Shown: positions 1 to 64,000 of the stretch, in pieces
Layout of the letters: each line of letters begins with the position of its first letter
How positions within the stretch are numbered: position 1 is the stretch's first letter
Origin: Brevibacillus panacihumi W25
Lineage (GTDB): Bacteria > Bacillota > Bacilli > Brevibacillales > Brevibacillaceae
Length of the DNA stretch: 64,000 nt
NCBI RefSeq assembly: GCF_000503775.1
Contig: NZ_KI629782.1
Location: 992,001-1,056,000 of the forward strand
Reading direction: 5' to 3'
The notes under the pieces: generated by a model
What the model was told of the DNA's origin: nothing
What the model saw: only the letters and a program-made list of their open reading frames with translations
Databases searched by the model: none
Program-made: the position numbers and the translations under genes

Positions 1-151
1 ACAGGATTTTGTTGTCATCCACCATCGCTTGCTCCAATGCACGAATGGACTTTTCCCGCCCAACATCGAGATGGAGTACCATCGTTGGATACACTAGCAA
101 TCCTCGCAACGGGAGAAGCGGTAATTCTCGGTTACCGGAACGTTCAGCCAA
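1..151 (-). CDS. lonA: ATP-dependent protease LonA, N-terminal fragment (cut by window start)
   Basis: On the minus strand a TTG start at 149-151 opens a frame that runs off the left edge. The first ~50 residues include PLLPLRGLLVYPTMVLHLDV, the conserved beginning of the Lon substrate-binding (LAN) domain of Bacillus LonA. LonA is a cytoplasmic serine-lysine AAA+ protease that degrades damaged and regulatory proteins. An AAGGAGAG site lies about 11 nt upstream of the TTG; the nearby GTG is out of frame. The gene lies just downstream of lonB in the same direction, as in B. subtilis, with a hairpin between them. Only the N-terminus is visible, so catalytic integrity cannot be judged. Confidence 0.9.
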   Translation of the reverse strand, partial: MAERSGNRELPLLPLRGLLVYPTMVLHLDVGREKSIRALEQAMVDDNKIL

Positions 152-205
152 AACTTATGCACCTCTCCTTAGTTGTTCCCTTGATTAAAGATTCAGTTAA
201 CACGC

Positions 206-230
206 AAAAACGGCTCCGACAGCCGTTTTT
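206..230 (-). terminator. hairpin between lonB and lonA (probable lonB terminator)
   Basis: A 10-bp perfect inverted repeat (AAAAACGGCT / AGCCGTTTTT) with a 5-nt loop has a T run on both strands. On the minus strand it follows lonB and precedes lonA, so it probably ends or attenuates lonB transcription. Nothing else recognisable was seen in 152-370. Confidence 0.7.
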
Positions 231-370
231 GATCGTCGAACATACAACCCGCCGACACGAGAGACGCCGGTCCATCCAGCTTTTTGATATAGGCAGCGCC
301 CTCGTATCAAGCTTTTTTCCATTGTAGCGCAAACGCAATCTGATGTCTAATCCGCAAGCGCACTCGACTG

Positions 371-2068
371 TTACAGGGACATCGGAGAGGAAGCCAATTC
401 TTCTGCCGGCAACTGCAAGGTAAATCCAGCTTCTTCTGTTTCCGGCAGCTTCTCTTCAAGGACAGCAAGTTCCAGCACTTGTGACACGGTAGATACGGGG
501 ATGATCTCGATTCCCTTCATCTCGGCAAAAATGGACTGCCAATTCTCTTCCGGGATCAGGACCCGTGTCGCTCCAGCCAGACGTGCCGCTTCTGCCTTGG
601 CTACCACGCCGCCGACTGGTTTTACTTTTCCGTGGATGCTGACTTCACCCGTCATCGCCAGCAGGTTATCCACCGGCACTTCCCGGATGGCGGAGTAGAT
701 CGCCGTCGCGATGGTAATCCCGGCAGAAGGTCCATCGACGGGTACACCGCCGGGAAAATTGATGTGCAGATCGTAATCATACGGTTGCACGCCCATGCGA
801 TGCAGAACGGTCAGCACGTTTTCGATGGAGCCTTTGGCCATCGATTTGCGGCGGATTGTCCGGCTTCTGCTGCCCATTTCTTCTTCCTCTGCCATCCCGG
901 TCATGGCTACCCGGCCTTGGCCTTTTGCGGCTGCAAGAGAGGCTGTCACTTCCAATTCCATGACACTGCCCATATTGGGACCGTATACCGCAAGTCCGTT
1001 GACCAGTCCCACCTGCGGCTGGTCATGCACCTGCTTTTCCATGCGGGGTGATTTCTGACTGCTGTGCATCACCCATTCCACATCAGATGCCTGGATCACT
1101 TTTCTTTCTTCTGTCAGGGCAATCCCAGCCGCAATCTGCAAGGTGTTGATTGCCTCGCGTCCGTTCGTCGCGTAGCGTTCGATAACGGAGACGGCGTCGT
1201 CCATGATGGTCATCTCCATTTTCGGCACAGCCGTCCTTACAATGCTGCCGATCTCAGCCGCTTTTAACGGGCGGAAAAAAATCTCCAGGCAGCGGGAACG
1301 CAGCGCCGCTGGCAATTCGTCCGGCAAACGAGTCGTCGCTCCGACCAGACGGAAGTCAGCAGGCAAGCCGTATTTGAACACGTCGTGGATATGGGAAGGG
1401 ATCTGTGTATTTTCCTCACTGTAATACGCGCTCTCCAGCATTACCTTGCGATCTTCCAAAACCTTGAGCAGTTTATTCATTTGCACCGGGTGAAGTTCCC
1501 CGATTTCGTCGAGAAAAAGCATTCCGCCGTGGGCTTTGGTGACTGCCCCGGGCTTTGGCTGAGGAACACCCGCCTGACCAAGCGAGCCAGCTCCTTGGTA
1601 GATGGGGTCATGCACGGAGCCAATCAATGGATCGGCAATCCCCCGTTCGTCAAAACGGGCAATCGTCGCATCAATCTCGATAAACTTCGCGTCTGCTGTA
1701 AAAGGGGATAAGTGGTTTCTTTTGGCTTCTTCCAAAACGACGCGGGCTGCTGCCGTCTTTCCCACTCCTGGAGGGCCGTAGATGATCACATGCTGGGGAT
1801 TGGGGCCGCATAATGCGGCACGCAGCGCGCGCAATCCATCCTCCTGGCCGACGATCTCTTCCAGCTTTGCAGGCCGTGTTTTTTCCGAGAGGGGCTCCGT
1901 CAATGCGATCATGCGCAAGCGGCGCAGGGAATCCAAGTCCTTTTTCGATTCTTTTTCCGAGGAGTTCTTCGTACTTCTTTGTGCGCGCAAGAGGTTCCAA
2001 AAATACGTTCCGATCACGATCCCGACAATCACTTCAATTACGGCAATGACTAACGTTGTATAGTTCAT
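371..2068 (-). CDS. lonB: ATP-dependent protease LonB
   Basis: This 565-residue protein matches the size and architecture of Bacillus LonB, the membrane-anchored, forespore-associated Lon protease. It opens with one hydrophobic segment (about residues 3-24), followed by an AAA+ module with Walker A GPPGVGKTAA and Walker B GGMLFLDEIGE. The C-terminal S16 protease domain has the catalytic serine in DGPSAG and the lysine in VKPVGGVVAKAEA. The start at 2068 is preferred over an in-frame ATG 48 nt upstream because GGGAGGG lies 5-6 nt before it and the protein then begins like B. subtilis LonB. It is followed by a hairpin and then lonA. Confidence 0.95.
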   Translation of the reverse strand: MNYTTLVIAVIEVIVGIVIGTYFWNLLRAQRSTKNSSEKESKKDLDSLRRLRMIALTEPLSEKTRPAKLEEIVGQEDGLRALRAALCGPNPQHVIIYGPPGVGKTAAARVVLEEAKRNHLSPFTADAKFIEIDATIARFDERGIADPLIGSVHDPIYQGAGSLGQAGVPQPKPGAVTKAHGGMLFLDEIGELHPVQMNKLLKVLEDRKVMLESAYYSEENTQIPSHIHDVFKYGLPADFRLVGATTRLPDELPAALRSRCLEIFFRPLKAAEIGSIVRTAVPKMEMTIMDDAVSVIERYATNGREAINTLQIAAGIALTEERKVIQASDVEWVMHSSQKSPRMEKQVHDQPQVGLVNGLAVYGPNMGSVMELEVTASLAAAKGQGRVAMTGMAEEEEMGSRSRTIRRKSMAKGSIENVLTVLHRMGVQPYDYDLHINFPGGVPVDGPSAGITIATAIYSAIREVPVDNLLAMTGEVSIHGKVKPVGGVVAKAEAARLAGATRVLIPEENWQSIFAEMKGIEIIPVSTVSQVLELAVLEEKLPETEEAGFTLQLPAEELASSPMSL

Positions 2069-2192
2069 CTGAATCCCTCCCATACGATTCTGGCAGCTAT
2101 TCATCCCAGGAAACATCTATAAGCTTTACCAAGTAGTATTGCCGCTTGCAGGGGGAGGTAAACCATGCTTCCTGTTGTTACCAGGCTTGTGT

Positions 2193-2300
2193 AGGCTCCT
2201 TGAAATGGTGCCGTAGGAGGAGAAGAAGATTTCCAGTCTGCGCTCCGTTCTGCGTCCTGCAAGGAAGCGGGAACTGTCCGCTCCGCGAGGAGTGGCGGGG
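2193..2300 (+). repeat. partial copy (left arm) of the ~200-bp palindromic repeat family
   Basis: About 108 bp here is repeated almost exactly at 2316-2423 (e.g. GGAGAAGAAGATTTCCAG, then AAGGAAGCGG, CTGTCCGCTC, GCGAGGAGTGGCGGGG). Unlike the complete copy, it stops at GGCGGGG and lacks the right arm, so it is a truncated or partly duplicated element. It lies in the lonB-clpX intergenic region. Confidence 0.85.
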
Positions 2301-2341
2301 ACACAGCACTCTTAAAAGCTCCTTGGAATGGGCTGTAGGCG

Positions 2342-2539
2342 GGAGAAGAAGATTTCCAGTCTGCACTCCGTTCTGCGTCCCGCAAGGAAGCGGAAACTGT
2401 CCGCTCTGCGAGGAGTGGCGGGGAACCGCAAAAGCAGCCAACTCACTGAAGTGATACAGGGTTGCGGTCCTTTTTCCCGCCTCTCCTCGCTCCGCTGGGT
2501 CGGACTTCGCAAGGAGCTGGTCTGGAAATCTTCTTCTCC
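2342..2539 (+). repeat. ~200-bp imperfect palindrome, complete copy 1
   Basis: An 18-bp perfect terminal inverted repeat (GGAGAAGAAGATTTCCAG at 2342-2359; its reverse complement at 2522-2539) encloses an inner inverted repeat (GGCGGGGAACCGCAA around 2417-2431 against TTGCGG...CCCGCC at 2462-2481). At the centre is a small hairpin, TCAC-TGAA-GTGA. The element is homologous to 2772-2971 in opposite orientation. It could be a MITE/REP-like repeat or a structured RNA; no coding capacity was recognised. Confidence 0.85.
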
Positions 2540-2771
2540 AGGTACGACGCGGTCTTCGAGCGTTTGAAAGCAGGGGCTGTTGGCAAAACATCTTGGAAAT
2601 CACTTTGCTATTCGGAAGTACAGTGCCTTAACCTAGCAACTACTTCTCCTTTTCCAGGAATAAAGACCAGAAACAAAATGGACTCCAATTCTGGTCATTT
2701 CTACGGCTTCATTTCATAAACCACCTTAGACTTGCGATCACGGTCTTTTATCCTCAATGGGTTTATTACAC

Positions 2772-2971
2772 GGAGAAGGGGATTTCCAGGCGCAGCTTAT
2801 GGCGTAGTCCAGCCTAGCGGAGCAGAGATTGGCGGGAAAAAGAATCGCAACCCTGCGCAGACTTCGAAGTGCTGGCTGCTTTTGCGATTCCCCGCCAATC
2901 ACTGCGGAGCGGACAGTCCCGGCACCCTTGCAGGACGAAGAGGAAAGCGAAGCATGGAAATCCCCTTCTCC
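2772..2971 (-). repeat. ~200-bp imperfect palindrome, complete copy 2 (inverted relative to copy 1)
   Basis: The terminal arms GGAGAAGGGGATTTCCA (2772-2788) and TGGAAATCCCCTTCTCC (2955-2971) are perfectly complementary. Inside, ATTGGCGGG...AATCGCAA pairs with TTGCGATTCCCCGCCAAT (2882-2899), and the centre holds ACTTCGAAGT. Read on the minus strand it aligns with copy 1 through the shared core GCAAAAGCAGCCA and the CTGTCCGCTC segment. The changes are compensatory: AAGAAG/CTTCTT in copy 1 becomes AAGGGG/CCCCTT here, and CCGC/GCGG becomes TCGC/GCGA. Confidence 0.85.
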
Positions 2972-2992
2972 CCTCTACGGCTCCATTTCAAG

Positions 2993-3026
2993 AAAAAAGA
3001 GGCTACTCCTCAATGGAATAGCCTCT
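2993..3026 (-). terminator. clpX rho-independent terminator
   Basis: On the minus strand, 18 nt after the clpX stop, AGAGGCTA pairs with TAGCCTCT across a 13-nt loop and is followed by a run of T. This ends clpX transcription before the palindromic repeats. Confidence 0.85.
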
Positions 3027-3043
3027 CTACATTCACGATACAA

Positions 3044-4309
3044 TTACGCCGTTTCGGAACGAGCGTTTTCTCCTTCTTTGGTCATCAACTGCGGCTGTAC
3101 CTTGTCGCGAACGGTTTCCTCAGTGATGACGCACTTGCTTACGTCGTCACGCGACGGCAGTTCGTACATCATGTCCAGCATGATTTGCTCGATGATGGCA
3201 CGCAGGCCGCGAGCGCCGGTGTTGCGCTTGATTGCTTCTTTGGCGATTTGCAGCAATGCGCCTGTATCGAACTCCAGTTCGACGCCATCGAGGCTCAGCA
3301 ATTTTTGGTACTGCTTCACCAAAGAGTTTTTCGGCTCGGTCAGGATGCGGATCAGGGTGTCCTCATCCAACGGCTCCAGTGTTGCCAGAACCGGCAAACG
3401 GCCGACGAATTCCGGGATCAAACCAAAGCGCAGCAGGTCTTCCGGCAGAACGTATTTCAGGTATTCGCCTGCTTTCAGATCGCCCTTGATGCCTTCGTTC
3501 AGATCGCTGCCAAATCCGATCACCTTTTTGCCCAGACGGCGTTTGATGATCTGCTCAATGCCATCAAAAGCTCCGCCGCATATAAACAGGATATTGGACG
3601 TATCGATCTGGATGAATTCCTGGTGCGGATGCTTGCGTCCACCTTGTGGCGGCACGCTGGCAACCGTACCCTCGAGAATTTTCAACAGGGCTTGCTGTAC
3701 TCCTTCACCGGATACATCGCGCGTGATGGACGGATTTTCCGACTTGCGCGCTACCTTGTCGATCTCATCGATGTAGATAATGCCTTTTTCCGCTTTTTCC
3801 ACATCGTAGTCTGCAGCCTGAATCAGCTTCAGCAGGATATTCTCCACATCCTCACCTACATAGCCAGCCTCTGTCAAAGAGGTAGCGTCTGCGATGGCAA
3901 ATGGCACGTTGAGAATGCGGGCCAGTGTTTGCGCCAAGAGCGTCTTCCCGCTACCGGTCGGACCGATCAGCATGATGTTGGACTTTTGCAGTTCCACATC
4001 CTCGATCTTCGCACCGGAGTTGATCCGCTTGTAGTGATTATATACCGCAACCGACAGCGACTTTTTCGCCAGATCCTGACCAATGACATAATCGTCCAGG
4101 ATTTTGCGGATTTCGATCGGCTTCGGAATCTCTTTCATATCGACTTCTTCTTCAGTGCCCAGTTCTTCCTGCACAATCTCGTTGCACAACTCGATACACT
4201 CGTCACAAATGTATACACCGGGACCGGCTACCAGCTTGCGCACCTGTTCCTGGGACTTGCCGCAGAAGGAGCACTTCAGTTGGCCCTTGTCGTCATTAAA
4301 CTTAAACAT
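3044..4309 (-). CDS. clpX: ATP-dependent Clp protease ATP-binding subunit ClpX
   Basis: This 421-residue protein is near-identical in layout to B. subtilis ClpX, the unfoldase that feeds ClpP. The zinc-binding domain has cysteines at about 13, 16, 35 and 38. Walker A GPTGSGKT is at 116-123 and Walker [11 protein letters not shown] follows, with the sensor and C-terminal small AAA+ domain after. The ATG at 4309 (MFKFND) is chosen over a GTG 9 nt upstream because a GAGGTG site lies at the right distance and the family starts here. Only 20 bp separate it from clpP, so the two are probably co-transcribed; a terminator follows. Confidence 0.97.
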
Positions 4310-4329
4310 GCGCGTCACCTCACAACAGG

Positions 4330-4911
4330 TCAGTTTTTGCGTTCAATAATAGCGTCAATCAATCCGTAGGCTTTGGCTTCTTCGGCACTCATAAAATTGT
4401 CGCGATCCGTATCTGCTTCCACGCGCTCATATGGCTGTCCTGTCCGTTCCGACAAAATTTCATTCAACTGCCGCTTGGTTTTCAAAATCCAGTCGGCGTG
4501 AATCCGTATGTCTTCTGCCTGTCCGCGCACACCGCCCAGCGGCTGATGAATCATGACTTCGCTGTTCGGGAGGGCAAATCGCTTCCCTTTTGCGCCAGCC
4601 GCCAACAGGAATGCACCCATGCTGGCAGCCATGCCTACACAAATCGTCGAGACATCTGGCTTGATATACTGCATCGTGTCAAAAATGGCCATTCCTGCCG
4701 TGACAGAACCGCCGGGAGAGTTTATGTATAGGGAGATGTCTTTGTCCGGATCCTCAGCCTGCAAAAACAACAGTTGGGCGACAACAAGATTGGCAACTTC
4801 GTCATCAATCTCGGTCCCCAAAAGGATAATCCGGTCTTTCAAGAGGCGCGAGTAGATATCGTAGGAACGTTCGCCTCGATTCGTCTGCTCAATCACCATA
4901 GGAATCAGCAT
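4330..4911 (-). CDS. clpP: ATP-dependent Clp protease proteolytic subunit ClpP
   Basis: This 193-residue serine peptidase has the usual family length. The catalytic triad is visible as Ser97 (in GMAASMGA), His122 (in MIHQP) and Asp171 (in DTDRDN). It forms the 14-mer degradation chamber that works with ClpX, and probably with other Clp ATPases elsewhere. AAAGGAGG precedes the ATG. Upstream, a hairpin separates it from tig, leaving only about 40 bp for a separate promoter; no CtsR-type GGTCAAA tandem operator was seen there. Confidence 0.97.
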
Positions 4912-4950
4912 ATGTATGTTCCTCCTTTGCCAAAAGGATTACCCAGTTGG

Positions 4951-4980
4951 AAAAACAAGGCACGAGAAATCGTGCCTTGT
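4951..4980 (-). terminator. tig terminator or attenuator upstream of clpP
   Basis: ACAAGGCACG and CGTGCCTTGT form a perfect 10-bp stem with a 6-nt loop, followed on the minus strand by TTTTT. It lies between the tig stop and the clpP start. It may end tig transcripts while allowing partial read-through into clpPX. Confidence 0.85.
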
Positions 4981-5041
4981 CATCCGCCATGCCAGAGTGA
5001 GGCGTAGCCTGACCACTGGCTATTCATGCGTTCCTCTAAGT

Positions 5042-6334
5042 TTATGCACTTACTTTGTTTTCTGCAACCAAGAAATCGACAGTTTTGCGAGTTTGAACAT
5101 CGCGCTTGAGAGCAACCAGGCCGTCTTGAGCAGAGAAGATTTTGCGCAGCTCATCAGCAGGGCGGCCATACATAGCTGCCAGCTTCTCGAGTTCTGCGTC
5201 TACATCTTCGTCATTTGCCACGATGTTCTCTGCTTTGCCGATTGCTTCCAAAGTCAGGGAAGTACGCACACGGGAAGTAGCGTCTGCACGCAGTTGATCG
5301 CGCAGTTGGCTCTCATCCATGCCGGAGAATTGATAGTACAGCTCCAGCGTCATGCCTTGGTATTGCAGGCGTTGACCAAATTCGCTCACCATTTGATCCA
5401 GCTCATGCTCTACCATAACAGCAGGCAGGTCGATTTCTGCATTTTCAGCAGCTTTCAGTACAAGCTGTTCACGGATGTATTGATCTTTCTCTTGTGCTGC
5501 TTTTTCTTCCAGTTTCTTTTTGGTATCTGCTTTCAGCTCTTCCAGCGTGTCGAACTCGCTGACGTCTTTTGCGAACTCGTCATCCAAAGCAGGCAGGTTT
5601 TTGCGCTTCAGGCCATTCAGCTTCACTTTGAATACCGCTTCTTTTCCAGCGAGGTTTGGAGAGTGGTACTCTTCTGGGAAAGTGACAGTGATGTCTTTTT
5701 CTTCGCCCAAAGTCATACCCACTACTTGCTCTTCAAAACCAGCGATGAATGTGCCGGTACCCAGCTCCAGCGAATAGTCTTCTGCTTTGCCGCCTTCAAA
5801 TGCGACACCGTCCTGGAAACCTTCAAAATCGATGATGGCTTGATCGCCGTTCTCAGCAACGCCTTCTTCGATGGTTACCAGCTCAGCATGACGCTCTTGC
5901 ATGCGTTTCAATTCTGCGTCCAGGCTTTCTTCGGTTACCTCGAATTCTTTTGGTTCGATCGTCAGGTTTTTGTAGTCGCCCAGCTTCACTTCCGGTTTCA
6001 CCGTTACTGTAGCCTTGAAGATCAGAGATTTGCCTTGCTCCATTTGCTCTACGTCTACTTCTGGACGGTCAACTGGCTCGATCCCAGTTTCTTGTACTGC
6101 TTGTCCGTAAGCGGTTGGCAAGAGGATATCCAGCGCATCTTGATACAGCGACTCTACGCCAAAGCGCGCTTCAAACATCTTGCGTGGAACTTTTCCTTTG
6201 CGGAATCCTGGAACTTGCACTTTTTGCACGACTTTTTTAAACGCTTGATCCAATGCCGCATCTACTTGCGAAGCATCTACTTCAACCGTCAGGACTCCCT
6301 GGTTATTCTCTACCTTTTCCCAATTTGCTGCCAC
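5042..6334 (-). CDS. tig: trigger factor, ribosome-associated chaperone/prolyl isomerase
   Basis: The 430-residue protein has the three trigger-factor parts. The N-terminal ribosome-binding domain carries the signature GFRKGKVP (about residues 45-52). The central FKBP-type PPIase domain spans about 160-245, and the C-terminal chaperone arms follow. It binds nascent chains at the ribosome exit. The start is GTG at 6334, giving [11 protein letters not shown], with AGGAGGGG 8 nt upstream; longer in-frame starts have no ribosome site. A sigma-A promoter lies about 105 bp upstream and a hairpin follows the stop. Confidence 0.96.
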
Positions 6335-6437
6335 GTAAACTTCCCCTCCTAGATTGGATCCACGAAAACACCGCCAGCCTTGCAAAATTTTGCTTACAAA
6401 ACTCGGGCGATCATATTCTAGTCATTATAACCATTCC

Positions 6438-6465
6438 AGTATAGCATAAATCTTTTCATTTTCAA
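6438..6465 (-). promoter_or_regulatory. sigma-A promoter of tig
   Basis: Minus strand: TTGAAA, 16 nt, TATACT, with a TG one base before the -10 (extended -10). It faces tig and has no other gene between. Confidence 0.75.
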
Positions 6466-6478
6466 CCTGACCAACGGA

Positions 6479-7003
6479 TCAGCGCCGCAGAGAATAATTG
6501 CCTCCCAATTGCGTTACGAGATTCCCCCGAACATCATAGAAAGTGACGGACACCTCTACCTTTTCCGCAGAAGCTTCATTCTGCTCGATCAACGCATAGG
6601 TCGGCACATCAAAACCGCGCGGCATCTGCAGACTGCCGGGATTGACGAACAGGATGCCGCGCTCGACGCCGCAAACAGGCAGATGGGAGTGTCCGAACAA
6701 TACGACATTGGCTCCCGTCTCCTCTGCCCGATAGTGCAGGCGCAAGAGAGAACTTTTGACGCCGAACAGATGTCCGTGTGTCTGCAGGATAGTCAGGTCG
6801 CGCCATTTTGACAGCGCTTCGGTCGCTACAGCTTTGGTCGTGTCGCAATTGCCGCGTACCAGCTTCATACCGGAAAAAGGCGGGCGTGTATGATCGACGC
6901 AAAAATCACCGCAGTGAAAGATACGATCGACAGAATGCCGCTTCACTACCTGCTCCACTTCCCGCACAAGTCCGTGACTGTCGCTCATGACCAGAATGCC
7001 CAT
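6479..7003 (-). CDS. ysnB: YfcE/YsnB-family metallophosphoesterase
   Basis: This 174-residue protein has the calcineurin-type metallophosphoesterase motifs in order: SDSHG near the N-terminus, FHCGDF, GNCD, THGH and FGHSH. The B. subtilis orthologue YsnB occupies the same place after rph and the xtp-type gene. The physiological substrate is not known from sequence. The ATG at 7003 gives the family start MGILVMSDSHG; an ATG 27 nt upstream is possible but has a poor ribosome site. It is the last gene of the rph-xtp-ysnB operon. Confidence 0.88.
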   Translation of the reverse strand: MGILVMSDSHGLVREVEQVVKRHSVDRIFHCGDFCVDHTRPPFSGMKLVRGNCDTTKAVATEALSKWRDLTILQTHGHLFGVKSSLLRLHYRAEETGANVVLFGHSHLPVCGVERGILFVNPGSLQMPRGFDVPTYALIEQNEASAEKVEVSVTFYDVRGNLVTQLGGNYSLRR

Positions 7004-7042
7004 CGCTCCCACTCCCGTTTCTTCTATCATATATCTTGCTGA

Positions 7043-7645
7043 CTACCTGTTCTCTTGCAGTAGACGCAGCAATTCCTGCATGGCCATCGCCCGGTGGCTG
7101 ATCTGGTTTTTCTCCTCCGCGCTGAGCTCAGCCATCATCTTCTGCTTTTCAGGCAAATAAAACACCGGATCATAGCCGAATCCATTGGTGCCAGCCGGCT
7201 GCGTGGCGATGATTCCCTCGCAGGAGCCTGTCGCGATCAGCGGCTGACCTCCTGGTTCCACGAGGGCCAGCGTACAGCGAAACCGCGCCGTCCGCTTCTC
7301 TTGTGGCACACCGTCCAGCTCGTGCAGAAGTTTTTTCCAGTTTTCCTCGTCAGTCGCCGTCTCCCCGGCATAACGGGCTGAGTAGACACCCGGACGTCCA
7401 TCCAGGGCATCTACCTCCAGTCCCGAGTCGTCGCCAACCGCGGGAAGGTTCAAGTATGTAGAAATCGTGACGGCTTTCTTGATGGCATTGGCTTCAAACG
7501 TATCCCCGTCTTCGATCACTTCAGGCACATCGTCAAATGCCGCCAGACTAATGCCTTCCCAGCCAAGGGAGGCAAACAGCTTGTTGAATTCTTTCACTTT
7601 CCCCTGATTGCGTGTCGCAAGGACGATTTGTCTTGATTCAGACAT
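7043..7645 (-). CDS. rdgB: non-canonical purine NTP pyrophosphatase (RdgB/HAM1 family)
   Basis: About 200 residues with the family signatures [11 protein letters not shown] at the N-terminus, [10 protein letters not shown] near residue 70 and the C-terminal SHRAMAM. It hydrolyses dITP, XTP and dITP-like nucleotides to the monophosphate, keeping them out of DNA and RNA. The ATG at 7645 overlaps the end of rph by 8 bp and has AGGTGAG just upstream, so translation is probably coupled. It is named rdgB/xtp in other species. Confidence 0.93.
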
Positions 7646-8420
7646 GGCTCTCACCTACAAGCGTATCGGATTCGCCCAGCTCTTTGTTGGCAAAAGGAAG
7701 AGTCACGTCGGACAAGGCTTGCTTTTGAATCGTAATCAACTGATCAATGCCGTTCTTCGCCAAGGCAAGCATCTCTTGCAATTGCTCCGGTGAAAAAGGA
7801 GCGTCTTCCCCTGTCCCCTGCAGCTCGACGAATTTGCCTGCTCCGGTCATCACCACATTCATATCGACCGTAGCTGTCGAGTCTTCTTTATAATTCAGAT
7901 CAAGCACCGAATCCTCTCCGACGACCCCGACGGATGTCGCCGCAAGAAAATCATGGAGCGGCAACTGCTTCCAGACTCCACTCTCGACCAGCTTATTCAT
8001 GGCATCTACCATTGCTACATACGCCCCGGTAATGGAAGCCGTGCGCGTGCCGCCGTCTGCCTGAATCACATCGCAATCCAGCCAGATCGTCCGCTCTCCC
8101 ATTCCTTCCAGATGAACGACGGAACGCAGGGCACGGCCGATCAACCGCTGGATCTCCATCGTGCGACCTCCGACTTTTCCTCTGGACGATTCCCGCGGGT
8201 TGCGGGTTGCTGTCGCCCTGGGAAGCATGGAATATTCGGCGGTAATCCAGCCCTTCCCTCCATTGCGCATAAACGGCGGTACCCGATCCTCTATTGTCGC
8301 CGTGCAGATCACCTTGGTGTCCCCGATCTCGATCAGGCAAGACCCCTCCGCATGTTTGATGTAATGGCGCGTAATCGTTACCGGGCGCAATTGGTCATTT
8401 GCTCGGCTGTCTATTCTCAT
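7638..8420 (-). CDS. rph: ribonuclease PH
   Basis: The 260-residue protein is a typical RNase PH, the phosphate-dependent 3'-5' exonuclease that trims tRNA 3' ends. It begins [13 protein letters not shown] and contains the RNase PH motifs [14 protein letters not shown], the Arg-rich [11 protein letters not shown] and [21 protein letters not shown] has GGGGGA upstream. In Bacillus this gene follows gerM directly; here an oppositely oriented transporter separates them, and rph has its own promoter-like element. Confidence 0.95.
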
Positions 8421-8455
8421 CTCAAGTTCCCCCTACATGCTTTCATACTCAGCCC

Positions 8456-8464
8456 ATTATACCA
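8456..8464 (-). promoter_or_regulatory. extended -10 promoter of the rph operon
   Basis: Minus strand TGGTATAAT, about 35 bp upstream of rph, matches an extended -10 perfectly; the -35 region is weak. It would drive rph-rdgB-ysnB independently of gerM. Confidence 0.55.
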
Positions 8465-8564
8465 GAGGCAGGAAACGCTCTGCCAGTAAACATGACCGCT
8501 CTGTCGGATGTGGGACTATTGCCAAAATTCGCGTGGACAAAAATAGCGATTTTAAAAAAGGACC

Positions 8565-8593
8565 TTGTGCAGTGCTTCGAATTCAAATATTAT
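8565..8593 (+). promoter_or_regulatory. sigma-A promoter of the MFS transporter
   Basis: TTGTGC (8565-8570), a 17-nt spacer, then TATTAT (8588-8593), about 38 bp before the ATG at 8631. Confidence 0.65.
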
Positions 8594-8616
8594 CTAATTA
8601 GATTTTTATCTAATTA
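8592..8616 (+). promoter_or_regulatory. palindromic operator over the transporter start site
   Basis: ATCTAATTAGAT (8592-8603) is a perfect 12-bp palindrome overlapping the -10. The half ATCTAATTA recurs at 8608-8616, 16 bp later. The position suggests repression by a MarR- or TetR-type protein; no regulator gene is adjacent, so the binding protein is unknown. Confidence 0.5.
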
Positions 8617-8630
8617 AAGGATGATGATAG

Positions 8631-9908
8631 ATGAAGACCTTGGCACTTGTAAAAAAACCAAACCTTAGGCGGCTGCTTACCGCCAATTTTTTCAGCGGAA
8701 TTGGTGACTGGTTCAACAGTGTAGCTGTACTCAGCCTTTTGCTGGAAGTGACCGGGACGGCGATGGCAGTCGGCATTACTCTTGCCTTGCGCACCCTGCC
8801 TCACCTAATCTTCGGTCCGCTCGGCGGCATCCTGGCAGACCGCTTCAACCGCAAGACGGTGATGATTGTCTGTGATCTGGCTCGCGCTGTCATCGCCCTC
8901 TCCTTTCTCCTGATTTCCTCCGCGAGCGATGTCTGGATCGTCTATGCTGCCACTTTTTTGCTCGTCATGTTTTCCAGTCTCTACAACCCCTCCAGGCTGT
9001 CGATTCTGCCGCAAATCGTCAGCCGCGAGGAATTGGCAGCTGCCAATGCGCTGGACCAGACCATCTACGGGACTGTCATGGCGGTCGGCTCCTTGATCGG
9101 CGGGGTTTTCGTGGCGATGTGGGGTAACGAAGTAGCCTTTGTTTTCAATTCTTTTTCTTTTCTCTTCTCGGGTTGGGTGCTGATGCGGCTGACCGTTCCC
9201 AACCAGACGGAGCAGGAAGAAAAAGCTGCTCCTGTCGCGGATCAGGAGGCAGGCAAAGGGGCGATTTCTTATCGCGAGCTGCTTCACATGATCATGCGCA
9301 CGCCGATCGTGCTCGCCATTTTGCTCATGACCGCGATGTGGCCCATTGGCGGCGGATTTTTCAACGTGCTGATCAGCGTCTATGCCTACCAGGTCTTCGA
9401 TGCCGGAAAATGGGGAATCGGGCTTTTGTACGGCGCGATTGGCGCGGGCTTTATCGTCGGGGGATTGATCGCGGAGTTTTTTCATAAAAGACCCTATGAG
9501 GTGGCAGCTCTCAGCTTTGCCATTGAGGGGCTGGCTTTTTTGCTTACCAGCTTTTCTCCCACGCTGTACGTTACCGCGCTTTTTTACGCCCTGTCCACGG
9601 TCGCAGGCGGGATGGGGAACGCTTGTCTGCGCACGTTGCTGATGAAGCATGTCCACGCCAGGAACCTCGGCCGCGTATTCGCTTTAGATGAAACATTCTC
9701 CAACGTACTGCTCGGGCTTTCCATGCTCGCAGGAGGATGGATTCTCGCCTTCGCAGAACCACGCATCGTAGGTTTTGCAGCCGGCGCCTTCGTAACCATC
9801 ACGTCCCTGATTCTGGGCCGCGCCATCTGGGTGGAGGGGCAAACATTCAAAAAGAAAACCACGCGCTGCGAAGCCACAGGCGTGGTCGAATCTTCTCATG
9901 TAGATTAG
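8631..9908 (+). CDS. MFS exporter of the EntS/MFS_3 type
   Basis: This 425-residue membrane protein has about 12 hydrophobic segments and the MFS motif GGILADRFNRKTVM after helix 2. It resembles the EntS / macrolide-efflux-like subfamily, which exports siderophores or drugs; the substrate cannot be read from sequence. The N-terminal FSGIGDWFNSVAV is typical of this group. It runs against its neighbours: its last codons overlap the gerM stop by 4 bp tail to tail, and it splits the gerM-rph order found in Bacillus. An own promoter with a palindromic operator points to an independently regulated, probably inserted gene. Confidence 0.85.
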   Translation: MKTLALVKKPNLRRLLTANFFSGIGDWFNSVAVLSLLLEVTGTAMAVGITLALRTLPHLIFGPLGGILADRFNRKTVMIVCDLARAVIALSFLLISSASDVWIVYAATFLLVMFSSLYNPSRLSILPQIVSREELAAANALDQTIYGTVMAVGSLIGGVFVAMWGNEVAFVFNSFSFLFSGWVLMRLTVPNQTEQEEKAAPVADQEAGKGAISYRELLHMIMRTPIVLAILLMTAMWPIGGGFFNVLISVYAYQVFDAGKWGIGLLYGAIGAGFIVGGLIAEFFHKRPYEVAALSFAIEGLAFLLTSFSPTLYVTALFYALSTVAGGMGNACLRTLLMKHVHARNLGRVFALDETFSNVLLGLSMLAGGWILAFAEPRIVGFAAGAFVTITSLILGRAIWVEGQTFKKKTTRCEATGVVESSHVD

Positions 9909-10966
9909 AAGCTCATCGAATTGACATGGACGGGACGCGCAACCGGCTTGGAAAAATCATGGACATCACTGGTGAGCGGCTTGCCCTCGACCAGCAGTTG
10001 CACCTGCTTGGCACCTGTGCTCTCTGTCAGCGACAGAACGAGCGACTCCAGGGCATCGGGACTGGCGTCCTTGCCGTCGTCATACTTCAGGATGTCGCCG
10101 CTGAGGTTGACAGTGACCAGATCCTTCTCCTGTTTGACGTCCAGCACTTTGGTAGTGCGCAACAACGAGCTGAAAAGCTGAGAATCCTGCTTCGGCCCCT
10201 TGATCAGCTCCTCTACCGTTGCTTTCGCTACATTTTGTGTGGTCGGGATCAAACGGGTGACAGGGACGAAATACGTCCGGGCATCATCCAGCTGCCCCTG
10301 GAAGTAGACTGTGACGGAAGTGGTGTTTCCGGGGACTGCTCCTTCCGCCAATTCCAGATTCACGCCGAGCTGACGGTCAAGTTGGGTGATGGGCGTGCTT
10401 GCGGCTGGCATCTCCTTGAGCGGTGTGCCATTGATCCAGATCTGGACGGTCTTCACATTGCCGAATTCCGTCAAGGCGCGGGTGACCGCATTCAGGATGC
10501 GCTTCTCATCCTTTTCCTCATAAGTTTTGAACTCCTTGGAAAAATCGACCGTGGCGACGCCATCCTTGATGAGAAGCCCTTTGACCTGCGTTCCCTCTGG
10601 CAAGATCGCAGAAAAGCCGCTGTTGAGCATGCTTTCGACGGGACCGCCTTTGACCATGTAGCTCAAAACCTGTTTTGCAGGTCCCTCCACTTTGGGCAGC
10701 GAGAGGGAAACAGGGACGACATACCCATTGGCGTCAGCCAGATAAACGGTTCGCTCCCACGTTTCCTGTACACCCTCCGGCCCTTGGACTGCCAGCGAAT
10801 CGTCGGCATCCGTCGCAGCACCAGGCAATTCTACCGTCACCTCCGACAACGGAGGTGCATCGATGCTGCTCACTTCCTTCTCCGGGCCAAAGAGACCGCA
10901 GCCCGAAAGCAGGATTGCACTTACTCCCAGCACGGCCGTCATTTTGCCCATGCGTTGTATCTTCAT
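9905..10966 (-). CDS. gerM: spore germination lipoprotein GerM
   Basis: A 353-residue lipoprotein: a signal peptide ends in the lipobox LLSGC (Cys about residue 23), followed by two GerMN domains (about 80-180 and 225-335). In B. subtilis GerM is needed for sporulation and germination and helps the SpoIIIA-SpoIIQ channel complex assemble. The ATG at 10966 has GGAGGAGG 9-12 nt upstream; a GTG 36 nt earlier would put extra residues before the signal peptide. It follows racE in the same direction, as in Bacillus. Confidence 0.93.
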   Translation of the reverse strand: MKIQRMGKMTAVLGVSAILLSGCGLFGPEKEVSSIDAPPLSEVTVELPGAATDADDSLAVQGPEGVQETWERTVYLADANGYVVPVSLSLPKVEGPAKQVLSYMVKGGPVESMLNSGFSAILPEGTQVKGLLIKDGVATVDFSKEFKTYEEKDEKRILNAVTRALTEFGNVKTVQIWINGTPLKEMPAASTPITQLDRQLGVNLELAEGAVPGNTTSVTVYFQGQLDDARTYFVPVTRLIPTTQNVAKATVEELIKGPKQDSQLFSSLLRTTKVLDVKQEKDLVTVNLSGDILKYDDGKDASPDALESLVLSLTESTGAKQVQLLVEGKPLTSDVHDFSKPVARPVHVNSMSF

Positions 10967-11070
10967 CTCATCCAGCCTCCTCCAGACACTTTGTACTACC
11001 ATGTATACGAGCAGGGCTTGGGTTTATGCGTAGAATGTCGTACAAAGTCGCGGCTGGAGATAACGCTGTT

Positions 11071-11895
11071 TTAGGGTTGAAAGCTGCCGGCAAGCGAGTG
11101 ATGCTCGACCGTCACGGGACGATCCAGCCACTCTTCGGCGATCAAACGAAACATCTCGGCATCCCCGCTGGTGACAAAAACAGGCTCGGGCATGCGCTCT
11201 CCCGATTGATCCCCAGTCTTGGCCCTGGCGGGGAAAATTTGCTCCGCCAGCTCGCGGGCCGTCTCCTCTGCGGAGTTGATCAAACGGACCTTGTTGCCCA
11301 TGACCTCCTGAATGAGCGGTGCGAGCAGCGGGTAATGCGTACATCCCAATATCAAGGTATCCAGCTCTTCTGCAAGCAGCGGCTGCAGCGTTTCTTTTAC
11401 GATTCGGTACGCTTCCTCGGTCTGTGCCAGATGATTTTCCACCAAAGGAACAAATCCCGGGCACGCCAAACCGCGGACGTACAGCTCCGGTTGGATCCGC
11501 AGCAACGCCCGTTCATAAGCCTGGGTACGGATCGTCGTCTCCGTCCCGATCACGCCAATCCTTCCTGTCTTGGACTCTCTTACCGCCGCTCTGGCTCCCG
11601 GCTCAATCACCCCGATCACCGGATGCGGCAGATAAGCCTGAGCCTCCTCGAGCACTACGGCTGTAGCAGTATTGCAGGCAATGACGAGTGCCTTCAAGGG
11701 TGTCCGTGCGACGTAATCAATCATTTGAAAGCTGCAGGCACGAATTTCCTCCGGCGTTTTGGAACCGTAGGGGCAACGCGCATTGTCCCCCACGTACAGG
11801 ATCTTCTCATGCGGCAGTTGGCGAAGCACTTCCTTGGCTACTGTAAGTCCGCCTACTCCTGAATCAATAATGGCAATTACTTGATCTCTATGCAT
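11071..11895 (-). CDS. racE: glutamate racemase
   Basis: The 274-residue protein makes D-glutamate for peptidoglycan. The two catalytic cysteines are visible: Cys74 in IACNTAT and Cys185 in LGCTHYP. The N-terminal IIDSGVGGLTV and GDNARCPYG are also family hallmarks. Length is standard for RacE/MurI. It heads the racE-gerM pair, with 104 bp between them. The name murI would be equally valid. Confidence 0.96.
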   Translation of the reverse strand: MHRDQVIAIIDSGVGGLTVAKEVLRQLPHEKILYVGDNARCPYGSKTPEEIRACSFQMIDYVARTPLKALVIACNTATAVVLEEAQAYLPHPVIGVIEPGARAAVRESKTGRIGVIGTETTIRTQAYERALLRIQPELYVRGLACPGFVPLVENHLAQTEEAYRIVKETLQPLLAEELDTLILGCTHYPLLAPLIQEVMGNKVRLINSAEETARELAEQIFPARAKTGDQSGERMPEPVFVTSGDAEMFRLIAEEWLDRPVTVEHHSLAGSFQP

Positions 11896-12061
11896 GCTGT
11901 GTCTCCCCTGTTGTCGTGAATAATGAACAGCATACCACTTCCTGCCTTTGTGCTACTACCATATGCGGGCTTGAAATTTCTTGCACTCCGCGAATGCCGC
12001 ACCTTCTCTGGGCAAATGTCATACCTTGAAGGTGAGATGTGCATCTGCAGGAGGGATCAGA

Positions 12062-13144
12062 GTGGAAGATCAAACGAGGCAACTGCTGGACTGGAGCCAG
12101 TGGGGGCGGCAGTGGATCGAACAACTGCGCAAGAACAAGCCGCTCAACCGTGAGTTGGAGCGTCATCTCCACAAATTCGACGAGTCTTTCACGAATATCG
12201 GAAAAAAGGCTTCGCGATTAGGTCAGACAATCGATATCAACGAATTGCCAATTTTGGTCTCACAGGCACATAAAATTCAGGAGCAATTTCATCAGTTTTT
12301 ACGTCTTGTCCATCAACAGGAGCCTGACGGAGACGCGCACGTCAATGGTGCATTCGATCAAGCGGCCAACCGCCCTGCCATGCAACCAGCCGACTATGTG
12401 CAGCAACGCCCTGTCTTGGAGTCTGTCCAGGACACATCGCCACCACCGGTCTTCGAACCCGTCCGGGAGACTCGGCCACAGCCAAGCCCATCGCGGGAGC
12501 GTGTCCCAGTAGCTCGTCCTGTCCCTTTGGGTGGCCACACGCTACCACCGCTGCCCTATGCGTATGATGCGCTGGAACCGCATATCGACGAGGAGACCAT
12601 GCGGATTCATCACGAAAAACTGCACCGGAAGTACGTAGACGATCTGAACAAGGCCGAACTCAAATTGGCGGAGGCCCGCGCCAATCAAGATTTCGATCTG
12701 GTTCGGCATTGGGAGCGGGAATTGGCATTCAACGGAGCAGGCCATTACCTGCACACGTTATTCTGGTCTACGATGAGTCCCCAGGGCGGAGGCGAACCGT
12801 CAGGAGACTTGGCGCAAGCCATCGATCGTTATTTCGGCTCCTTCCCTGCCTTTCAGGCGCATTTTACCCATGCGGCCGAAAAGGTGGAAGGACCCGGCTG
12901 GGCGATTCTCGTCTGGTCTCCCCGCTCCTTGCGCTTGGAAATTTTGACGGCGGAAAAACACCAAAACCTGTCACAATGGGACGTCATCCCGCTCTTGCCG
13001 CTCGATGTCTGGGAACACTCCTATTTTCTTACGTATAAAGAGAAGCGGCCCGACTATGTGAAGGCGTGGTGGAATCTGGTCAATTGGCCTTATGTGGAAG
13101 AGCGTTTTGGGCAAGCGAGAAAACTTCGATGGCAGCCCTATTAA
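12062..13144 (+). CDS. Fe/Mn superoxide dismutase family protein with long N-terminal extension (SodF-like)
   Basis: 360 residues. The last ~200 form an Fe/Mn SOD: HTLPPLPYAYDALEPHI, the first metal histidine in the HHEKLHRKYV segment, a second in GHYLHTLFW, and the Asp/His ligands in LDVWEHSYFLTYKEKRPDY. Canonical SodA is ~200 residues. The extra ~155 N-terminal residues are charged, partly helical (about 1-80) and then Pro-rich, recalling the extended SodF of B. subtilis. No signal peptide was seen. GTG at 12062 with AGGAGG 7 nt upstream is clearly the start. It is transcribed divergently from racE. Metal preference cannot be told by eye. Confidence 0.85.
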   Translation: MEDQTRQLLDWSQWGRQWIEQLRKNKPLNRELERHLHKFDESFTNIGKKASRLGQTIDINELPILVSQAHKIQEQFHQFLRLVHQQEPDGDAHVNGAFDQAANRPAMQPADYVQQRPVLESVQDTSPPPVFEPVRETRPQPSPSRERVPVARPVPLGGHTLPPLPYAYDALEPHIDEETMRIHHEKLHRKYVDDLNKAELKLAEARANQDFDLVRHWERELAFNGAGHYLHTLFWSTMSPQGGGEPSGDLAQAIDRYFGSFPAFQAHFTHAAEKVEGPGWAILVWSPRSLRLEILTAEKHQNLSQWDVIPLLPLDVWEHSYFLTYKEKRPDYVKAWWNLVNWPYVEERFGQARKLRWQPY

Positions 13145-13316
13145 GAAATCGAGCCGATCCCGAACCCCTTCAACGCCCTGCTGCAGATGGGCATGGAGGG
13201 GTTTGTTCACTTTGTGCTGGCTAAGAAAGATCATTGGCAATGTTGTGCTTTTGCTGTACAGTCAAGATGGCAGTTTTCATTGTCACGCCCATTCTCGCAA
13301 GGATGTGTCTGAATCC

Positions 13317-13700
13317 ATGAAGAAAAGAATTCCCTACTGGCTTGTCATCACACTACTTTCCTGCGTGGCCGTCGGGTATGCAGCCCCCACCCACATCGTT
13401 CTTCGTGTGATCAATCAAAGCTTTTTGCTTGGTCTATTCCTCCTCATCGCAGGTGGTTTCACAATCGTCATGCGATCTGGTTTCCTTACCGTGTTCACCA
13501 AGGGATTTCGCGAGCTAAAGCAAATATTCTTTCGCAAGCCGCGCATTCTCCAGGATGACCTGTTCCAAATGGAAGATCCGTCTTTCCAACGCAAAAAGGA
13601 GATGTTCATCCGAAGAGGAACATCCCTTTTGATCGAAGCGGGCCTCATGCTGACCCTATTTTCCATCGGTCTTACGCTTCTTTATTATGGACAGGCCTGA
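13317..13700 (+). CDS. DUF3899-like small membrane protein
   Basis: 127 residues with three hydrophobic segments (about 7-24, 33-52 and 103-122) and a basic, charged loop between the second and third. The layout resembles DUF3899 proteins of Bacillus, whose function is unknown. The ATG at 13317 has a GGAT site rather far upstream (~13 nt); an in-frame GTG at 13305 is too close to it. The 172-bp gap before it shows no recognisable feature. Confidence 0.6.
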   Translation: MKKRIPYWLVITLLSCVAVGYAAPTHIVLRVINQSFLLGLFLLIAGGFTIVMRSGFLTVFTKGFRELKQIFFRKPRILQDDLFQMEDPSFQRKKEMFIRRGTSLLIEAGLMLTLFSIGLTLLYYGQA

Positions 13701-13733
13701 CATGCATTTGTCCGCTTGAAAAGCACCCCGCAC

Positions 13734-14684
13734 TTACATGTCCAGCAAATGACACGCTACCCAATGATCCGGCTTCGCTTGTTTCCACATCGGCTCTGCC
13801 TCAGCACATCGCGGAACAGCCAATGGGCAGCGAGTGCGAAAGCCGCAGCCGCTCGGTTTGTTTGCAGGGCTGGGCAAATCGCCCTGCAGGACAATCCGCT
13901 CACGCTTGATGGTCGGATCCGGCACTGGCACCGAGGAGAGCAACGCTCGAGTATACGGATGCAGCGGTTCTGCGTACAATTCGCCGCTCGGAGCCATCTC
14001 CACCATTTTCCCCAGGTACATCACGCCGATCCGGTTGGAAATATGCTTGACCATCGACAAATCATGGGCGATAAACAGGTAGGTCAAACCACGTTCCTGC
14101 TGCAAATCCTCCAGCAGATTGACCACCTGCGCCTGGATCGACACGTCCAACGCGGAAATTGGCTCGTCGGCAATAATAAACTCGGGCTCTACAGCCAAAG
14201 CTCGTGCGATGCCGATCCGCTGGCGCTGTCCTCCGCTGAATTCATGCGGGTAACGCTGGGCATGATCCTTATGCAGCCCTACCAGTTCGAGCAGCTCCGC
14301 GACACGCTCACGTCTCTTCCCACGGCCCAATCCGTGGATATCCAACCCTTCTGCTACGATATCTTCAACCGTCATCCGCGGATTGAGGCTCGCCTGCGGG
14401 GCCTGAAAGATCATCTGGACATCACGATTGAACTGATTGACCTCTTTCCCCCGCAATTGATGCACGTTTTTCCCCTTGTACAACACTTCCCCGTCCGTAT
14501 TTTCGTATAGCCGGATCAGGGTGCGGCCCAGCGTGGATTTGCCGCAGCCGCTCTCGCCGACCAGTCCCAGCGTCTCTCCCTTGCGGATGGAAAAGGAGAC
14601 GCCGTCCACCGCTTTTAAAACAAAATCAGAGGACATGGAAAAATGCTTCTTCAAATCCCGGACTTCCAGCAATACATCACTCAT
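13734..14684 (-). CDS. oppF: oligopeptide ABC transporter ATP-binding protein OppF
   Basis: A 316-residue ABC ATPase with Walker [11 protein letters not shown]-loop, signature [15 protein letters not shown], Walker [13 protein letters not shown] and a switch histidine in FIAHDLSMV. The C-terminal Cys-containing oligopeptide/dipeptide domain ([15 protein letters not shown]) marks it as the F subunit. It works with OppD to power peptide uptake. ATG overlaps the oppD stop (ATGA), showing translational coupling. It is the last gene of the operon. Confidence 0.93.
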
Positions 14685-15703
14685 GAATCCTGCCTCCCTG
14701 CTGCAACCAATTCATCGATGCGCGGCGCTCGCTCGTCATGCAGCCAGCATACGGCTTCATGTCCCTCGCCAAACGTTGTGGTAGGCGGCATCTGCTGCTT
14801 GCATATCTCCATCGCAAAATCGCATCGAGCGGCAAAGGCGCAACCGGCAGGCGGGTTGAACAGATCTGGCGGCGCTCCCTCGATCGGAACCAATCGCTGC
14901 TTTTCACTCTCATCAAGTCGCGGCAGTGAGCGCATCAAGCCCCACGTGTACGGGTGACGCGGATTGGCGAACACCTCTTCAACCGTCCCCGTCTCTACAA
15001 CCATCCCTGCATACATGACGACCATGCGGTGCGCAATTTCTGCCACGACGCCGAGATCATGCGTGATGATGACGACCGCCAGCTCTTGCTCCTCCTGCAA
15101 TTGTTTCAGCAGATCGAGAATCTGAGCCTGAATGGTTACGTCCAATGCGGTCGTCGGCTCATCCGCGATGACAAGTTTCGGGTTGCAAGCCAAGGCGATG
15201 GCAATGACGACGCGCTGTCTCATCCCGCCGCTAAACTGGTGCGGATACTGATCGACGCGTTGCTCCGGGTCGGGAATCCCGACAAGGCGAAGCATCTCAA
15301 TCGCGCGTTTTTTCGCTTCCTCACGCGATACCTTCTGGCTGCGAACAAAGCCCTCTACGATTTGAGCTCCAACTTTCATCGTCGGGTTCAGAGCGGTCAT
15401 CGGATCCTGGAACACCATCCCGATCTGTGTACCGCGAATCCCCAGCAATTCTTTCTTGGGAAGCTTGCTGATCTCGGTCCCTTCGAATACGACCTTGCCA
15501 TCGACGATGCGGCCAGGAGGATTGGGAATCAGCCCCATGATGGCCTGGGCTGTCACACTTTTGCCGCAGCCGCTCTCCCCGACAATCGCGACGGTCTCTC
15601 CCTTTTCGACGTGGAAGGTAACGCCGCGAACCGCTTGTACTTCACCGCCATAGGTTTTGAAGTTCACTTTTAAATTTTCAATCGAAAGCAAATGCTCTTT
15701 CAT
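14681..15703 (-). CDS. oppD: oligopeptide ABC transporter ATP-binding protein OppD
   Basis: 340 residues: Walker [10 protein letters not shown], signature [15 protein letters not shown], Walker [23 protein letters not shown], and the C-terminal oligopeptide domain ([11 protein letters not shown]). The ATG at 15703 is preceded by GGAGG at 8 nt; longer in-frame starts run into oppC and have no ribosome site. It pairs with OppF as the ATPase heterodimer. Confidence 0.93.
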
Positions 15704-15725
15704 CTTCTCTTCCTCCCTCCACTCT

Positions 15726-16670
15726 CTAATCGCGCAGACGCGGGTCAAGGGCGTCCTGCAAGCCGTCGCCAAACACGTTAAACGCAAACATCGTCAGCGA
15801 AATCATCAGCCCCGGGAAGAAGAGCCGCCACCAGTCACCGGTCAATATCACGCCCATCGCATCGTTGGTCATCGTCCCCCAGCTGGCTGCCGGCGCTTGA
15901 ACGCCCAGTCCCAAAAAGCTGAGGAAGGACTCCGCGAAAATCGCAGAGGGAATCGTAAACGTCAGATTGACGATAATCACGCCAAATGTGTTGGGAATCA
16001 GATGCTTGAGCAAAATGCGGGAAAACTTCGCTCCCAAAACCTGTGCGGCCATGATAAATTCCTGGTTTTTCAACTGCAGAATCTGTCCGCGCACCAGCCG
16101 CGCCATGCCCACCCAGCCTGTCGCAGACAGGGCGATGATGATCGTCAGGATCCCTGGCTCCATCACGACCATCAAAAGGATGACGACCAACAGATACGGC
16201 AGACCGTACAGGATTTCAATGACGCGCATGATCAGGTTGTCGATCCGATCCCCTTTTTTGCCTCGTCCTGCCATGTATCCGGCGATTCCGCCAACCGTCA
16301 CACCGATCACCAGGTCGATCAGGGCAGCTACCACTCCGATCGTCAAGGAAATTCGTGCACCGTACCACGTCCTGGCAAACATGTCACGCCCGAGCTCATC
16401 GGTACCGAACCAATGCTCCGCCGAAATTTCCTTGTTGCGGTCCAGCAGACTTTGATCCGAGTGGCTGTAGGGTACAAGCAAAGGCCCGATCAATGCCATT
16501 ACGACCAAAAAGAGGATGATGAACAACCCGAGCATAGCCAGTTTGTTTTTCACCAATTTTCGGATTACTTGCTGCCAATTGCTCAGACTTGGCCGCGTGA
16601 TCACCTGTGCTGCCTGATTATCCTTGGTCAACGGGCGGAACAGCGGGTCTATTCTTTGATCCATCTCCAT
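15726..16670 (-). CDS. oppC: oligopeptide ABC transporter permease OppC
   Basis: The 314-residue protein has an N-terminal OppC_N helix (about 42-65) and a five-helix BPD_transp_1 core with the EAA loop (about 220-240, AAQVLGAKFSRIL). The extracytoplasmic HWFGTDELGRDMFAR segment is typical of OppC/DppC. AGGAGGG overlaps the oppB stop and lies 8 nt before the ATG. Confidence 0.92.
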   Translation of the reverse strand: MEMDQRIDPLFRPLTKDNQAAQVITRPSLSNWQQVIRKLVKNKLAMLGLFIILFLVVMALIGPLLVPYSHSDQSLLDRNKEISAEHWFGTDELGRDMFARTWYGARISLTIGVVAALIDLVIGVTVGGIAGYMAGRGKKGDRIDNLIMRVIEILYGLPYLLVVILLMVVMEPGILTIIIALSATGWVGMARLVRGQILQLKNQEFIMAAQVLGAKFSRILLKHLIPNTFGVIIVNLTFTIPSAIFAESFLSFLGLGVQAPAASWGTMTNDAMGVILTGDWWRLFFPGLMISLTMFAFNVFGDGLQDALDPRLRD

Positions 16671-16673
16671 ACA

Positions 16674-17606
16674 TCATCCCTCCTTCTTGGTGAGCCTGAT
16701 TCGCGGATCAATCAGACTGTACGCGATATCGATCAAAAAGATCGTGACGATCAGAATCGCACTGTAAAAAATGGTTGTTCCCAGGATGACGGGATAATCC
16801 CGGTTAAAAATGCCATCTACAAAATACTTGCCAATACCCGGGATCGCAAAGATTTTTTCGACTACAAAGGTTCCCGTGATCAACGAAGCAATCAGCGGTC
16901 CCAAAAACGTGACGACAGGCAAAATGGCGTTGCGGATCCCGTGCTTGATCACAATCAGCACAGTCGGAATCCCTTTGGCCTCTGCCGTGCGGATATAGTT
17001 TTGATTCATTACTTCAATCATGCTCGCACGCATATAGCGGGTGATAATCGCGATCGGACCGAATGCCAGCGCGAGTGACGGCAGAACGGTATGCATCCAC
17101 GTCCCCCAGGTGGCGACAGGAAACAGCGGAAGCTTGATTGCCAGGTAGTTGATCAGAAGCGGCGCCAAAATAAAGCTCGGCACAGCAACACCAAGAACAG
17201 CCAGCGCCATGGCGATGTAATCCAGCGCTCTGTTGCGATTCAACGCCGCAATAATTCCGAATAGCACGCCGAAGATCAGTGCGACGACAATGGCTTGTCC
17301 GCCCAGCCAGGCCGAAGCGCTGAAACCGTCAGCGATCATATCATTCACATTGCGCGAATCCGACTTGATCGAAGGTCCTAAATCAAGAGACACCAGATTT
17401 TTCAGATACATGAAATACTGAACAGGCAATGGTTCGTCTAAGTGGTATTTCGCACGCAAATTGGCGAGGATCTGCTCGGGCAGTTGGTCCGATTCGGATG
17501 CGAACGGATTACCCGGGATGGCATGCATCAATGAAAAGGTAAGCGTCACAATGATCCACAGGGTCAGGAACATCATCAAAACACGCTTCAGCAGATAGTT
17601 GGACAT
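16674..17606 (-). CDS. oppB: oligopeptide ABC transporter permease OppB
   Basis: The 310-residue permease begins MSNYLLKRVLMM and has six hydrophobic segments. It carries the OppB/DppB features PGNPF near residue 31, the periplasmic YHLDEPLPVQYFMYL and the EAA loop NYIRTAEAKG. It forms the membrane channel with OppC. AAGGAGGGG precedes the ATG, and pepV ends 16 bp upstream. Confidence 0.92.
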   Translation of the reverse strand: MSNYLLKRVLMMFLTLWIIVTLTFSLMHAIPGNPFASESDQLPEQILANLRAKYHLDEPLPVQYFMYLKNLVSLDLGPSIKSDSRNVNDMIADGFSASAWLGGQAIVVALIFGVLFGIIAALNRNRALDYIAMALAVLGVAVPSFILAPLLINYLAIKLPLFPVATWGTWMHTVLPSLALAFGPIAIITRYMRASMIEVMNQNYIRTAEAKGIPTVLIVIKHGIRNAILPVVTFLGPLIASLITGTFVVEKIFAIPGIGKYFVDGIFNRDYPVILGTTIFYSAILIVTIFLIDIAYSLIDPRIRLTKKEG

Positions 17607-17622
17607 GGTGACCCCTCCTTGT

Positions 17623-19044
17623 TTACTTGGCTAGCTCGTAGATGGCTTGAGCGTAGATAGCCATCGCACGCATGAGATCCTCGATCTCGATATACTCGTC
17701 CGTCTGATGGGCCGTAGATGCCCTCCCCGGAAAAAGCGGTCCGAAAGCAACCCCTGACGACATCATCTTGGCGTAGGTTGCTCCGCCCGAAGACAAGAGC
17801 TCAGCAGGCATGCCTGTGTGTTCTTCGTAGACGCGGGACAGCGTTTGCACGACAACATGATCGCTCGGGACGTAATGAGCGGATGATGAACGCAGTTCTG
17901 CCAGCGTCAAGCCCATTTCAGCCACTCGCTCTTTTAGCCGTTCGATCCGCTCCTCTTTAGATACGGTAGCGGGATAACGGATGTTTAACCGAATATTTCC
18001 TCCCTCAGCCTGACTGTAGCGCAAGATGCCGGCGTTTACGGTCAGCTTGCCAGAGACCTCATCCTCACAGGCCAGTCCCAAGCGTTCTGCGTAGAAATCC
18101 TCGTGCAGGATATCTGACAATAGGGAAATATACGAATACGCCGAACCTTCAAACGGGTATTGGCGCAGAAAACATGCCAGGGTTGTTCCAGCATTCTTTC
18201 CGATCTGCGGCTCCATCCCGTGCGCATTTATTCCAAATAATGTAAGTTCCAGATTCCCGTCTTCGCCGATGGCTGCCTCTCCAGTCGTGGATTTCTCCGT
18301 CACAAATGCCGGCCACTTCGCAAGCATCTCCTGCAAAACGGAGGGCTCACCTGAAGATACAATCGCGACAGCCCGATCTGGCACGCTGTTCCCCTGATTG
18401 CCGGAGACAAAGGAGAGAAGCTTCAAGCCCCCTTCAGCAGCCATTTCGGAGTCTGGCGGAATCGTCAGCGTAGGATTAATCTGTCCCTTTTCTGCGTGGA
18501 TGATCGGGAAGGAGGCGTCTGGCGAGAAACCAACCTGCGGAAGCGTCTCTTTCTCCAAAAAATGCTTCATGCACAACCATCCGCTTTCCTCGTCCGTCCC
18601 GATGATGAACCGCACCTTTTTAGACAAAGGAAGGCCTGAGTCCTTCACGATGTTCATCGCATAATAGGAAGCCAACGCCGGTCCCTTGTCATCCAGTGCG
18701 CCGCGTGCATAGATTTTGCCGTCCCGGATGCTCGGTTCAAACGGGGGAGTCGTCCAGCCTTCCCCCACGGTCACCAAATCCACATGAACCAGGACGCCAA
18801 TCTCTTCTGGAGCTGCTCCGAATTCGATCACTCCTGCGTAGCCGTCGACATTGCGAGTCACATATCCATCTGCTTCTCCACGCGTGAGCATATACTCCAA
18901 CGCTTCGGCGACGCCTGCTCCAAAAGGCTTTCCTTCCTCTGCGGTCGTCATATCCTCGATGCTGTTGATAGCTAGAAAGCGCTGCAAGTCTGCCAAAAAA
19001 GCGTCTCGCCTCAGATGCGCCAATTCTTTCCAGTTATGACTCAT
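17623..19044 (-). CDS. pepV: Xaa-His dipeptidase PepV (M20 family)
   Basis: 473 residues, the usual PepV length. Zinc-site motifs are present: VHVDLVTVGEGW (His, Asp), GALDDKGP (Asp), GTDEESG (Glu), FSPDASFP and the C-terminal STAHQTDEYIEIED. A lid domain sits in the middle. The enzyme cleaves dipeptides in the cytoplasm, which fits its place between the activator and the peptide importer. The ATG overlaps the upstream regulator by 11 bp, with GGGAAGGGG as ribosome site. Confidence 0.92.
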   Translation of the reverse strand: MSHNWKELAHLRRDAFLADLQRFLAINSIEDMTTAEEGKPFGAGVAEALEYMLTRGEADGYVTRNVDGYAGVIEFGAAPEEIGVLVHVDLVTVGEGWTTPPFEPSIRDGKIYARGALDDKGPALASYYAMNIVKDSGLPLSKKVRFIIGTDEESGWLCMKHFLEKETLPQVGFSPDASFPIIHAEKGQINPTLTIPPDSEMAAEGGLKLLSFVSGNQGNSVPDRAVAIVSSGEPSVLQEMLAKWPAFVTEKSTTGEAAIGEDGNLELTLFGINAHGMEPQIGKNAGTTLACFLRQYPFEGSAYSYISLLSDILHEDFYAERLGLACEDEVSGKLTVNAGILRYSQAEGGNIRLNIRYPATVSKEERIERLKERVAEMGLTLAELRSSSAHYVPSDHVVVQTLSRVYEEHTGMPAELLSSGGATYAKMMSSGVAFGPLFPGRASTAHQTDEYIEIEDLMRAMAIYAQAIYELAK

Positions 19045-21112
19045 GACGATTCCCCTTCCCGTTTCGTCGTTTTAAAAAGTCGAGAAACTGCTCTCCCTTG
19101 GACGAGATTTTACTTCCCTGTCGCCCTTTCCCTACTTGAATCAGCTCATTCGATTGCAACAGCTTTAAACGATAGCGAAGCTGCTGCGAGGAAATCGACA
19201 ATCCATGTGCCTCCAACTGTTCGCTCAGGGCATAGCGGCCCGTACCTCCTTGCTGCAATTCCAGCAGAATCGCGGCCATCTCCTCCAAAAATCCGCGCTT
19301 GCTGTATTCTTCTACAAGCTGCTCACATTCCTCGGAGAATCCGTCGTCCAATGACTCGGCATTCTCGACAAGGAAGGGCAGTTGGTAAACAAAGCCCTCA
19401 TCCTCTACGATATGCGCCAGATACTCTACGACATTTTCCAATTCGCGGATGTTGCCGGGCCATTCGTACTCCTGCATCGCTTTCATCGCCTCCTTTGAAA
19501 GCGTGAAAGGCGGTCTGCGCAAATCGTAGGAGTATTTGCGGATAAAACGCTCGACCAGCCAGGGAATGTCCTCCTGTCGGTGCCGCAACGGCGGCAGATG
19601 AATCGGGAGGATATTCAGCCGGTAATACAAGTCAGCGCGAAACGTTCCTTCTGCGATCATTTGCTTCAGATCTTGATTGGTTGCCGCTACGACCCGAATA
19701 TCGGTAGGAATGACTTTATTTCCGCCCACTCTCATGATTTGCCGCTCCTGCAGGACACGCAGCAGGCGATTTTGGATAGCACCGCTCGCATCGCCGATCT
19801 CATCGAGGAAGATCGTTCCTTTGTGAGCCAACTCAAACCAGCCGATATGGCCCCCTTTTCGCGCACCAGTAAAGGCGCCTTCCTCATACCCGAACAATTC
19901 GCTTTCGAGGAGGGATTCGGAAATGGCGGCAAAGTTGACACCGACGAAAGGCTCTCTGCGCCGCGGCGAGGCATTGTGGATAGCTTGGGCGAGCAATTCC
20001 TTACCCGTCCCCGTCTCTCCCAGTAAAAGAACGGTTGAATTGCTTCTGGCAATCTTTCGGGCGATTTGCAGGACTTTTTGAAAGGAAGGACTTTCTCCGT
20101 AGATATCATCGAACTGATATTTTGCCACCAGTCCTTTGCTGTACAGACGCATTCTGTAATCATGTTCCAGCTTTTCGATCTCTACCGCCTGGCGGAACAG
20201 CAGCAAGCTGCCCAGGAAGCGACCTTCCATAAAGATGTGCGTCTTGCGAAAAAAATAGGTCTTGTTCGCCCAATCCACCAAAATATCCTCATTCTCTTCA
20301 CATTGCTGCTGCAGATGGTAAAAATCGGATGGCAGGCTGACAGCTGCCTTCTCTCCGACGATGCTGGCACCGCGCAGGTTGAGGGAATCAATCGCCTTTT
20401 GATTGATAAAGCGAATAATTTCCTCTTCGTCGCAAGCAATCACGGCATCCTCGATCCCATTGACGATGGCTTCCAGATACTTGCTCAGCAGATGAGCATG
20501 TTGAATCTCATTGTTCAGTTCTTTCGTGATGTACACCAGCGACTGCATGATGCGCATGGTCACTTTCTGGAAATTGTCATTGTCAAAATGCGTGTAAATG
20601 GCGAGCCACGTAGACAGATCGATAACCCGAAAACCGATGTCGACGACCTTGCGAATATGCGGCGGTACATGCTCCGCTTCTCCTGGCGTCACGGCAATCT
20701 CAATATCTTTCGGATAATCTGCTCCGGGATAGTACGGATACAACTCAAAATCCAGTCCGGAAGCGCGGATCAATTCGATGTTATCGTATGCCGTTTCGGG
20801 GGTATCGCTGACCAAGAGGACTTTGATCCCTTTGGGAATCTCCAGCATGCCGCGAAGGTTCTGATAGGAAAACATCCGCTTCGCGATAATCATCTTGCTT
20901 CCTTGTGGCAGATAGGACTCTACCATGCCCTCAAGGCTCGGAGAAGAAATGACCACGAGTGATCCTTCTGCGATGGGCCTGAAGGCAAGCTGATCGACGC
21001 GTATGCCTTCGATATGAAAGTCATCGGACACACCCAATTCCACACACTGGCTGACAGCAGAGTGCAAGAATTCATCCATTTTTGCAATGAAGGTGACACT
21101 TTTTTTCTCCAT
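19034..21112 (-). CDS. sigma-54-dependent transcriptional activator with PAS domain
   Basis: 692 residues. The N-terminal ~190 resemble the PrpR_N type of sensory domain. A PAS domain follows (about 205-310: EAIVNGIEDAVIACDEEE). The sigma-54 AAA+ domain has Walker A GETGTGKE, the sigma-54 contact loop GAFTGA and Walker B GTIFLDEIGD. The C-terminus is not a FIS helix-turn-helix; it looks like a winged helix (RYALSEQLEAHGLSISSQQLRYRLKL, read here as separate pieces). It lies inside the operon it probably controls, between oppA and pepV, suggesting autoactivation. The inducer is unknown; peptides or amino acids are a guess from context. Confidence 0.88.
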   Translation of the reverse strand: MEKKSVTFIAKMDEFLHSAVSQCVELGVSDDFHIEGIRVDQLAFRPIAEGSLVVISSPSLEGMVESYLPQGSKMIIAKRMFSYQNLRGMLEIPKGIKVLLVSDTPETAYDNIELIRASGLDFELYPYYPGADYPKDIEIAVTPGEAEHVPPHIRKVVDIGFRVIDLSTWLAIYTHFDNDNFQKVTMRIMQSLVYITKELNNEIQHAHLLSKYLEAIVNGIEDAVIACDEEEIIRFINQKAIDSLNLRGASIVGEKAAVSLPSDFYHLQQQCEENEDILVDWANKTYFFRKTHIFMEGRFLGSLLLFRQAVEIEKLEHDYRMRLYSKGLVAKYQFDDIYGESPSFQKVLQIARKIARSNSTVLLLGETGTGKELLAQAIHNASPRRREPFVGVNFAAISESLLESELFGYEEGAFTGARKGGHIGWFELAHKGTIFLDEIGDASGAIQNRLLRVLQERQIMRVGGNKVIPTDIRVVAATNQDLKQMIAEGTFRADLYYRLNILPIHLPPLRHRQEDIPWLVERFIRKYSYDLRRPPFTLSKEAMKAMQEYEWPGNIRELENVVEYLAHIVEDEGFVYQLPFLVENAESLDDGFSEECEQLVEEYSKRGFLEEMAAILLELQQGGTGRYALSEQLEAHGLSISSQQLRYRLKLLQSNELIQVGKGRQGSKISSKGEQFLDFLKRRNGKGNRHES

Positions 21113-21136
21113 TCCATCCGCCCCACGAGGTAAAGT

Positions 21137-21171
21137 GAAGACAAGGGCATCCCATGCAGACCCTTGTCTTC
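21137..21171 (-). terminator. intercistronic hairpin after oppA
   Basis: GAAGACAAGGG pairs perfectly with CCCTTGTCTTC (11 bp, 13-nt loop) between oppA and the activator gene. The T tract is poor, so it may work as a partial terminator or as a 3' stabiliser that keeps oppA mRNA more abundant than the downstream genes. Confidence 0.65.
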
Positions 21172-21181
21172 GCCTATTTTA

Positions 21182-22855
21182 CTATTTCTTCTCAATCTCC
21201 GCCCATTTGTAGTCAAGCGTGCCTACAGGATGGCGCAAAATCCCTTTGATGTTCGGTTGATCCATGAACACCTTCGTATTGAAGTAGACCGGAACCAGCG
21301 GCATGTCATTCATGAAAATAGCTTCCGCGTCATGCATCAGACCGAAGCGCTCTTTTTCATCTGCCGTGTTGCGGATTTTCGCTACGAGGGCATCGTAGTC
21401 GGGATTGCTGTAATTGATGCGGTTGCCAGGATGATCCGTGACAAAGAGCTCCAGGAAGTTGATTGGATCACCGTAATCTGCAGGAATGGTAGAACGGGAG
21501 AACTGGAGTTGACGAGCGCGCTGCTCTGCCAAAAATACGTTCCATTCCTTGTTCTCCAGCTTGACGTCAACACCGAGGTTCTTCTTGTACATTTCCTGCA
21601 TCACTTGTGCGATCGCTTTATGTGTATCGCTTGTATTGTACGTCATGGTGACTGGCGGCAATGTCGTCCAGCCTTCTTCTTCCATCCCTTTTTTCAGCAG
21701 TGCCTTGGCTTGTTCGACATCATTATCCTTGAAGAAATCGCCGCCTTTTTCACGGAAGTCCGTTCCATCCGGCTCAGGGAAACCGATCGGCACATGCGCC
21801 AGGGCAGGAATCTGTTTTCCTTGGACGACATTCTCGATCAACAGCTTGCGATCAAGGGCGAGCGCAAACGCTTTACGGATGTTCGCATTGGTGAAAGGAG
21901 GCATTTGCGTATTCATGCGGTAGTAGTAGATTGCTGCTTCTGGCTCTACTTTCGCCTCACCGGATTCGATCAGTTTCGCCTTGAGATCGATTGGAACGGT
22001 TTGAATCATATCCAACTGTCCCGTTTTGTACATCTGGTACTGTGTGTTCTCATCGTTGACCATGATCCAATCGATGCCCGCATATTTTACGGAATCCTTG
22101 TCCCAATAGCCGTCATTCTTCACTACTTTCACGGATTGATCATGCACCCAATCTTCCATTTTGAAAGGTCCATTGGTCACGATGGAAGAAGCGTTTTCTG
22201 CCCACTTCGGATTGCTCTCTACCACTTTCTTGTTCACAGGGAAGAAAGTTGGCTGGGTGATAATATGCAAGAAATAACCAGCTGGCGCCGCGAGCTTCAC
22301 TTCAAGCGTCTTGTCATCCAATGCCTTGACCTGGACTCCGTCCGCGTTGCCCTCTCCCTTGTTGTAGGCTTCCGCTCCTTCTATGTAGTATGCCAGGAAG
22401 GCAGAAGGGAAGGCATTGTTCGGATCGAGAATACGCTTGAAGGCAAATTCGAAGTCATGAGCGGTGACGGGATCACCATTGGACCATTTCGAATCGCGCA
22501 ACGTGAAGGTATAGGTTTTGCCGTCTTCGCTGACACTCCATTTTTCTGCCATCGCCGGCTGCGGCACGTGTTTTTGATCAAGGCGGGCCAAGCCCTCCAT
22601 GGTAGCATTCAGAACCTCATTGGACGTGCTGTCAAAGCCTTTTGGCGGATCGAGGGAAGGCGGCTCTGTCTTCAGGTTGAGCCGCAGTTTTGCGGTCATG
22701 TCAGCTTGTCCCGCAGGCTCTTGTTGCGGAGCAGCACCCGCATTGCTGCCTGTATCTTGCGGCGCTGGAGCTGCCGTTTGGCTGCAACCGGTGACGGCTA
22801 GGACCGCGAGCAGAGCCGCAGTGCTAAGCACCTTCCATCCTTTTTTCATCTTCAT
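21182..22855 (-). CDS. oppA: oligopeptide-binding lipoprotein OppA
   Basis: 557 residues, SBP_bac_5 family. The signal peptide ends in AVTGC (lipobox Cys about 22), followed by a low-complexity linker and the binding fold starting LRLNLKTEPPSLDP. It is anchored outside the membrane and delivers peptides to OppBC. GGGGGA precedes the ATG at 22855. The 65-bp gap from the asparaginase gene has a weak hairpin (22891-22919, AAATGGC/GCCATTT) without a good T run. Confidence 0.93.
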   Translation of the reverse strand: MKMKKGWKVLSTAALLAVLAVTGCSQTAAPAPQDTGSNAGAAPQQEPAGQADMTAKLRLNLKTEPPSLDPPKGFDSTSNEVLNATMEGLARLDQKHVPQPAMAEKWSVSEDGKTYTFTLRDSKWSNGDPVTAHDFEFAFKRILDPNNAFPSAFLAYYIEGAEAYNKGEGNADGVQVKALDDKTLEVKLAAPAGYFLHIITQPTFFPVNKKVVESNPKWAENASSIVTNGPFKMEDWVHDQSVKVVKNDGYWDKDSVKYAGIDWIMVNDENTQYQMYKTGQLDMIQTVPIDLKAKLIESGEAKVEPEAAIYYYRMNTQMPPFTNANIRKAFALALDRKLLIENVVQGKQIPALAHVPIGFPEPDGTDFREKGGDFFKDNDVEQAKALLKKGMEEEGWTTLPPVTMTYNTSDTHKAIAQVMQEMYKKNLGVDVKLENKEWNVFLAEQRARQLQFSRSTIPADYGDPINFLELFVTDHPGNRINYSNPDYDALVAKIRNTADEKERFGLMHDAEAIFMNDMPLVPVYFNTKVFMDQPNIKGILRHPVGTLDYKWAEIEKK

Positions 22856-22920
22856 GAATGTTCCCCCTTTTCATGTAAAAAGCATATAACAAATGGCATC
22901 CCTGTGTAGAAGGCCATTTA

Positions 22921-23943
22921 TTAACAAATCGACCGATTCTCCTGCAGCAGCTGGAATGTCGTCTCGACACGGCCGACGACACTGCCACTCATGTTGGTAA
23001 TAGGCGGATTCGTATAGGCATGAAGAGTCTTCAGCGCCCCGTCCACGCCAATCCCCAATTGGCGAAGCACTTCATTGACCACCGGATAGATGGCGCGTGC
23101 ACCGCCATCCTCGATCTTGACCGCGATGCCAATGCCTCGCTCGCGATCCCCGAGGCAGTAGACGGATTCAGCGCCTGCTTTCCCGAAAATTCTCCCGCCG
23201 AATGCATTCATCAGATCTGTACAATAGCGGCTCTCCCCCCCAACCATCTCGGGATGGGCTACCATCGCCTCCACAATCCTTCTCGCAGCATCTTGACGAA
23301 CTGGATTGTCGATGACTTCCGGCTTGGCCAGCTTGGCGAAGGCCCAAGCGTAATTGACAAGCGGCAGACGATGAACCGGTACGCCGCACCCGTCTATTCC
23401 CAAGGTGATTTTTTCGCGCGGGTAACCAGTGATGTCCGCTACGACATCCAGGATTCGCTGCTGGACAGGATGCTCTGGCAAATGATAGCTCGCAACATCC
23501 TCCCCCATATGTGTGGCTGTGGCGATCATGCCCGCGTGCTTGCCGGAGCAGTTGCTGTACACAGGTGTCAGCGGCTTGCCTGCCCGAATCAATTCCTTGT
23601 AGCTCTCCTCGTGACGAGGAACGTGGGTGCCGCATTGCAGAGTCGCTTCTGGCTGCCCTGCACGTTCCAGCATACTCATCGCCCGCGTACGATGGCGCGG
23701 CTCTCCGCTGTGAGAAGCACAACAAAGTGAGAGGTCCGCCGGTTCCAACTGGTATCGATCTGCTGTACCTGTTTCGATGATCGGAATTGCCTGTAGGGGC
23801 TTCATGCTGGATCGGGCAAAAGTGAGTCGATCGGGATCACCGTAAGAGTAAAGCAGGTTGCCATGTTGATCCACTACTGCGATGTGACCCAGATGAGAGC
23901 TTTCCATTTGGTCTCCCCGGTATACGTTTGCTACCACATTCAT
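22921..23943 (-). CDS. asparaginase II family protein (PF06089-type)
   Basis: The 340-residue protein matches the AnsII family, distinct from E. coli-type L-asparaginases. Typical segments are RSSMKPLQAIP near residue 45, CCASHSGEPRH, YSNCSGKHAGMI and GIDGCGVPVH. It is predicted to hydrolyse asparagine to aspartate and ammonia. No signal peptide is present, so it acts inside the cell. It is the first gene of the peptide-utilisation operon, directly after a sigma-54 promoter, with AAGGAG at 8 nt. Asparagine specificity is inferred from the family name only. Confidence 0.82.
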   Translation of the reverse strand: MNVVANVYRGDQMESSHLGHIAVVDQHGNLLYSYGDPDRLTFARSSMKPLQAIPIIETGTADRYQLEPADLSLCCASHSGEPRHRTRAMSMLERAGQPEATLQCGTHVPRHEESYKELIRAGKPLTPVYSNCSGKHAGMIATATHMGEDVASYHLPEHPVQQRILDVVADITGYPREKITLGIDGCGVPVHRLPLVNYAWAFAKLAKPEVIDNPVRQDAARRIVEAMVAHPEMVGGESRYCTDLMNAFGGRIFGKAGAESVYCLGDRERGIGIAVKIEDGGARAIYPVVNEVLRQLGIGVDGALKTLHAYTNPPITNMSGSVVGRVETTFQLLQENRSIC

Positions 23944-23993
23944 AACAAGTCTCCTTTTTGAGGTTGGTTGGAATCCTTGTTAAGTGGAGAACA

Positions 23994-24009
23994 AGCAACT
24001 ATCGTGCCA
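23994..24009 (-). promoter_or_regulatory. sigma-54 (-24/-12) promoter
   Basis: Minus strand TGGCAC-GATAG-TTGCT matches the sigma-54 consensus TGGCAC-N5-TTGCW at every conserved position (GG at -24, GC at -12). It lies about 50 bp upstream of the asparaginase start and faces the operon that contains the sigma-54 activator. Confidence 0.85.
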
Positions 24010-24076
24010 AACTTGAGATAAATCTAAAAATATACTTTTTATCTGGGCTGAAGCTCCTCTCTCTTTGCCAACTCAA

Positions 24077-24133
24077 CGAAAATAGGGTAACATTTTTCGT
24101 TTTTATAACCCGTTTTTCCGAAAATAGGATCAC
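24077..24133 (-). promoter_or_regulatory. putative upstream activator sites of the sigma-54 promoter
   Basis: CGAAAATAGGGTAAC (24077-24091) recurs as CGAAAATAGGATCAC (24119-24133). The repeat period is 42 bp, close to four helical turns, and the sites lie about 70-125 bp upstream of the -24 box, a normal place for enhancer sites. The first copy is also followed by ATTTTTCG, making it a partial palindrome. Confidence 0.6.
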
Positions 24134-24150
24134 CCATTTTTAAACAACCA

Positions 24151-24191
24151 AAAAAAACACCTCATTCCCGGATCTTCAGGGATGTGAGGTG
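24151..24191 (-). terminator. terminator of the gmd gene
   Basis: Minus strand: CACCTCACATCCC pairs with GGGAATGAGGTG across a 9-nt loop and is followed by a run of eight T. It lies 12 bp after the gmd stop. Confidence 0.85.
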
Positions 24192-24202
24192 CCTATTCCG
24201 TA

Positions 24203-25183
<981 letters not shown>

Positions 25184-25320
25184 TCAATCTTCCCTCTACC
25201 ATCTTGTATATGTTCGGACTGGCTGATTGTTCCTTCGCCCGCACGCATTTTCCAGGTTGTCAATAAAGTATCGAATAAGGTGATTTGATCTACTTACCCT
25301 TGACCGGAGGGGGCTTAGCC

Positions 25321-27069
25321 ATGAAGGAAGAATGGAAAAAAGCGTATCAGCGCTGGCGTGACTTTCCCAATCTGGACGATCATCTTCGTCGAGATCTGCA
25401 CGCCCTTGAATCAGATGAATCTTTGCTGATGGATTGTTTCTACCGATATATGGAATTCGGAACAGGAGGCATTCGTGGAGAATTAGGTCCTGGCATCAAT
25501 CGCATGAATCTCTACACGGTCCGCAAAACGGCGGAAGGTCTTGCCCGCTACCTCTCCGTCCAGGGAGAGCAAACGAAAAAAGCCGGTGTCGTGATTGCCT
25601 TCGACTCACGGCACCAATCTGCAACGTTCGCCCGTGAAGTAGCCAAAGTATTGGGCAATCACGGAATACGCATCTATCTTTTTGAACGGATCATGCCAAC
25701 GCCGATTCTATCCTTTGCCGTCCGTCATTTGGCTGCTTCTGCAGGTGTCGTAATCACTGCCAGCCACAATCCGGCCAACTACAACGGAATAAAGGTATAC
25801 GATGCTGACGGTGCACAAATCACGCCCGACACCGCTTCCCGACTTTTCACCCTGATCCAGGAAGCTGGAGATGAATTGGCGATTCAAACAGCCGATGAAG
25901 AAAGCCTGCTGCAAAGCGGCATGCTGCTGCGAATTGGCGACACGATCGTGGACGCTTATTTCCAGCAGGTAAGCAGCATTCGTCAGCATTCCGAATTGTC
26001 CCAGGCAGCCAAGAATGCGGTGAACATCGTATTTACCCCTTTGCATGGGACAACCGGGGAAGTCATTTCCAAAGGCTTGAAGGACTTTGGCTATCATCAC
26101 GTGCTGACTGTTCCCGAGCAGGCTTTGCCCGACCCTGATTTCTCCACCGTTTCTTCCCCGAACCCCGAGGAACCAGAAGCGTTCCATCTGGCTTTGCAGT
26201 ACGCGATCCAAGCAGCAGCTGATCTGGTAATCGGCACCGATCCGGACGGGGATCGACTTGGGGTCTGGGTCAAACAAAGCGGCGGGACGTATCTGCCGCT
26301 GACAGGCAATCAAATCGGCGCGCTATTGTTATATGATGTGCTGCGTCAAAAACGTATCCAAGGGAGCTTGCCGCCGAATGGCATCGTTTTAAAAACCATC
26401 GTTACGTCTGAACTTGGCAGGCGAATCGCCGCTGATTTTGGCGTCAAAACGGAAGATACCTTGACCGGCTTCAAATACATTGGTGAAAAAATAACAACGT
26501 ACAAAAAAAGTGGAGATTATGTGTTTCTATTCGGCTATGAAGAAAGCTTCGGATACCTGATCGGAGATTTTGTTCGCGACAAGGATGCCGTACAAAGCGC
26601 CCTGCTGCTCGTAGACCTGTGCGCCTACCACAAGGCGAAAAACGAGAGTCTTGGCGACGCGCTGCAAAACTTGTATGAGCGATTCGGCTACTACCTTGAG
26701 GACCTGCAAACCAAAACGTTCAAAGGAGTACAAGGCATCCAAATCATGAAGGATTTGATGTCTTCCCTGCGCAGGCATCTGCCTCCATCTTTCGCCGGTA
26801 TGCGCATCATTGGCATAGAGGACTATCTGACAGGAAGCATGGAGGACTTGGCAAAAGGGAATCGCACACCTCTTTCGCTGCCTCGGTCTGATGTGCTCAA
26901 GGTTCTGTTGGAAGACGGCTCCTGGTTCTGTCTGCGCCCATCGGGGACAGAGCCAAAACTAAAGCTATATCTCGGTACGGTCGGAGACTCCCACAAGGAA
27001 GCCTCCCAAAAGCTGGAACAGTTAAAAGTCGACGTCAAAAAACTGCTCGAACATCCTTCGGAGGGTTAG
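25321..27069 (+). CDS. phosphoglucomutase/phosphomannomutase
   Basis: 582 residues, alpha-D-phosphohexomutase family of the PgcA type. It has the phosphoserine loop TASHNPANYNGIKVY (about residue 145), the metal-binding GTDPDGDR, the sugar-binding GYEESFGYLIGD and the C-terminal RPSGTEPKLK. It interconverts hexose 6- and 1-phosphates. In this cluster it could supply mannose-1-P for ManC and glucose-1-P for RfbF. GGAGGGGG at 7 nt fixes the ATG at 25321. Its stop overlaps the convergent gene by 4 bp. Confidence 0.9.
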   Translation: MKEEWKKAYQRWRDFPNLDDHLRRDLHALESDESLLMDCFYRYMEFGTGGIRGELGPGINRMNLYTVRKTAEGLARYLSVQGEQTKKAGVVIAFDSRHQSATFAREVAKVLGNHGIRIYLFERIMPTPILSFAVRHLAASAGVVITASHNPANYNGIKVYDADGAQITPDTASRLFTLIQEAGDELAIQTADEESLLQSGMLLRIGDTIVDAYFQQVSSIRQHSELSQAAKNAVNIVFTPLHGTTGEVISKGLKDFGYHHVLTVPEQALPDPDFSTVSSPNPEEPEAFHLALQYAIQAAADLVIGTDPDGDRLGVWVKQSGGTYLPLTGNQIGALLLYDVLRQKRIQGSLPPNGIVLKTIVTSELGRRIAADFGVKTEDTLTGFKYIGEKITTYKKSGDYVFLFGYEESFGYLIGDFVRDKDAVQSALLLVDLCAYHKAKNESLGDALQNLYERFGYYLEDLQTKTFKGVQGIQIMKDLMSSLRRHLPPSFAGMRIIGIEDYLTGSMEDLAKGNRTPLSLPRSDVLKVLLEDGSWFCLRPSGTEPKLKLYLGTVGDSHKEASQKLEQLKVDVKKLLEHPSEG

Positions 27070-27773
27070 ATGTCCAGAATCGGGCCGCTGCGATGCGGAT
27101 GGCCCCCGTTATCCGGGCCATAGTTTGGGGGGTGATACGCTGATTCGGGGGAAAGTTCTGCAAATTGGGCTACATCCAGAAGATCTTTGCGCAGGAAAAA
27201 CGCATTTACCCCTTGGGAATCTGTACCGATCAAAGCGTAGCCCAGTTTCTTGCCCAATGTCGTGAGCGAGCACAGACTGGCTCCAAAATACGATGTTCCG
27301 TCCCAGCAAAAATCTTCCTGGTAGGGGATGACCATGTTTTGTGGCGGAGGATAGGATGCATTGTACTCGATCACGACTACCCGCGGCTGATAGGCGTCGA
27401 GTGCTTGCCACACCCAGTAATCATTTCCATCAATATCGATCGATAAAAAATCGAATTCGACGGGAACCGCCATCTCTTGAAACAGCTGGCCGATATTATC
27501 GCGCGTGACAAATTGCTGACTGGCGCGAACCTGAGGATACGGAGCGATATTATTTGCAAGATTTTGGTAATGAAATTGGCTTCCTTCCAGCAGCACACCT
27601 GACCATCCATGATGAACCCACAGATTATGAGTCAAGCATTCCATGCCATCCTCGACCCCAAACTCTACAAAAAAGCGATTGACTGTACCGATCCTGGAGA
27701 ACAGCTCTTCAATCACTCCATCCTCGCCATTTTGCGAAAATACCTTCTTTTCAAAGCTGTTGATTTGGCCCAT
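27066..27773 (-). CDS. FkbM-like/class I methyltransferase-like protein
   Basis: 235 residues. It begins with SQNGEDGVIEELF, then a motif-I-like FVEFGVEDGMECLTHNL, a downstream FDFLSIDIDGNDYWVW and VVVIEYNASYPP. These fit the FkbM-like methyltransferase superfamily found in surface-glycan clusters, where members O-methylate sugars. The acceptor is unknown. It runs leftward against the pgm gene and away from the rmd gene, probably from its own promoter in the 185-bp gap. Confidence 0.6.
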   Translation of the reverse strand: MGQINSFEKKVFSQNGEDGVIEELFSRIGTVNRFFVEFGVEDGMECLTHNLWVHHGWSGVLLEGSQFHYQNLANNIAPYPQVRASQQFVTRDNIGQLFQEMAVPVEFDFLSIDIDGNDYWVWQALDAYQPRVVVIEYNASYPPPQNMVIPYQEDFCWDGTSYFGASLCSLTTLGKKLGYALIGTDSQGVNAFFLRKDLLDVAQFAELSPESAYHPPNYGPDNGGHPHRSGPILDI

Positions 27774-27958
27774 CTCCTGCCTCCTTGTCTCATCGTTGCC
27801 TTATTCTATGTCGCAACTGCAACGCCGCCATCCGCATCTGCCAAAAGTCAGCCCGTCAAAAGGCTGGTGCCGTGGCATGTTCCTTGGCAAACCATATGAA
27901 TAGCTAGAATGATTCGTTGATTTACCGCTTGGAAGCCCTACGGGGAGGTGGTTGTTCA

Positions 27959-28945
27959 TTGAAAGCATTGATTACGGGAATTACCGGATTTGCCGGTAGT
28001 CACCTAGCCGGATATCTTCTCTCTCGCGGGGATGTCGAGGTATGCGGCACCTACCGGGTGCGCAGCAGCATGGAGCTGCTTGAACCGATTACAAAGCAGA
28101 TCCATCTCGTCGAGTGTGAATTGAGGGACCCTCATTCTGTCCATCGGATGCTTGAAGAAATCCGGCCCAACCTGATCTTTCATCTCGCAGCACAAAGCTT
28201 TGTCCCTACCTCCTGGAACTCTCCCGCCGAGACAATGGTGAACAATCTCGTCGGCCAGATTCACTTGCTGGAAGCTGTTCGCAAGCTGGATCTCTCCTGC
28301 CGCATCCATATCGCATGCTCTAGCGAAGAATACGGTCTGGTCTTTCCCCACGAGACACCGATCAAAGAAGATAACCCGCTGCGTCCTCTCAATCCCTATG
28401 CGGTTAGCAAAATCGCACAAGACTTTCTTGGCTATCAATACTATCAAAGCTATGGGATGCCGATCATCCGCACTCGAACCTTTAACCACACGGGACCTGG
28501 TCGAGGCGAGCATTTTGTGACCTCCAATTTTGCCAAACAGATCGCCCAAATTGAGCTTGGTTTACAGCCGCCCAAAATTTTCGTCGGCAATCTGCAAGCC
28601 AAAAGAGACTTCACAGATGTACGCGATATCGTGCAGGCATACTGGCTTGCTGCAACACATGGCGAACCCGGTGAAGTTTACAATCTCTCATCCGGTTCTA
28701 CTTATACGATTGAAGAAGTCCTGCGAATTCTTCTCTCCCTTACGAATGTTCAGGTGACTGTCGAAGTGGATCCCGACCGCCTTCGCCCCTCTGATGTGGA
28801 TACATTGCTCGGAGACTCCTCTGCGTTTCGCAGCAAAACAGGATGGGCGCCACAAATCCCTTTTGCCAAAACAATGGAAGATCTCCTCGATTACTGGCGT
28901 ATTCTTTTACGCAAACGACAACATTCAGGGAGGGAGAGATGTTGA
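27959..28945 (+). CDS. rmd: GDP-4-keto-6-deoxy-D-mannose reductase (Rmd-like)
   Basis: The 328-residue SDR-fold protein starts TTG (LKALITGITGFAGSHLAG) with GGGGAGGTGG upstream. It has LAAQSFVPTSW, SSEEYG, NPYAVSKIAQDFLGYQYY, TRTFNHTGPG and the RDFTDVRD motif. The nearest known type is Rmd, which reduces the Gmd product to GDP-D-rhamnose, as described for Aneurinibacillus S-layer glycans. A second 4,6-dehydratase cannot be excluded. The end overlaps the next gene (ATGTTGA). Confidence 0.78.
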   Translation: MKALITGITGFAGSHLAGYLLSRGDVEVCGTYRVRSSMELLEPITKQIHLVECELRDPHSVHRMLEEIRPNLIFHLAAQSFVPTSWNSPAETMVNNLVGQIHLLEAVRKLDLSCRIHIACSSEEYGLVFPHETPIKEDNPLRPLNPYAVSKIAQDFLGYQYYQSYGMPIIRTRTFNHTGPGRGEHFVTSNFAKQIAQIELGLQPPKIFVGNLQAKRDFTDVRDIVQAYWLAATHGEPGEVYNLSSGSTYTIEEVLRILLSLTNVQVTVEVDPDRLRPSDVDTLLGDSSAFRSKTGWAPQIPFAKTMEDLLDYWRILLRKRQHSGRERC

Positions 28946-30189
28946 ACAACCATTCCATGCCATTGGTCTCGATTATTACCCCGTCCTACAATCAGGCAGC
29001 TTTTATCAAACAAACCATCGAAAGCGTGCTGCGTCAGGATTATCCGCGGATCGAGCATATCGTGGTTGACGGAGCGTCTACGGACGGTACGCAGGCTATT
29101 CTGCGACAGTACAGTCAGTTGGGGGAGCGCTTCCGCTATATATCGGAACCAGATGGCGGCCAATCCCACGCCATCAACAAAGGGTTGAAAATGGCCAAGG
29201 GGGAAATCATCGGCTGGCTGAATTCAGACGATACTTATTTTCCCCAAGCGGTGCGAAAAGCCGTAGATAGTTTACTGAAGCATCCCGACTGGTCGATGGT
29301 GTATGGAAAAGGGCTGCACATCAACGAAGCAAACAAAATTATGTACAAATATCCGTGGGTTCCCTTTGATCGAAAAAAGATGTTTACTCACTGCATTATC
29401 TGCCAGCCTACGGCGTTCATTCGAAAATCGATCTTCGAGGAAGTAGGCGGTGTCGATGAGGATCTACATTTCTGCATGGATTATGACTTGTGGCTCCGTA
29501 TTTCAGCCAAATACCCGATCGGTTGCATCGAAGACTATCTGGCCAGTTCCCGCCTGCATGACAAGTGCAAATCCGTAACCAGCCTGATCGACGTCGGTTT
29601 TCCGGAAATCGTGAAGACCAGCATGCGGCACTTTGGCACAGTCGCCAATGAGTGGTTGCTCCACTTTCTGAAGACCTATCGGGATAAAGGTGTCTTCTGG
29701 TTTCTCGACTTGTTCAAATTCCATCGTATATTCGGCTCTACACCGTCTCTAGCATCTTCCAACCGATTTGCCGACTTATGGGCTCCGCCTTATCTGCGTA
29801 TGCACTTCCATGTGGATTCGTCTTGTCCCCTTCATACATTGGTGATCAAGGGCTCTTATCCCCCATCCATGCACCCGATGCATTTTCATGCTCTCGTGGA
29901 AGGGCAACAGGCAGATATGCGCGTTCATACCGACGCAGATCATGTGTTTACGATGGAAATTCCGATTCAATCGAACAATCCCACGTGCTTTGTAGACGTG
30001 ATCGCGAGTCGGCAAATTGTCAAAGAAGATCCGCTCCCCGATCAAAACAAGCGGACGGTAAGCTACCTGGTTGATCAAATCCTGCCTCTCTCTGAAGAGG
30101 AATACAGCTTCTATCAGCATTTTCTGCAAGGGAGCAACCCCTTGAGCGAATGGATCAAACAAAACAGACATCCCTCCCCCATTCTGTGA
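28939..30189 (+). CDS. glycosyltransferase family 2 with C-terminal accessory domain (copy 1)
   Basis: 416 residues. A GT-A domain (about 1-230) contains [39 protein letters not shown] and the metal-binding LNSDDTY. The remaining ~150 residues form a separate, beta-rich region (around [13 protein letters not shown] to [12 protein letters not shown]) that is also present in the gene at 40228. It probably transfers a nucleotide-activated sugar from the GDP or CDP pathway; acceptor unknown. No membrane helix. The ATG overlaps the rmd stop and has GGGAGGGAG as ribosome site. Confidence 0.85.
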
Positions 30190-30223
30190 GCATCCGCAAG
30201 AAAGGAAGGTGTACATTTCCAAG

Positions 30224-31180
30224 ATGATCGATCTCACACAAAAACGAATCGTTGTGACTGGTGGAGCAGGATTTTTGGGCCGGCATGTAGTGGAGCAGCT
30301 TTCCCAGCTCGGCTGTGAGCATATCTTCGTTCCGCGCAAGAAGCAGTTTGATTTACGCAAAGAGAAAGAGATCATCCACATGCTTGAAACCTATCGCCCT
30401 GAAATCGTCATACACCTGGCTGCGGTCGTCGGAGGGATTGCGGCCAATCAAAAAAATCCCGGTTCCTTTTTTTACGATAACCTGATGATGGGTGCCCAAC
30501 TGCTGGAGCAATCCCGATTGTTTGGCGTAGAAAAGTTCGTCGCAATCGGGACGATCTGCTCTTACCCGAAGTTTACCCCTGTACCGTTTTCCGAAGAGAA
30601 TTTATGGAACGGATACCCCGAAGAGACGAATGCTCCCTATGGCCTGGCAAAAAAGATGATGCTCGTGCAAGCGCAGGCTTATCGTGAACAATACAGATTT
30701 AATTCGATTTTCCTGCTGCCCGTCAACTTGTACGGACCGCATGACAACTTTGATCTGGAAACCTCCCACGTCATTCCCGCCATCATCCGCAAATGTGTGG
30801 AGGCCCAGACGAACCATGAGCCGACTATTTTGCTGTGGGGCAGCGGCGAAGTGACCCGGGAGTTTATTTATGTAGAGGATGCCGCACGTGCGATTGTGCT
30901 GGCTACCGAGCGATATGACGGGCCGGAACCCGTCAACATCGGTTCGGGGGAAGAGATGACCATTCGCGAGCTGGCGTTGTTAATCAAGGAAGAGAGCGGC
31001 TACGGCGGCGAGATTCTCTGGGACAAAACACGGCCGGACGGACAACCTAGACGCAGGCTGGATGTGAGCCGTGCCAAGGCCCTTTTCCAATTCGAGGCAT
31101 CTACTCCGCTTCATGCCGGTTTGCAGAAAACCATCGCCTGGTACAGGCAAAGCCTATCTGACGGGAGGGAGAGGACTTGA
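30224..31180 (+). CDS. fcl: GDP-L-fucose synthase-like epimerase/reductase
   Basis: About 318 residues. Signatures of Fcl/Wca[24 protein letters not shown], the catalytic-site [24 protein letters not shown] (YxxxK) and [10 protein letters not shown]. Fcl epimerises C3/C5 and reduces C4 of the Gmd product to give GDP-L-fucose. Start uncertain: ATG at 30224 (14 nt after AAGG) or GTG at 30209 (2 nt after). Another 6-deoxyhexose product is possible. Confidence 0.82.
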
Positions 31181-32292
31181 GAATCGGCGTCAATCTTCTC
31201 GCTGTCATCCCTGGAAAAATAGGCGGGATGGAACAGTATGTACGCAATCTGATTGACTTTTCGCAGAGGAACAACGAGGGGCATGAATGGTTCCTGTTTT
31301 TGAGCAGTCACAACTATCACACCTTCGCGGAAGGACAATATTTGCACAAGATTTTATTCCGGGACATATCGGCAGCGCACTCCCTTTTCCACGAGCAAAT
31401 CCAGCATTTGCGGCTCGATCTCTGGTTCTGTCCCTTGCTGGTGCTGCAGCCGTCCGATGTAACGATTCCCAGTGTCATCAACATTCCTGATATTCAGCAT
31501 GAATTCTATCCCCAGTTTTTTGATCCTCCTGTGCTGCAATGGCGAAAAGACAACTATCAGTCCTCAGCCCAGAAGAGCAGTGCCGTGCTTACCCTATCCG
31601 AATTCTCTCGCAAATCAATCATCGAGAAGTTTCATTTGCCGTCCCATAAAGTGCACAGCATTCATCTGGACGCAGCCGCGGAATTTTCCCTGCCTGTTCA
31701 GCCAGAACTCGATCAGCAATTTCGCCATAAATACCAGTTGCCTGCACAATACGGACTCTACCCCGCCAATACCTGGCGACATAAAAATCACATCAATCTT
31801 CTGCAAGCCCTGCTGATTCTGCGTCGCACCTACAACTACAAGGTGAACATGGTCTTCACCGGTTTCCCTCAGGAAGCGCATCAAACCGTGATCAACTTCA
31901 TCACCCAGCATCAAATGTGGGATCAGATCAAATGGTTGAACTACATTCCCCAAGCGGAGATGCCCTCGCTTTATCGAAACGCATCCTTCCTCTGCTTCCC
32001 CTCGCTATTTGAAGGATTCGGCATTCCCTTGGTCGAGGCCATGCGCTCCAAAATTCCAATCACCTGTTCCCACGCAGGCAGTATTCCGGAGGTTGTAGGC
32101 CAAGCTGCTCTCCTTTTCGACCCTCATGTCCCGGAAGACATCGCTGTAAAGATTGCCGCCATGTCGGATCCCGCCCTTCGGGAAGACCTGATTGCCAAAG
32201 GAACGCAGCAAGCCTCCCGCTTTTCCTGGGATGCCTGCGCACGGCATACACTTGCTGTTTTTCAATCTGTACTCCGTCCTCAAGGCGGGTAA
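31177..32292 (+). CDS. glycosyltransferase family 4 (GT-B)
   Basis: 371 residues, GT-B fold. The N-terminus has [19 protein letters not shown], and the C-terminal domain has [18 protein letters not shown] and the nucleotide-sugar site [16 protein letters not shown] with SIPEVVG. Members transfer mannose, rhamnose or similar from GDP- or UDP-sugars. TTG start overlaps the fcl stop (TTGA) and follows GGGAGGGAG, so the two are coupled. Confidence 0.9.
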
Positions 32293-32304
32293 AGGAGGTA
32301 CCTG

Positions 32305-32949
32305 ATGTCGACATCACGAATGGATGAAATCTTGCGGGTATGGCGATCTGAACACCGCATCCCCTATCCTTTAAGCGCCCAGGAGACGTGGGATTTCTGG
32401 GTTTTGGAGTCTCCCACCTATGACGTAAAGGTAGGAGCCGTGCTGGAATACGGTCAACGCTTTTCGCTGGATACCTTGATCGAAACAGGAACATTTCAGG
32501 GGGCCATGATCCAAGCTACCAAGCATTATTTTCAGCAGGTTTTTTCCATCGAACTGAATTATCCTCTATTTTGGTCCGCCTCGAAAAAGTTTGCTGCTGA
32601 TCCTAACGTCAAGCTCCTCTATGGGGACAGCGCAGAGAAACTGCCCGCCCTCCTCTCGACGATCCAAAAGCCTTGCCTGTTCTGGCTTGATGGTCACTAC
32701 ATTCCCCTGTCTGCCGAGGCGGCAAAAGGCAGCAAGGATACTCCGATCCTCCAGGAGCTCGACAGCATTCTGGAGCATCCCGTTCGCAACCATGTCATCC
32801 TGATCGATGATGCCCGCTGCTTTATTGGGCCTAATCCCTTGCTGAACGATTTCCCCACCATCCAGGAGCTGGAGACATACGTCCTGACAAAACGCCCCGA
32901 TATGCAGTACACGGTAAAAGACGATATCATCCGCATCCATCTACCCTAG
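32305..32949 (+). CDS. SAM-dependent methyltransferase-like protein
   Basis: 214 residues. The Rossmann-like part has LDTLIETGTFQGAMIQAT (motif I), VFSIELNYPLF and LFWLDGHYIPLSAEAAKG, then HVILIDDARCF. The family resembles class I methyltransferases linked to glycan clusters. The substrate is unknown. AAAGGAGG 6 nt before the ATG; the gene sits 12 bp after the GT4 gene in the same operon. Confidence 0.6.
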   Translation: MSTSRMDEILRVWRSEHRIPYPLSAQETWDFWVLESPTYDVKVGAVLEYGQRFSLDTLIETGTFQGAMIQATKHYFQQVFSIELNYPLFWSASKKFAADPNVKLLYGDSAEKLPALLSTIQKPCLFWLDGHYIPLSAEAAKGSKDTPILQELDSILEHPVRNHVILIDDARCFIGPNPLLNDFPTIQELETYVLTKRPDMQYTVKDDIIRIHLP

Positions 32950-32964
32950 AAAGGAGTCTTTCTT

Positions 32965-33747
32965 TTGAAGAAGCTAGATTTCCACCTGCCCTTTGACAAA
33001 AAATCGTTCGTGCTCTACGGCAGCGAATCGGACCAGAGTGTTTTGTACTATCTGGAATTGGAAAACGGCTATTATGAAGCATACGTCCTGAAATTGCTCC
33101 AGCGTGTCGTGGCTCCCGATTTCATCTGTCTGGACATCGGCGCCAACCTGGGAACGATCTCGCTTGCGTTGAGTTATCTGGCGAAAAAGGGCAAGGTGTA
33201 CGCTTTTGAGCCTTCTACAGTCAACTACAATTTTTTAATGCGAAACATCGGAGAAAACGGCATCAAAAACATCGAAGCGATCAAGCTAGGGGTTTTTGAC
33301 CGAAACGGTGCGATCCAGTTTCACGAAGTGGCCTCTGGTGGTGGTTGGTCTTTTATCGACGCCAATCAGGTTCATTCCACTGATCCTGCCAATCAAATCA
33401 TTTGTGTCCGCCTCGACGATTGGGTCCAAAAAAATCCATTGAATCGCCTCGACCTGATCAAGGTGGATGTTGAGGGTTCCGAACTGGAGGTGCTGCACGG
33501 CGCTCAGGAAACCCTTCAGCGCTTTGACCCGGATCTGGTCATCGAATTCAATCTGGATAGCATGATGAACAATTTCGGAAAAGATCCGCATGACCTGTAT
33601 GCGCTTCTTCAACAGCTGTATAGGAACATATACCTGATTCGCAGAGACGATCAAGTTGTCAAAGTCGCAGACTACGAGACGTTATTAGAGATGATCAAGC
33701 CGTTCCACGGTGATCTGTACTGCACCAATAAGAATAGCTGGGGATAG
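32965..33747 (+). CDS. FkbM family methyltransferase
   Basis: 260 residues of clear FkbM type: FICLDIGANLGTISLALS (SAM motif I), KVYAFEPSTVNYNFL, VRLDDWV and LIKVDVEGSELEVLHGA. FkbM-family enzymes O-methylate hydroxyls, often on sugars. It probably caps or decorates the glycan. TTG start with AAAGGAG; it is the last gene of the rightward run and is followed by a terminator. Confidence 0.85.
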   Translation: MKKLDFHLPFDKKSFVLYGSESDQSVLYYLELENGYYEAYVLKLLQRVVAPDFICLDIGANLGTISLALSYLAKKGKVYAFEPSTVNYNFLMRNIGENGIKNIEAIKLGVFDRNGAIQFHEVASGGGWSFIDANQVHSTDPANQIICVRLDDWVQKNPLNRLDLIKVDVEGSELEVLHGAQETLQRFDPDLVIEFNLDSMMNNFGKDPHDLYALLQQLYRNIYLIRRDDQVVKVADYETLLEMIKPFHGDLYCTNKNSWG

Positions 33748-33770
33748 GAATCCTTATATACAAGCAGACG

Positions 33771-33810
33771 AAAAAACGTGGCCGCCGCCAATGGCGAAGC
33801 CACGTTTTTT
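33771..33810. terminator. bidirectional terminator
   Basis: AAAAAACGTGGC (33771-33782) pairs with GCCACGTTTTTT (33799-33810). T runs on both strands serve the rightward FkbM gene and the leftward reductase gene that ends at 33809. Confidence 0.9.
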
Positions 33811-34714
33811 ATTTTGCAGAAATTCTCGAGCGATGCTCCTCGATGACCGTAAGCAGTCCTTCCCGCAGCGGGACTTGGCTGCGCCATCCATACCTTCGCA
33901 ACGGCTCCACGTCGGCAAGCGAATGCATCATTTCTTGCGAAGGATAGGGCAGCGCCCCAAAATGAAGGGTCGTCGCCGATTCGGTCAATCTGTGTACTTC
34001 TCTAACCAGCGACTTGATCGAGGTGGCAACGCCGCTTCCAACCTGAAACTCGCAAAAAGAAGCGGTGAAAAGCTTGCTTTGACGCAGGAGGAGCAGATAC
34101 GCATCAACCGCATCCCGGACATGAATAAAATCTCTCATTTGCTCCCCGGGAGTGAGGTAGAGATCAGGCTGGTTTTCCAGGCAAGTTCTGACGATATACG
34201 GGATGAATTTTTCCGGTGAATCAGCAGGTCCGTACAGATGCTCCAGCTTGAGATTGACAAAGCGAAGGGAGGATTGCGCGGCCAAATGCTTTCCCCATTC
34301 CAGAAAATGCCTTTTGGTCAGGTGATACCCGACAAGTCTCTGAAAGATTCCTTGAGCCGTATTGGAAAATGTATCGGTATTCATGAACAGGGGCGTCCCG
34401 CAGCGAATCGCCCCTTCCAGCACTTGCAGGGGCATGGAGACATTCGCTTCCAGTGTGGCATGATAGCTCTCCTGGTTCCGGGCATAGGAGGTTGCCGTGT
34501 GAATGACAGCATCCAAGGGACCTATGTCGCGAAACATCCCCTCTATCTCCACATGTTCGAGATCAAAGCATTCAATCTCATGAAGGACAGTGGCAAGGCG
34601 AGAACAATCCGAAGTCTTTCGTTTCAGAATGTAAACCTCATGCCCTTCAGCGAGCAAAGCTTTTACGAGATGACTGCCAAGAAATCCTGTCGCACCCGTC
34701 ACCAGCACACGCAT
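33809..34714 (-). CDS. NAD(P)-dependent sugar-nucleotide reductase/epimerase of a CDP-hexose pathway
   Basis: 301 residues, extended SDR fold: VTGATGFLGSHLVKALL, an HTATSYARNQESY segment, NTDTFSNT in place of the serine site, and YHLTK as the YxxxK pair. It ends the manC-rfbG-rfbF run, so it probably reduces the 4-keto group of CDP-4-keto-6-deoxyglucose, like the last enzymes of CDP-abequose, paratose or 6-deoxyhexose routes. The exact stereochemistry cannot be told. ATG at 34714 with AGGAGG at 9 nt; a longer reading overlaps rfbF. Confidence 0.72.
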   Translation of the reverse strand: MRVLVTGATGFLGSHLVKALLAEGHEVYILKRKTSDCSRLATVLHEIECFDLEHVEIEGMFRDIGPLDAVIHTATSYARNQESYHATLEANVSMPLQVLEGAIRCGTPLFMNTDTFSNTAQGIFQRLVGYHLTKRHFLEWGKHLAAQSSLRFVNLKLEHLYGPADSPEKFIPYIVRTCLENQPDLYLTPGEQMRDFIHVRDAVDAYLLLLRQSKLFTASFCEFQVGSGVATSIKSLVREVHRLTESATTLHFGALPYPSQEMMHSLADVEPLRRYGWRSQVPLREGLLTVIEEHRSRISAK

Positions 34715-34727
34715 GCCATCGTTCCTC

Positions 34728-35498
34728 CTAGATTTGCCACGGCGGCGTACCTGCTCTCCACAGGCTCTCCAGATAATTTTTATCCCGGAGCGTATCCATA
34801 GGGTGCCAGAATCCCGTAAAAGGAAATGCCACCAATTCCTGAGACCTCGCCAGCACTTCCAATGGCTCCTTTTCCAGCACAGTCTCATCGCCTTCAAGAT
34901 AGTCGAACACCTCTGGTTCCATTACAAAAAATCCGGCGTTGATCCAGCCTCGATCCCCTTTTGGCTTCTCCTGAAAGCCGCGAACGACATTCTCCGTCGT
35001 CACGTCCAAAGCCCCGAATCTCCCCGGCGGTTGTGTAGCGGTAATCGTGGCCAGCTTCCCGTGCTCGCGGTGAAACGAAACCAGGGCAGAGATGTCCAGA
35101 TTGGCTACCCCGTCTCCATAGGTCAGCATGAAGGGTTCATCCCCCACGTAGGGCTGGATGCGCTTCACCCTCCCCCCGGTTCCGGTATCTTTGCCTGTAT
35201 CTACCAGCGTCACCCTCCATGGCTCCGTGCGGCGATTGTGCAAGATCATTTCATTGTCCCGGCGAAAATCAAAGGTGACATCGGACTGATGCAGAAAATA
35301 ATTGGAGAAATACTCCTTGATCATGTACCCCTTGTAGCCCAGACAAATAATGAAGTCATTGTAGCCGTACCGGGAATAAATGGACATAATATGGCAAATA
35401 ATCGGCCTATCGCCGATCTCGATCAAGGGCTTTGGTTTCAAATGCGTCTCTTCCCCAATCCGCGTCCCGTATCCGCCAGCCAATATGACCACTTTCAC
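34728..35498 (-). CDS. rfbF: glucose-1-phosphate cytidylyltransferase
   Basis: 256 residues, the family's standard size. The nucleotidyltransferase loop is ILAGGYGTRIGEET, followed by KPKPLIEIG, YGDGVANLD and the C-terminal TGFWHPMDTLRDK that is typical of RfbF. It makes CDP-glucose from CTP and glucose-1-phosphate. Gap to rfbG is 42 bp and to the reductase 13 bp, all leftward. Confidence 0.93.
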   Translation of the reverse strand: MKVVILAGGYGTRIGEETHLKPKPLIEIGDRPIICHIMSIYSRYGYNDFIICLGYKGYMIKEYFSNYFLHQSDVTFDFRRDNEMILHNRRTEPWRVTLVDTGKDTGTGGRVKRIQPYVGDEPFMLTYGDGVANLDISALVSFHREHGKLATITATQPPGRFGALDVTTENVVRGFQEKPKGDRGWINAGFFVMEPEVFDYLEGDETVLEKEPLEVLARSQELVAFPFTGFWHPMDTLRDKNYLESLWRAGTPPWQI

Positions 35499-35540
35499 GC
35501 TTTTCTCTCCCTCCTGTCTCTTGTCCCCGGCCAGGATCCT

Positions 35541-36626
35541 TTATTGCGGTGCTGCTTCCATGTAGTTCTGGATCTGTTTTTTGCAGATTTCCTGGAGATT
35601 TTTCCCCATTTGGCTGTCTTTCGTCCATTCCACGATTTGCTCCAAAGCCTGTTCGATGCTCCATCGGGGATTCCAGCCAAGCTCTTCTTTAGCCCTGGAG
35701 CAATCCAGCTTCAACAAGGAAGCCTCAGGCCAGTTATCCTCACGTTCTATTTCAAGCTCTGCAGCTGCCCCCCACTTCTCGCACAGCTTTTGGACGACCC
35801 AGGCCACTGTTCGAGTATCTCGCTCATCAGGTCCGAAATTATAGCTTTTTGAAAAGCGTACGGTATTTTCGCACATCCGTTCGGCAAGCAGCAGATAACC
35901 TCCAAGGGGTTCCAACACATGCTGCCAGGGGCGTACAGCTTCAGGGTATCGAAGCTTGATTCTTTTTCCGTTCATAAGGGAACTCAGACAATCGGGAATC
36001 AAGCGATCTGCAGCCCAATCCCCTCCGCCAATCACATTGCCGGCACGGGCAGAGGCGATCGCAATCCCCGCTGTCTCGACAGCAGAAAAAAAGGAGTTGC
36101 GATAGCTGGCGGTAACGAGTTCGGCGCACGCTTTGCTGCTGGAATAAGGATCGCGTCCCCCCAAGGCATCCTGCTCTCGGTATCCCCACACCCATTCCCG
36201 GTTTTCATAGCATTTGTCGCTTGTTACGTTGATCACAGCCCGGATCGGCACTCCCTGTTGGCATGCCAGTCGGACTGCTTCCAACAGATAGACCGTCCCG
36301 AGCACATTGGTCTCATAGGTTTCGACCGGATGCTGATACCCTTGACGCACCAGGGATTGAGCAGCCAGATGAAAAATAATCTCAGGCTTTGCTTGCAAGA
36401 TAACCTGCTCCAGCATTCGCCTGTCCCTAATATCAGCTGTAATTGTGTGTACGAGCTGCCCGACACTCGCCAGCCGAAACAGGCTCGGATCAGTCGGCGG
36501 CTCCAAGGCATATCCCGTCACTTCTGCCCCCATTGCATGCAGCCAGATGCTAAGCCAAGCTCCTTTGAATCCGGTATGCCCGGTAACCAATACTCTTTTT
36601 TTGTGCCAAAAGGAGCTATTGACCAT
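35541..36626 (-). CDS. rfbG: CDP-glucose 4,6-dehydratase
   Basis: 361 residues. RfbG hallmarks: VLVTGHTGFKGAWLSIWL, LAAQSLVRQGYQHPVET, NVTSDKCYENREW, DPYSSSKACAELV and ARAGNVIGGGDWA. It gives CDP-4-keto-6-deoxyglucose. The ATG at 36626 lies inside the end of manC (11-bp overlap) with GGGAG at 8 nt, so translation is coupled to manC. Confidence 0.94.
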   Translation of the reverse strand: MVNSSFWHKKRVLVTGHTGFKGAWLSIWLHAMGAEVTGYALEPPTDPSLFRLASVGQLVHTITADIRDRRMLEQVILQAKPEIIFHLAAQSLVRQGYQHPVETYETNVLGTVYLLEAVRLACQQGVPIRAVINVTSDKCYENREWVWGYREQDALGGRDPYSSSKACAELVTASYRNSFFSAVETAGIAIASARAGNVIGGGDWAADRLIPDCLSSLMNGKRIKLRYPEAVRPWQHVLEPLGGYLLLAERMCENTVRFSKSYNFGPDERDTRTVAWVVQKLCEKWGAAAELEIEREDNWPEASLLKLDCSRAKEELGWNPRWSIEQALEQIVEWTKDSQMGKNLQEICKKQIQNYMEAAPQ

Positions 36627-38019
36627 CAGACACACTCCCGCTGGACCTGACTTGCAACAAAATCTCCTCCCAGGACATGGCGTGGCGGACAATATCCTCC
36701 TCAATAAGCTGGCTTCCCAGCTGCACTTCGACGATTTCCATGTCAGTTGATGCTCGTATCGCGTGCTTGGTTCCCGCGGGGATTTCGAGAACATCGCCCG
36801 GACCTATTGGAATAAGCTGATCGTTCCAGACGAATTCCCCCTCCCCTTCGACTACCGTCCAGACCTCACTGCGATATTGATGGGTCTGATAACTCAGATT
36901 TTTGTACGCGAAAATATGCAGAATCTTGGTCAATACCTGTGCGCCCGTTGTTGTCGTCCGATAATGCAGGACTCGGTACGTCCCCCAGCGCTTTTCTTCG
37001 TACATGGGGCGTTGCTGCCACTCCAAGGGCAGATCCTTTACCCGATGGCTCTTGTCTTTAGCCGAGATCAGAATGCCATCAAGACTTGCTGCGATGACGG
37101 TATCCGATAAGCCAATGGTGACGATGGGAATATCCAGCTCATTGATCACATGTGTATTGGGCGCATCCCCATCCTGATATACTCGTCCTACGGTTTGGAC
37201 GTTCATCTCCTCGGTCAAGGTATTCCAGGTGCCCAGATCTCGCCAGTACCCTGTATACGGAACCACCACAATCCGATCCGTTTTCTCTACGACCTCATAG
37301 TCAAAGCTGATCGGTTCAAGCGTGGCATAGGCTTGAAGCAGTTGTTCATAGTCTGTAGGCAAACCTTTTTTCTTTAATAAGTCCAGAAGATAACTCAATC
37401 GAAAAGCAAAGACACCGCAATTCCACATTGCTTGCTTCTTCAGCAACGCTTTTGCCTGCGTCTCGGATGGCTTCTCTTTGAAGCTTGCGACATGGTAATA
37501 AGAGAAGGAATCTTGGCTGTCCATAGTGGACGTGATGGGGACAATATAGCCGTATTTGGTAGAAGGATAGGTAGGTGTGACACCAATCAGGGCAAGATCT
37601 GCCTTAGAATGAAGCAACGCTTGCCTCAAATCCTGCAGCTTTTCCCAAAAATGCTCCTCAACATAAGAATCGACCGGCATGACGATCACCTGTTCAGCCG
37701 GATCCGCTCCCACGCAGGTGTGCAGATAGGTTGCGGCCAAAGCGACTGCAGGAAACGTGTCTTTTTTTTGCGGTTCTATTATCAAGGGAACATCCTCGCC
37801 CAACTGGCTTTTTAATAGATCGATGTGGGGTTTGCTAGCTGAAATATACACTTGATCTGTCCATTTATGTGCTGTCAACTGTCTCCAGACACGTTGCACC
37901 ATGGATTCCGGCTCGCCGCTTGCCTGACGTAGCAACTTCAGGAATTGTTTGGACCTTGCCTCATTGGATAGCGGCCACAACCTTTTTCCAGCCCCTCCCG
38001 AAAGCAGTATCAGCATCAT
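36616..38019 (-). CDS. manC: mannose-1-phosphate guanylyltransferase / mannose-6-phosphate isomerase (type II)
   Basis: About 467 residues. The GTP-binding pyrophosphorylase signature LSGGAGKRLWPLS is at the N-terminus; KEKPSETQA and WNCGVFAFR follow. The C-terminal ~110 residues are a cupin of the type II PMI kind (YQTHQYRSEVWTVVEGEGEF, IPAGTKHAI). It makes GDP-mannose, the Gmd substrate, although it is transcribed with the CDP branch. Start at 38019 (ATGATG) after AGAGGTGG; a GTG at 38028 is possible. A cupin-less enzyme activity cannot be ruled out experimentally, but both modules look complete. Confidence 0.88.
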   Translation of the reverse strand: MMLILLSGGAGKRLWPLSNEARSKQFLKLLRQASGEPESMVQRVWRQLTAHKWTDQVYISASKPHIDLLKSQLGEDVPLIIEPQKKDTFPAVALAATYLHTCVGADPAEQVIVMPVDSYVEEHFWEKLQDLRQALLHSKADLALIGVTPTYPSTKYGYIVPITSTMDSQDSFSYYHVASFKEKPSETQAKALLKKQAMWNCGVFAFRLSYLLDLLKKKGLPTDYEQLLQAYATLEPISFDYEVVEKTDRIVVVPYTGYWRDLGTWNTLTEEMNVQTVGRVYQDGDAPNTHVINELDIPIVTIGLSDTVIAASLDGILISAKDKSHRVKDLPLEWQQRPMYEEKRWGTYRVLHYRTTTTGAQVLTKILHIFAYKNLSYQTHQYRSEVWTVVEGEGEFVWNDQLIPIGPGDVLEIPAGTKHAIRASTDMEIVEVQLGSQLIEEDIVRHAMSWEEILLQVRSSGSVSDGQ

Positions 38020-38147
38020 CCAGGCCACCTCTGTCCATTTTCATCGTGTATAAGGCATCATATGTACCAGTTGAAGGCGATGCCTCGCGTTTGCCGGAAA
38101 ATGGTCTGTTCTCCTGTAGGCGTGCTGCTGATCCGAGAAAAAATGAA

Positions 38148-38180
38148 GCAGCCCCCATAGCCAGATACCAAGAGGGCTGC
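38148..38180 (-). terminator. terminator of the 38188 gene
   Basis: Minus strand: GCAGCCC pairs with GGGCTGC over a ~19-nt interior, followed by TTCATTTTTT. It lies just past the stop of the leftward gene. Otherwise 38020-38187 shows nothing recognisable. Confidence 0.6.
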
Positions 38181-38187
38181 AAGCTGC

Positions 38188-39036
38188 CTAGAATCCCGTC
38201 GGATGCCACCGCTGGCTGAGATAATCAAACATGAACATGCCTTGCGTTGAAAGATGGGGAGTGAAAAAGTAAGGCATATACGATTTCATTTCCAAGCCTT
38301 GAAAATGAAGGGAGTTGAGACGGATAAAGGTATGGCTCGCCATCTCCCTGGTGTACAGTTTGCCGTTTATCAGATACACCTTTCTTTTTCCATTGAGACT
38401 TTCTGCCCATAGAGGACGATTGATATTTTCATCAAACATTTTGTCCCCGTATCGGCCATGTGTATAAGTGTAGTCCGGAAACTGACGCAAAAATAAAAGA
38501 CCGGCTACCATGTCTGAGACGAGAGGAAGGTCATGGCTCACATGCCCCAGCTCCTTTGTTTCCTGCACCAATTTCTCAAACATGACGGGATCAGCAAAAT
38601 ACATCGTTGTAAACGAACAAAAACGGTCCAAAAGCTCTGCCTTCACAAAATTGGTCCAGACGAATTCCATCATAAATTGGCTGTATTCCGGGTTGTTTAC
38701 GTTCTCGTACAGCATCACATCCGAATCGATATAGCAGCAAGCCGTCATTTGCTGAGAACGCATGAAATCACGAAGAATAAACCACCTTTGAAAACAAAAC
38801 AGATTGTACGCGTGGGACATGACGTGCAGATGCTTGTAGTGCGGGGCAAAGGCGGCGGCGGTCTGCATGTATGCGTCCAATCTCACATGCTGTATACCAT
38901 TTGTCCCAAATCTCTGGTTGAGAGCTGTGCCGAGCAGGAAAATTCTCGAACCGGGGTTGCTCACTTGGGCCTGCCGCAAGCTGTATGACAAGTAATTGTC
39001 GTCCGTACGATGGATGAATACAATGGGCAAGGACAT
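38188..39036 (-). CDS. putative glycosyltransferase (GT-A-like, DxD-containing)
   Basis: 282 residues. It opens with MSLPIVFIHRTDDNYLSYSL, like sugar transferases that bind the nucleotide at the N-terminus, and carries CYIDSDVMLYE, a likely DxD metal site near residue 110. The family was not recognised. No signal peptide or membrane helix is seen. ATG at 39036 has GGGAGG 8 nt upstream; longer starts are less likely. It faces away from the methyltransferase gene at 39206. Confidence 0.55.
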   Translation of the reverse strand: MSLPIVFIHRTDDNYLSYSLRQAQVSNPGSRIFLLGTALNQRFGTNGIQHVRLDAYMQTAAAFAPHYKHLHVMSHAYNLFCFQRWFILRDFMRSQQMTACCYIDSDVMLYENVNNPEYSQFMMEFVWTNFVKAELLDRFCSFTTMYFADPVMFEKLVQETKELGHVSHDLPLVSDMVAGLLFLRQFPDYTYTHGRYGDKMFDENINRPLWAESLNGKRKVYLINGKLYTREMASHTFIRLNSLHFQGLEMKSYMPYFFTPHLSTQGMFMFDYLSQRWHPTGF

Positions 39037-39205
39037 CGGACGTTCCTCCCTGTTTGCGCCATTTTCTCTCCGATACCATATGTAATCTGCTGGCGCGTGG
39101 GGACCAAATTGGGGCAACCAACCAGTACCCAACCAAGCATCCGCACGTATCCTATCATCAGTCCACCACAAGTGAGAGAAGGATACCGACAAGGAGGTCA
39201 GATAG

Positions 39206-40054
39206 TTGGGAGGCAACTGGACGAACGAAGAAATTATACAAGAAATAAACAAGCGCAAATGGTATCACAAAATTGAGCTTCGCCCCGGGATTGTCACGCC
39301 GGGAATACAGATTCTTGAAAATCTCTGGGACATGACACGGCAGACGAGACAACATGTCTCTTATCAAGGCAAGCGTGTCCTTGATTTGGCCAGTTTTGAC
39401 GGCATGTGGGTGTTCGAAGCAGAAAAGCTTGGAGCGAGCCTGGTAGTTGCCACAGATTGCCTGCATCCTCTATACGCCAACTTTGAACTATGTAAAGACA
39501 TTCTGAACAGCAAAGCCATCCCCTTTTACAATACCTCGCCCTATCGCCTATGGGACGGTCTTCAGGTGCTGCTCATGGACGATATGACTGCAAGAAAACC
39601 CTTTCCAGAGCAAATCCAGCACAATAAATTCGACATCGTTCAACACTTGGGGCTTCTCTATCATGTACGCGACCCGCTCTACACCCTTTCCCAATGCAGA
39701 AGCGTCATCAAAACCGGCGGTCATCTTCTGTTGGAGACAGCAGCTGTTCTCGACTCGGATGAATCCATGATGGTTTTGAACGGCACCCCGGGAAAGATGA
39801 ACCGCATCTATCAGGATGATACGACTTGGTGGCTCCCTACTCTGCCGTGCTTACTGGAAATGCTGGAGAACACCTTGTTTCAACCGCTTCCCCATACGAT
39901 TCGCACGGTATCCTCGGGCAGATTTAACGGTTATCATGCCGGGAGGATCAGCTTGTTGGCAGAAGCGATACCTCCCAGCAAAATCGATCCGGCAGCCCGC
40001 GCCGAAATCTTGCGGACGTTTCGAAATCCGGGACTGGTACCTGAGCATCTGTAA
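39206..40054 (+). CDS. class I SAM-dependent methyltransferase (DUF1698/CmoB-like)
   Basis: 282 residues. Motif I is VLDLASFDGMWVFEAEKLGA, then VVATDCLHP, and FDIVQHLGLLYHVRDPLYTLS, the pattern of the CmoB/DUF1698 group. In this setting a sugar or glycan methylation is more likely than tRNA modification, by inference only. TTG start at 39206, with AAGGAGGTCAGATAG directly upstream. Confidence 0.7.
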   Translation: MGGNWTNEEIIQEINKRKWYHKIELRPGIVTPGIQILENLWDMTRQTRQHVSYQGKRVLDLASFDGMWVFEAEKLGASLVVATDCLHPLYANFELCKDILNSKAIPFYNTSPYRLWDGLQVLLMDDMTARKPFPEQIQHNKFDIVQHLGLLYHVRDPLYTLSQCRSVIKTGGHLLLETAAVLDSDESMMVLNGTPGKMNRIYQDDTTWWLPTLPCLLEMLENTLFQPLPHTIRTVSSGRFNGYHAGRISLLAEAIPPSKIDPAARAEILRTFRNPGLVPEHL

Positions 40055-40227
40055 TTCCCTTCCTGGCATCCAGTCGGCGAACAATCGGCTGGATGCCTTT
40101 GGATATATGGAAAAACCTTGAGGAAATAAGAAAGCTACCCTAAAACAAAATGCTTCCCTTGTACATACACTGCGGGAGAGAAGTGTGGGTTTGGAAAGAT
40201 CCGCCTTTCGAGCAAGGGAGGGATATT

Positions 40228-41412
40228 GTGTCACATTCACCATTGCCTCTGGTCACCATTATTACGCCTTCCTACAATCAGGGGAAGTTCATTCGGGAGA
40301 CCATCGACAGCGTCTTGCAGCAAGATTACCGACATATTGAACACATCGTCGTCGACGGTGGTTCTACAGATAACACCATTGCGATCCTGCAAAGCTATGC
40401 GCAAAGCGACGGGCGTTTTCGCTTTATCTCCGAACCTGACCGCGGTCAGTCACATGCCATCAATAAAGGATTGGCCATGGCACGGGGGGAAATCATCGGC
40501 TGGCTCAATTCAGATGATACGTACCTGCCAGGAGCGATCCGGAAAGCCGTGCATGCCCTCCTCTCCCATCCGGAGTGGGGAATGATGCACGGACACTGCC
40601 ATGTCGCCAATGAGACCAATCAGATCACGAGCAGCTTTCCCACCGAACCAGCAGATGCCCAAAAGCTGTACCATACCTGCTGTATCTGTCAGCCTGCTGC
40701 CTTTATTCGCAAAAATGTCTTTGAGCAAATGAACGGTGTCGATGAAAGTCTGCATTTTTGCATGGACTATGAATTATGGATGCGTGTCGCCAAACAGCAT
40801 ATCATCGGGTATATCCCGGAATTTGTCGCAACCGCCAGACTTCACAGCAACTGCAAATCCGCGACACAGTGGCAATCGACCGGGATTCCCGAGGTGTTGA
40901 AATCATTGGCCAAACACTACGGCAGCATTCCGTACGGCTGGGTTACCTACGCTTCCCAATATCAAGGGCCGGGCGCTTTTACCTTGATCAACAAGTTGAA
41001 AGACGCCGCTCATAACCAGCCAAGAGTCATCCATACCAACCGTTCCATTGACATGTGGACTCCTCCGATCTTTCGCATCCAGATCGCTTCCGATGCACAC
41101 GCCCCCGCCCATCTGGTGATCGTCAAGGGAAGACTTCCCGCACCTGCCTTTCAAAATCAGAAGCCTATGACTCTGACAGCATTAATCAATGGGCAGCCTT
41201 ACAAATCGTTTCCGATCACCCAGACCAGCTTCCAGCTGGAGATCCCGCTCGATCCCTCGAGGACGAGCAATCTGGTGGACATTGCAACTTCTCAAATCAT
41301 TTCTCCTGTCTCTTTGCGGCTGGGTTTCCTTCAGGCGGCAGGCTTCATCGCAGAAGAAATCCTTCCGCTCTCCCGCGAAGAAGCCATTGTTTTTCGGACC
41401 TTTGCCCACTAG
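40228..41412 (+). CDS. glycosyltransferase family 2 with C-terminal accessory domain (copy 2)
   Basis: 394 residues, a paralogue of the gene at 28939. The GT-A part shares [54 protein letters not shown] and the FCMDYELWMRVA segment. The C-terminal ~120 residues (WTPPIFRIQIASDAHAP to LPLSREEAIVF) align with the same region of copy 1. GTG at 40228 with AGGGAGGG 5-6 nt upstream. Sugar donor and acceptor are unknown. Confidence 0.85.
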   Translation: MSHSPLPLVTIITPSYNQGKFIRETIDSVLQQDYRHIEHIVVDGGSTDNTIAILQSYAQSDGRFRFISEPDRGQSHAINKGLAMARGEIIGWLNSDDTYLPGAIRKAVHALLSHPEWGMMHGHCHVANETNQITSSFPTEPADAQKLYHTCCICQPAAFIRKNVFEQMNGVDESLHFCMDYELWMRVAKQHIIGYIPEFVATARLHSNCKSATQWQSTGIPEVLKSLAKHYGSIPYGWVTYASQYQGPGAFTLINKLKDAAHNQPRVIHTNRSIDMWTPPIFRIQIASDAHAPAHLVIVKGRLPAPAFQNQKPMTLTALINGQPYKSFPITQTSFQLEIPLDPSRTSNLVDIATSQIISPVSLRLGFLQAAGFIAEEILPLSREEAIVFRTFAH

Positions 41413-41466
41413 TCTGTCGGCCGGCAATGGGTTGCCATCCAAGTGAGCGTCCGTGAAAGAGCATGA

Positions 41467-41814
41467 TCATCCAAAATACATCTTTGTCTCGATCACGGCC
41501 GCCGCTCCGGCTATAGCAAGCACAAGCAACAACGGATAGGTTATGGGGACATACGTATAAAGGAGCAAAATGACCGCTGCCACCCAGACGCCGACACACC
41601 AATGACAAGCAAGCAGACTGCCGATCCAGCGCCGCAATCCGGTCCCCTTGTATTCCACATTTCGGACCAGCTGTCCTGATGGATCCGAATCATAGGTAAC
41701 AGATAGAAACGGCTTGCGGATGAACGCTGTAATTTCATCAAACACAATCAAATGCGTAAGCCTGAAGCTCGCCAGCACAAGAATCACCAAATCCAAAAAC
41801 GAAATGCCAAACAT
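41467..41814 (-). CDS. DUF1360 family membrane protein
   Basis: 115 residues with hydrophobic stretches at about 5-20 and 65-108 and a conserved-looking CHWCVGVWVAA motif (two cysteines), typical of DUF1360 proteins of spore formers; some are sporulation-associated. Function is unknown. It lies convergent to the GT2 gene, and no terminator was seen in the 54-bp gap. Confidence 0.65.
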   Translation of the reverse strand: MFGISFLDLVILVLASFRLTHLIVFDEITAFIRKPFLSVTYDSDPSGQLVRNVEYKGTGLRRWIGSLLACHWCVGVWVAAVILLLYTYVPITYPLLLVLAIAGAAAVIETKMYFG

Positions 41815-41911
41815 TTGGACTCCATCCCTTTCCAGGATTTTCTCCTTGTTATGTCAACTTTGGGTCTAGTAACATTGAAAGGCGACAAAAACCAGCGGAA
41901 GGTGTGATGAC

Positions 41912-43060
41912 ATGAGGCACAACCTAACGAAGATGGCAACCATCCTTTCCCTGTCCGTCTCGCTTGCCGTTATCGGACAACCTGTATTCGCCAAAACCTC
42001 TTTTACCCCATTGAAATCTGGGATGAAAGGTCAGACAGTACAGGAAGTTGAAAAAATGCTGAAGGCATTGAATTTTGATTACAAATTGAAAGTGGACAAG
42101 CTGTACAACAAATACACAGCTCTAAATGTTAAAAAATTCCAAAAATCAGTGAAGCTGAAACAAACCGGAACCGTCAATAAGCTTACGTATGACAAGCTGA
42201 AAAAAGCCTATGCAAACAAGCAAAAGGCGAGTAACAATGACGTTTCCGACAGCCAAAAAGACAAAGAGACACAGACACCCAATTCGGAAAATAAGCAGCC
42301 GGAAAGCACTAAGCCCGACACCCATTTTTCTGACACGCTCAAATTGGGTTCATCCGGGAAAGAAGTAAAAGCTTTGCAGGAGGATTTGAAACAGCTGGGA
42401 TACAACGTGACAGTCAGCGGCAACTACGATGCTTCCACCCGCCTGGCCGTGATGATTTTCCAATCGCGACATTCGTTGGGCCTGACAGGTGAAGCAGACA
42501 GCAAGCTCATTGCGGCAATTTCCAAACAAGCACAAGAGAAGCCAAGCCAGTCTGGAGAGCAGTCCAAACCAACAACTCCAAGCAAGCCAACATTGCCTTC
42601 GACTCCTGCTGCACCCGATCAGTCCAATCAAACCGGAAATTCAAATCCCTCTGCAGAAGTGCCGCTTCCAGCTGGCCTGACATCAGAGGAGAAGGAAATG
42701 GTTCAGCTGGTCAATCAAGAGCGTGCCAGCCGAGGACTTCAACCGCTGCAAGTAGACATGAACATCGTCAAGACAGCCCGGGTCAAAGCACAGGACATGG
42801 TAAACAATGGCTATTTCAGCCACACTTCTCCAACCTATGGCTCCCCGTTCCAGATGATGGACACGTTCGGCATCAACTATCGCGCTGCGGCGGAAAATAT
42901 CGCCCAGAACCGTAGCGTATCTGCCGCCCACGCATCGTTCATGGGTTCCTCTGGACATAAGGCCAACATCCTGAACGCAACCTACACACACGTGGGGATT
43001 GCAGTCGTAGATGGCGGACCTCATGGAAAAACCTTCGTGCAGATGTTCGTAAAATATTAA
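41912..43060 (+). CDS. CAP-domain (YkwD-like) exported protein with two peptidoglycan-binding repeats
   Basis: 382 residues. A signal peptide (about 1-28, cleavage near VFAKT) is followed by two PG_binding_1-like repeats (about 33-97 and 140-207), each ending in a YDKL/LIAAI type helix and separated by a Lys/Ser/Asn-rich linker. A Pro/Ser/Thr linker leads to a C-terminal CAP/SCP domain (about 255-382: MVQLVNQERASRGLQPL, GYFSHTSPTYGSP, GSSGHKANILN, HVGIAVV). It is secreted and probably wall-bound; CAP domains of this type have no settled enzymatic activity. Confidence 0.88.
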   Translation: MRHNLTKMATILSLSVSLAVIGQPVFAKTSFTPLKSGMKGQTVQEVEKMLKALNFDYKLKVDKLYNKYTALNVKKFQKSVKLKQTGTVNKLTYDKLKKAYANKQKASNNDVSDSQKDKETQTPNSENKQPESTKPDTHFSDTLKLGSSGKEVKALQEDLKQLGYNVTVSGNYDASTRLAVMIFQSRHSLGLTGEADSKLIAAISKQAQEKPSQSGEQSKPTTPSKPTLPSTPAAPDQSNQTGNSNPSAEVPLPAGLTSEEKEMVQLVNQERASRGLQPLQVDMNIVKTARVKAQDMVNNGYFSHTSPTYGSPFQMMDTFGINYRAAAENIAQNRSVSAAHASFMGSSGHKANILNATYTHVGIAVVDGGPHGKTFVQMFVKY

Positions 43061-43068
43061 GCCTTGCT

Positions 43069-43103
43069 CAAACCCACCCCTTCTCCCGAAGGCGGTGGGT
43101 TTT
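43069..43103. terminator. bidirectional terminator
   Basis: AAACCCACC pairs with GGTGGGTTT across a short loop, with T-rich flanks on the + strand. It separates the CAP gene from the convergent 43106 gene. Confidence 0.75.
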
Positions 43104-43105
43104 CT

Positions 43106-44410
43106 TTAGAATGATACAGCAATCCGGTTGTTTGCCGGAAAATGCAGTTGTTGGTCGTTCACCATAACGATCCCTTCCACGGTAATGGTGGTTCGCTCCT
43201 CCTGTTGAAAAAAGGAGATCTGGAAATTTTGAAATGCCTCGCTCATCTTCGGCGGGATGATCATCGGCTGAATCGGAGCAATCCAATATTCTCCACGCTC
43301 CTTCGCTTGTTCGAACCAGTCATCCTCCATGTACTTCCACCCTTTGGCCCCACCCTGTCCTTGGACACCGAGAGTCTCTACCATGTTCGGCGGCAGGATT
43401 TGCCCGCCTAGCTTGATACCCTCGATCGGGTTGACTCGCAAGCAGACTACCGGGTTGTACAAAGCTTCAGTTCCTGTATTTTTTACGATCAGGCTTCCGA
43501 TCAACAGATAGGGACGGTTCTCTGTCTCATGGTGCATCAACGTGTAGTCAAAATAAACTTCTGCCTCTATGCGCTGTTCTGTCGCAATGGGTGTAGGCAT
43601 TTTTACTTCCGTCGGCAATATCGGCCTCTCGATTATCTGCTTCTCTTCTTTTTCCTCCTGGTGCACCTCCGCTACGGCCTCGACTAGTGCAGGCTGATGT
43701 ACCTGTTGCTCCTGTTGCTCCTTTTGATCCTTAGTCTCCCATTCCTCCAGCTTCTGCACTTGACCGAAGAATGTCTGCAGGAGGTGTGGCAGCAGATACG
43801 AGATCGGACTGATTCCCTGACCCTCATGGACGTCGCGAAGAATCCCCGAGACAAGAGAGATCGCGATTTGCTCTGCCAGCTTGCTTCTCTTTGCTCCCTC
43901 AAGTCCCGAGGGAACATGCCACTGGATCGGTAAAAGAACTGACGTCTTCGCCCGCTTGCTGATGCGTATCTGGCAAGGAATGCCACTCTCTTTCATCTCG
44001 TGGAACACATGATGCAGCAGCCTTCTTCTTCGCTCATCGTCCCCTTGGAAGAGAATCAGACGCGATTCATCTAGGGAAGGCAGCTCCTTAGCCGAAAAAC
44101 GCAAAGCGGCATCACTGTCGCCCGACGATTCATCCCCTCTCTCCAGCAGGACTGGCTTGGCACCAACATCACGGAGAAAGGATGCAGTACGAGAAAGCAC
44201 TTCGTATTCCAGACCTGTGTCATCATCCATACCACCCGCTATCAACATAAAAACCTTTCCTTTTAAACCTGATCCCAGATCAACCCGCTTGGCTTCCGGG
44301 TCCCACTGAAGCTGAAAGCCTTGTTCCTGGCAGAACAGGCGCAGAGCGGGCAATGCCGAATAGGGGATGGCTTCTCTGCGCTGTCCATCATAATACACCT
44401 CGACATCCAT
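43106..44410 (-). CDS. unknown protein; possible degenerate N-acetylmuramoyl-L-alanine amidase fold
   Basis: 434 residues, no family recognised with certainty. The first ~50 residues (VEVYYDGQRREAIPY...LQWDPEAKRVDLGS) resemble a copper-amine-oxidase-like stalk domain. Residues ~55-205 (KVFMLIAGGMDDDTGLEYE, LRDVGAKPVLLERGD) follow the spacing of Amidase_3 enzymes, but the zinc-binding GHGG is replaced by AGGM and other ligands are not obvious. A Glu/Gln-rich linker (~225-255) joins a beta-rich C-terminal domain. No signal peptide is visible. ATG at 44410 after AAGGAG. It is divergent from the GT2 gene. Confidence 0.45.
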   Translation of the reverse strand: MDVEVYYDGQRREAIPYSALPALRLFCQEQGFQLQWDPEAKRVDLGSGLKGKVFMLIAGGMDDDTGLEYEVLSRTASFLRDVGAKPVLLERGDESSGDSDAALRFSAKELPSLDESRLILFQGDDERRRRLLHHVFHEMKESGIPCQIRISKRAKTSVLLPIQWHVPSGLEGAKRSKLAEQIAISLVSGILRDVHEGQGISPISYLLPHLLQTFFGQVQKLEEWETKDQKEQQEQQVHQPALVEAVAEVHQEEKEEKQIIERPILPTEVKMPTPIATEQRIEAEVYFDYTLMHHETENRPYLLIGSLIVKNTGTEALYNPVVCLRVNPIEGIKLGGQILPPNMVETLGVQGQGGAKGWKYMEDDWFEQAKERGEYWIAPIQPMIIPPKMSEAFQNFQISFFQQEERTTITVEGIVMVNDQQLHFPANNRIAVSF

Positions 44411-44519
44411 GATCCTCTTCACTCCTTCTCACCTACACATACCCGGTCTATTGTATGAATGCCCTGCCCTGGGGGTGTGCCTTCAATCAGGCTTTTGCAT
44501 ACCCTAGCAAAGGAGAGGA

Positions 44520-45413
44520 GTGATCAACTTGTCCATAGAAAAACTACCATTGGTCTCGGTCATCATTCCGGCCAAAAATGAGGGAAAAAATGTACGCACG
44601 ACATTGGCATCCCTGTATGAATGCAAGACGCGCTACCCGTTGGAAATCATTGTGGTAGACGACGGCTCCAGTGACAAATGTTGTGATTTTTTAAAGACCG
44701 AGCAGCAAGCCCTGCCTGTCAGACTCATTTCCACTCCCGGGATTGGAGCCGCTCCGGCACGCAACCTAGGTGCTGAACAGGCACATGGAGATTATCTGAT
44801 CTTTTGTGATGCGCATCTGACCTTCGAGCCTTACTGGATCGACCGCTTGCTGGAGTTGATCCTTTCCCGAACAGCAGATGCAGTAGCCCCAGCGATCGGC
44901 TCCATCAGCGAACCTCATAAAGTAGGCTATGGTCAAAAGCTGGATGAGCGCCTGGGAGTCGTGTGGAACCCCCAACCCTACCGTCCCTCCCCAGTCGCCA
45001 TCCTGCCCGGCGGCTGTTTTGTCATTCCCAAATCTGTCTTCATGGACATTGGCGGGTTCGATCGCGGCTTTCAAGTGTGGGGCTACGAAGACATTGAAAT
45101 TTCCATCAAGCTTTGGCTGTTCGGTTATCGCTGCTTTGTCCATCCCAACGTCAAAATCCTTCATCTCTTCCGTCAGGCGCACCCGTACACGGTAACCCAT
45201 ACACACGTGTACTACAACATGCTGCGTATGGCGTACAGCCACTTCAAAGAGGAAAGAATTGCCGCCTGCAAAAAGCTGATCATTCATGCCAATGCCGATG
45301 AAGTAGAGCAGGACGTAATAAAATATGGTGCGGCCGCCCAACGCGTCCGCTATTTCGCCCGACGAAAACATGACGACGACTGGTGGACCCGGGAATTCAG
45401 AATTCCTTTTTAA
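44520..45413 (+). CDS. glycosyltransferase family 2, GalNAc-transferase-like
   Basis: 297 residues. IIPAKNEGKNVRTTLASL and IIVVDDGSSDKCCDF mark the GT-A fold; IFCDAHLTFEPYWIDR carries the metal site, and GFQVWGYEDIEISIKLWLFGYR is the WGxE-type motif seen in polypeptide GalNAc-transferases and chondroitin synthases. It sits immediately before the Cys/Pro-rich protein gene, which could be its acceptor. Start either GTG 44520 (4 nt after AAGGAG) or TTG 44529 (8 nt after AGGAG). It is divergent from 43106. Confidence 0.8.
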   Translation: MINLSIEKLPLVSVIIPAKNEGKNVRTTLASLYECKTRYPLEIIVVDDGSSDKCCDFLKTEQQALPVRLISTPGIGAAPARNLGAEQAHGDYLIFCDAHLTFEPYWIDRLLELILSRTADAVAPAIGSISEPHKVGYGQKLDERLGVVWNPQPYRPSPVAILPGGCFVIPKSVFMDIGGFDRGFQVWGYEDIEISIKLWLFGYRCFVHPNVKILHLFRQAHPYTVTHTHVYYNMLRMAYSHFKEERIAACKKLIIHANADEVEQDVIKYGAAAQRVRYFARRKHDDDWWTREFRIPF

Positions 45414-45552
45414 GCGTTTGGATTTGAAGAGCGGGCCTGTTACCCTTGTACAATCGCCTGAAAATAGGCAAATGATGACAAGCAAAAACGAGGCCTCCTC
45501 CATAGAATGTAAATGCAAATGCAAATCCAATAGGAAAGGAAGGGTCCATCTG

Positions 45553-46797
45553 GTGAACAACATCAAGCCCATCATGGGTCGCCAAGTGCCTACACCGACG
45601 CCTACCGCTCCTCCGCCAATCCCCAACAACCTAGCTGAAGAGTGTATCCGCGTCCAAAAGGTGTACGACTGGGTCGTCAGCGCCAATCAGTATCGCAACA
45701 AGATTCCACTTCCAACCGACTGTCAGGCATTGGTAGATGCAGCGATTGCTGCAGGTCAAGACATCACCGTGCAATGCATTGAGCCCACAGGCAACTTCAC
45801 ATGTCGTGTTGCCAGCATTCGCCGTGAGAACATTGTAGTGGGTGGAGTTTCCGTTCGTGTAGGGGTGGTACGGTTCATATTTGGTGGAACCGCGATCATT
45901 CGGATCTTCGCAGACGGGGTATTGCTGTGCGACTTCCCTACAACCGTTCAATTTGATCAAGAGGTCGTACTCTGCCTGCCTGAACCTCTCGATGAAGACA
46001 ATATCGTTTGCAGAATCGCTGCTCTGGAATGCATCCCGACTGGTACTGTTTTGTTGGGTGGCATGGTTGAGCTAAACGTCATCTTCTGTCTCGATGTTCA
46101 GGTCGAAGCCGAGGTCAAATTGGAAGTACTGGCAAAATTCTGCTCGCCACGTCCAAACGACATTCCGGTTCCATCGCCTACACCATCGTTCCGTTGCCCT
46201 CCTTTTGCCTTCCCGCCGCAATGCCCGCCGATCTTCCCGCGGCCTAACTGCGATTGCCAGGCAACTGTCAATACACTGATTCCAGGAGTTGGGGTAAGCC
46301 TTGGTCTGCCGCCTGCTGCTATCGTAGAGATCGGTACCGTGCAGTTGATTGCCGATATTTGCCCGAGCTGCAACCCTGGCGGCAGCACCTTCACCTTCAA
46401 CTTCTTCGATACTCCTGGTCCGACTCCGCTCCCGGATGTCTTACCAGGCGATCAAAGCTTCAACTTCTCCCCTACTACGATCAGCTCTCCTACTTGCATC
46501 ACTGTCCTTCCTGGGCTTATTCCAGGTATCGCACTGCCAACCATCGCAATCGGCATGATCGTGACAGGTACAGGGGTACAGACATTTACTGCTACAGGCA
46601 CAACACAGACACTCAACTACACCTTGGTCTTGGCGGAAACAGGTCTGGGACTGCCAGACGTCATTCTCTTCCTGTTGACCGATCCTCTGGGAGTCGTTTC
46701 CTTCGCAGCAGCGATCACCATCGTTCCAGATGCACAACTGCTGGTTCAAGACTGCATTACCTTCCCAGATGTTCTGGTAGGACCGACAATCCCCTAA
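45553..46797 (+). CDS. Cys/Pro-rich repetitive surface protein, probably spore-associated
   Basis: 414 residues from a GTG that has AAAGGAAGGG 8 nt upstream. A short PTPTPTAPPP stretch precedes two beta-rich halves. The first (about 35-180) repeats a pattern of VQCIEP, VLLCDFPTTVQFDQEVVLCLPEP and VIFCLDVQVEAEVKLEVLAKFC that recalls SPOCS-type spore coat domains. The second (about 215-414) is Gly/Thr/Pro-rich with paired cysteines (CDCQA, CPSC). Neither a signal peptide nor an LPXTG was seen. An earlier in-frame ATG pair (45472/45475) would add a CKCKCK segment but lacks a good ribosome site. Spore localisation is an inference. Confidence 0.6.
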   Translation: MNNIKPIMGRQVPTPTPTAPPPIPNNLAEECIRVQKVYDWVVSANQYRNKIPLPTDCQALVDAAIAAGQDITVQCIEPTGNFTCRVASIRRENIVVGGVSVRVGVVRFIFGGTAIIRIFADGVLLCDFPTTVQFDQEVVLCLPEPLDEDNIVCRIAALECIPTGTVLLGGMVELNVIFCLDVQVEAEVKLEVLAKFCSPRPNDIPVPSPTPSFRCPPFAFPPQCPPIFPRPNCDCQATVNTLIPGVGVSLGLPPAAIVEIGTVQLIADICPSCNPGGSTFTFNFFDTPGPTPLPDVLPGDQSFNFSPTTISSPTCITVLPGLIPGIALPTIAIGMIVTGTGVQTFTATGTTQTLNYTLVLAETGLGLPDVILFLLTDPLGVVSFAAAITIVPDAQLLVQDCITFPDVLVGPTIP

Positions 46798-46820
46798 TTC
46801 TTCATCCACGCTTGAACTCG

Positions 46821-46852
46821 GAGAGAAGCCTCAATTGCTTCTCTCTTTTTTT
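46821..46852 (+). terminator. terminator after the surface protein gene
   Basis: GAGAGAAGC pairs with GCTTCTCTC over a 7-nt loop and is followed by seven T, 23 bp after the stop. Confidence 0.9.
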
Positions 46853-46941
46853 GTTCAGAAAAGCTTTCACCTAACTTGCACCCGTACGCGCCTGCCGACA
46901 TATGTCTATAGGGGAAACTGGATACCGGAGGGAGGGATAGA

Positions 46942-48030
46942 ATGCCTATCAAGAAGAAGTCCACCAAGCGCTCGCCCGAAAAAGAGAAGATCATTTTGCT
47001 CAAAAGACAGGCGAGCTACTACGAAGAAATCGCTCTCCAGTATAGCCATGAATTGAAAGAACTCCAGCAACAGCACCAGCAGTGGGAAGAAAGAGAAAAG
47101 GAATATCAGCAACAACTCAAGGAAATACGCCAAACCCTAGCCAACTATCAGGAGCTGGAAGCCGACTGGCGCGACAAGCTCGCAGGTGGCACGCAGCAAA
47201 TTCGCGATTTGGAAACCAAAATACAGCAGCAAGCCAAGATCTTACATCAAAAAGAAGGCACCATTGCCCACTACAAGGAAAAAGTAGAGAAGCTGAATAA
47301 GTCCGATATTCTGGTCAAGGTACGGGAATATGAACAGGCTTTGGAGGAGAAGCAAAAAATCATTGAGGACTATCAGGAGAAGGAACGAGAGTGGGAGAAA
47401 CAGCTTGAACAAGCGAAGCTCACTCGGAAACAAGAAATCGCCCGACAAGAGGCTGAAGCAGCGCAGAAAATTCAACTCCTGGAGCAGGAACTGGCAGAAG
47501 CCGTCGCCTCCCACACAGCCGTTCAAGAGGCCTTGAGCAAACAATTGGATGAAAAGGATTCATTGATTTCCAAACTGCAGGAACAAGATACCACCCGACA
47601 AGAGGCTGAAGTCGAGCAGAAAATCCAACTCCTGGAACAGGAACTGGCGGAAGCCGTCGCCTCCCACACAGCCGCTCAAGAGGCCTTGAGCAAGCAATTG
47701 GAAGAGAAGGATTCATTGATTTCCAAACTGCAGCTCCAAGAAAGCAACTTGATGAAAACCATTGAGTCCTTGAAAAATATGCATGCACAGTGGCAGGAAA
47801 AGGAGAAAAAATACAAGGAGTCCATCCAGGAGTTTACGGCAAAAGAAGCTCGGTCCCCCAAAACGGGAATACCGATCCAACAAACCGCCCATACTTCAGC
47901 AAAATCAATTCCAGCAACTTCAACTCCATCGACCTCAATCCAAATGCCTACACAGTCCCATGCCACATATTTGAAACCACATCAAACACCGCATACTCAC
48001 CCCATCAATCCTTTTAAGCCGACTGAGTAG
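46942..48030 (+). CDS. long coiled-coil protein with a 51-residue tandem duplication
   Basis: 362 residues, rich in Glu, Gln and Lys, almost entirely predicted coiled coil (about 10-300), then a Thr/Ser/Pro/His tail. Residues ~168-218 and ~219-269 are near-identical 51-residue units containing IQLLEQELAEAVASHTA and KDSLISKLQ. No membrane segment or catalytic motif is seen. GGAGGGA 4 nt before the ATG. It follows the surface protein and a terminator and precedes the 59-residue gene, so it has its own promoter. A structural or scaffold role is likely, not shown. Confidence 0.7.
   Translation: MPIKKKSTKRSPEKEKIILLKRQASYYEEIALQYSHELKELQQQHQQWEEREKEYQQQLKEIRQTLANYQELEADWRDKLAGGTQQIRDLETKIQQQAKILHQKEGTIAHYKEKVEKLNKSDILVKVREYEQALEEKQKIIEDYQEKEREWEKQLEQAKLTRKQEIARQEAEAAQKIQLLEQELAEAVASHTAVQEALSKQLDEKDSLISKLQEQDTTRQEAEVEQKIQLLEQELAEAVASHTAAQEALSKQLEEKDSLISKLQLQESNLMKTIESLKNMHAQWQEKEKKYKESIQEFTAKEARSPKTGIPIQQTAHTSAKSIPATSTPSTSIQMPTQSHATYLKPHQTPHTHPINPFKPTE
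47443..47738 (+). repeat. 153-bp in-frame tandem duplication
   Basis: The unit starting CGACAAGAGGCTGAAG at 47443 recurs at 47596 with few substitutions (e.g. GATGAAAAG to GAAGAGAAG). The period is exactly 51 codons, which keeps the heptad-based coiled coil in frame and suggests recent duplication within the gene. Confidence 0.85.
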
Positions 48031-48148
48031 CCGTAATCGATGGACTCCCCCACTTTCCCCTTCCTTTCCCCTCAATGTGCAACTGCCGTTCCAACCTGAG
48101 GTTGCTCGGCATAAACCATTATTAGTCTTAGCGAAAGGAAGGGATTGG

Positions 48149-48328
48149 ATGACACCCGAACAATATCGCGAGCTGTATCGCCAAAGGCAGGCTCGCCCAG
48201 TCAGGAACCATGCATCCGGCCAGCAACGCATACAGACACCCTTGCCCAATTCTGGACCGACAAATACCGTCAGAAGTGTGGCTACACCCAAAACAGGCGG
48301 TTGTTGTGGCAGGAAACGCTCACAGTAA
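48149..48328 (+). CDS. 59-residue hypothetical protein
   Basis: MTPEQYRELYRQRQARPV at the N-terminus, a Ser/Thr/Pro/Asn-rich middle and the C-terminal GGCCGRKRS. The ATG has AAAGGAAGGGATT upstream, a strong ribosome site. Its end overlaps nothing and the JAMM peptidase starts 7 bp later. Family not recognised; the basic C-terminus with a cysteine pair may be worth checking. It is short enough to need confirmation by conservation. Confidence 0.55.
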   Translation: MTPEQYRELYRQRQARPVRNHASGQQRIQTPLPNSGPTNTVRSVATPKTGGCCGRKRSQ

Positions 48329-48335
48329 CAGCAAA

Positions 48336-48752
48336 ATGGTCTATCCTATTCCAGCCCTCTTCGCTTCCCATAGGGTATGGAAGGAAATGTTGATTCACTG
48401 CCTCGAAGAGCGTCCGTATGAGGCATGCGGACTTTTGTCGGGACGCATGGGAAGGGTCGAAACGATCTGGCGAATGGTAAATGTCGATCGGAGTCCAGTA
48501 TCCTTCTACATGGACCCTGAGCAAATCAGAACGGTTTTTCAGGCCATTCAAGAGAGAGGGGAGCAATTGGCGGGAGTATACCACTCCCACCCAACTGCTC
48601 CCCCCATTCCATCTAAAGAAGATATCGCCTACGCTACCTATCCTGAAGCTGCGTATCTGATTGTCTCCCTCGCCAATAAACAGCCTACCGTCGGCAGTTA
48701 CCGGATAATCGACCAAAGAGCCATACCGATTCCAGTCACTTTTTTTGCATGA
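48336..48752 (+). CDS. M67 (JAMM/MPN+) family metallopeptidase
   Basis: About 138 residues with the complete JAMM motif: Glu in LEERPYEACGLLSG, then HSHPTAPPIPSKED (HxHP-x6-S-x2-D). Bacterial members cleave isopeptide-like or C-terminal bonds, for example on ubiquitin-like sulfur carriers, but no carrier or E1-like gene is nearby. ATG at 48336 lacks a good ribosome site; an ATG around 48388 is another choice and would still keep the motif. A terminator follows. Confidence 0.75.
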   Translation: MVYPIPALFASHRVWKEMLIHCLEERPYEACGLLSGRMGRVETIWRMVNVDRSPVSFYMDPEQIRTVFQAIQERGEQLAGVYHSHPTAPPIPSKEDIAYATYPEAAYLIVSLANKQPTVGSYRIIDQRAIPIPVTFFA

Positions 48753-48787
48753 AAGAGGCGAGACGGTCTGCCTCTTTCATTTTTTTA
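48751..48787. terminator. terminator between the JAMM gene and the convergent small gene
   Basis: GAAAGAGGC pairs with GCCTCTTTC across 10 nt, followed by a T run on the + strand. It overlaps the stop of the 48777 gene, so it may serve both directions. Confidence 0.8.
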
Positions 48788-48938
48788 TTTTCTCCACAAG
48801 ATGGACAGGCTCCCAACTCACAAATGTATCCTCCCAGAAGATCAGAAAGCGACCCTCTTCCACACGAACCACGACCCCTCGCGCCCCGTCACGTACATAG
48901 ACGACGGAATCCCCTTCTTCGATCATCGCGGCTGCCAT
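48777..48938 (-). CDS. small beta-rich protein trailing fixX
   Basis: 53 residues: after MAAAMIEEGDSVVYVRDGARGV come alternating hydrophobic strands ending WEPVHLVEKIKK. It recalls KOW/SH3-like mini-barrels such as the DUF2187 type, but this is only a shape impression. The ATG is 4 bp after the fixX stop with no separate ribosome site, so it would be translated by coupling; a second Met at residue 5 is possible. Confidence 0.5.
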   Translation of the reverse strand: MAAAMIEEGDSVVYVRDGARGVVVRVEEGRFLIFWEDTFVSWEPVHLVEKIKK

Positions 48939-48942
48939 TAAA

Positions 48943-49239
48943 TCAAGCGAGCCTGAAGATGATGCCGTGCCCGCCCTTGGGATACTCCCACTTGATGTTT
49001 TCGTAGGGACAACCGATGCGGCAGCTTCCACATTCGTGACATCCTTCATATCCCACATGCATCCGCACCTCTTCCCATTTATAGACTTCCGCGGGACAAA
49101 AAATCGTACACAACTTGTCTGGACAACGCGTCGCGCAGATATCGGCATCCAGCACGTGCAGGTGCGACTGCGTGTCGGCCTTGAACCTCACCAGATATTG
49201 CTTTTCCTCGATCGATTGGCCTTTGGGCAGGTCAGCCAT
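48943..49239 (-). CDS. fixX: ferredoxin-like protein FixX
   Basis: 98 residues. Cysteine clusters CATRCPDKLCTIFCPAEVY and GCHECGSCRIGCPYENI supply ligands for [4Fe-4S] centres; this is the size and layout of FixX, which passes electrons with FixC to the quinone pool or ferredoxin. The ATG overlaps the fixC stop by one base (TGATGG), with GGAGGG upstream. Confidence 0.88.
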   Translation of the reverse strand: MADLPKGQSIEEKQYLVRFKADTQSHLHVLDADICATRCPDKLCTIFCPAEVYKWEEVRMHVGYEGCHECGSCRIGCPYENIKWEYPKGGHGIIFRLA

Positions 49240-50534
49240 CACTTCATCACCCTCCATGCATTCATCAGATCGCGAGCCATCCGCCATTTTTCCTTGGGAG
49301 TCCCGATGTCACGCCAGATTTTTTTCTGCTTCTCCCACTTGGAGGTTCCGTCTACTGTAAACATCTGGCTTGCCGCTCTGTTCATCATGGGAATATACTG
49401 CTCGAAATACTGCGGGAATTTTTCAAAATGATGCGTGGCATCCTTGTACTTTTTCAAATCCTGGCCGACAAAGCTGTCCAACAGCTTCACCCGATACATG
49501 TCGAGCATTTTCTCGGAAAAATCGCCTGCTTCCCTCGCTTGCAAAATGGTCTCGGCTGCCATGACACCGGATGCCATCGCCATGTTGGAGCCTTCCCGGT
49601 GGATGGCATTGACGAGCTGGGCGGCATCCCCCACCACGATCACCCCGTTGCCCACCACCTTGGGCATGGACTTGTAGCCGCCCTCCGGGATGAGATGCGC
49701 TAGGTATTCCTGCTGCTCGCTGCCCTGGATATAGGGTCGCAGCATCGGATGATTTTTTACATAATCCAACAGCTCATACGGCTTGATCTTGTGCTTGATC
49801 AGACCGGAGAGCATCGCTCCGACTCCGATGTTGAGACTGTCTTTATTGGTATAGAGCCACGCTGTTCCGAGGATTCCCTTGGTGGAATCGCCGAAGATCT
49901 CGAACGTGCAGCCCTGATCTCCCTCCAGGCTGAAGCGGTCCTCGATGATTTTCCGATCCAGCTTGAGGACTTCCATGACCGCCAGCGCGACCTCGTCGGG
50001 ACGGAATTCCTTGTGGAAGCCAAGTGATTTCGCCAGCAAGGAGTTGACCCCATCCGCCAACACCACTACGTCGGCATAGACGTCGCCATCCGGCCGATCT
50101 GTACGGATGCCAACCACCTTGCCGTCCTCGACGATGCACTCCAGTGCCACCGTCTCGTTAAGCAGCAAAGCTCCTTCCTTCACAGCCTTGTCTGCAAACC
50201 ACTGGTCGAACTTCGCACGCAGCACGGTGAAATTGTTGTACGGCTCCTGCGCCCACTCCAATCCTTTGTAGCTGAAAGTCAGGGCAGAGGATTTATCCAG
50301 CATCATGAATCGCTGCTCCACGATCGGTCTTTCCAAAGGTGCTTCCTTGTAAAATTCGGGGATGATATCCTCCATCGTCTTGCGGTAAAGGACACCGCCC
50401 ATCACGTTTTTCGAGCCGGGATACTCCCCGCGCTCCATCAACAGAACATTCGCCCCCGCTTTTGCCAGCGTATAGGCGCATGCGGTTCCCGCCGGACCTG
50501 CTCCCACGACGATAACGTCAAATTTTTCCGCCAT
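49239..50534 (-). CDS. fixC: electron-transfer flavoprotein-quinone oxidoreductase FixC
   Basis: 431 residues. The N-terminal FAD-binding motif VVGAGPAGTACAYTLAKAGANVL, GDAAQLVNAIHREGSNMAMASG near residue 305 and the C-terminal KLLDSFVGQDLKKYK fit FixC/ETF-QO. It takes electrons from EtfAB. The start overlaps the etfA end by 17 bp, so the pair is coupled. Confidence 0.92.
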   Translation of the reverse strand: MAEKFDVIVVGAGPAGTACAYTLAKAGANVLLMERGEYPGSKNVMGGVLYRKTMEDIIPEFYKEAPLERPIVEQRFMMLDKSSALTFSYKGLEWAQEPYNNFTVLRAKFDQWFADKAVKEGALLLNETVALECIVEDGKVVGIRTDRPDGDVYADVVVLADGVNSLLAKSLGFHKEFRPDEVALAVMEVLKLDRKIIEDRFSLEGDQGCTFEIFGDSTKGILGTAWLYTNKDSLNIGVGAMLSGLIKHKIKPYELLDYVKNHPMLRPYIQGSEQQEYLAHLIPEGGYKSMPKVVGNGVIVVGDAAQLVNAIHREGSNMAMASGVMAAETILQAREAGDFSEKMLDMYRVKLLDSFVGQDLKKYKDATHHFEKFPQYFEQYIPMMNRAASQMFTVDGTSKWEKQKKIWRDIGTPKEKWRMARDLMNAWRVMK

Positions 50535-51549
50535 ATTGAACCTCCTTGTCCGGCATCTTCTGGAACGCTTCCATCAGTATCGGGACGATCTCAAACGCAT
50601 CTCCTACGATGCCGTAGTGGCTGGATTGAAAAATGGGAGCTTCCGGGTCTTTGTTGATCGCGATAATCAATCCCGCGTTCTGCATGCCGACGATGTGCTG
50701 GATCGCTCCCGAGATGCCGATGGCAAAATAGACCTTTGGCGTCACGGTCACTCCCGTCTGACCCACCTGGTGCTGATGATCGATCCAGCCCGCTTCCACT
50801 GCATCGCGACTGGCCCCGACTGTTGCCCCGATCTTCTCGGCAAAACGGTGGATCAGCTCGAAGCCCTCTCTGCTCCCCAGACCTTTTCCTCCCGCTACGA
50901 TCACATCTGCCTCATCCAGGCGCACCTTCTCCTTCGTTTCACGCACGATCTCCAGAACCTTCGTTCGGATGTCTTCTTCGCGCAGCTCAATCGTTTCCCG
51001 GATGATTTGCCCGGTTCGATTTGGATCGGGTGGCAGCGCTTTCATGACCTTCGGACGTACAGTTGCCATCTGCGGACGATGCTTTTTGCACAGGATGGTC
51101 GCCATGATATTGCCGCCAAAAGCAGGACGGCTCGCTTCCAAAAGTCCGGTCTCCGCATTCACGTCGAGCATGGTCGTATCCGCCGTAAGACCAGTCTGCA
51201 AGTCAGTCGCGACCGCACTGGCCAGGTCTTTTCCGGTGGAGGTGGCACCGTAGAGGATAATTTCCGGCTTGTGCTTCTCTACGCATTCCAGCACCGCGCG
51301 CATGTAAGACTCCGTGCGATAATCGCGAAAGATCTCTTCGTCGTAGAGATAGACCTCGTCAGCCCCGTAGGGAAAAACCATTTCGGCGAGTGAAGCCACC
51401 CCCTCCCCGATGAGAAGGCCAGCCAGGGGCACACCGCGCTTGTCGGCCATCTGCCGGCCGGCGCCCAGCAATTCGAGCGAGACGGGAGCGATCTGTCCGT
51501 CTTTCACTTCCAAAAAGACCCATATGCCACTGTATTCCTCCAGATTCAT
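50518..51549 (-). CDS. etfA: electron transfer flavoprotein alpha subunit (EtfA/FixB)
   Basis: 343 residues: N-terminal ETF domain, a mid-protein GATSTGKDLASAVATDLQTGLTAD, and the C-terminal FAD-binding part with ASRDAVEAGWIDHQHQVGQTG and PKVYFAIGISGAIQHIVGMQ. With EtfB it carries FAD. The ATG overlaps the etfB stop (ATGA). Confidence 0.94.
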   Translation of the reverse strand: MNLEEYSGIWVFLEVKDGQIAPVSLELLGAGRQMADKRGVPLAGLLIGEGVASLAEMVFPYGADEVYLYDEEIFRDYRTESYMRAVLECVEKHKPEIILYGATSTGKDLASAVATDLQTGLTADTTMLDVNAETGLLEASRPAFGGNIMATILCKKHRPQMATVRPKVMKALPPDPNRTGQIIRETIELREEDIRTKVLEIVRETKEKVRLDEADVIVAGGKGLGSREGFELIHRFAEKIGATVGASRDAVEAGWIDHQHQVGQTGVTVTPKVYFAIGISGAIQHIVGMQNAGLIIAINKDPEAPIFQSSHYGIVGDAFEIVPILMEAFQKMPDKEVQYGGKI

Positions 51550-52376
51550 ACCTGCTCCTCCTTCACCCGGAACAACCCTTGCTTCTCCTGCAAGATCTCC
51601 ATCAGTCGGGATACTTGCTCCTGTGCTGTTCCTTCCAGTCTCTCTCCGCCTTTTGGCTTTTCAGGCGGCCACACCTTCGCCACGATAGTCGGAGACCCTT
51701 TCAGCCCCAGCAAAGTGCGGTCGATCTCGCCCAGATCATTGACAGCCCAGATGACGGGTTGGTAGCGAGCGGCGCGGAGCATGTTCGGCAACGGCGAATA
51801 GGGAACCTCGTTGATCTCCTTTTCTACAGAAAACAGGCATGGGAGGGTGGAACGAATCACTTCGTAGCCATCCTCCAGCTTGCGGTGGACGATGACGTAC
51901 CCTTCGCTCTGATTTACCTCGACCACTTTATTGACATTGGTCAACGGTGGAATGTCGAGGCGCCGGGCAATCCCTGGACCTACCTGACCCGTGTCTCCGT
52001 CAATCGTCATTTTGCCGCAGATCACAAGATCTACCGGCTTGATCTCGCTGATTTTTTCGATCGCCTTGGTCAAGGCATAGCTCGTCGCTAACGTGTCTGC
52101 ACCAGCAAAGGCACGATCCGTGATCAGATACCCCTCATCCGCTCCGATCTCGACGCATTTGCGAATCGCCTTGACGGCTGGGGGGGGGCCCATCGTCACG
52201 ACCGAGACCACTCCCCCGTATCGTTGCTTCAAACGAACCGCTTCCTCGACGGCATGCGCATCATACGGATTGAGAATGGCTGGGGCACTGGAACGGTCCA
52301 TCGTATTCGTCTTCGGGTTCATTTTGATGATCTTGGTGTCCGGCACCTGTTTGATACAGGCGACTATGTGCAACAT
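51546..52376 (-). CDS. etfB: electron transfer flavoprotein beta subunit (EtfB/FixA)
   Basis: 276 residues. NPYDAHAVEEAVRL and the ETF signature VDLVICGKMTIDGDTGQVGP are visible. The DGDTxQVGP form is the one associated with the bifurcating, NADH-binding ETF group, in contrast to DDDxxQxG in non-bifurcating ETFs, from family knowledge. GAGGAGGG precedes the ATG. It is the first gene of the four-gene operon. Confidence 0.92.
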   Translation of the reverse strand: MLHIVACIKQVPDTKIIKMNPKTNTMDRSSAPAILNPYDAHAVEEAVRLKQRYGGVVSVVTMGPPPAVKAIRKCVEIGADEGYLITDRAFAGADTLATSYALTKAIEKISEIKPVDLVICGKMTIDGDTGQVGPGIARRLDIPPLTNVNKVVEVNQSEGYVIVHRKLEDGYEVIRSTLPCLFSVEKEINEVPYSPLPNMLRAARYQPVIWAVNDLGEIDRTLLGLKGSPTIVAKVWPPEKPKGGERLEGTAQEQVSRLMEILQEKQGLFRVKEEQV

Positions 52377-52425
52377 CCCTTTCCCTCCTCGCTACCAAGC
52401 ACCTATTCGGGCTGATTCCAGCATC

Positions 52426-52454
52426 TATACATTGCTATAACCTATTGCTGACAA
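52426..52454 (-). promoter_or_regulatory. putative sigma-A promoter of the etfBA-fixCX operon
   Basis: Minus strand TTGTCA (52449-52454), a 17-nt spacer and TGTATA (52426-52431); TATAGA two bases on is an alternative -10 with 19-nt spacing. It lies about 50 bp before etfB. Confidence 0.5.
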
Positions 52455-52507
52455 CCCTTGCTTAGACCAAAACTATCAGCTCTATCACGAGGAGACGGCT
52501 TTTTCAC

Positions 52508-52533
52508 AACAAAACGGTCATGACCGTTTTGTT
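52508..52533. promoter_or_regulatory. 26-bp perfect palindrome (candidate operator)
   Basis: The half AACAAAACGGTCA is followed directly by its exact reverse complement, with no spacer, 130-157 bp upstream of etfB. TetR-family operators look like this. Its arms end in GACCG, which recurs in the next hairpin (52534-52549). No regulator gene is adjacent. Confidence 0.55.
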
Positions 52534-52549
52534 TGACCGCAAGCGGTCA
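52534..52549. repeat. hairpin TGACCGC-AA-GCGGTCA
   Basis: A 7-bp stem with a 2-nt loop, sharing the GACCG core with the adjoining 26-bp palindrome. It may be part of a composite regulatory region or only extend the cysK terminator region. Confidence 0.5.
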
Positions 52550-52562
52550 CATCCACGTTTAT

Positions 52563-52584
52563 GAAAAACGTCGAGACGTTTTTC
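52563..52584. repeat. 22-bp palindrome GAAAAACGTC-GA-GACGTTTTTC
   Basis: Ten-base arms around a GA centre, immediately before the cysK terminator on the leftward strand. T runs on both sides allow terminator-like activity, so two hairpins may act in series after cysK. Confidence 0.55.
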
Positions 52585-52588
52585 ACAG

Positions 52589-52617
52589 AAAAAAAGCCTG
52601 TCCGCGGACAGGCTTTT
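52589..52617 (-). terminator. cysK terminator
   Basis: AAAAGCCTGTCCG joined directly to its reverse complement forms a 13-bp stem, followed on the minus strand by a run of T. It lies about 22 bp past the cysK stop. Confidence 0.9.
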
Positions 52618-52638
52618 CCTGATGGTAGGGATGATAGG

Positions 52639-53553
52639 TCAAAATAGCCCCATGCTGAGATAACGTTCTCCGGTATCGGGAGCGATGCAGACGACGCGTT
52701 TGCCCGCACCCAGGCGCTTGGCAACCTGAATGGCCGCGAACACCGATGCACCCGAGGATGGCCCCACTAGGATGCCTTCCATCGACGCCAGGTTTCGCAT
52801 CGTTTGCAGTGCTTCCTCATCCGCAATCTGCACGATCTCGTCGTAAATGCTCGTGTTGAGAATAGACGGCACAAAACCGGGACTGGTCCCGACCAGCTTG
52901 TGCGGACCGGGCTTTCCGCCGGACAAGACTGGTGAGCCTTTTGGTTCCACGACCGTGATCTGCAGATCGGGAAGCTGTTCGCGCAAGGTCTCGCCCGTGC
53001 CCGTAATCGTGCCCCCGGTCCCCGCCGTAGCGACGAAAGCATCCAGCCTGCCTTCCATCTGCTCGAATATCTCCTTCGCTGTCGTGATGCGATGAATATC
53101 CGGGTTGGCCGGGTTCTCGAACTGCTGGGGTATAAAGCTGTTTGGAATCTCCTTTTGCAGCTCTATAGCCTTGGCGATCGCACCCGGCATCCGCAATTCG
53201 CTCGGCGTCAGCACTACCTCGGCCCCATACGCCCTCAACAGATTAATGCGCTCTTTTGACATATTGTCCGGCATGACGAGTATCGCCCGGTACCCCTTGG
53301 CTGCCGCGTTCATCGCCAGACCGATCCCGGTGTTGCCGCTTGTCGGCTCAATAATGGTGTCCCCAGGCTTGATCAGACCTGCCTCTTCCGCTGTATGGAT
53401 CAGATTGAACGCGGCCCGATCCTTGACGCTGCCGGACGGATTGAACTTCTCCAGCTTCACGAATACCTCGGCTGCTTCTCTGGGAACCAATCGGCGCAAT
53501 CGGACGATAGGAGTCCTGCCAATCAGTTCGGTTATATTTTGATACACACTCAT
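52639..53553 (-). CDS. cysK: cysteine synthase A (O-acetylserine sulfhydrylase)
   Basis: 304 residues, PLP fold II enzyme. The PLP lysine is Lys44 in NPSGSVKDRAA; the substrate loop is PTSGNTGIGLA, and the phosphate-binding GTGGTITG lies near residue 178. It makes cysteine from O-acetylserine and sulfide. GAGGAGG precedes the ATG. No CymR-type site was recognised in the 124-bp upstream gap. Confidence 0.93.
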   Translation of the reverse strand: MSVYQNITELIGRTPIVRLRRLVPREAAEVFVKLEKFNPSGSVKDRAAFNLIHTAEEAGLIKPGDTIIEPTSGNTGIGLAMNAAAKGYRAILVMPDNMSKERINLLRAYGAEVVLTPSELRMPGAIAKAIELQKEIPNSFIPQQFENPANPDIHRITTAKEIFEQMEGRLDAFVATAGTGGTITGTGETLREQLPDLQITVVEPKGSPVLSGGKPGPHKLVGTSPGFVPSILNTSIYDEIVQIADEEALQTMRNLASMEGILVGPSSGASVFAAIQVAKRLGAGKRVVCIAPDTGERYLSMGLF

Positions 53554-53635
53554 CGTATGGTTCCTCCTCAGTCAGTAAAGACGAGCATAATACACAGTAT
53601 TTCTATAAGAATAATATAAATGCAAACAAATGAAA

Positions 53636-53667
53636 ACCTCCACGTTTCATCCGAAACATGGAGGTTG
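53636..53667 (-). terminator. terminator of the 53678 gene
   Basis: On the minus strand CCTCCATGTTTC pairs with GAAACGTGGAGG across GGAT and is followed by TTTT, about 13 bp after the stop. Confidence 0.75.
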
Positions 53668-53677
53668 ATTGGTTTTC

Positions 53678-54706
53678 CTAAAACTGGTATTTCATTTTTG
53701 CCTGTTGGAGCATTGCTGTGGCATTTCCGTACAGGGCTTCGATATCCTGCTTCGTTTTTGCCACGGTCTGTTCTCCCGCAGCCAATCGCTCTTTCGCCTG
53801 GGCGATCGCGGTGGCAACCGTCTCTTTTACCTTCTTGTACTCTTCCTCCTGGCTCTTGGCATCTGGCAATTGGCTGATCACCTGCTCCCAGATTTTGTCC
53901 AGTTCCGCCACATCCGATTCCAGAATTTCCGTCAGGTTGACCATCCCTGTCTTTTTGCGGTCGATGTTTTCCTGAATCGTACCAGCCCCGTCCCGAATCA
54001 CCTTCATGCTGTCCACAGTTGCTTGCATGACCTCAAATTCCATGCGATTCATGCTCGTCTGCTCCGCGTACATCCGTACCTCTTCCAGCAGGCTCTGCAT
54101 GTGTGCGAGCTGATTTTCGGCAACACTGGTCTCATCGGAAAACTGCGTCGCATCGAGATATTCGCTATTTTCCTGCAAATCCGCCTTGAGCCGTTTGAAC
54201 TTGTCCCCCGCCTCCGCGATTCTGACGCGCTCTTCCTCAATAGCCTGTTCTTTTTTCTTCTGCTCGGCTTGCTGCTGGACCCGCTCCTCCAGAGCTTTTC
54301 GCTTGGACTCGAAGCCTGCCGGGTCGCTCGCTTGCCATTTCGAATCGGCCGCAAGCCCTTCCGTCACAGGATCGTGCAGGATCAGCTCTTCTTTTGTAAC
54401 CGAAGCGCTCCACTTCTTTTCCCCGTCTTGCTGCAGGGTGAGCTGATGCTCGTCCACAGTCGCCTTGTACGCATCCTCCCTGGTTTTCAAGACCGGAATG
54501 CCCTTCTCTGTCACGACTCGCCATTCCGTAATCTCTACGCCGATCTCCTCTGCCTGCGTCACTTTGGCGTACAGCAGCAGGTTCTCTTCCTCATAAAGGT
54601 ATCCCTCTGCCAGGGCGGTGGCACCGAATAGACGGAACCCGGCGAAGCCCAGTCCCGCCACGACAACCAGTACGAGCAAAAGGATCACTAGATTTCTCTT
54701 TTTCAT
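53678..54706 (-). CDS. membrane-anchored hypothetical protein with coiled coil
   Basis: 342 residues. A single N-terminal helix (about 5-27) precedes a beta-rich domain (~30-125) and long charged helices (~130-335) with coiled-coil character, so it is probably tethered to the membrane and extends outward. No family was recognised. It follows the GNAT gene in the same direction (16-bp gap), so the two may be one transcript. Terminator downstream. Confidence 0.6.
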   Translation of the reverse strand: MKKRNLVILLLVLVVVAGLGFAGFRLFGATALAEGYLYEEENLLLYAKVTQAEEIGVEITEWRVVTEKGIPVLKTREDAYKATVDEHQLTLQQDGEKKWSASVTKEELILHDPVTEGLAADSKWQASDPAGFESKRKALEERVQQQAEQKKKEQAIEEERVRIAEAGDKFKRLKADLQENSEYLDATQFSDETSVAENQLAHMQSLLEEVRMYAEQTSMNRMEFEVMQATVDSMKVIRDGAGTIQENIDRKKTGMVNLTEILESDVAELDKIWEQVISQLPDAKSQEEEYKKVKETVATAIAQAKERLAAGEQTVAKTKQDIEALYGNATAMLQQAKMKYQF

Positions 54707-54722
54707 CTGAAGCCCCCATCTC

Positions 54723-55247
54723 TTACAACGCGATCCAATATCGTTTGACGATGTTCCCGTCTTCCTCTACAAAACTTTCATCTGCCATGCCGCCATTTTT
54801 TAGAATCGTCCGCTCGGATGCCAGATTGGTCGCATCACAAACCACCAGCGCTTTTTCGATCCCCAGTTCTTTTGCTTTTTGCAGGGATAAAGCCAGTATC
54901 TGCGTAGCGTAGCCCTTGCGTCTTTCCGATGGACGGATCCCATAGCCGATATGTCCGCCAGTCTGCAGCAAAGGCACCGTAAGCTGATGCCTGATGTTGA
55001 CGGCCCCCACGATCTTCTTATCCTCTGTAATCAACCAGTATGTAGACGCGGGAACCCATCCCTCGGGCAGGTTTTCCCCTGACTCCTCCGCGTGCAGTTC
55101 TTCTACCATCGCTGAAAAATCTGATGGATCTTTGCTGATCACCCATGGCACCATCTGCTCGCCGCTTTGTTTCCATTCCTGATAGAAAGCCAGGTATTCA
55201 TCCTTCACGTCTACAGTCGGCTTGATTAACGAGACACTTTCTCCCAT
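54723..55247 (-). CDS. GNAT family N-acetyltransferase
   Basis: 174 residues. The acetyl-CoA site is seen as IGYGIRPSERRKGYATQIL, followed by VVCDATNLASERTILKNGG, typical of GNAT proteins. Acceptor unknown. ATG at 55247 with GAGGAGGGGG upstream; an in-frame GTG 15 nt earlier overlaps this ribosome site. Starts a two-gene run with 53678. Confidence 0.83.
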   Translation of the reverse strand: MGESVSLIKPTVDVKDEYLAFYQEWKQSGEQMVPWVISKDPSDFSAMVEELHAEESGENLPEGWVPASTYWLITEDKKIVGAVNIRHQLTVPLLQTGGHIGYGIRPSERRKGYATQILALSLQKAKELGIEKALVVCDATNLASERTILKNGGMADESFVEEDGNIVKRYWIAL

Positions 55248-55378
55248 TTTCCCCCTCCTCACTCTCTATCCTCGCGTATTTCATTATACGAAAAATACCG
55301 ATCTTTTCCATAAGTCGCATTGCCTGTTCACGCTCTAGAAAAGATATGGTAATATTCGGAAAAGGGAGGCGTTCCTTC

Positions 55379-55540
55379 ATGGAGCTTATGACAAGTGTTA
55401 TGCTTGCGGTCTTTCTGTTGATCTGGGCAGGAGCGGATGTCCTCTTTGCCTCCAATAGCAGATTCAAATCGCGCCTGCTGCTTTTTCTCACGCTGCTGAT
55501 CATCAGCGGATCGATTTATTGGATTCTCACTTTGTTCTAG
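55379..55540 (+). CDS. small two-helix membrane protein
   Basis: 53 residues: helices about 4-20 and 31-50, separated by a short basic ASNSRFKSR loop. GGGAGG 9 nt before the ATG. Family not recognised. Divergent from the GNAT gene, with no terminator seen after it. Confidence 0.55.
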   Translation: MELMTSVMLAVFLLIWAGADVLFASNSRFKSRLLLFLTLLIISGSIYWILTLF

Positions 55541-55621
55541 CTCTCTGCTTTCCTCGCATCGTCCATTCACCGATATGGGCTGCTGCACATAGACTGTGGA
55601 CGTATGCAAGGAGGGAATCCG

Positions 55622-56431
55622 ATGAAAATCAGCACAAAAGATCAGCAGTTGTTTGAACATCGTTTTTGGCTGCAAATCCTGGGGGATCATTCCCGGTTTA
55701 TTTTTCAGTCGTTAGCTCCTGATGAATGCACAGAGATCGAACAAGCGAATCATTTTATCCACTCGTTCGATACGCTGCTCGATTATGCGCGGCAGGATCT
55801 GCAGGAAGAAGAAGTCACTGCACTCACGCAACAAGCAAGCGAGCTGACAGAGCGCTTGCGGGAGTTTAAGCTTCACTTGTTGCAGCGGCAATTGGTTGGA
55901 AAAATCTCCTTTTCCCTGCCGCCCACCTTCGTGAACCACATGGTGAATGAACTGGAGGAGTACCAGCGAATTTTGCACGCCTTCCTGACTGGCCACCCGA
56001 TCCCCTGTGAACACCCTGTCCATTACCATCTGCTTTGGCTCTCAGATGCAGCAGGGCATGCCGCCTCGATTACCTCATTGCTGGACATGGTAGAAAAAGA
56101 CGTGCAGCACAAAAGCGAGCATTTCACCAAGAAATTTGAGGATTTCTATCAAAAGGCAGTCGAGTTGGCAGGATACCTGCGAACCAATCTGCAAGATTTC
56201 CCGGCTCTGCATCGCTTCAATCATCAAGCTGAAATGGAAATCAAACTGTTTCAGGTATTTTTGCACGAGCTGCAAGAAATGCGCATGCACAATGCGGTCT
56301 TGGGTGTCCTTTCTCCACTCATGGCCGATCATATGTCCCGTGAGGAGTGCTACTACCTGATGAAGCTCTCCGAAGTGTCCGATGTGAAGGCACCTGATTG
56401 TTACCCGACCAGACCCCGGATTGAATCTTGA
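55622..56431 (+). CDS. DUF2935 family protein
   Basis: 269 residues, mostly helical, with two similar halves that each carry EHRFWLQILGDHSRFI-like and HLLWLSDAAGHAASI-like His/Glu residues. This is the DUF2935 layout of Bacillus proteins; the His and Glu residues suggest a metal-binding four-helix bundle. Function unknown. CAAGGAGGG 5 nt before the ATG. Confidence 0.8.
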   Translation: MKISTKDQQLFEHRFWLQILGDHSRFIFQSLAPDECTEIEQANHFIHSFDTLLDYARQDLQEEEVTALTQQASELTERLREFKLHLLQRQLVGKISFSLPPTFVNHMVNELEEYQRILHAFLTGHPIPCEHPVHYHLLWLSDAAGHAASITSLLDMVEKDVQHKSEHFTKKFEDFYQKAVELAGYLRTNLQDFPALHRFNHQAEMEIKLFQVFLHELQEMRMHNAVLGVLSPLMADHMSREECYYLMKLSEVSDVKAPDCYPTRPRIES

Positions 56432-56432
56432 A

Positions 56433-56479
56433 AAAGGTGGGGCGTTGGCCGTTGCCGTAAAGCCGAATGCCCCTCCACC
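56433..56479 (-). terminator. terminator of the deaminase gene
   Basis: On the minus strand GGTGGAGGGGC pairs imperfectly with GCCCCACC across ~25 nt and is followed by TTTTT, about 30 bp after the gene's stop. Confidence 0.55.
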
Positions 56480-56510
56480 AAGCGTCACAGGACCGTTTTC
56501 TCCTGCTTTT

Positions 56511-56972
56511 TTACGATTTCGTCGAGCGATCTTTCCACAGCGTCATCGGATTTGTGTCTTCTTCTCCGAGAGGCATGTGCTTTATTGCTAGAGAGCGCGC
56601 TGACCGCTCTTTCTTCAAGTCCTCGTAGATTGCCTTGGACTTGCCGAGGCCCACTTCCCCTGCATCCTCGACCGACAAGCAGTAATACACATCATCAATC
56701 CCCACAAAATGCATGGCAGCAAAACACATCGGGCATGGTTCGCCGCTCGCGTACATCGTAAATCCGGACAAGCTGTTGGTCTGCAGCTGGTCCTGCGCAC
56801 GCCGAATCGCCAAAAGCTCTGCATGACCGCTGACATCATGCTTTTGATGGAGTTCGTTTACGCCCTCCGCTATGATTGTATTGTCCTTCACAAGTACGGC
56901 GCCAAACGGCTGTCCGCCATTGTCTACATTTTCGATTGCCAGCTCTACCGCTCGCTTCATGAATTTGTCCAT
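56511..56972 (-). CDS. nucleoside/guanine deaminase of the CMP/dCMP deaminase fold
   Basis: 153 residues. Zinc ligands: His50 and the catalytic Glu52 in GHAELLAI, Cys80 and Cys83 in EPCPMC. The sequence resembles guanine deaminase GuaD of B. subtilis (SVEDAGEVGL region, KHMPLGEED), which turns guanine into xanthine. TadA is less likely because of length and the C-terminal tail. Convergent to DUF2935. Confidence 0.82.
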   Translation of the reverse strand: MDKFMKRAVELAIENVDNGGQPFGAVLVKDNTIIAEGVNELHQKHDVSGHAELLAIRRAQDQLQTNSLSGFTMYASGEPCPMCFAAMHFVGIDDVYYCLSVEDAGEVGLGKSKAIYEDLKKERSARSLAIKHMPLGEEDTNPMTLWKDRSTKS

Positions 56973-57097
56973 ACATCAAACCCTCCTTGCTATCTCCATT
57001 CTGTTTTTCTAAGTTCTATCATACTATACTCGGAAGAAGAAAGTCCCCGTTTCGTCAGCGTTATACGATTCCCTATCAAAGACAAGAGGTGTTCACG

Positions 57098-58143
57098 ATG
57101 GAGGAGCTTGCCAACAACGTTCGGCTGCGAGATATAACAGAAGAGGACCTTGTATTGTTCTTTGAACAGCAGCTAGACCCGACCGCCAATCACATGGCTG
57201 CTTTTACAGCCAAGGACCCGCAAGACCGCGAAACCTATTTCAGCAACTGGACCAAACGGTTAGGCGATACGAGCATCCACAAGCAGACCATTCTTTTTCA
57301 AGAGTCAGTAGCAGGACACCTATCGAGCTTTGAATTCCTTGGGCTGCCCACCGTCGGCTATTGGCTTGGGAAAGAGTTCTGGGGAAAAGGAATCGCCACC
57401 CGTGCACTCTCCCTATTTGTAAAACAACTGCCGACTCGCCCGCTCTATGCCCGAGTGGCAAAAGACAATATCGGCTCGACCCGCGTGCTGCAAAAATGCG
57501 GATTCGAAATTGTTGGCGAAGACAAGGGCTTTTCCCATTTCCGCGATGAGGAGGTGGAAGAATTTATCCTGGTCTTAAAAGAGACTCCCACAATCCCTTC
57601 ACCTGCAGGTTTCGTAACAGCAGTCAGCCGAAGCGCCACCCATTCCTTCAGCAAGCAAAACCAGTCCTCTATCCAATTGCTTGATGGGCTGGGAGTAGAG
57701 GGAGACGCGCATCTTGGGGAGACTGTGAAGCATCGTTCGCGTGTAGCACAGAATCCAAACCAGCCGAACCTGCGGCAAGTCCATCTCATTCATGCCGAGC
57801 TGCATGAGGAATTGCAAAGCGCAGGCTTTGACGTCTCAAGCGGACAAATGGGCGAGAATATCACTACCCGTGGCATCCCTCTGCTGGAATTGCCGACTGG
57901 CACACGCCTTCATCTAGGAGATTCGCCGTAGTCGAACTGACTGGCTTTCGCAATCCCTGCCAACAATTAAACCAGTTCCAGCCAGGCCTGATGGACGCTG
58001 TCCTGGATCGCGACCCGGACGGCAACCTCATCCGCAAAGCCGGCGTCATGGGAATTGTGACAGCCTCCGGTGAGGTAAAGCCCGGTGATCCGATCCGGGT
58101 CGAATACCCGCCCCTCCCGCACCGTCCGCTTGAGCGAGTCTGA
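57098..58143 (+). pseudogene. GNAT-MOSC fusion gene interrupted by a frameshift
   Basis: From ATG 57098 (AGAGGTG upstream) the frame encodes a GNAT domain (about 1-170: FWGKGIATRALSLF, NIGSTRVLQKCGF) and then the first half of a MOSC domain (GVEGDAHLGETVKHRSR, GQMGENITTRGI). It stops at TAG 57929-57931 after 277 residues. The other half continues in another frame from 57925: AVVELTGFRNPCQQLNQFQP, then LIRKAGVMGIV, to TGA at 58141-58143. MOSC domains need both halves. A single-base deletion or a sequencing error near 57920-57925 explains it. Confidence 0.8.
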
Positions 58144-58198
58144 ATGAATCCCCGGATGTAACGAGACAGGATGAAACTGCGTAATACTCATTGAAAGA

Positions 58199-58321
58199 AT
58201 GACTATTACAGAAAGGATCTGGATTTTCATCATGTCTTTGACGTTTATTTTGGGATTAGGTGTCGTTGTCGCACTGGTAGCCATCACTGCGGTCGCGTTG
58301 ATTCTGTATACAGGTAGATAA
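58199..58321 (+). CDS. putative 40-residue membrane microprotein
   Basis: MTITERIWIFIMSLTFILG is followed by a Val/Ala-rich helix ending ALILYTGR. An internal ATG at 58232 would give 29 residues. The ribosome site is weak (GAAAG). A terminator follows the stop, which supports a separate small gene. Family unknown. Confidence 0.35.
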   Translation: MTITERIWIFIMSLTFILGLGVVVALVAITAVALILYTGR

Positions 58322-58346
58322 TCAAAGGGGCATTGCCCTCTTGCCG

Positions 58347-58380
58347 AAAAGACGATTGCATCTTGCTTTCGTCTTTTTGC
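58347..58380 (+). terminator. terminator after the microprotein region
   Basis: AAAAGACGA pairs with TCGTCTTTT over a 13-nt loop and continues TTTTTGC. It may end transcription of 57098-58321. Confidence 0.75.
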
Positions 58381-58477
58381 TTTGATGAAACTCCTACCAA
58401 TTGACCATACTATTTCCAACCGCCAAGAGTCCGATCGTGTATCGGGATACTTTCAAGCGATTGGAGCGAATGCCTCG

Positions 58478-58837
58478 ATGATTTCCTTTATGCTGACAGC
58501 CAGGCGATTGGTCCAGGGGCTTTTACATGCATTCAAAGACAAGAACTTCCAGGTCATTTTTCTGATTACCCTCATCTTGCTGCTATCTGGAACGATCTTT
58601 TATTCCTCAGAAGAAGGTCTTCCGATCCTGGATTCTCTTTATTTTAGTGTTACAACGCTAACCACGGTCGGACATTCTGGTTTTGTTCCCCAGACTGCCC
58701 TAGGGAAGGTATTTACGATCTTCTACATTTTCGCGGGTACGGGGCTTACCTTCGGCGTCGTGACGCGCATCGCGTACGGCATCTTCTCCAATAAATCATC
58801 GGACGATCAAACAGAAAAAAACGGTGGGAACCCTTAA
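58478..58837 (+). CDS. two-helix potassium-channel-like protein
   Basis: 119 residues from ATG 58478: helix (~20-40), a pore loop with VTTLTTVGHSGFVPQT, second helix (~78-100). This is an Ion_trans_2 layout without a regulatory domain. The selectivity filter reads TVGHS, not TVGYG. GGAG lies ~11 nt upstream; a start at 58382 would add 32 residues but has no ribosome site. Terminator overlaps the gene end. Confidence 0.7.
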   Translation: MISFMLTARRLVQGLLHAFKDKNFQVIFLITLILLLSGTIFYSSEEGLPILDSLYFSVTTLTTVGHSGFVPQTALGKVFTIFYIFAGTGLTFGVVTRIAYGIFSNKSSDDQTEKNGGNP

Positions 58838-58846
58838 GTCCCACCG
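58816..58846 (-). terminator. terminator of the LivJ-type gene
   Basis: CGGTGGGA pairs with TCCCACCG over 9 nt, followed on the minus strand by seven T. It overlaps the end of the convergent channel gene. Confidence 0.85.
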
Positions 58847-58870
58847 CGATTTCATCTGGTCTGGCGAATT

Positions 58871-60115
58871 CTATTCCGCCTTACCTACAAATACAGATCT
58901 ATCTTTCCCTTTTTCGTATTTATAGATAAATACATCGGCAAACGTGTTATCGCCTTTGTCATCAAAAGTAACCTTCGTGAATAATCCCTGGAAGTCTTTT
59001 GTCTTATGAACAGCTTCCAAAACTTGTTCACGAGTTGGCTTCTTGCCACCATTTGCTCTAATGGCTTCCTCCACACCGTTCAAGAGGACATTCATTGCAT
59101 CATAACCGTAAACAGAAAACGCCTCTAACGGTTTATTCGTTGCCTTTTTGTATTCCTCTCCCCACTTTTTCCCTTCTTCGGTTTGTGTCACGTCACCGGC
59201 CACAGAAGTAAAGATGATTCCGTCGACAGCATCACCGGCTATCTTGATCATATCTGAGTTGTCGAATCCATCTCCGCCCATAAAGTAGCCTTTATACCCT
59301 TTGTCCCGAGCTTGCTTACTGATAATGCCACCTTCAGGGTACATGCCGCCGAAGAAAATCAAGTCTGGGTTTTTGGAGATGATCTGAGTGATGACAGCGG
59401 AATAATCCTTTTCACCAGCCGTTATCCCTTCATAGCCCAAAACCGTTACACCGTCTTTTTCAAACTGCATTTTTACCTGATCAGCCAAACCTTGACCGTA
59501 TGCTGTTTTATCATGCATGACAAAAACTTGTTTGACATTTAGTGAATTTTTCGCATACATCGCTGCTTTAGGGCCTTGCGAGTCGTCACGCGCGCATATG
59601 CGGTGGACGGTCTTCTTGCCTTCTTCTGTCAGTTTTACGCCCGTATTTGCCGGTGATACCATGACAAGATTGCCCTCTTCATACTTTACGGAAGACGGGA
59701 TGGCAACCCCTGTATTCAAGTGACCGACTACACCCAGCACATCAGGATTGGAGATCAGCATCTCCGCGTTGGAAACCCCGATTTTCGGATCTGCTTGGTC
59801 ATCCTGGGGTAACAATTGCAGATCGAAGCCCATTTTTTTAAACTCTTCTTGTTTCAGTTTCAGCGCATACTCGGCTCCGCTCTTAATAGAATCACCTTGC
59901 GCCGACTGGCTGCCGGAAAGAGGGCTCTGTGTTGCAATGAGTATTTTGCCTCCATCTCCAGCAGCACTGTTTCCTTCGCTCGTGGAGCCTTGCGTACCGG
60001 AAGTTGCCCCACCGCTTGCATTGCTTCCCGTACTGTTAGAGCCGGCACATCCTGCGAGTGCGATACTTGCTACCAACACTGATAACAAAAAGCTGCGTTG
60101 AACCCGTCTCTTCAT
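58871..60115 (-). CDS. branched-chain amino acid ABC transporter substrate-binding lipoprotein (LivJ-like)
   Basis: 414 residues. Signal peptide and lipobox ASIALAGC (Cys about 23), a Gly/Ser-rich linker, then a type I periplasmic-binding fold with ILIATQSPLSGSQSAQGDS and GYDAMNVLLNGVEEA. It would capture leucine, isoleucine, valine or a related ligand. No permease or ATPase gene is nearby. The AT-rich upstream stretch (60116-60285) should hold its promoter, but none was pinned down. Confidence 0.88.
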   Translation of the reverse strand: MKRRVQRSFLLSVLVASIALAGCAGSNSTGSNASGGATSGTQGSTSEGNSAAGDGGKILIATQSPLSGSQSAQGDSIKSGAEYALKLKQEEFKKMGFDLQLLPQDDQADPKIGVSNAEMLISNPDVLGVVGHLNTGVAIPSSVKYEEGNLVMVSPANTGVKLTEEGKKTVHRICARDDSQGPKAAMYAKNSLNVKQVFVMHDKTAYGQGLADQVKMQFEKDGVTVLGYEGITAGEKDYSAVITQIISKNPDLIFFGGMYPEGGIISKQARDKGYKGYFMGGDGFDNSDMIKIAGDAVDGIIFTSVAGDVTQTEEGKKWGEEYKKATNKPLEAFSVYGYDAMNVLLNGVEEAIRANGGKKPTREQVLEAVHKTKDFQGLFTKVTFDDKGDNTFADVFIYKYEKGKDRSVFVGKAE

Positions 60116-60280
60116 TTGAATGAATCCCCCTTATACTACTATTTTCTTCAGCCGCGCTCCTAATCGTTTTCAATTCGATATATGTACCGGAAGTATATTA
60201 AGAACGAGATGCTGATAGTCATTATTTTAGAATAAATCAGAAAATTTACAATAATAATTTTATCGAACCTCCGACTATGT

Positions 60281-60328
60281 AAAATGGGACCATGATAACG
60301 CCAATGCTGGCGACTCTCATGGTCCCAC
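60281..60328 (-). terminator. terminator of the aldo/keto reductase gene
   Basis: TGGGACCATGA pairs with TCATGGTCCCA over a 21-nt interior with a further short stem (GCCA...TGGC), followed by ATTTTA on the minus strand. Confidence 0.75.
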
Positions 60329-60362
60329 TGGAGCTACGCCTGCTCCACAGTGATTATCAATA

Positions 60363-61205
60363 TCAAAAGTCGAAGTTATCAGGGTCTGGGCCTACTCGCA
60401 GATTTTCGTTCATGGCATCGATGAGCTGCATGTCTTCTGCTGTCAGCTCAAAGTCAAAGATATCGGCATTCTCCTTGATCCGCTGCTCCTTGGTAGACTT
60501 CGGAATGGTCACAACACCATGCTGCAGGTCCCAGCGCAGAATTACCTGGGCGATCGATTTATGATGACGATCGGCGATTTCTTTCAATACCGGGTGATCC
60601 AATAATTGTCCCTGCATCAGTGGCGACCACGCCTCTACTTGAATCCCCTGCTCCTTGCAAAAAGCACGAAGCTCCGTTTGAGTGAGGCGCGGATGAAATT
60701 CCACCTGATTGATCATGGGCTTGATTTCAGCTTCCTGCATCAGGTCTTGCAGATGATGGATCTGGAAGTTGCTCACACCGATTGCCTTGATTCGCCCTTC
60801 CTTGTAAAGCTGCTCCAGTGCGCGCCACGCTTCCTTGTATTTACCGGCAACAGGCCAGTGAATCAGATATAAATCCAAGTACTCCAAGCCTAGCTTTTTC
60901 AGACTGAGCTCAAATGCTTTGCGTGTCGATTCGTACCCCAAATCGGCATTCCATACTTTCGAGGTAACGAACAGCTCCTCTCTTTTGATTCCCGCTTCTT
61001 TCAGTCCTTGCCGGATTCCCTCGCCCACACCCTCTTCGTTTCCGTAAATCGCAGCTGTGTCTATGCTTCTATAGCCATGTCTGATCGCTGTCTGGACAGC
61101 ATTGACCAGCTCAGGTCCTTCCTCCACTTTAAATACGCCTAAGCCAAACCAGGGCATTTTCACTCCGTTGCTCAATGTGGTTGTAGCTTGTAAATGAGTT
61201 GTCAT
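60363..61205 (-). CDS. aldo/keto reductase (YtbE-like)
   Basis: 280 residues. The AKR catalytic set is visible: Asp and Tyr in SIDTAAIYGNEEGVG, Lys in VTSKVWNADLGY and His in LIHWPV; IPKSTKEQRIKEN binds NADPH. It reduces aldehydes such as methylglyoxal; the natural substrate is not known. The start overlaps the MFS stop (ATGA) after AGGAGG. The order matches ytbE-ytbD of B. subtilis. Confidence 0.9.
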   Translation of the reverse strand: MTTHLQATTTLSNGVKMPWFGLGVFKVEEGPELVNAVQTAIRHGYRSIDTAAIYGNEEGVGEGIRQGLKEAGIKREELFVTSKVWNADLGYESTRKAFELSLKKLGLEYLDLYLIHWPVAGKYKEAWRALEQLYKEGRIKAIGVSNFQIHHLQDLMQEAEIKPMINQVEFHPRLTQTELRAFCKEQGIQVEAWSPLMQGQLLDHPVLKEIADRHHKSIAQVILRWDLQHGVVTIPKSTKEQRIKENADIFDFELTAEDMQLIDAMNENLRVGPDPDNFDF

Positions 61206-62419
61206 GATACTTGTACCTCCTGTTTTTCTACATGTGTGTGTATAGATGTTCTACGCTCCAGCACCTGAATCCACCCTGTCAGTATAACCGCTCCTGTCAC
61301 CATGAATCCTCCAATCCATGTCGTATGGATCAGCCCGATGGAATTCGTAACGACTCCACCCAAATACGCACCGATGGCAATCCCAGCGTTAAAGGCGGCG
61401 ATGTTGATGGCAGACGCCACATCCTTCGCGCTTGGTACGTAACGTTCAGCCAATATCACGACATATACCTGCAAACCTGGCACATTCATGAATGCCATCA
61501 GCCCCATGAACAGAATCGTGATCAGGCCAGCCATCGAAAATGGTGCCGTAAAGTATAGGACAAATAGGACAAGAGCTTGAACGATGAACATGCGAAATAA
61601 TGCAGACAGCGGATTTTTATTCGCGATCTTCCCTCCCAGCATATTACCAATCGCAATCGCGATACCGTAACCAAGCAGGATGACAGCGATCTGTCCACCA
61701 GAAAAACCAGTGATCGTTTCAAGGATTGGGGACAAATAAGTAAAGACGACAAACGTCCCGCCATATCCCAAAGCCGTAATCAAAAACATCAAAAGCAGAC
61801 GGCCGTTCGTCACCAGCTTCATTTGATCCCGAAGCGTGGTGCGTACTCCTTTTTGCAAATTAGCTGGTATGAGGATGCTGTTGGCAAAAAAGGCGATAAG
61901 ACCGATGACCGCGATTGCGACGAAAGCAAACCGCCAGCCTACCTGTTGCCCCAAATACGTTCCGAGTGGCACCCCAGTGACCGTGGCTACTGTAAGGCCT
62001 GTAAACATCAAGGAAATGGCGCTTGCCCGGCGATTTTCAGGCACCAGATCCGCTGCGATGGTCGAACCGATCGACATGAATATCCCATGCGCTAAGGCTG
62101 AGACAATCCGTCCTACGAGCAAGACTCCGATGCTCGTCGCGGCAGCTGCGATACTATTGCCCACGATGAAAATGATCATGATCCACAGCAGCAGCCGTTT
62201 GCGCGGTACCCCTGAGGTAACAGCCGTAAGGACAGGTGCGCCAAACGTAACACCCAACGCATATAACGTAACGGTCAGAGCTGCAGTCGTGACCGGAATC
62301 TGCAAGTCTTGCGCGATCAGCGGCAGCAGACCCACGCTGATAAATTCTGTCGTTCCAATAGCGAAGGCACTGACTGCCAATGCGAGCAAGGCAAGTGTGC
62401 TTCGGTTTTTCTCTTTCAC
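61202..62419 (-). CDS. MFS efflux transporter (YtbD-like)
   Basis: 405 residues, 12 predicted helices, DHA1-type: FAIGTTEFISVGLLP at the N-terminus, LVGRIVSALAHGIFMSIG and RRASAISLMFTGLTVATVTGVPLG. Typical of sugar-efflux/chloramphenicol-type exporters; substrate unknown. GTG start with AAGGAGATACCTC upstream. Operon with the aldo/keto reductase, opposite the HxlR gene. Confidence 0.88.
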   Translation of the reverse strand: MKEKNRSTLALLALAVSAFAIGTTEFISVGLLPLIAQDLQIPVTTAALTVTLYALGVTFGAPVLTAVTSGVPRKRLLLWIMIIFIVGNSIAAAATSIGVLLVGRIVSALAHGIFMSIGSTIAADLVPENRRASAISLMFTGLTVATVTGVPLGTYLGQQVGWRFAFVAIAVIGLIAFFANSILIPANLQKGVRTTLRDQMKLVTNGRLLLMFLITALGYGGTFVVFTYLSPILETITGFSGGQIAVILLGYGIAIAIGNMLGGKIANKNPLSALFRMFIVQALVLFVLYFTAPFSMAGLITILFMGLMAFMNVPGLQVYVVILAERYVPSAKDVASAINIAAFNAGIAIGAYLGGVVTNSIGLIHTTWIGGFMVTGAVILTGWIQVLERRTSIHTHVEKQEVQVS

Positions 62420-62502
62420 GAGGTATCTCCTTCCTTTTGATCGATAAATTTTTGTTGATTACCAGCTGGCATATGCTATTATGAATGCTATAAGCGGCAA
62501 TG

Positions 62503-62518
62503 AAAAGTACGTACTTTT
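62503..62518. promoter_or_regulatory. palindromic operator 1 of the HxlR regulator
   Basis: AAAAGTACGTACTTTT is a perfect 16-bp palindrome in the 165-bp gap between the divergent MFS and HxlR genes. Confidence 0.65.
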
Positions 62519-62534
62519 AAGTGACATAGATACC

Positions 62535-62557
62535 AAAAAGTAATATAGGTACTTTTT
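62535..62557. promoter_or_regulatory. palindromic operator 2 of the HxlR regulator
   Basis: AAAAAGTA, 7 nt, TACTTTTT: the same half-site as operator 1 with a longer spacer, 28 bp before the regulator's ATG. The shared AAAAGTA/TACTTTT half-sites are what an HxlR dimer could recognise. Confidence 0.65.
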
Positions 62558-62584
62558 AGTGCCTATAGAAAGCGAGTGAGAATC

Positions 62585-62971
62585 ATGCAAAAAAAGAAAT
62601 ACAATATCTCGGTAGAGGCTACCTTGGAAGTGATCGGCGGAAAGTGGAAGTGCGTCATCCTCTGCCATCTTACACACGGGGAAAAACGAACAAGTGAACT
62701 GAAGCGCCTGATGCCAGGCATTACACAAAAAATGCTGACCCAGCAGCTCCGCGAATTAGAGGATGACGGCATTATAAACCGGATTGTCTATGAGCAGGTT
62801 CCTCCCAAAGTGGTCTACGAACTGAGCGAGTATGGCTGGAGTTTGAAAGGGATTTTAGATACGCTGTGCGCGTGGGGTGAAAAACATATTATCCGCGTAT
62901 ACGGCGATACCGAAGGCATGCTGGAAGACAGTATTTTAAATAAGAAGGCGACTGAAACTGTCAAATCATAA
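62585..62971 (+). CDS. HxlR family transcriptional regulator (YtcD-like)
   Basis: 128 residues, winged helix-turn-helix: ATLEVIGGKWKCVILCHL, ELKRLMPGITQKMLTQQLRELEDDGII and YELSEYGWSLKGILDTLCAW are typical of HxlR. The cysteine in KWKCVIL is the one that senses electrophiles in HypR-like members. ATG at 62585 without a strong ribosome site; a GTG 9 nt earlier is possible. Divergent from the genes it probably controls. Confidence 0.88.
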   Translation: MQKKKYNISVEATLEVIGGKWKCVILCHLTHGEKRTSELKRLMPGITQKMLTQQLRELEDDGIINRIVYEQVPPKVVYELSEYGWSLKGILDTLCAWGEKHIIRVYGDTEGMLEDSILNKKATETVKS

Positions 62972-63035
62972 GCGGATCGCAACGAAGAAGGAGCGCAGGA
63001 ACGAATAGGTAAGCGGCGAAAGGAGAGTCATACGT

Positions 63036-64000
63036 ATGAAATCAGACCGTATAAAATTCCCCGCGGGATTTTGGGCTGGATTACAACGAGTAGGGATTGA
63101 CCCATACGACGTAGCTCGCAAAGCGCGCCTACCGCTCACCATTCTCGCAGAATCAGCTGTAGTCACCACTGCCCAATATTATAAAATCTGGCAAGCATAC
63201 TCTGATCTCATTGGCGACACTGCTATCGGAATCATCAAGCTTGCAACCGCTTTTGAAACGACACAATACCCACCGACCGTTTTAGCGACCTACCATGCTC
63301 GTGACTATCGCGACGCTCTGAATCGAATGGCACGGTACAAGCGACTGTGCCCTCCGGAAAGCTTGCATATCGTAGAGGAGGGCGAGCGCTGTACAATCGA
63401 ATTGGAGTGGATGCGCAACGAACAACAACCCGTACCACCCGTTTTGGTTGGAATCACGCTAGCCTTTCTTCTAGAGCTTGGACGACGCGGCACGGGCAAA
63501 CCTATATCTGCATGGACCGTTGAATTTTCCCACACCATGGGGAATGTAGCTGCCCTTGAAACGTATTTCGGGTGTCCCATACAGATTGGTGCCAATGCCA
63601 ACCGATTAACCCTGCATCGAAGCGATCTGGACCGCCCCTTTCTTTCATATAACCAAGAATTATTGGAGATCCTGACTCCCGTATTGGACCGATCATTGGA
63701 GGAACAGGGAAGCCGGTCCATTGCTGAGATGGTCAAGTGGATATTGAAGCGAAGTCTACCCGGAGGCAGCCTTGATATTCGAGCTGTTGCGAGAGAGCTT
63801 GGTATGAGCGATCGTACCTTGCAGCGTCGTCTTACTGATGAAAGCACAACGTTCAAGAAACTGTTAACACGGGCTCGACATGAAAAAGCCCGAGAATGCT
63901 TGGCCGACCCTACGCTCGATATTAAAGAAGTGGCTTTCTTACTTGGCTATGAAGATCAAAACTCGTTTTACCGGGCCTTTCGCATGTGGGAAGGCGATAC
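63036..64000 (+). CDS. AraC family transcriptional regulator, N-terminal arabinose-binding-like domain (cut by window end)
   Basis: About 321 residues are visible with no stop before the window ends. The first ~210 form the Arabinose_bd-type (OruR/ArgR-like) sensor domain. The C-terminal AraC helix-turn-helix shows SLDIRAVARELGMSDRTLQRRL, given here as SLDIRAVARELG and SDRTLQRRL, and IKEVAFLLGYEDQNSFYRAF. ATG with AAAGGAG 9-10 nt upstream. Target genes may lie outside the window. Confidence 0.88.
   Translation, partial: MKSDRIKFPAGFWAGLQRVGIDPYDVARKARLPLTILAESAVVTTAQYYKIWQAYSDLIGDTAIGIIKLATAFETTQYPPTVLATYHARDYRDALNRMARYKRLCPPESLHIVEEGERCTIELEWMRNEQQPVPPVLVGITLAFLLELGRRGTGKPISAWTVEFSHTMGNVAALETYFGCPIQIGANANRLTLHRSDLDRPFLSYNQELLEILTPVLDRSLEEQGSRSIAEMVKWILKRSLPGGSLDIRAVARELGMSDRTLQRRLTDESTTFKKLLTRARHEKARECLADPTLDIKEVAFLLGYEDQNSFYRAFRMWEGD

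Follow-up and report, generated by a model that had tools for sequence, protein, structure and literature searches.

Two palindromes of about 200 bp lie between lonB and clpX of Brevibacillus panacihumi W25, within the window of 64,000 nucleotides analysed here (contig NZ_KI629782.1), and they raise the question of whether such sequences are kept as mobile DNA, as an RNA or as a signal of the chromosome. An earlier note, made from the letters alone, had read them as a MITE/REP-like repeat that is non-coding and selected for its fold or, alternatively, as an unrecognised structured RNA. The first part of this reading is borne out by ends that are paired in inverse orientation, by numerous copies with variable interiors and by empty sites, whereas the structured-RNA part is not favoured by the comparison with RNase P and Rfam given below.

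Two complete hairpins in opposite orientation, copies A and B, had been delimited at 2342-2539 and 2772-2971; these coordinates stand, as do the perfect terminal arms (18 nt in copy A, 17 nt in copy B). The two copies are the ends of one mobile unit (2316-2992), which is read on the minus strand from the clpX terminator: End B is followed by a linker, the inverted end A and a truncated extra end of the A type (Table 1). Both ends belong to the type that we call P1 and are bordered by related outer motifs; an end of the second type, P2, is absent from the window unit. The left-arm fragment noticed earlier corresponds to the truncated end, whose arm (2219-2301) is identical to copy A at 79 of 83 positions and is preceded, from about 2195 on, by an outer flank that is likewise homologous. 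The window as a whole has a negative GC skew, by which end B is codirectional with replication. The orphan motif within the linker adjoins a short hairpin and may be what is left of a third end.

Table 1. Features of the unit between lonB and clpX (window positions).
Feature	Position	Strand	Remark
lonB, context	371..2116	-	TIGR02902
Trailing end, second copy, truncated	2195..2301	+	outer flank to 2218, then 83 nt of hairpin arm
Outer end, lonB side	2316..2341	+	AAGCTCCTTGGAATGGGCTGTAGGCG, TIR-like
End hairpin A, P1 type, inverted trailing end	2342..2539	+	
Linker, 232 nt	2540..2771	.	between the two end hairpins
Orphan outer-end motif in the linker	2700..2716	-	94% identity to 2974-2990
End hairpin B, P1 type, leading end	2772..2971	-	directly behind the clpX terminator
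Outer end, clpX side	2972..2992	-	reverse complement CTTGAAATGGAGCCGTAGAGG, TIR-like; similar to the sequence outside copy A and outside the fragment
Terminator-like hairpin (2998-3026) and minus-strand T run behind clpX	2993..3026	-	element begins right after
clpX, context	3044..4318	-	TIGR00382

Further copies are abundant. A DNA search of the same genome returned 17 matches, comprising the three pieces in the window, one partly masked copy, two full copies matching at 69%, six short matches and five members of the P2 subfamily, which has the apical core in common with P1. The six short matches and one of the 69% copies sit in near-identical IS1182-family elements (NCBIfam NF033551). Within Brevibacillus, 25 of 26 genomes were matched, two of them with more than 110 hairpin places each. 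At the level of the order, covariance model R1 found the family in 36 of 39 genomes and in all seven genera, with 2 (G015) to at least 61 matches per genome; at the level of the class 33 of 250 genomes were matched, 16 of which lie outside the family of the window. Among those listed, matches in these 16 Bacilli genomes are weaker and score about 54-80 bits, except for G121 at 202 bits, and the copies of G121, as well as those of G038 inside the family, ride on IS1182. A scan with an exact pattern of the P1 core, which fits a single P1 type only, yielded 50 stretches, all from Brevibacillus (formosus, fortis, porteri, migulae, reuszeri and centrosporus). Plasmid and phage collections, in which records close to this genome may have been left aside, gave no match, and no description of this element was found in the parts of the open-licence PMC literature that were searched. 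Brevibacillus genomes contain hundreds of these small mobile DNA elements that end in two hairpins.

In general, a unit consists of an outer motif ending in GGCTGTAGTGGGGAG, a hairpin of about 200-220 nt, a linker or cargo, and a second hairpin in inverse orientation. Models R1 and R2 together located at least 124 hairpin places in G007 and at least 115 in G005, largely arranged as P1> linker <P2 units. Among the matches listed for these two genomes, the linkers between P1 and P2 measure 21-111 nt, mostly 59-70, and tandem units stand 10-24 nt apart, mostly 20-24. Because the junction spacer is alike in arrays at different sites, the arrays may descend from multimeric units. Besides paired units, the solo subfamilies P1b and P2b were found. 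G021, which belongs to a different lineage, places an alpha end (arm AAGAAGC) and an inverse beta end (arm AAGAATC) around a cargo of 139-2426 nt, which in the 17 regions compared is mostly unrelated; the exception is the related cargo of L318 and L324, and in part of L330. About 45 nt inward of each hairpin are common to the G021 units before the interiors diverge; accordingly, the ends act like those of a transposon and the interior like a replaceable part. Solo hairpins in tandem also occur, every ~286 bp in G009 (L040, L061) and, in a weakly matching subfamily, every ~353 bp in G003 (L333).

The earlier note had inferred selection for a fold from arm differences that compensate each other between the two window copies, and this compensation is not confined to them: Of the 47 arm pairs in a hand-picked set of 32 P1 copies, 23 have changed on both sides. 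Two outcomes that the note would have counted as refutation, a lack of other copies and arm differences elsewhere that do not compensate, did not occur. The covariation of these copies (0.308 versus 0.107 after shuffling) was reached by none of 500 shuffles and their number of further pair types by 7 of 500, while 96.7% of the cells are paired as compared with 85.6% after shuffling. For 99 distinct P2 sequences, in an alignment that was fitted to its own model, 23 of 47 pairs have likewise changed on both sides, with a covariation of 0.181 versus 0.074 (0 of 500 shuffles) and further pair types that 146 of 500 shuffles reached. Folded computationally as single-stranded DNA, copies A and B give z values of -7.1 and -6.7, and none of 200 shuffles is equally stable.

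Whether a fold is kept as DNA or as RNA should be visible in the intermediates, as RNA accepts G.U pairs and does not accept A.C pairs. The control was a set of 30 RNase P RNAs from the same order, out of 38 genomes matched, with a predicted structure instead of that of Rfam. Relative to the dominant Watson-Crick pair, this control has 95 double changes, 71 G.T, 8 A.C and 29 others. The corresponding counts are 130, 11, 22 and 17 for the 32 P1 copies, 281, 70, 42 and 52 for 119 P1 copies, and 187, 32, 52 and 34 for the 99 P2 copies. Consequently, the share of G.T in the sum of G.T and A.C amounts to 0.27-0.73 in the P1 and P2 subsets versus 0.82-0.90 in RNase P, and there are 3.4-11.8 double changes per G.T versus 1.3-2.1. 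The lack of a clear strand preference and the scarcity of wobble intermediates relative to RNase P favour a fold that is maintained as DNA. The compensation fits selection on single-strand hairpins and also a correction of one arm by the other via template switching. Correction alone would probably be insufficient in view of the conserved unpaired stretches.

In well-matched families the polarity of the elements follows replication and not transcription. The GC skew of G007 is still plus in the sample at 3.1 Mb and minus in that at 3.4 Mb, and for G005 the turn was assumed, not derived from skew, at 3.0 Mb. Among the matches listed, all P1-P2 units are codirectional with replication (24/24 in G007 and 24/24 in G005), as are all P2b solos (22/22 and 19/19) and P1 fragments (3/3 and 6/6); P2 solos obey in 3/3 and 2/3 cases and P1b solos in 16/19 and 14/17, with breaches in 3/19 and 3/17. 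Many of these sites are orthologous, so the counts of the two genomes are not independent. The gene background in the G007 samples (ORFs of at least 150 aa) is codirectional in 110/160 and 99/131 cases per half, about 72%. Beside oppositely directed genes the units still follow replication (L132, L133 and L250, the G005 counterpart of L135), where flanking genes are simple ORF picks, some of whose orientations are wrong or missing. In G021, which contains at least 26 pairs of the form > <, 15 of the 16 pairs read obey replication, 14 being scored by script and the fifteenth, L314, by eye because its arm is off by one letter; the breaches are the alpha-alpha pair L315 and a reversed solo, L332, and two beta-only places obey.

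In the genome of the window, where a local skew of at least 0.035 counts as clear, replication polarity is obeyed by all four P2 solos, by the L230 unit and by the leading end of the window unit; L229, a masked P1 fragment, disobeys, and the skew at L234 and L238 is unclear. P1 copies borne by IS1182 in this genome are codirectional in only one of the six cases with clear skew. The R1 matches of G003, which are mostly weak and were scored with left and right ends taken together, are codirectional in 38 of 59 cases (p 0.036). Y1 tnpA matches in G021 are codirectional in 11 of 11 cases, two of which lie in the unmeasured turn at 2.4-2.8 Mb. The near-constant orientation of the well-matched units suggests an enzyme that pastes them at the copying fork.

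The sites themselves were compared at the flanks. A terminator-like hairpin with a T run stands at 32 of 56 distinct P1 left flanks, as against 5 of 43 P2 outer (right) flanks and 94 of 291 positions behind long ORFs (Fisher p 3e-6 and 7e-4, respectively); the controls gave 6 of 56 for reversed P1 flanks and 12 of 400 for random windows. Few terminators were seen by eye in the flanks of G021, which makes the terminator a frequent site and not a rule. Two G022 loci (L208, L209) lack the unit that is present in G007 and thereby constitute clean empty sites. They put the left border of the unit only a few bases from the T run, and no target duplication is visible at either; that the unit is missing there could also be due to deletion. 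L210-L213 (G019, G024) are more diverged empty sites. Among the matches listed, most of the nine G007 sites tested are occupied in most close relatives, which indicates that the family is old there, with no recent jump seen; the shared sites differ in tandem copy number and in internal deletions.

Of the known systems, REP/BIME/REPIN elements come closest in design. As described in the consulted passages of PMC3116915 and PMC6006769, these have a GTAG/GTGG-like motif 5' of a hairpin, inversely paired ends and tandem clusters, and they are intergenic and non-autonomous, with TnpA_REP (RAYT) as the associated protein. The elements described here share the inversely paired ends, the tandem clusters, the intergenic position and the lack of autonomy. 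As to the motif, 82 of 116 P1 (119 distinct sequences less three without a recognisable foot) and 90 of 99 P2 have GT[AG]G no more than 12 nt from the foot, a resemblance weakened by the G-rich context and by a range wider than the 0-2 nt of REP. Unlike those 20-40 nt hairpins, however, theirs measure about 200 nt, their ends are mostly distinct families in fixed positions, and their replication orientation is strict. As both the size test and, among the loci fetched, the tnpA_REP test failed, we do not file them as REP/BIME/REPIN, although they follow the same design on a larger scale, with ends that are polar and mostly distinct.

A second comparison concerns replication. According to the relevant part of PMC5371812, IS200/IS605 elements use the lagging-strand template both as donor and as target, so that the way they point reflects replication. 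The structured subterminal ends and the replication-tied orientation of IS608, ISDra2 and derivatives (PMC5371812, PMC6006769, in part) resemble what we observe; the present hairpins are far larger, lack a tnpA of their own and often stand behind terminators. Group IIC introns, as treated in the sections seen of PMC3898094 and PMC10190682, target hairpins, for instance terminators, with a lagging-strand bias, and group II RT genes in the present genomes have the same bias; these introns comprise a ribozyme and an RT, whereas the hairpin element contains neither. The bcr1 and related Bacillus cereus repeats are MITE-like intergenic palindromes of Bacilli, 147-167 bp in length; in a comparison by description and not by sequence, the consulted passages (PMC2267715, PMC3446304) mention neither paired ends nor replication polarity for them. 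The group II introns of these genomes are presumably of class IIC.

We searched for an enzyme that could move the units, and none of the interiors read encodes a convincing one. Y1_Tnp is matched in 16 of 26 genomes, out of step with hairpin copy number, and is without a match in the copy-rich G003, G006, G012, G016 and G023. None of 30 fetched Y1 loci (~1.5 kb on each side) is flanked by P ends, for which reason a Y1 transposase was rejected as the mover; one of them, L075, has a P2 match ~1.3 kb away. A tnpA-bearing parent with the same ends was not found among the loci read. L314 of G021, where Y1 tnpA and tnpB stand between two P1, is not an autonomous unit: A complete IS200/IS605 element (994-2768), also found elsewhere without P1, is nested in its cargo. 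The cargo of L315 contains an ISL3-family transposase gene (1949-3175). IS1182 was dismissed as well. In this element of ~1973 bp, with ends GGAGAGCCCTGCAAAA, the P1 hairpin is a passenger between the left end and the transposase, close to the former, and in the genome of the window such copies ignore polarity. The element and its close relatives with this hairpin lie in L018 (482-2454), L019, L020 and L022 as well as in L188 and L189 (G038) and L187 (G121), and include members from another genus and another family.

We consider it, on balance and by little, probable that the family is a BIME/REPIN-like, non-autonomous, two-ended DNA element with unusually large hairpins, which a trans-acting enzyme inserts as single-stranded DNA at replication forks. 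Its observed basis is the two-ended design, the copy number, the compensatory arms without the wobble preference of RNA, the replication polarity, the frequent adjacency to terminators, and the filled and empty sites. The hairpins would fold in the single-stranded DNA of the lagging-strand template; the enzyme would read the two hairpins as an address and insert the unit as single-stranded DNA into the lagging-strand template, often at an exposed terminator hairpin; tandem arrays would arise from concatemers or later unequal exchange. This mechanism is suggested by a polarity common with IS200/IS605 and group IIC introns and a target partly common with the latter. Against it count the lack of a mover in the interiors read, the absence of a visible target duplication, the mostly old insertions, the 38/59 of G003 and the breaches of polarity.

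Other readings have to be weighed against fork insertion of single-stranded DNA. In a classical MITE, imperfect TIRs would be cut by a fork-coupled DDE transposase, for example via the sliding clamp, and the hairpins would be accessory. The ~18-nt outer motif common to both ends provides terminal inverted repeats, and the consulted part of PMC5371812 describes a biased orientation of Tn7 TnsE and several IS; yet the conserved part is the hairpins, no target duplication is visible at the two clean empty sites, and IS1182 in G000, the genome of the window and the sole DDE element checked, lacks such a bias (1/6). We regard this reading as unlikely but as a serious rival, since two empty sites are too few to amount to a failed duplication test. 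Under a further reading, group II intron RTs would move the units as a SINE-like retroelement, with partly the same target and with the same strand bias: RT genes are codirectional in 13/13 cases in G021, 5/6 in G007 and 10/10 in G003, the genomes counted, and one lies just upstream of a unit (L243), while lagging strands and hairpins of the terminator kind are what group IIC introns are described to use as targets (PMC3898094, PMC10190682, in part). Shared bias notwithstanding, a group II RT was rejected as the mover, as 30 fetched RT loci (~1.5 kb on each side) contain no P1 or P2 match and have no sequence in common with the elements better than 22 nt at E 0.01. Moreover, RVT_1 is without a match in seven copy-rich genomes (G002, G006, G012, G013, G018, G022 and G023) and the pair changes are not RNA-like, so we give a retroelement little credence.

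Conservation for an RNA function, as an sRNA or a 3' UTR element, would agree with the strong compensatory fold and with the many copies located behind genes. It appears very improbable, because G.T is not clearly preferred over A.C as it is in RNase P, because replication orientation is kept where neighbouring genes point otherwise, and because no Rfam family reaches its gathering score in the window, the three matches in the region standing at only E 0.5-1. Hardly credible at all is a polar chromosome signal for segregation or fork pausing that selection holds in one orientation without mobility: Near-perfect polarity and sites common to several species would be expected of it, but the interiors are variable, the matches per genome range as widely as from G015 to the richest genomes, empty sites exist, and alike ends stand on both sides.

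The insertion of single-stranded DNA at forks could also be conceived more broadly, as a Bacilli-wide fork-coupled class addressed by paired ~200-nt single-stranded DNA hairpins, served by an enzyme other than Y1 TnpA or a group II RT, and open to arbitrary cargo as in G021; this we propose only tentatively and with more doubt than conviction. The near-absolute replication polarity of bacterial repeats records how an element meets the fork. Here, polarity can be separated from transcription, large structured DNA makes up the ends, and IS200/IS605, group II introns and IS1182 are natural comparators in the same genomes. If a mover is found, it would reveal a system of the HUH type that works on giant hairpins or else a different route for the insertion of single-stranded DNA, and the pairs of G021 suggest that hairpin ends can carry foreign cargo.

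Several observations at single loci may be added. In L243 (G007), a group II intron RT gene (150-1500, TIGR04416) stops 90 nt upstream of a P1 unit; the bases in between resemble an intron 3' end, and a similar stretch borders P1 in L036, with no intron match to Rfam in either locus. The IS1182 copies of L018-L020 appear, by eye, to be lodged in the loops of terminator-like hairpins, with stem halves on either side. Finally, the orthologous units L214 and L215 have deletions within P1, one apparently between short direct repeats, as expected from replication across a hairpin.
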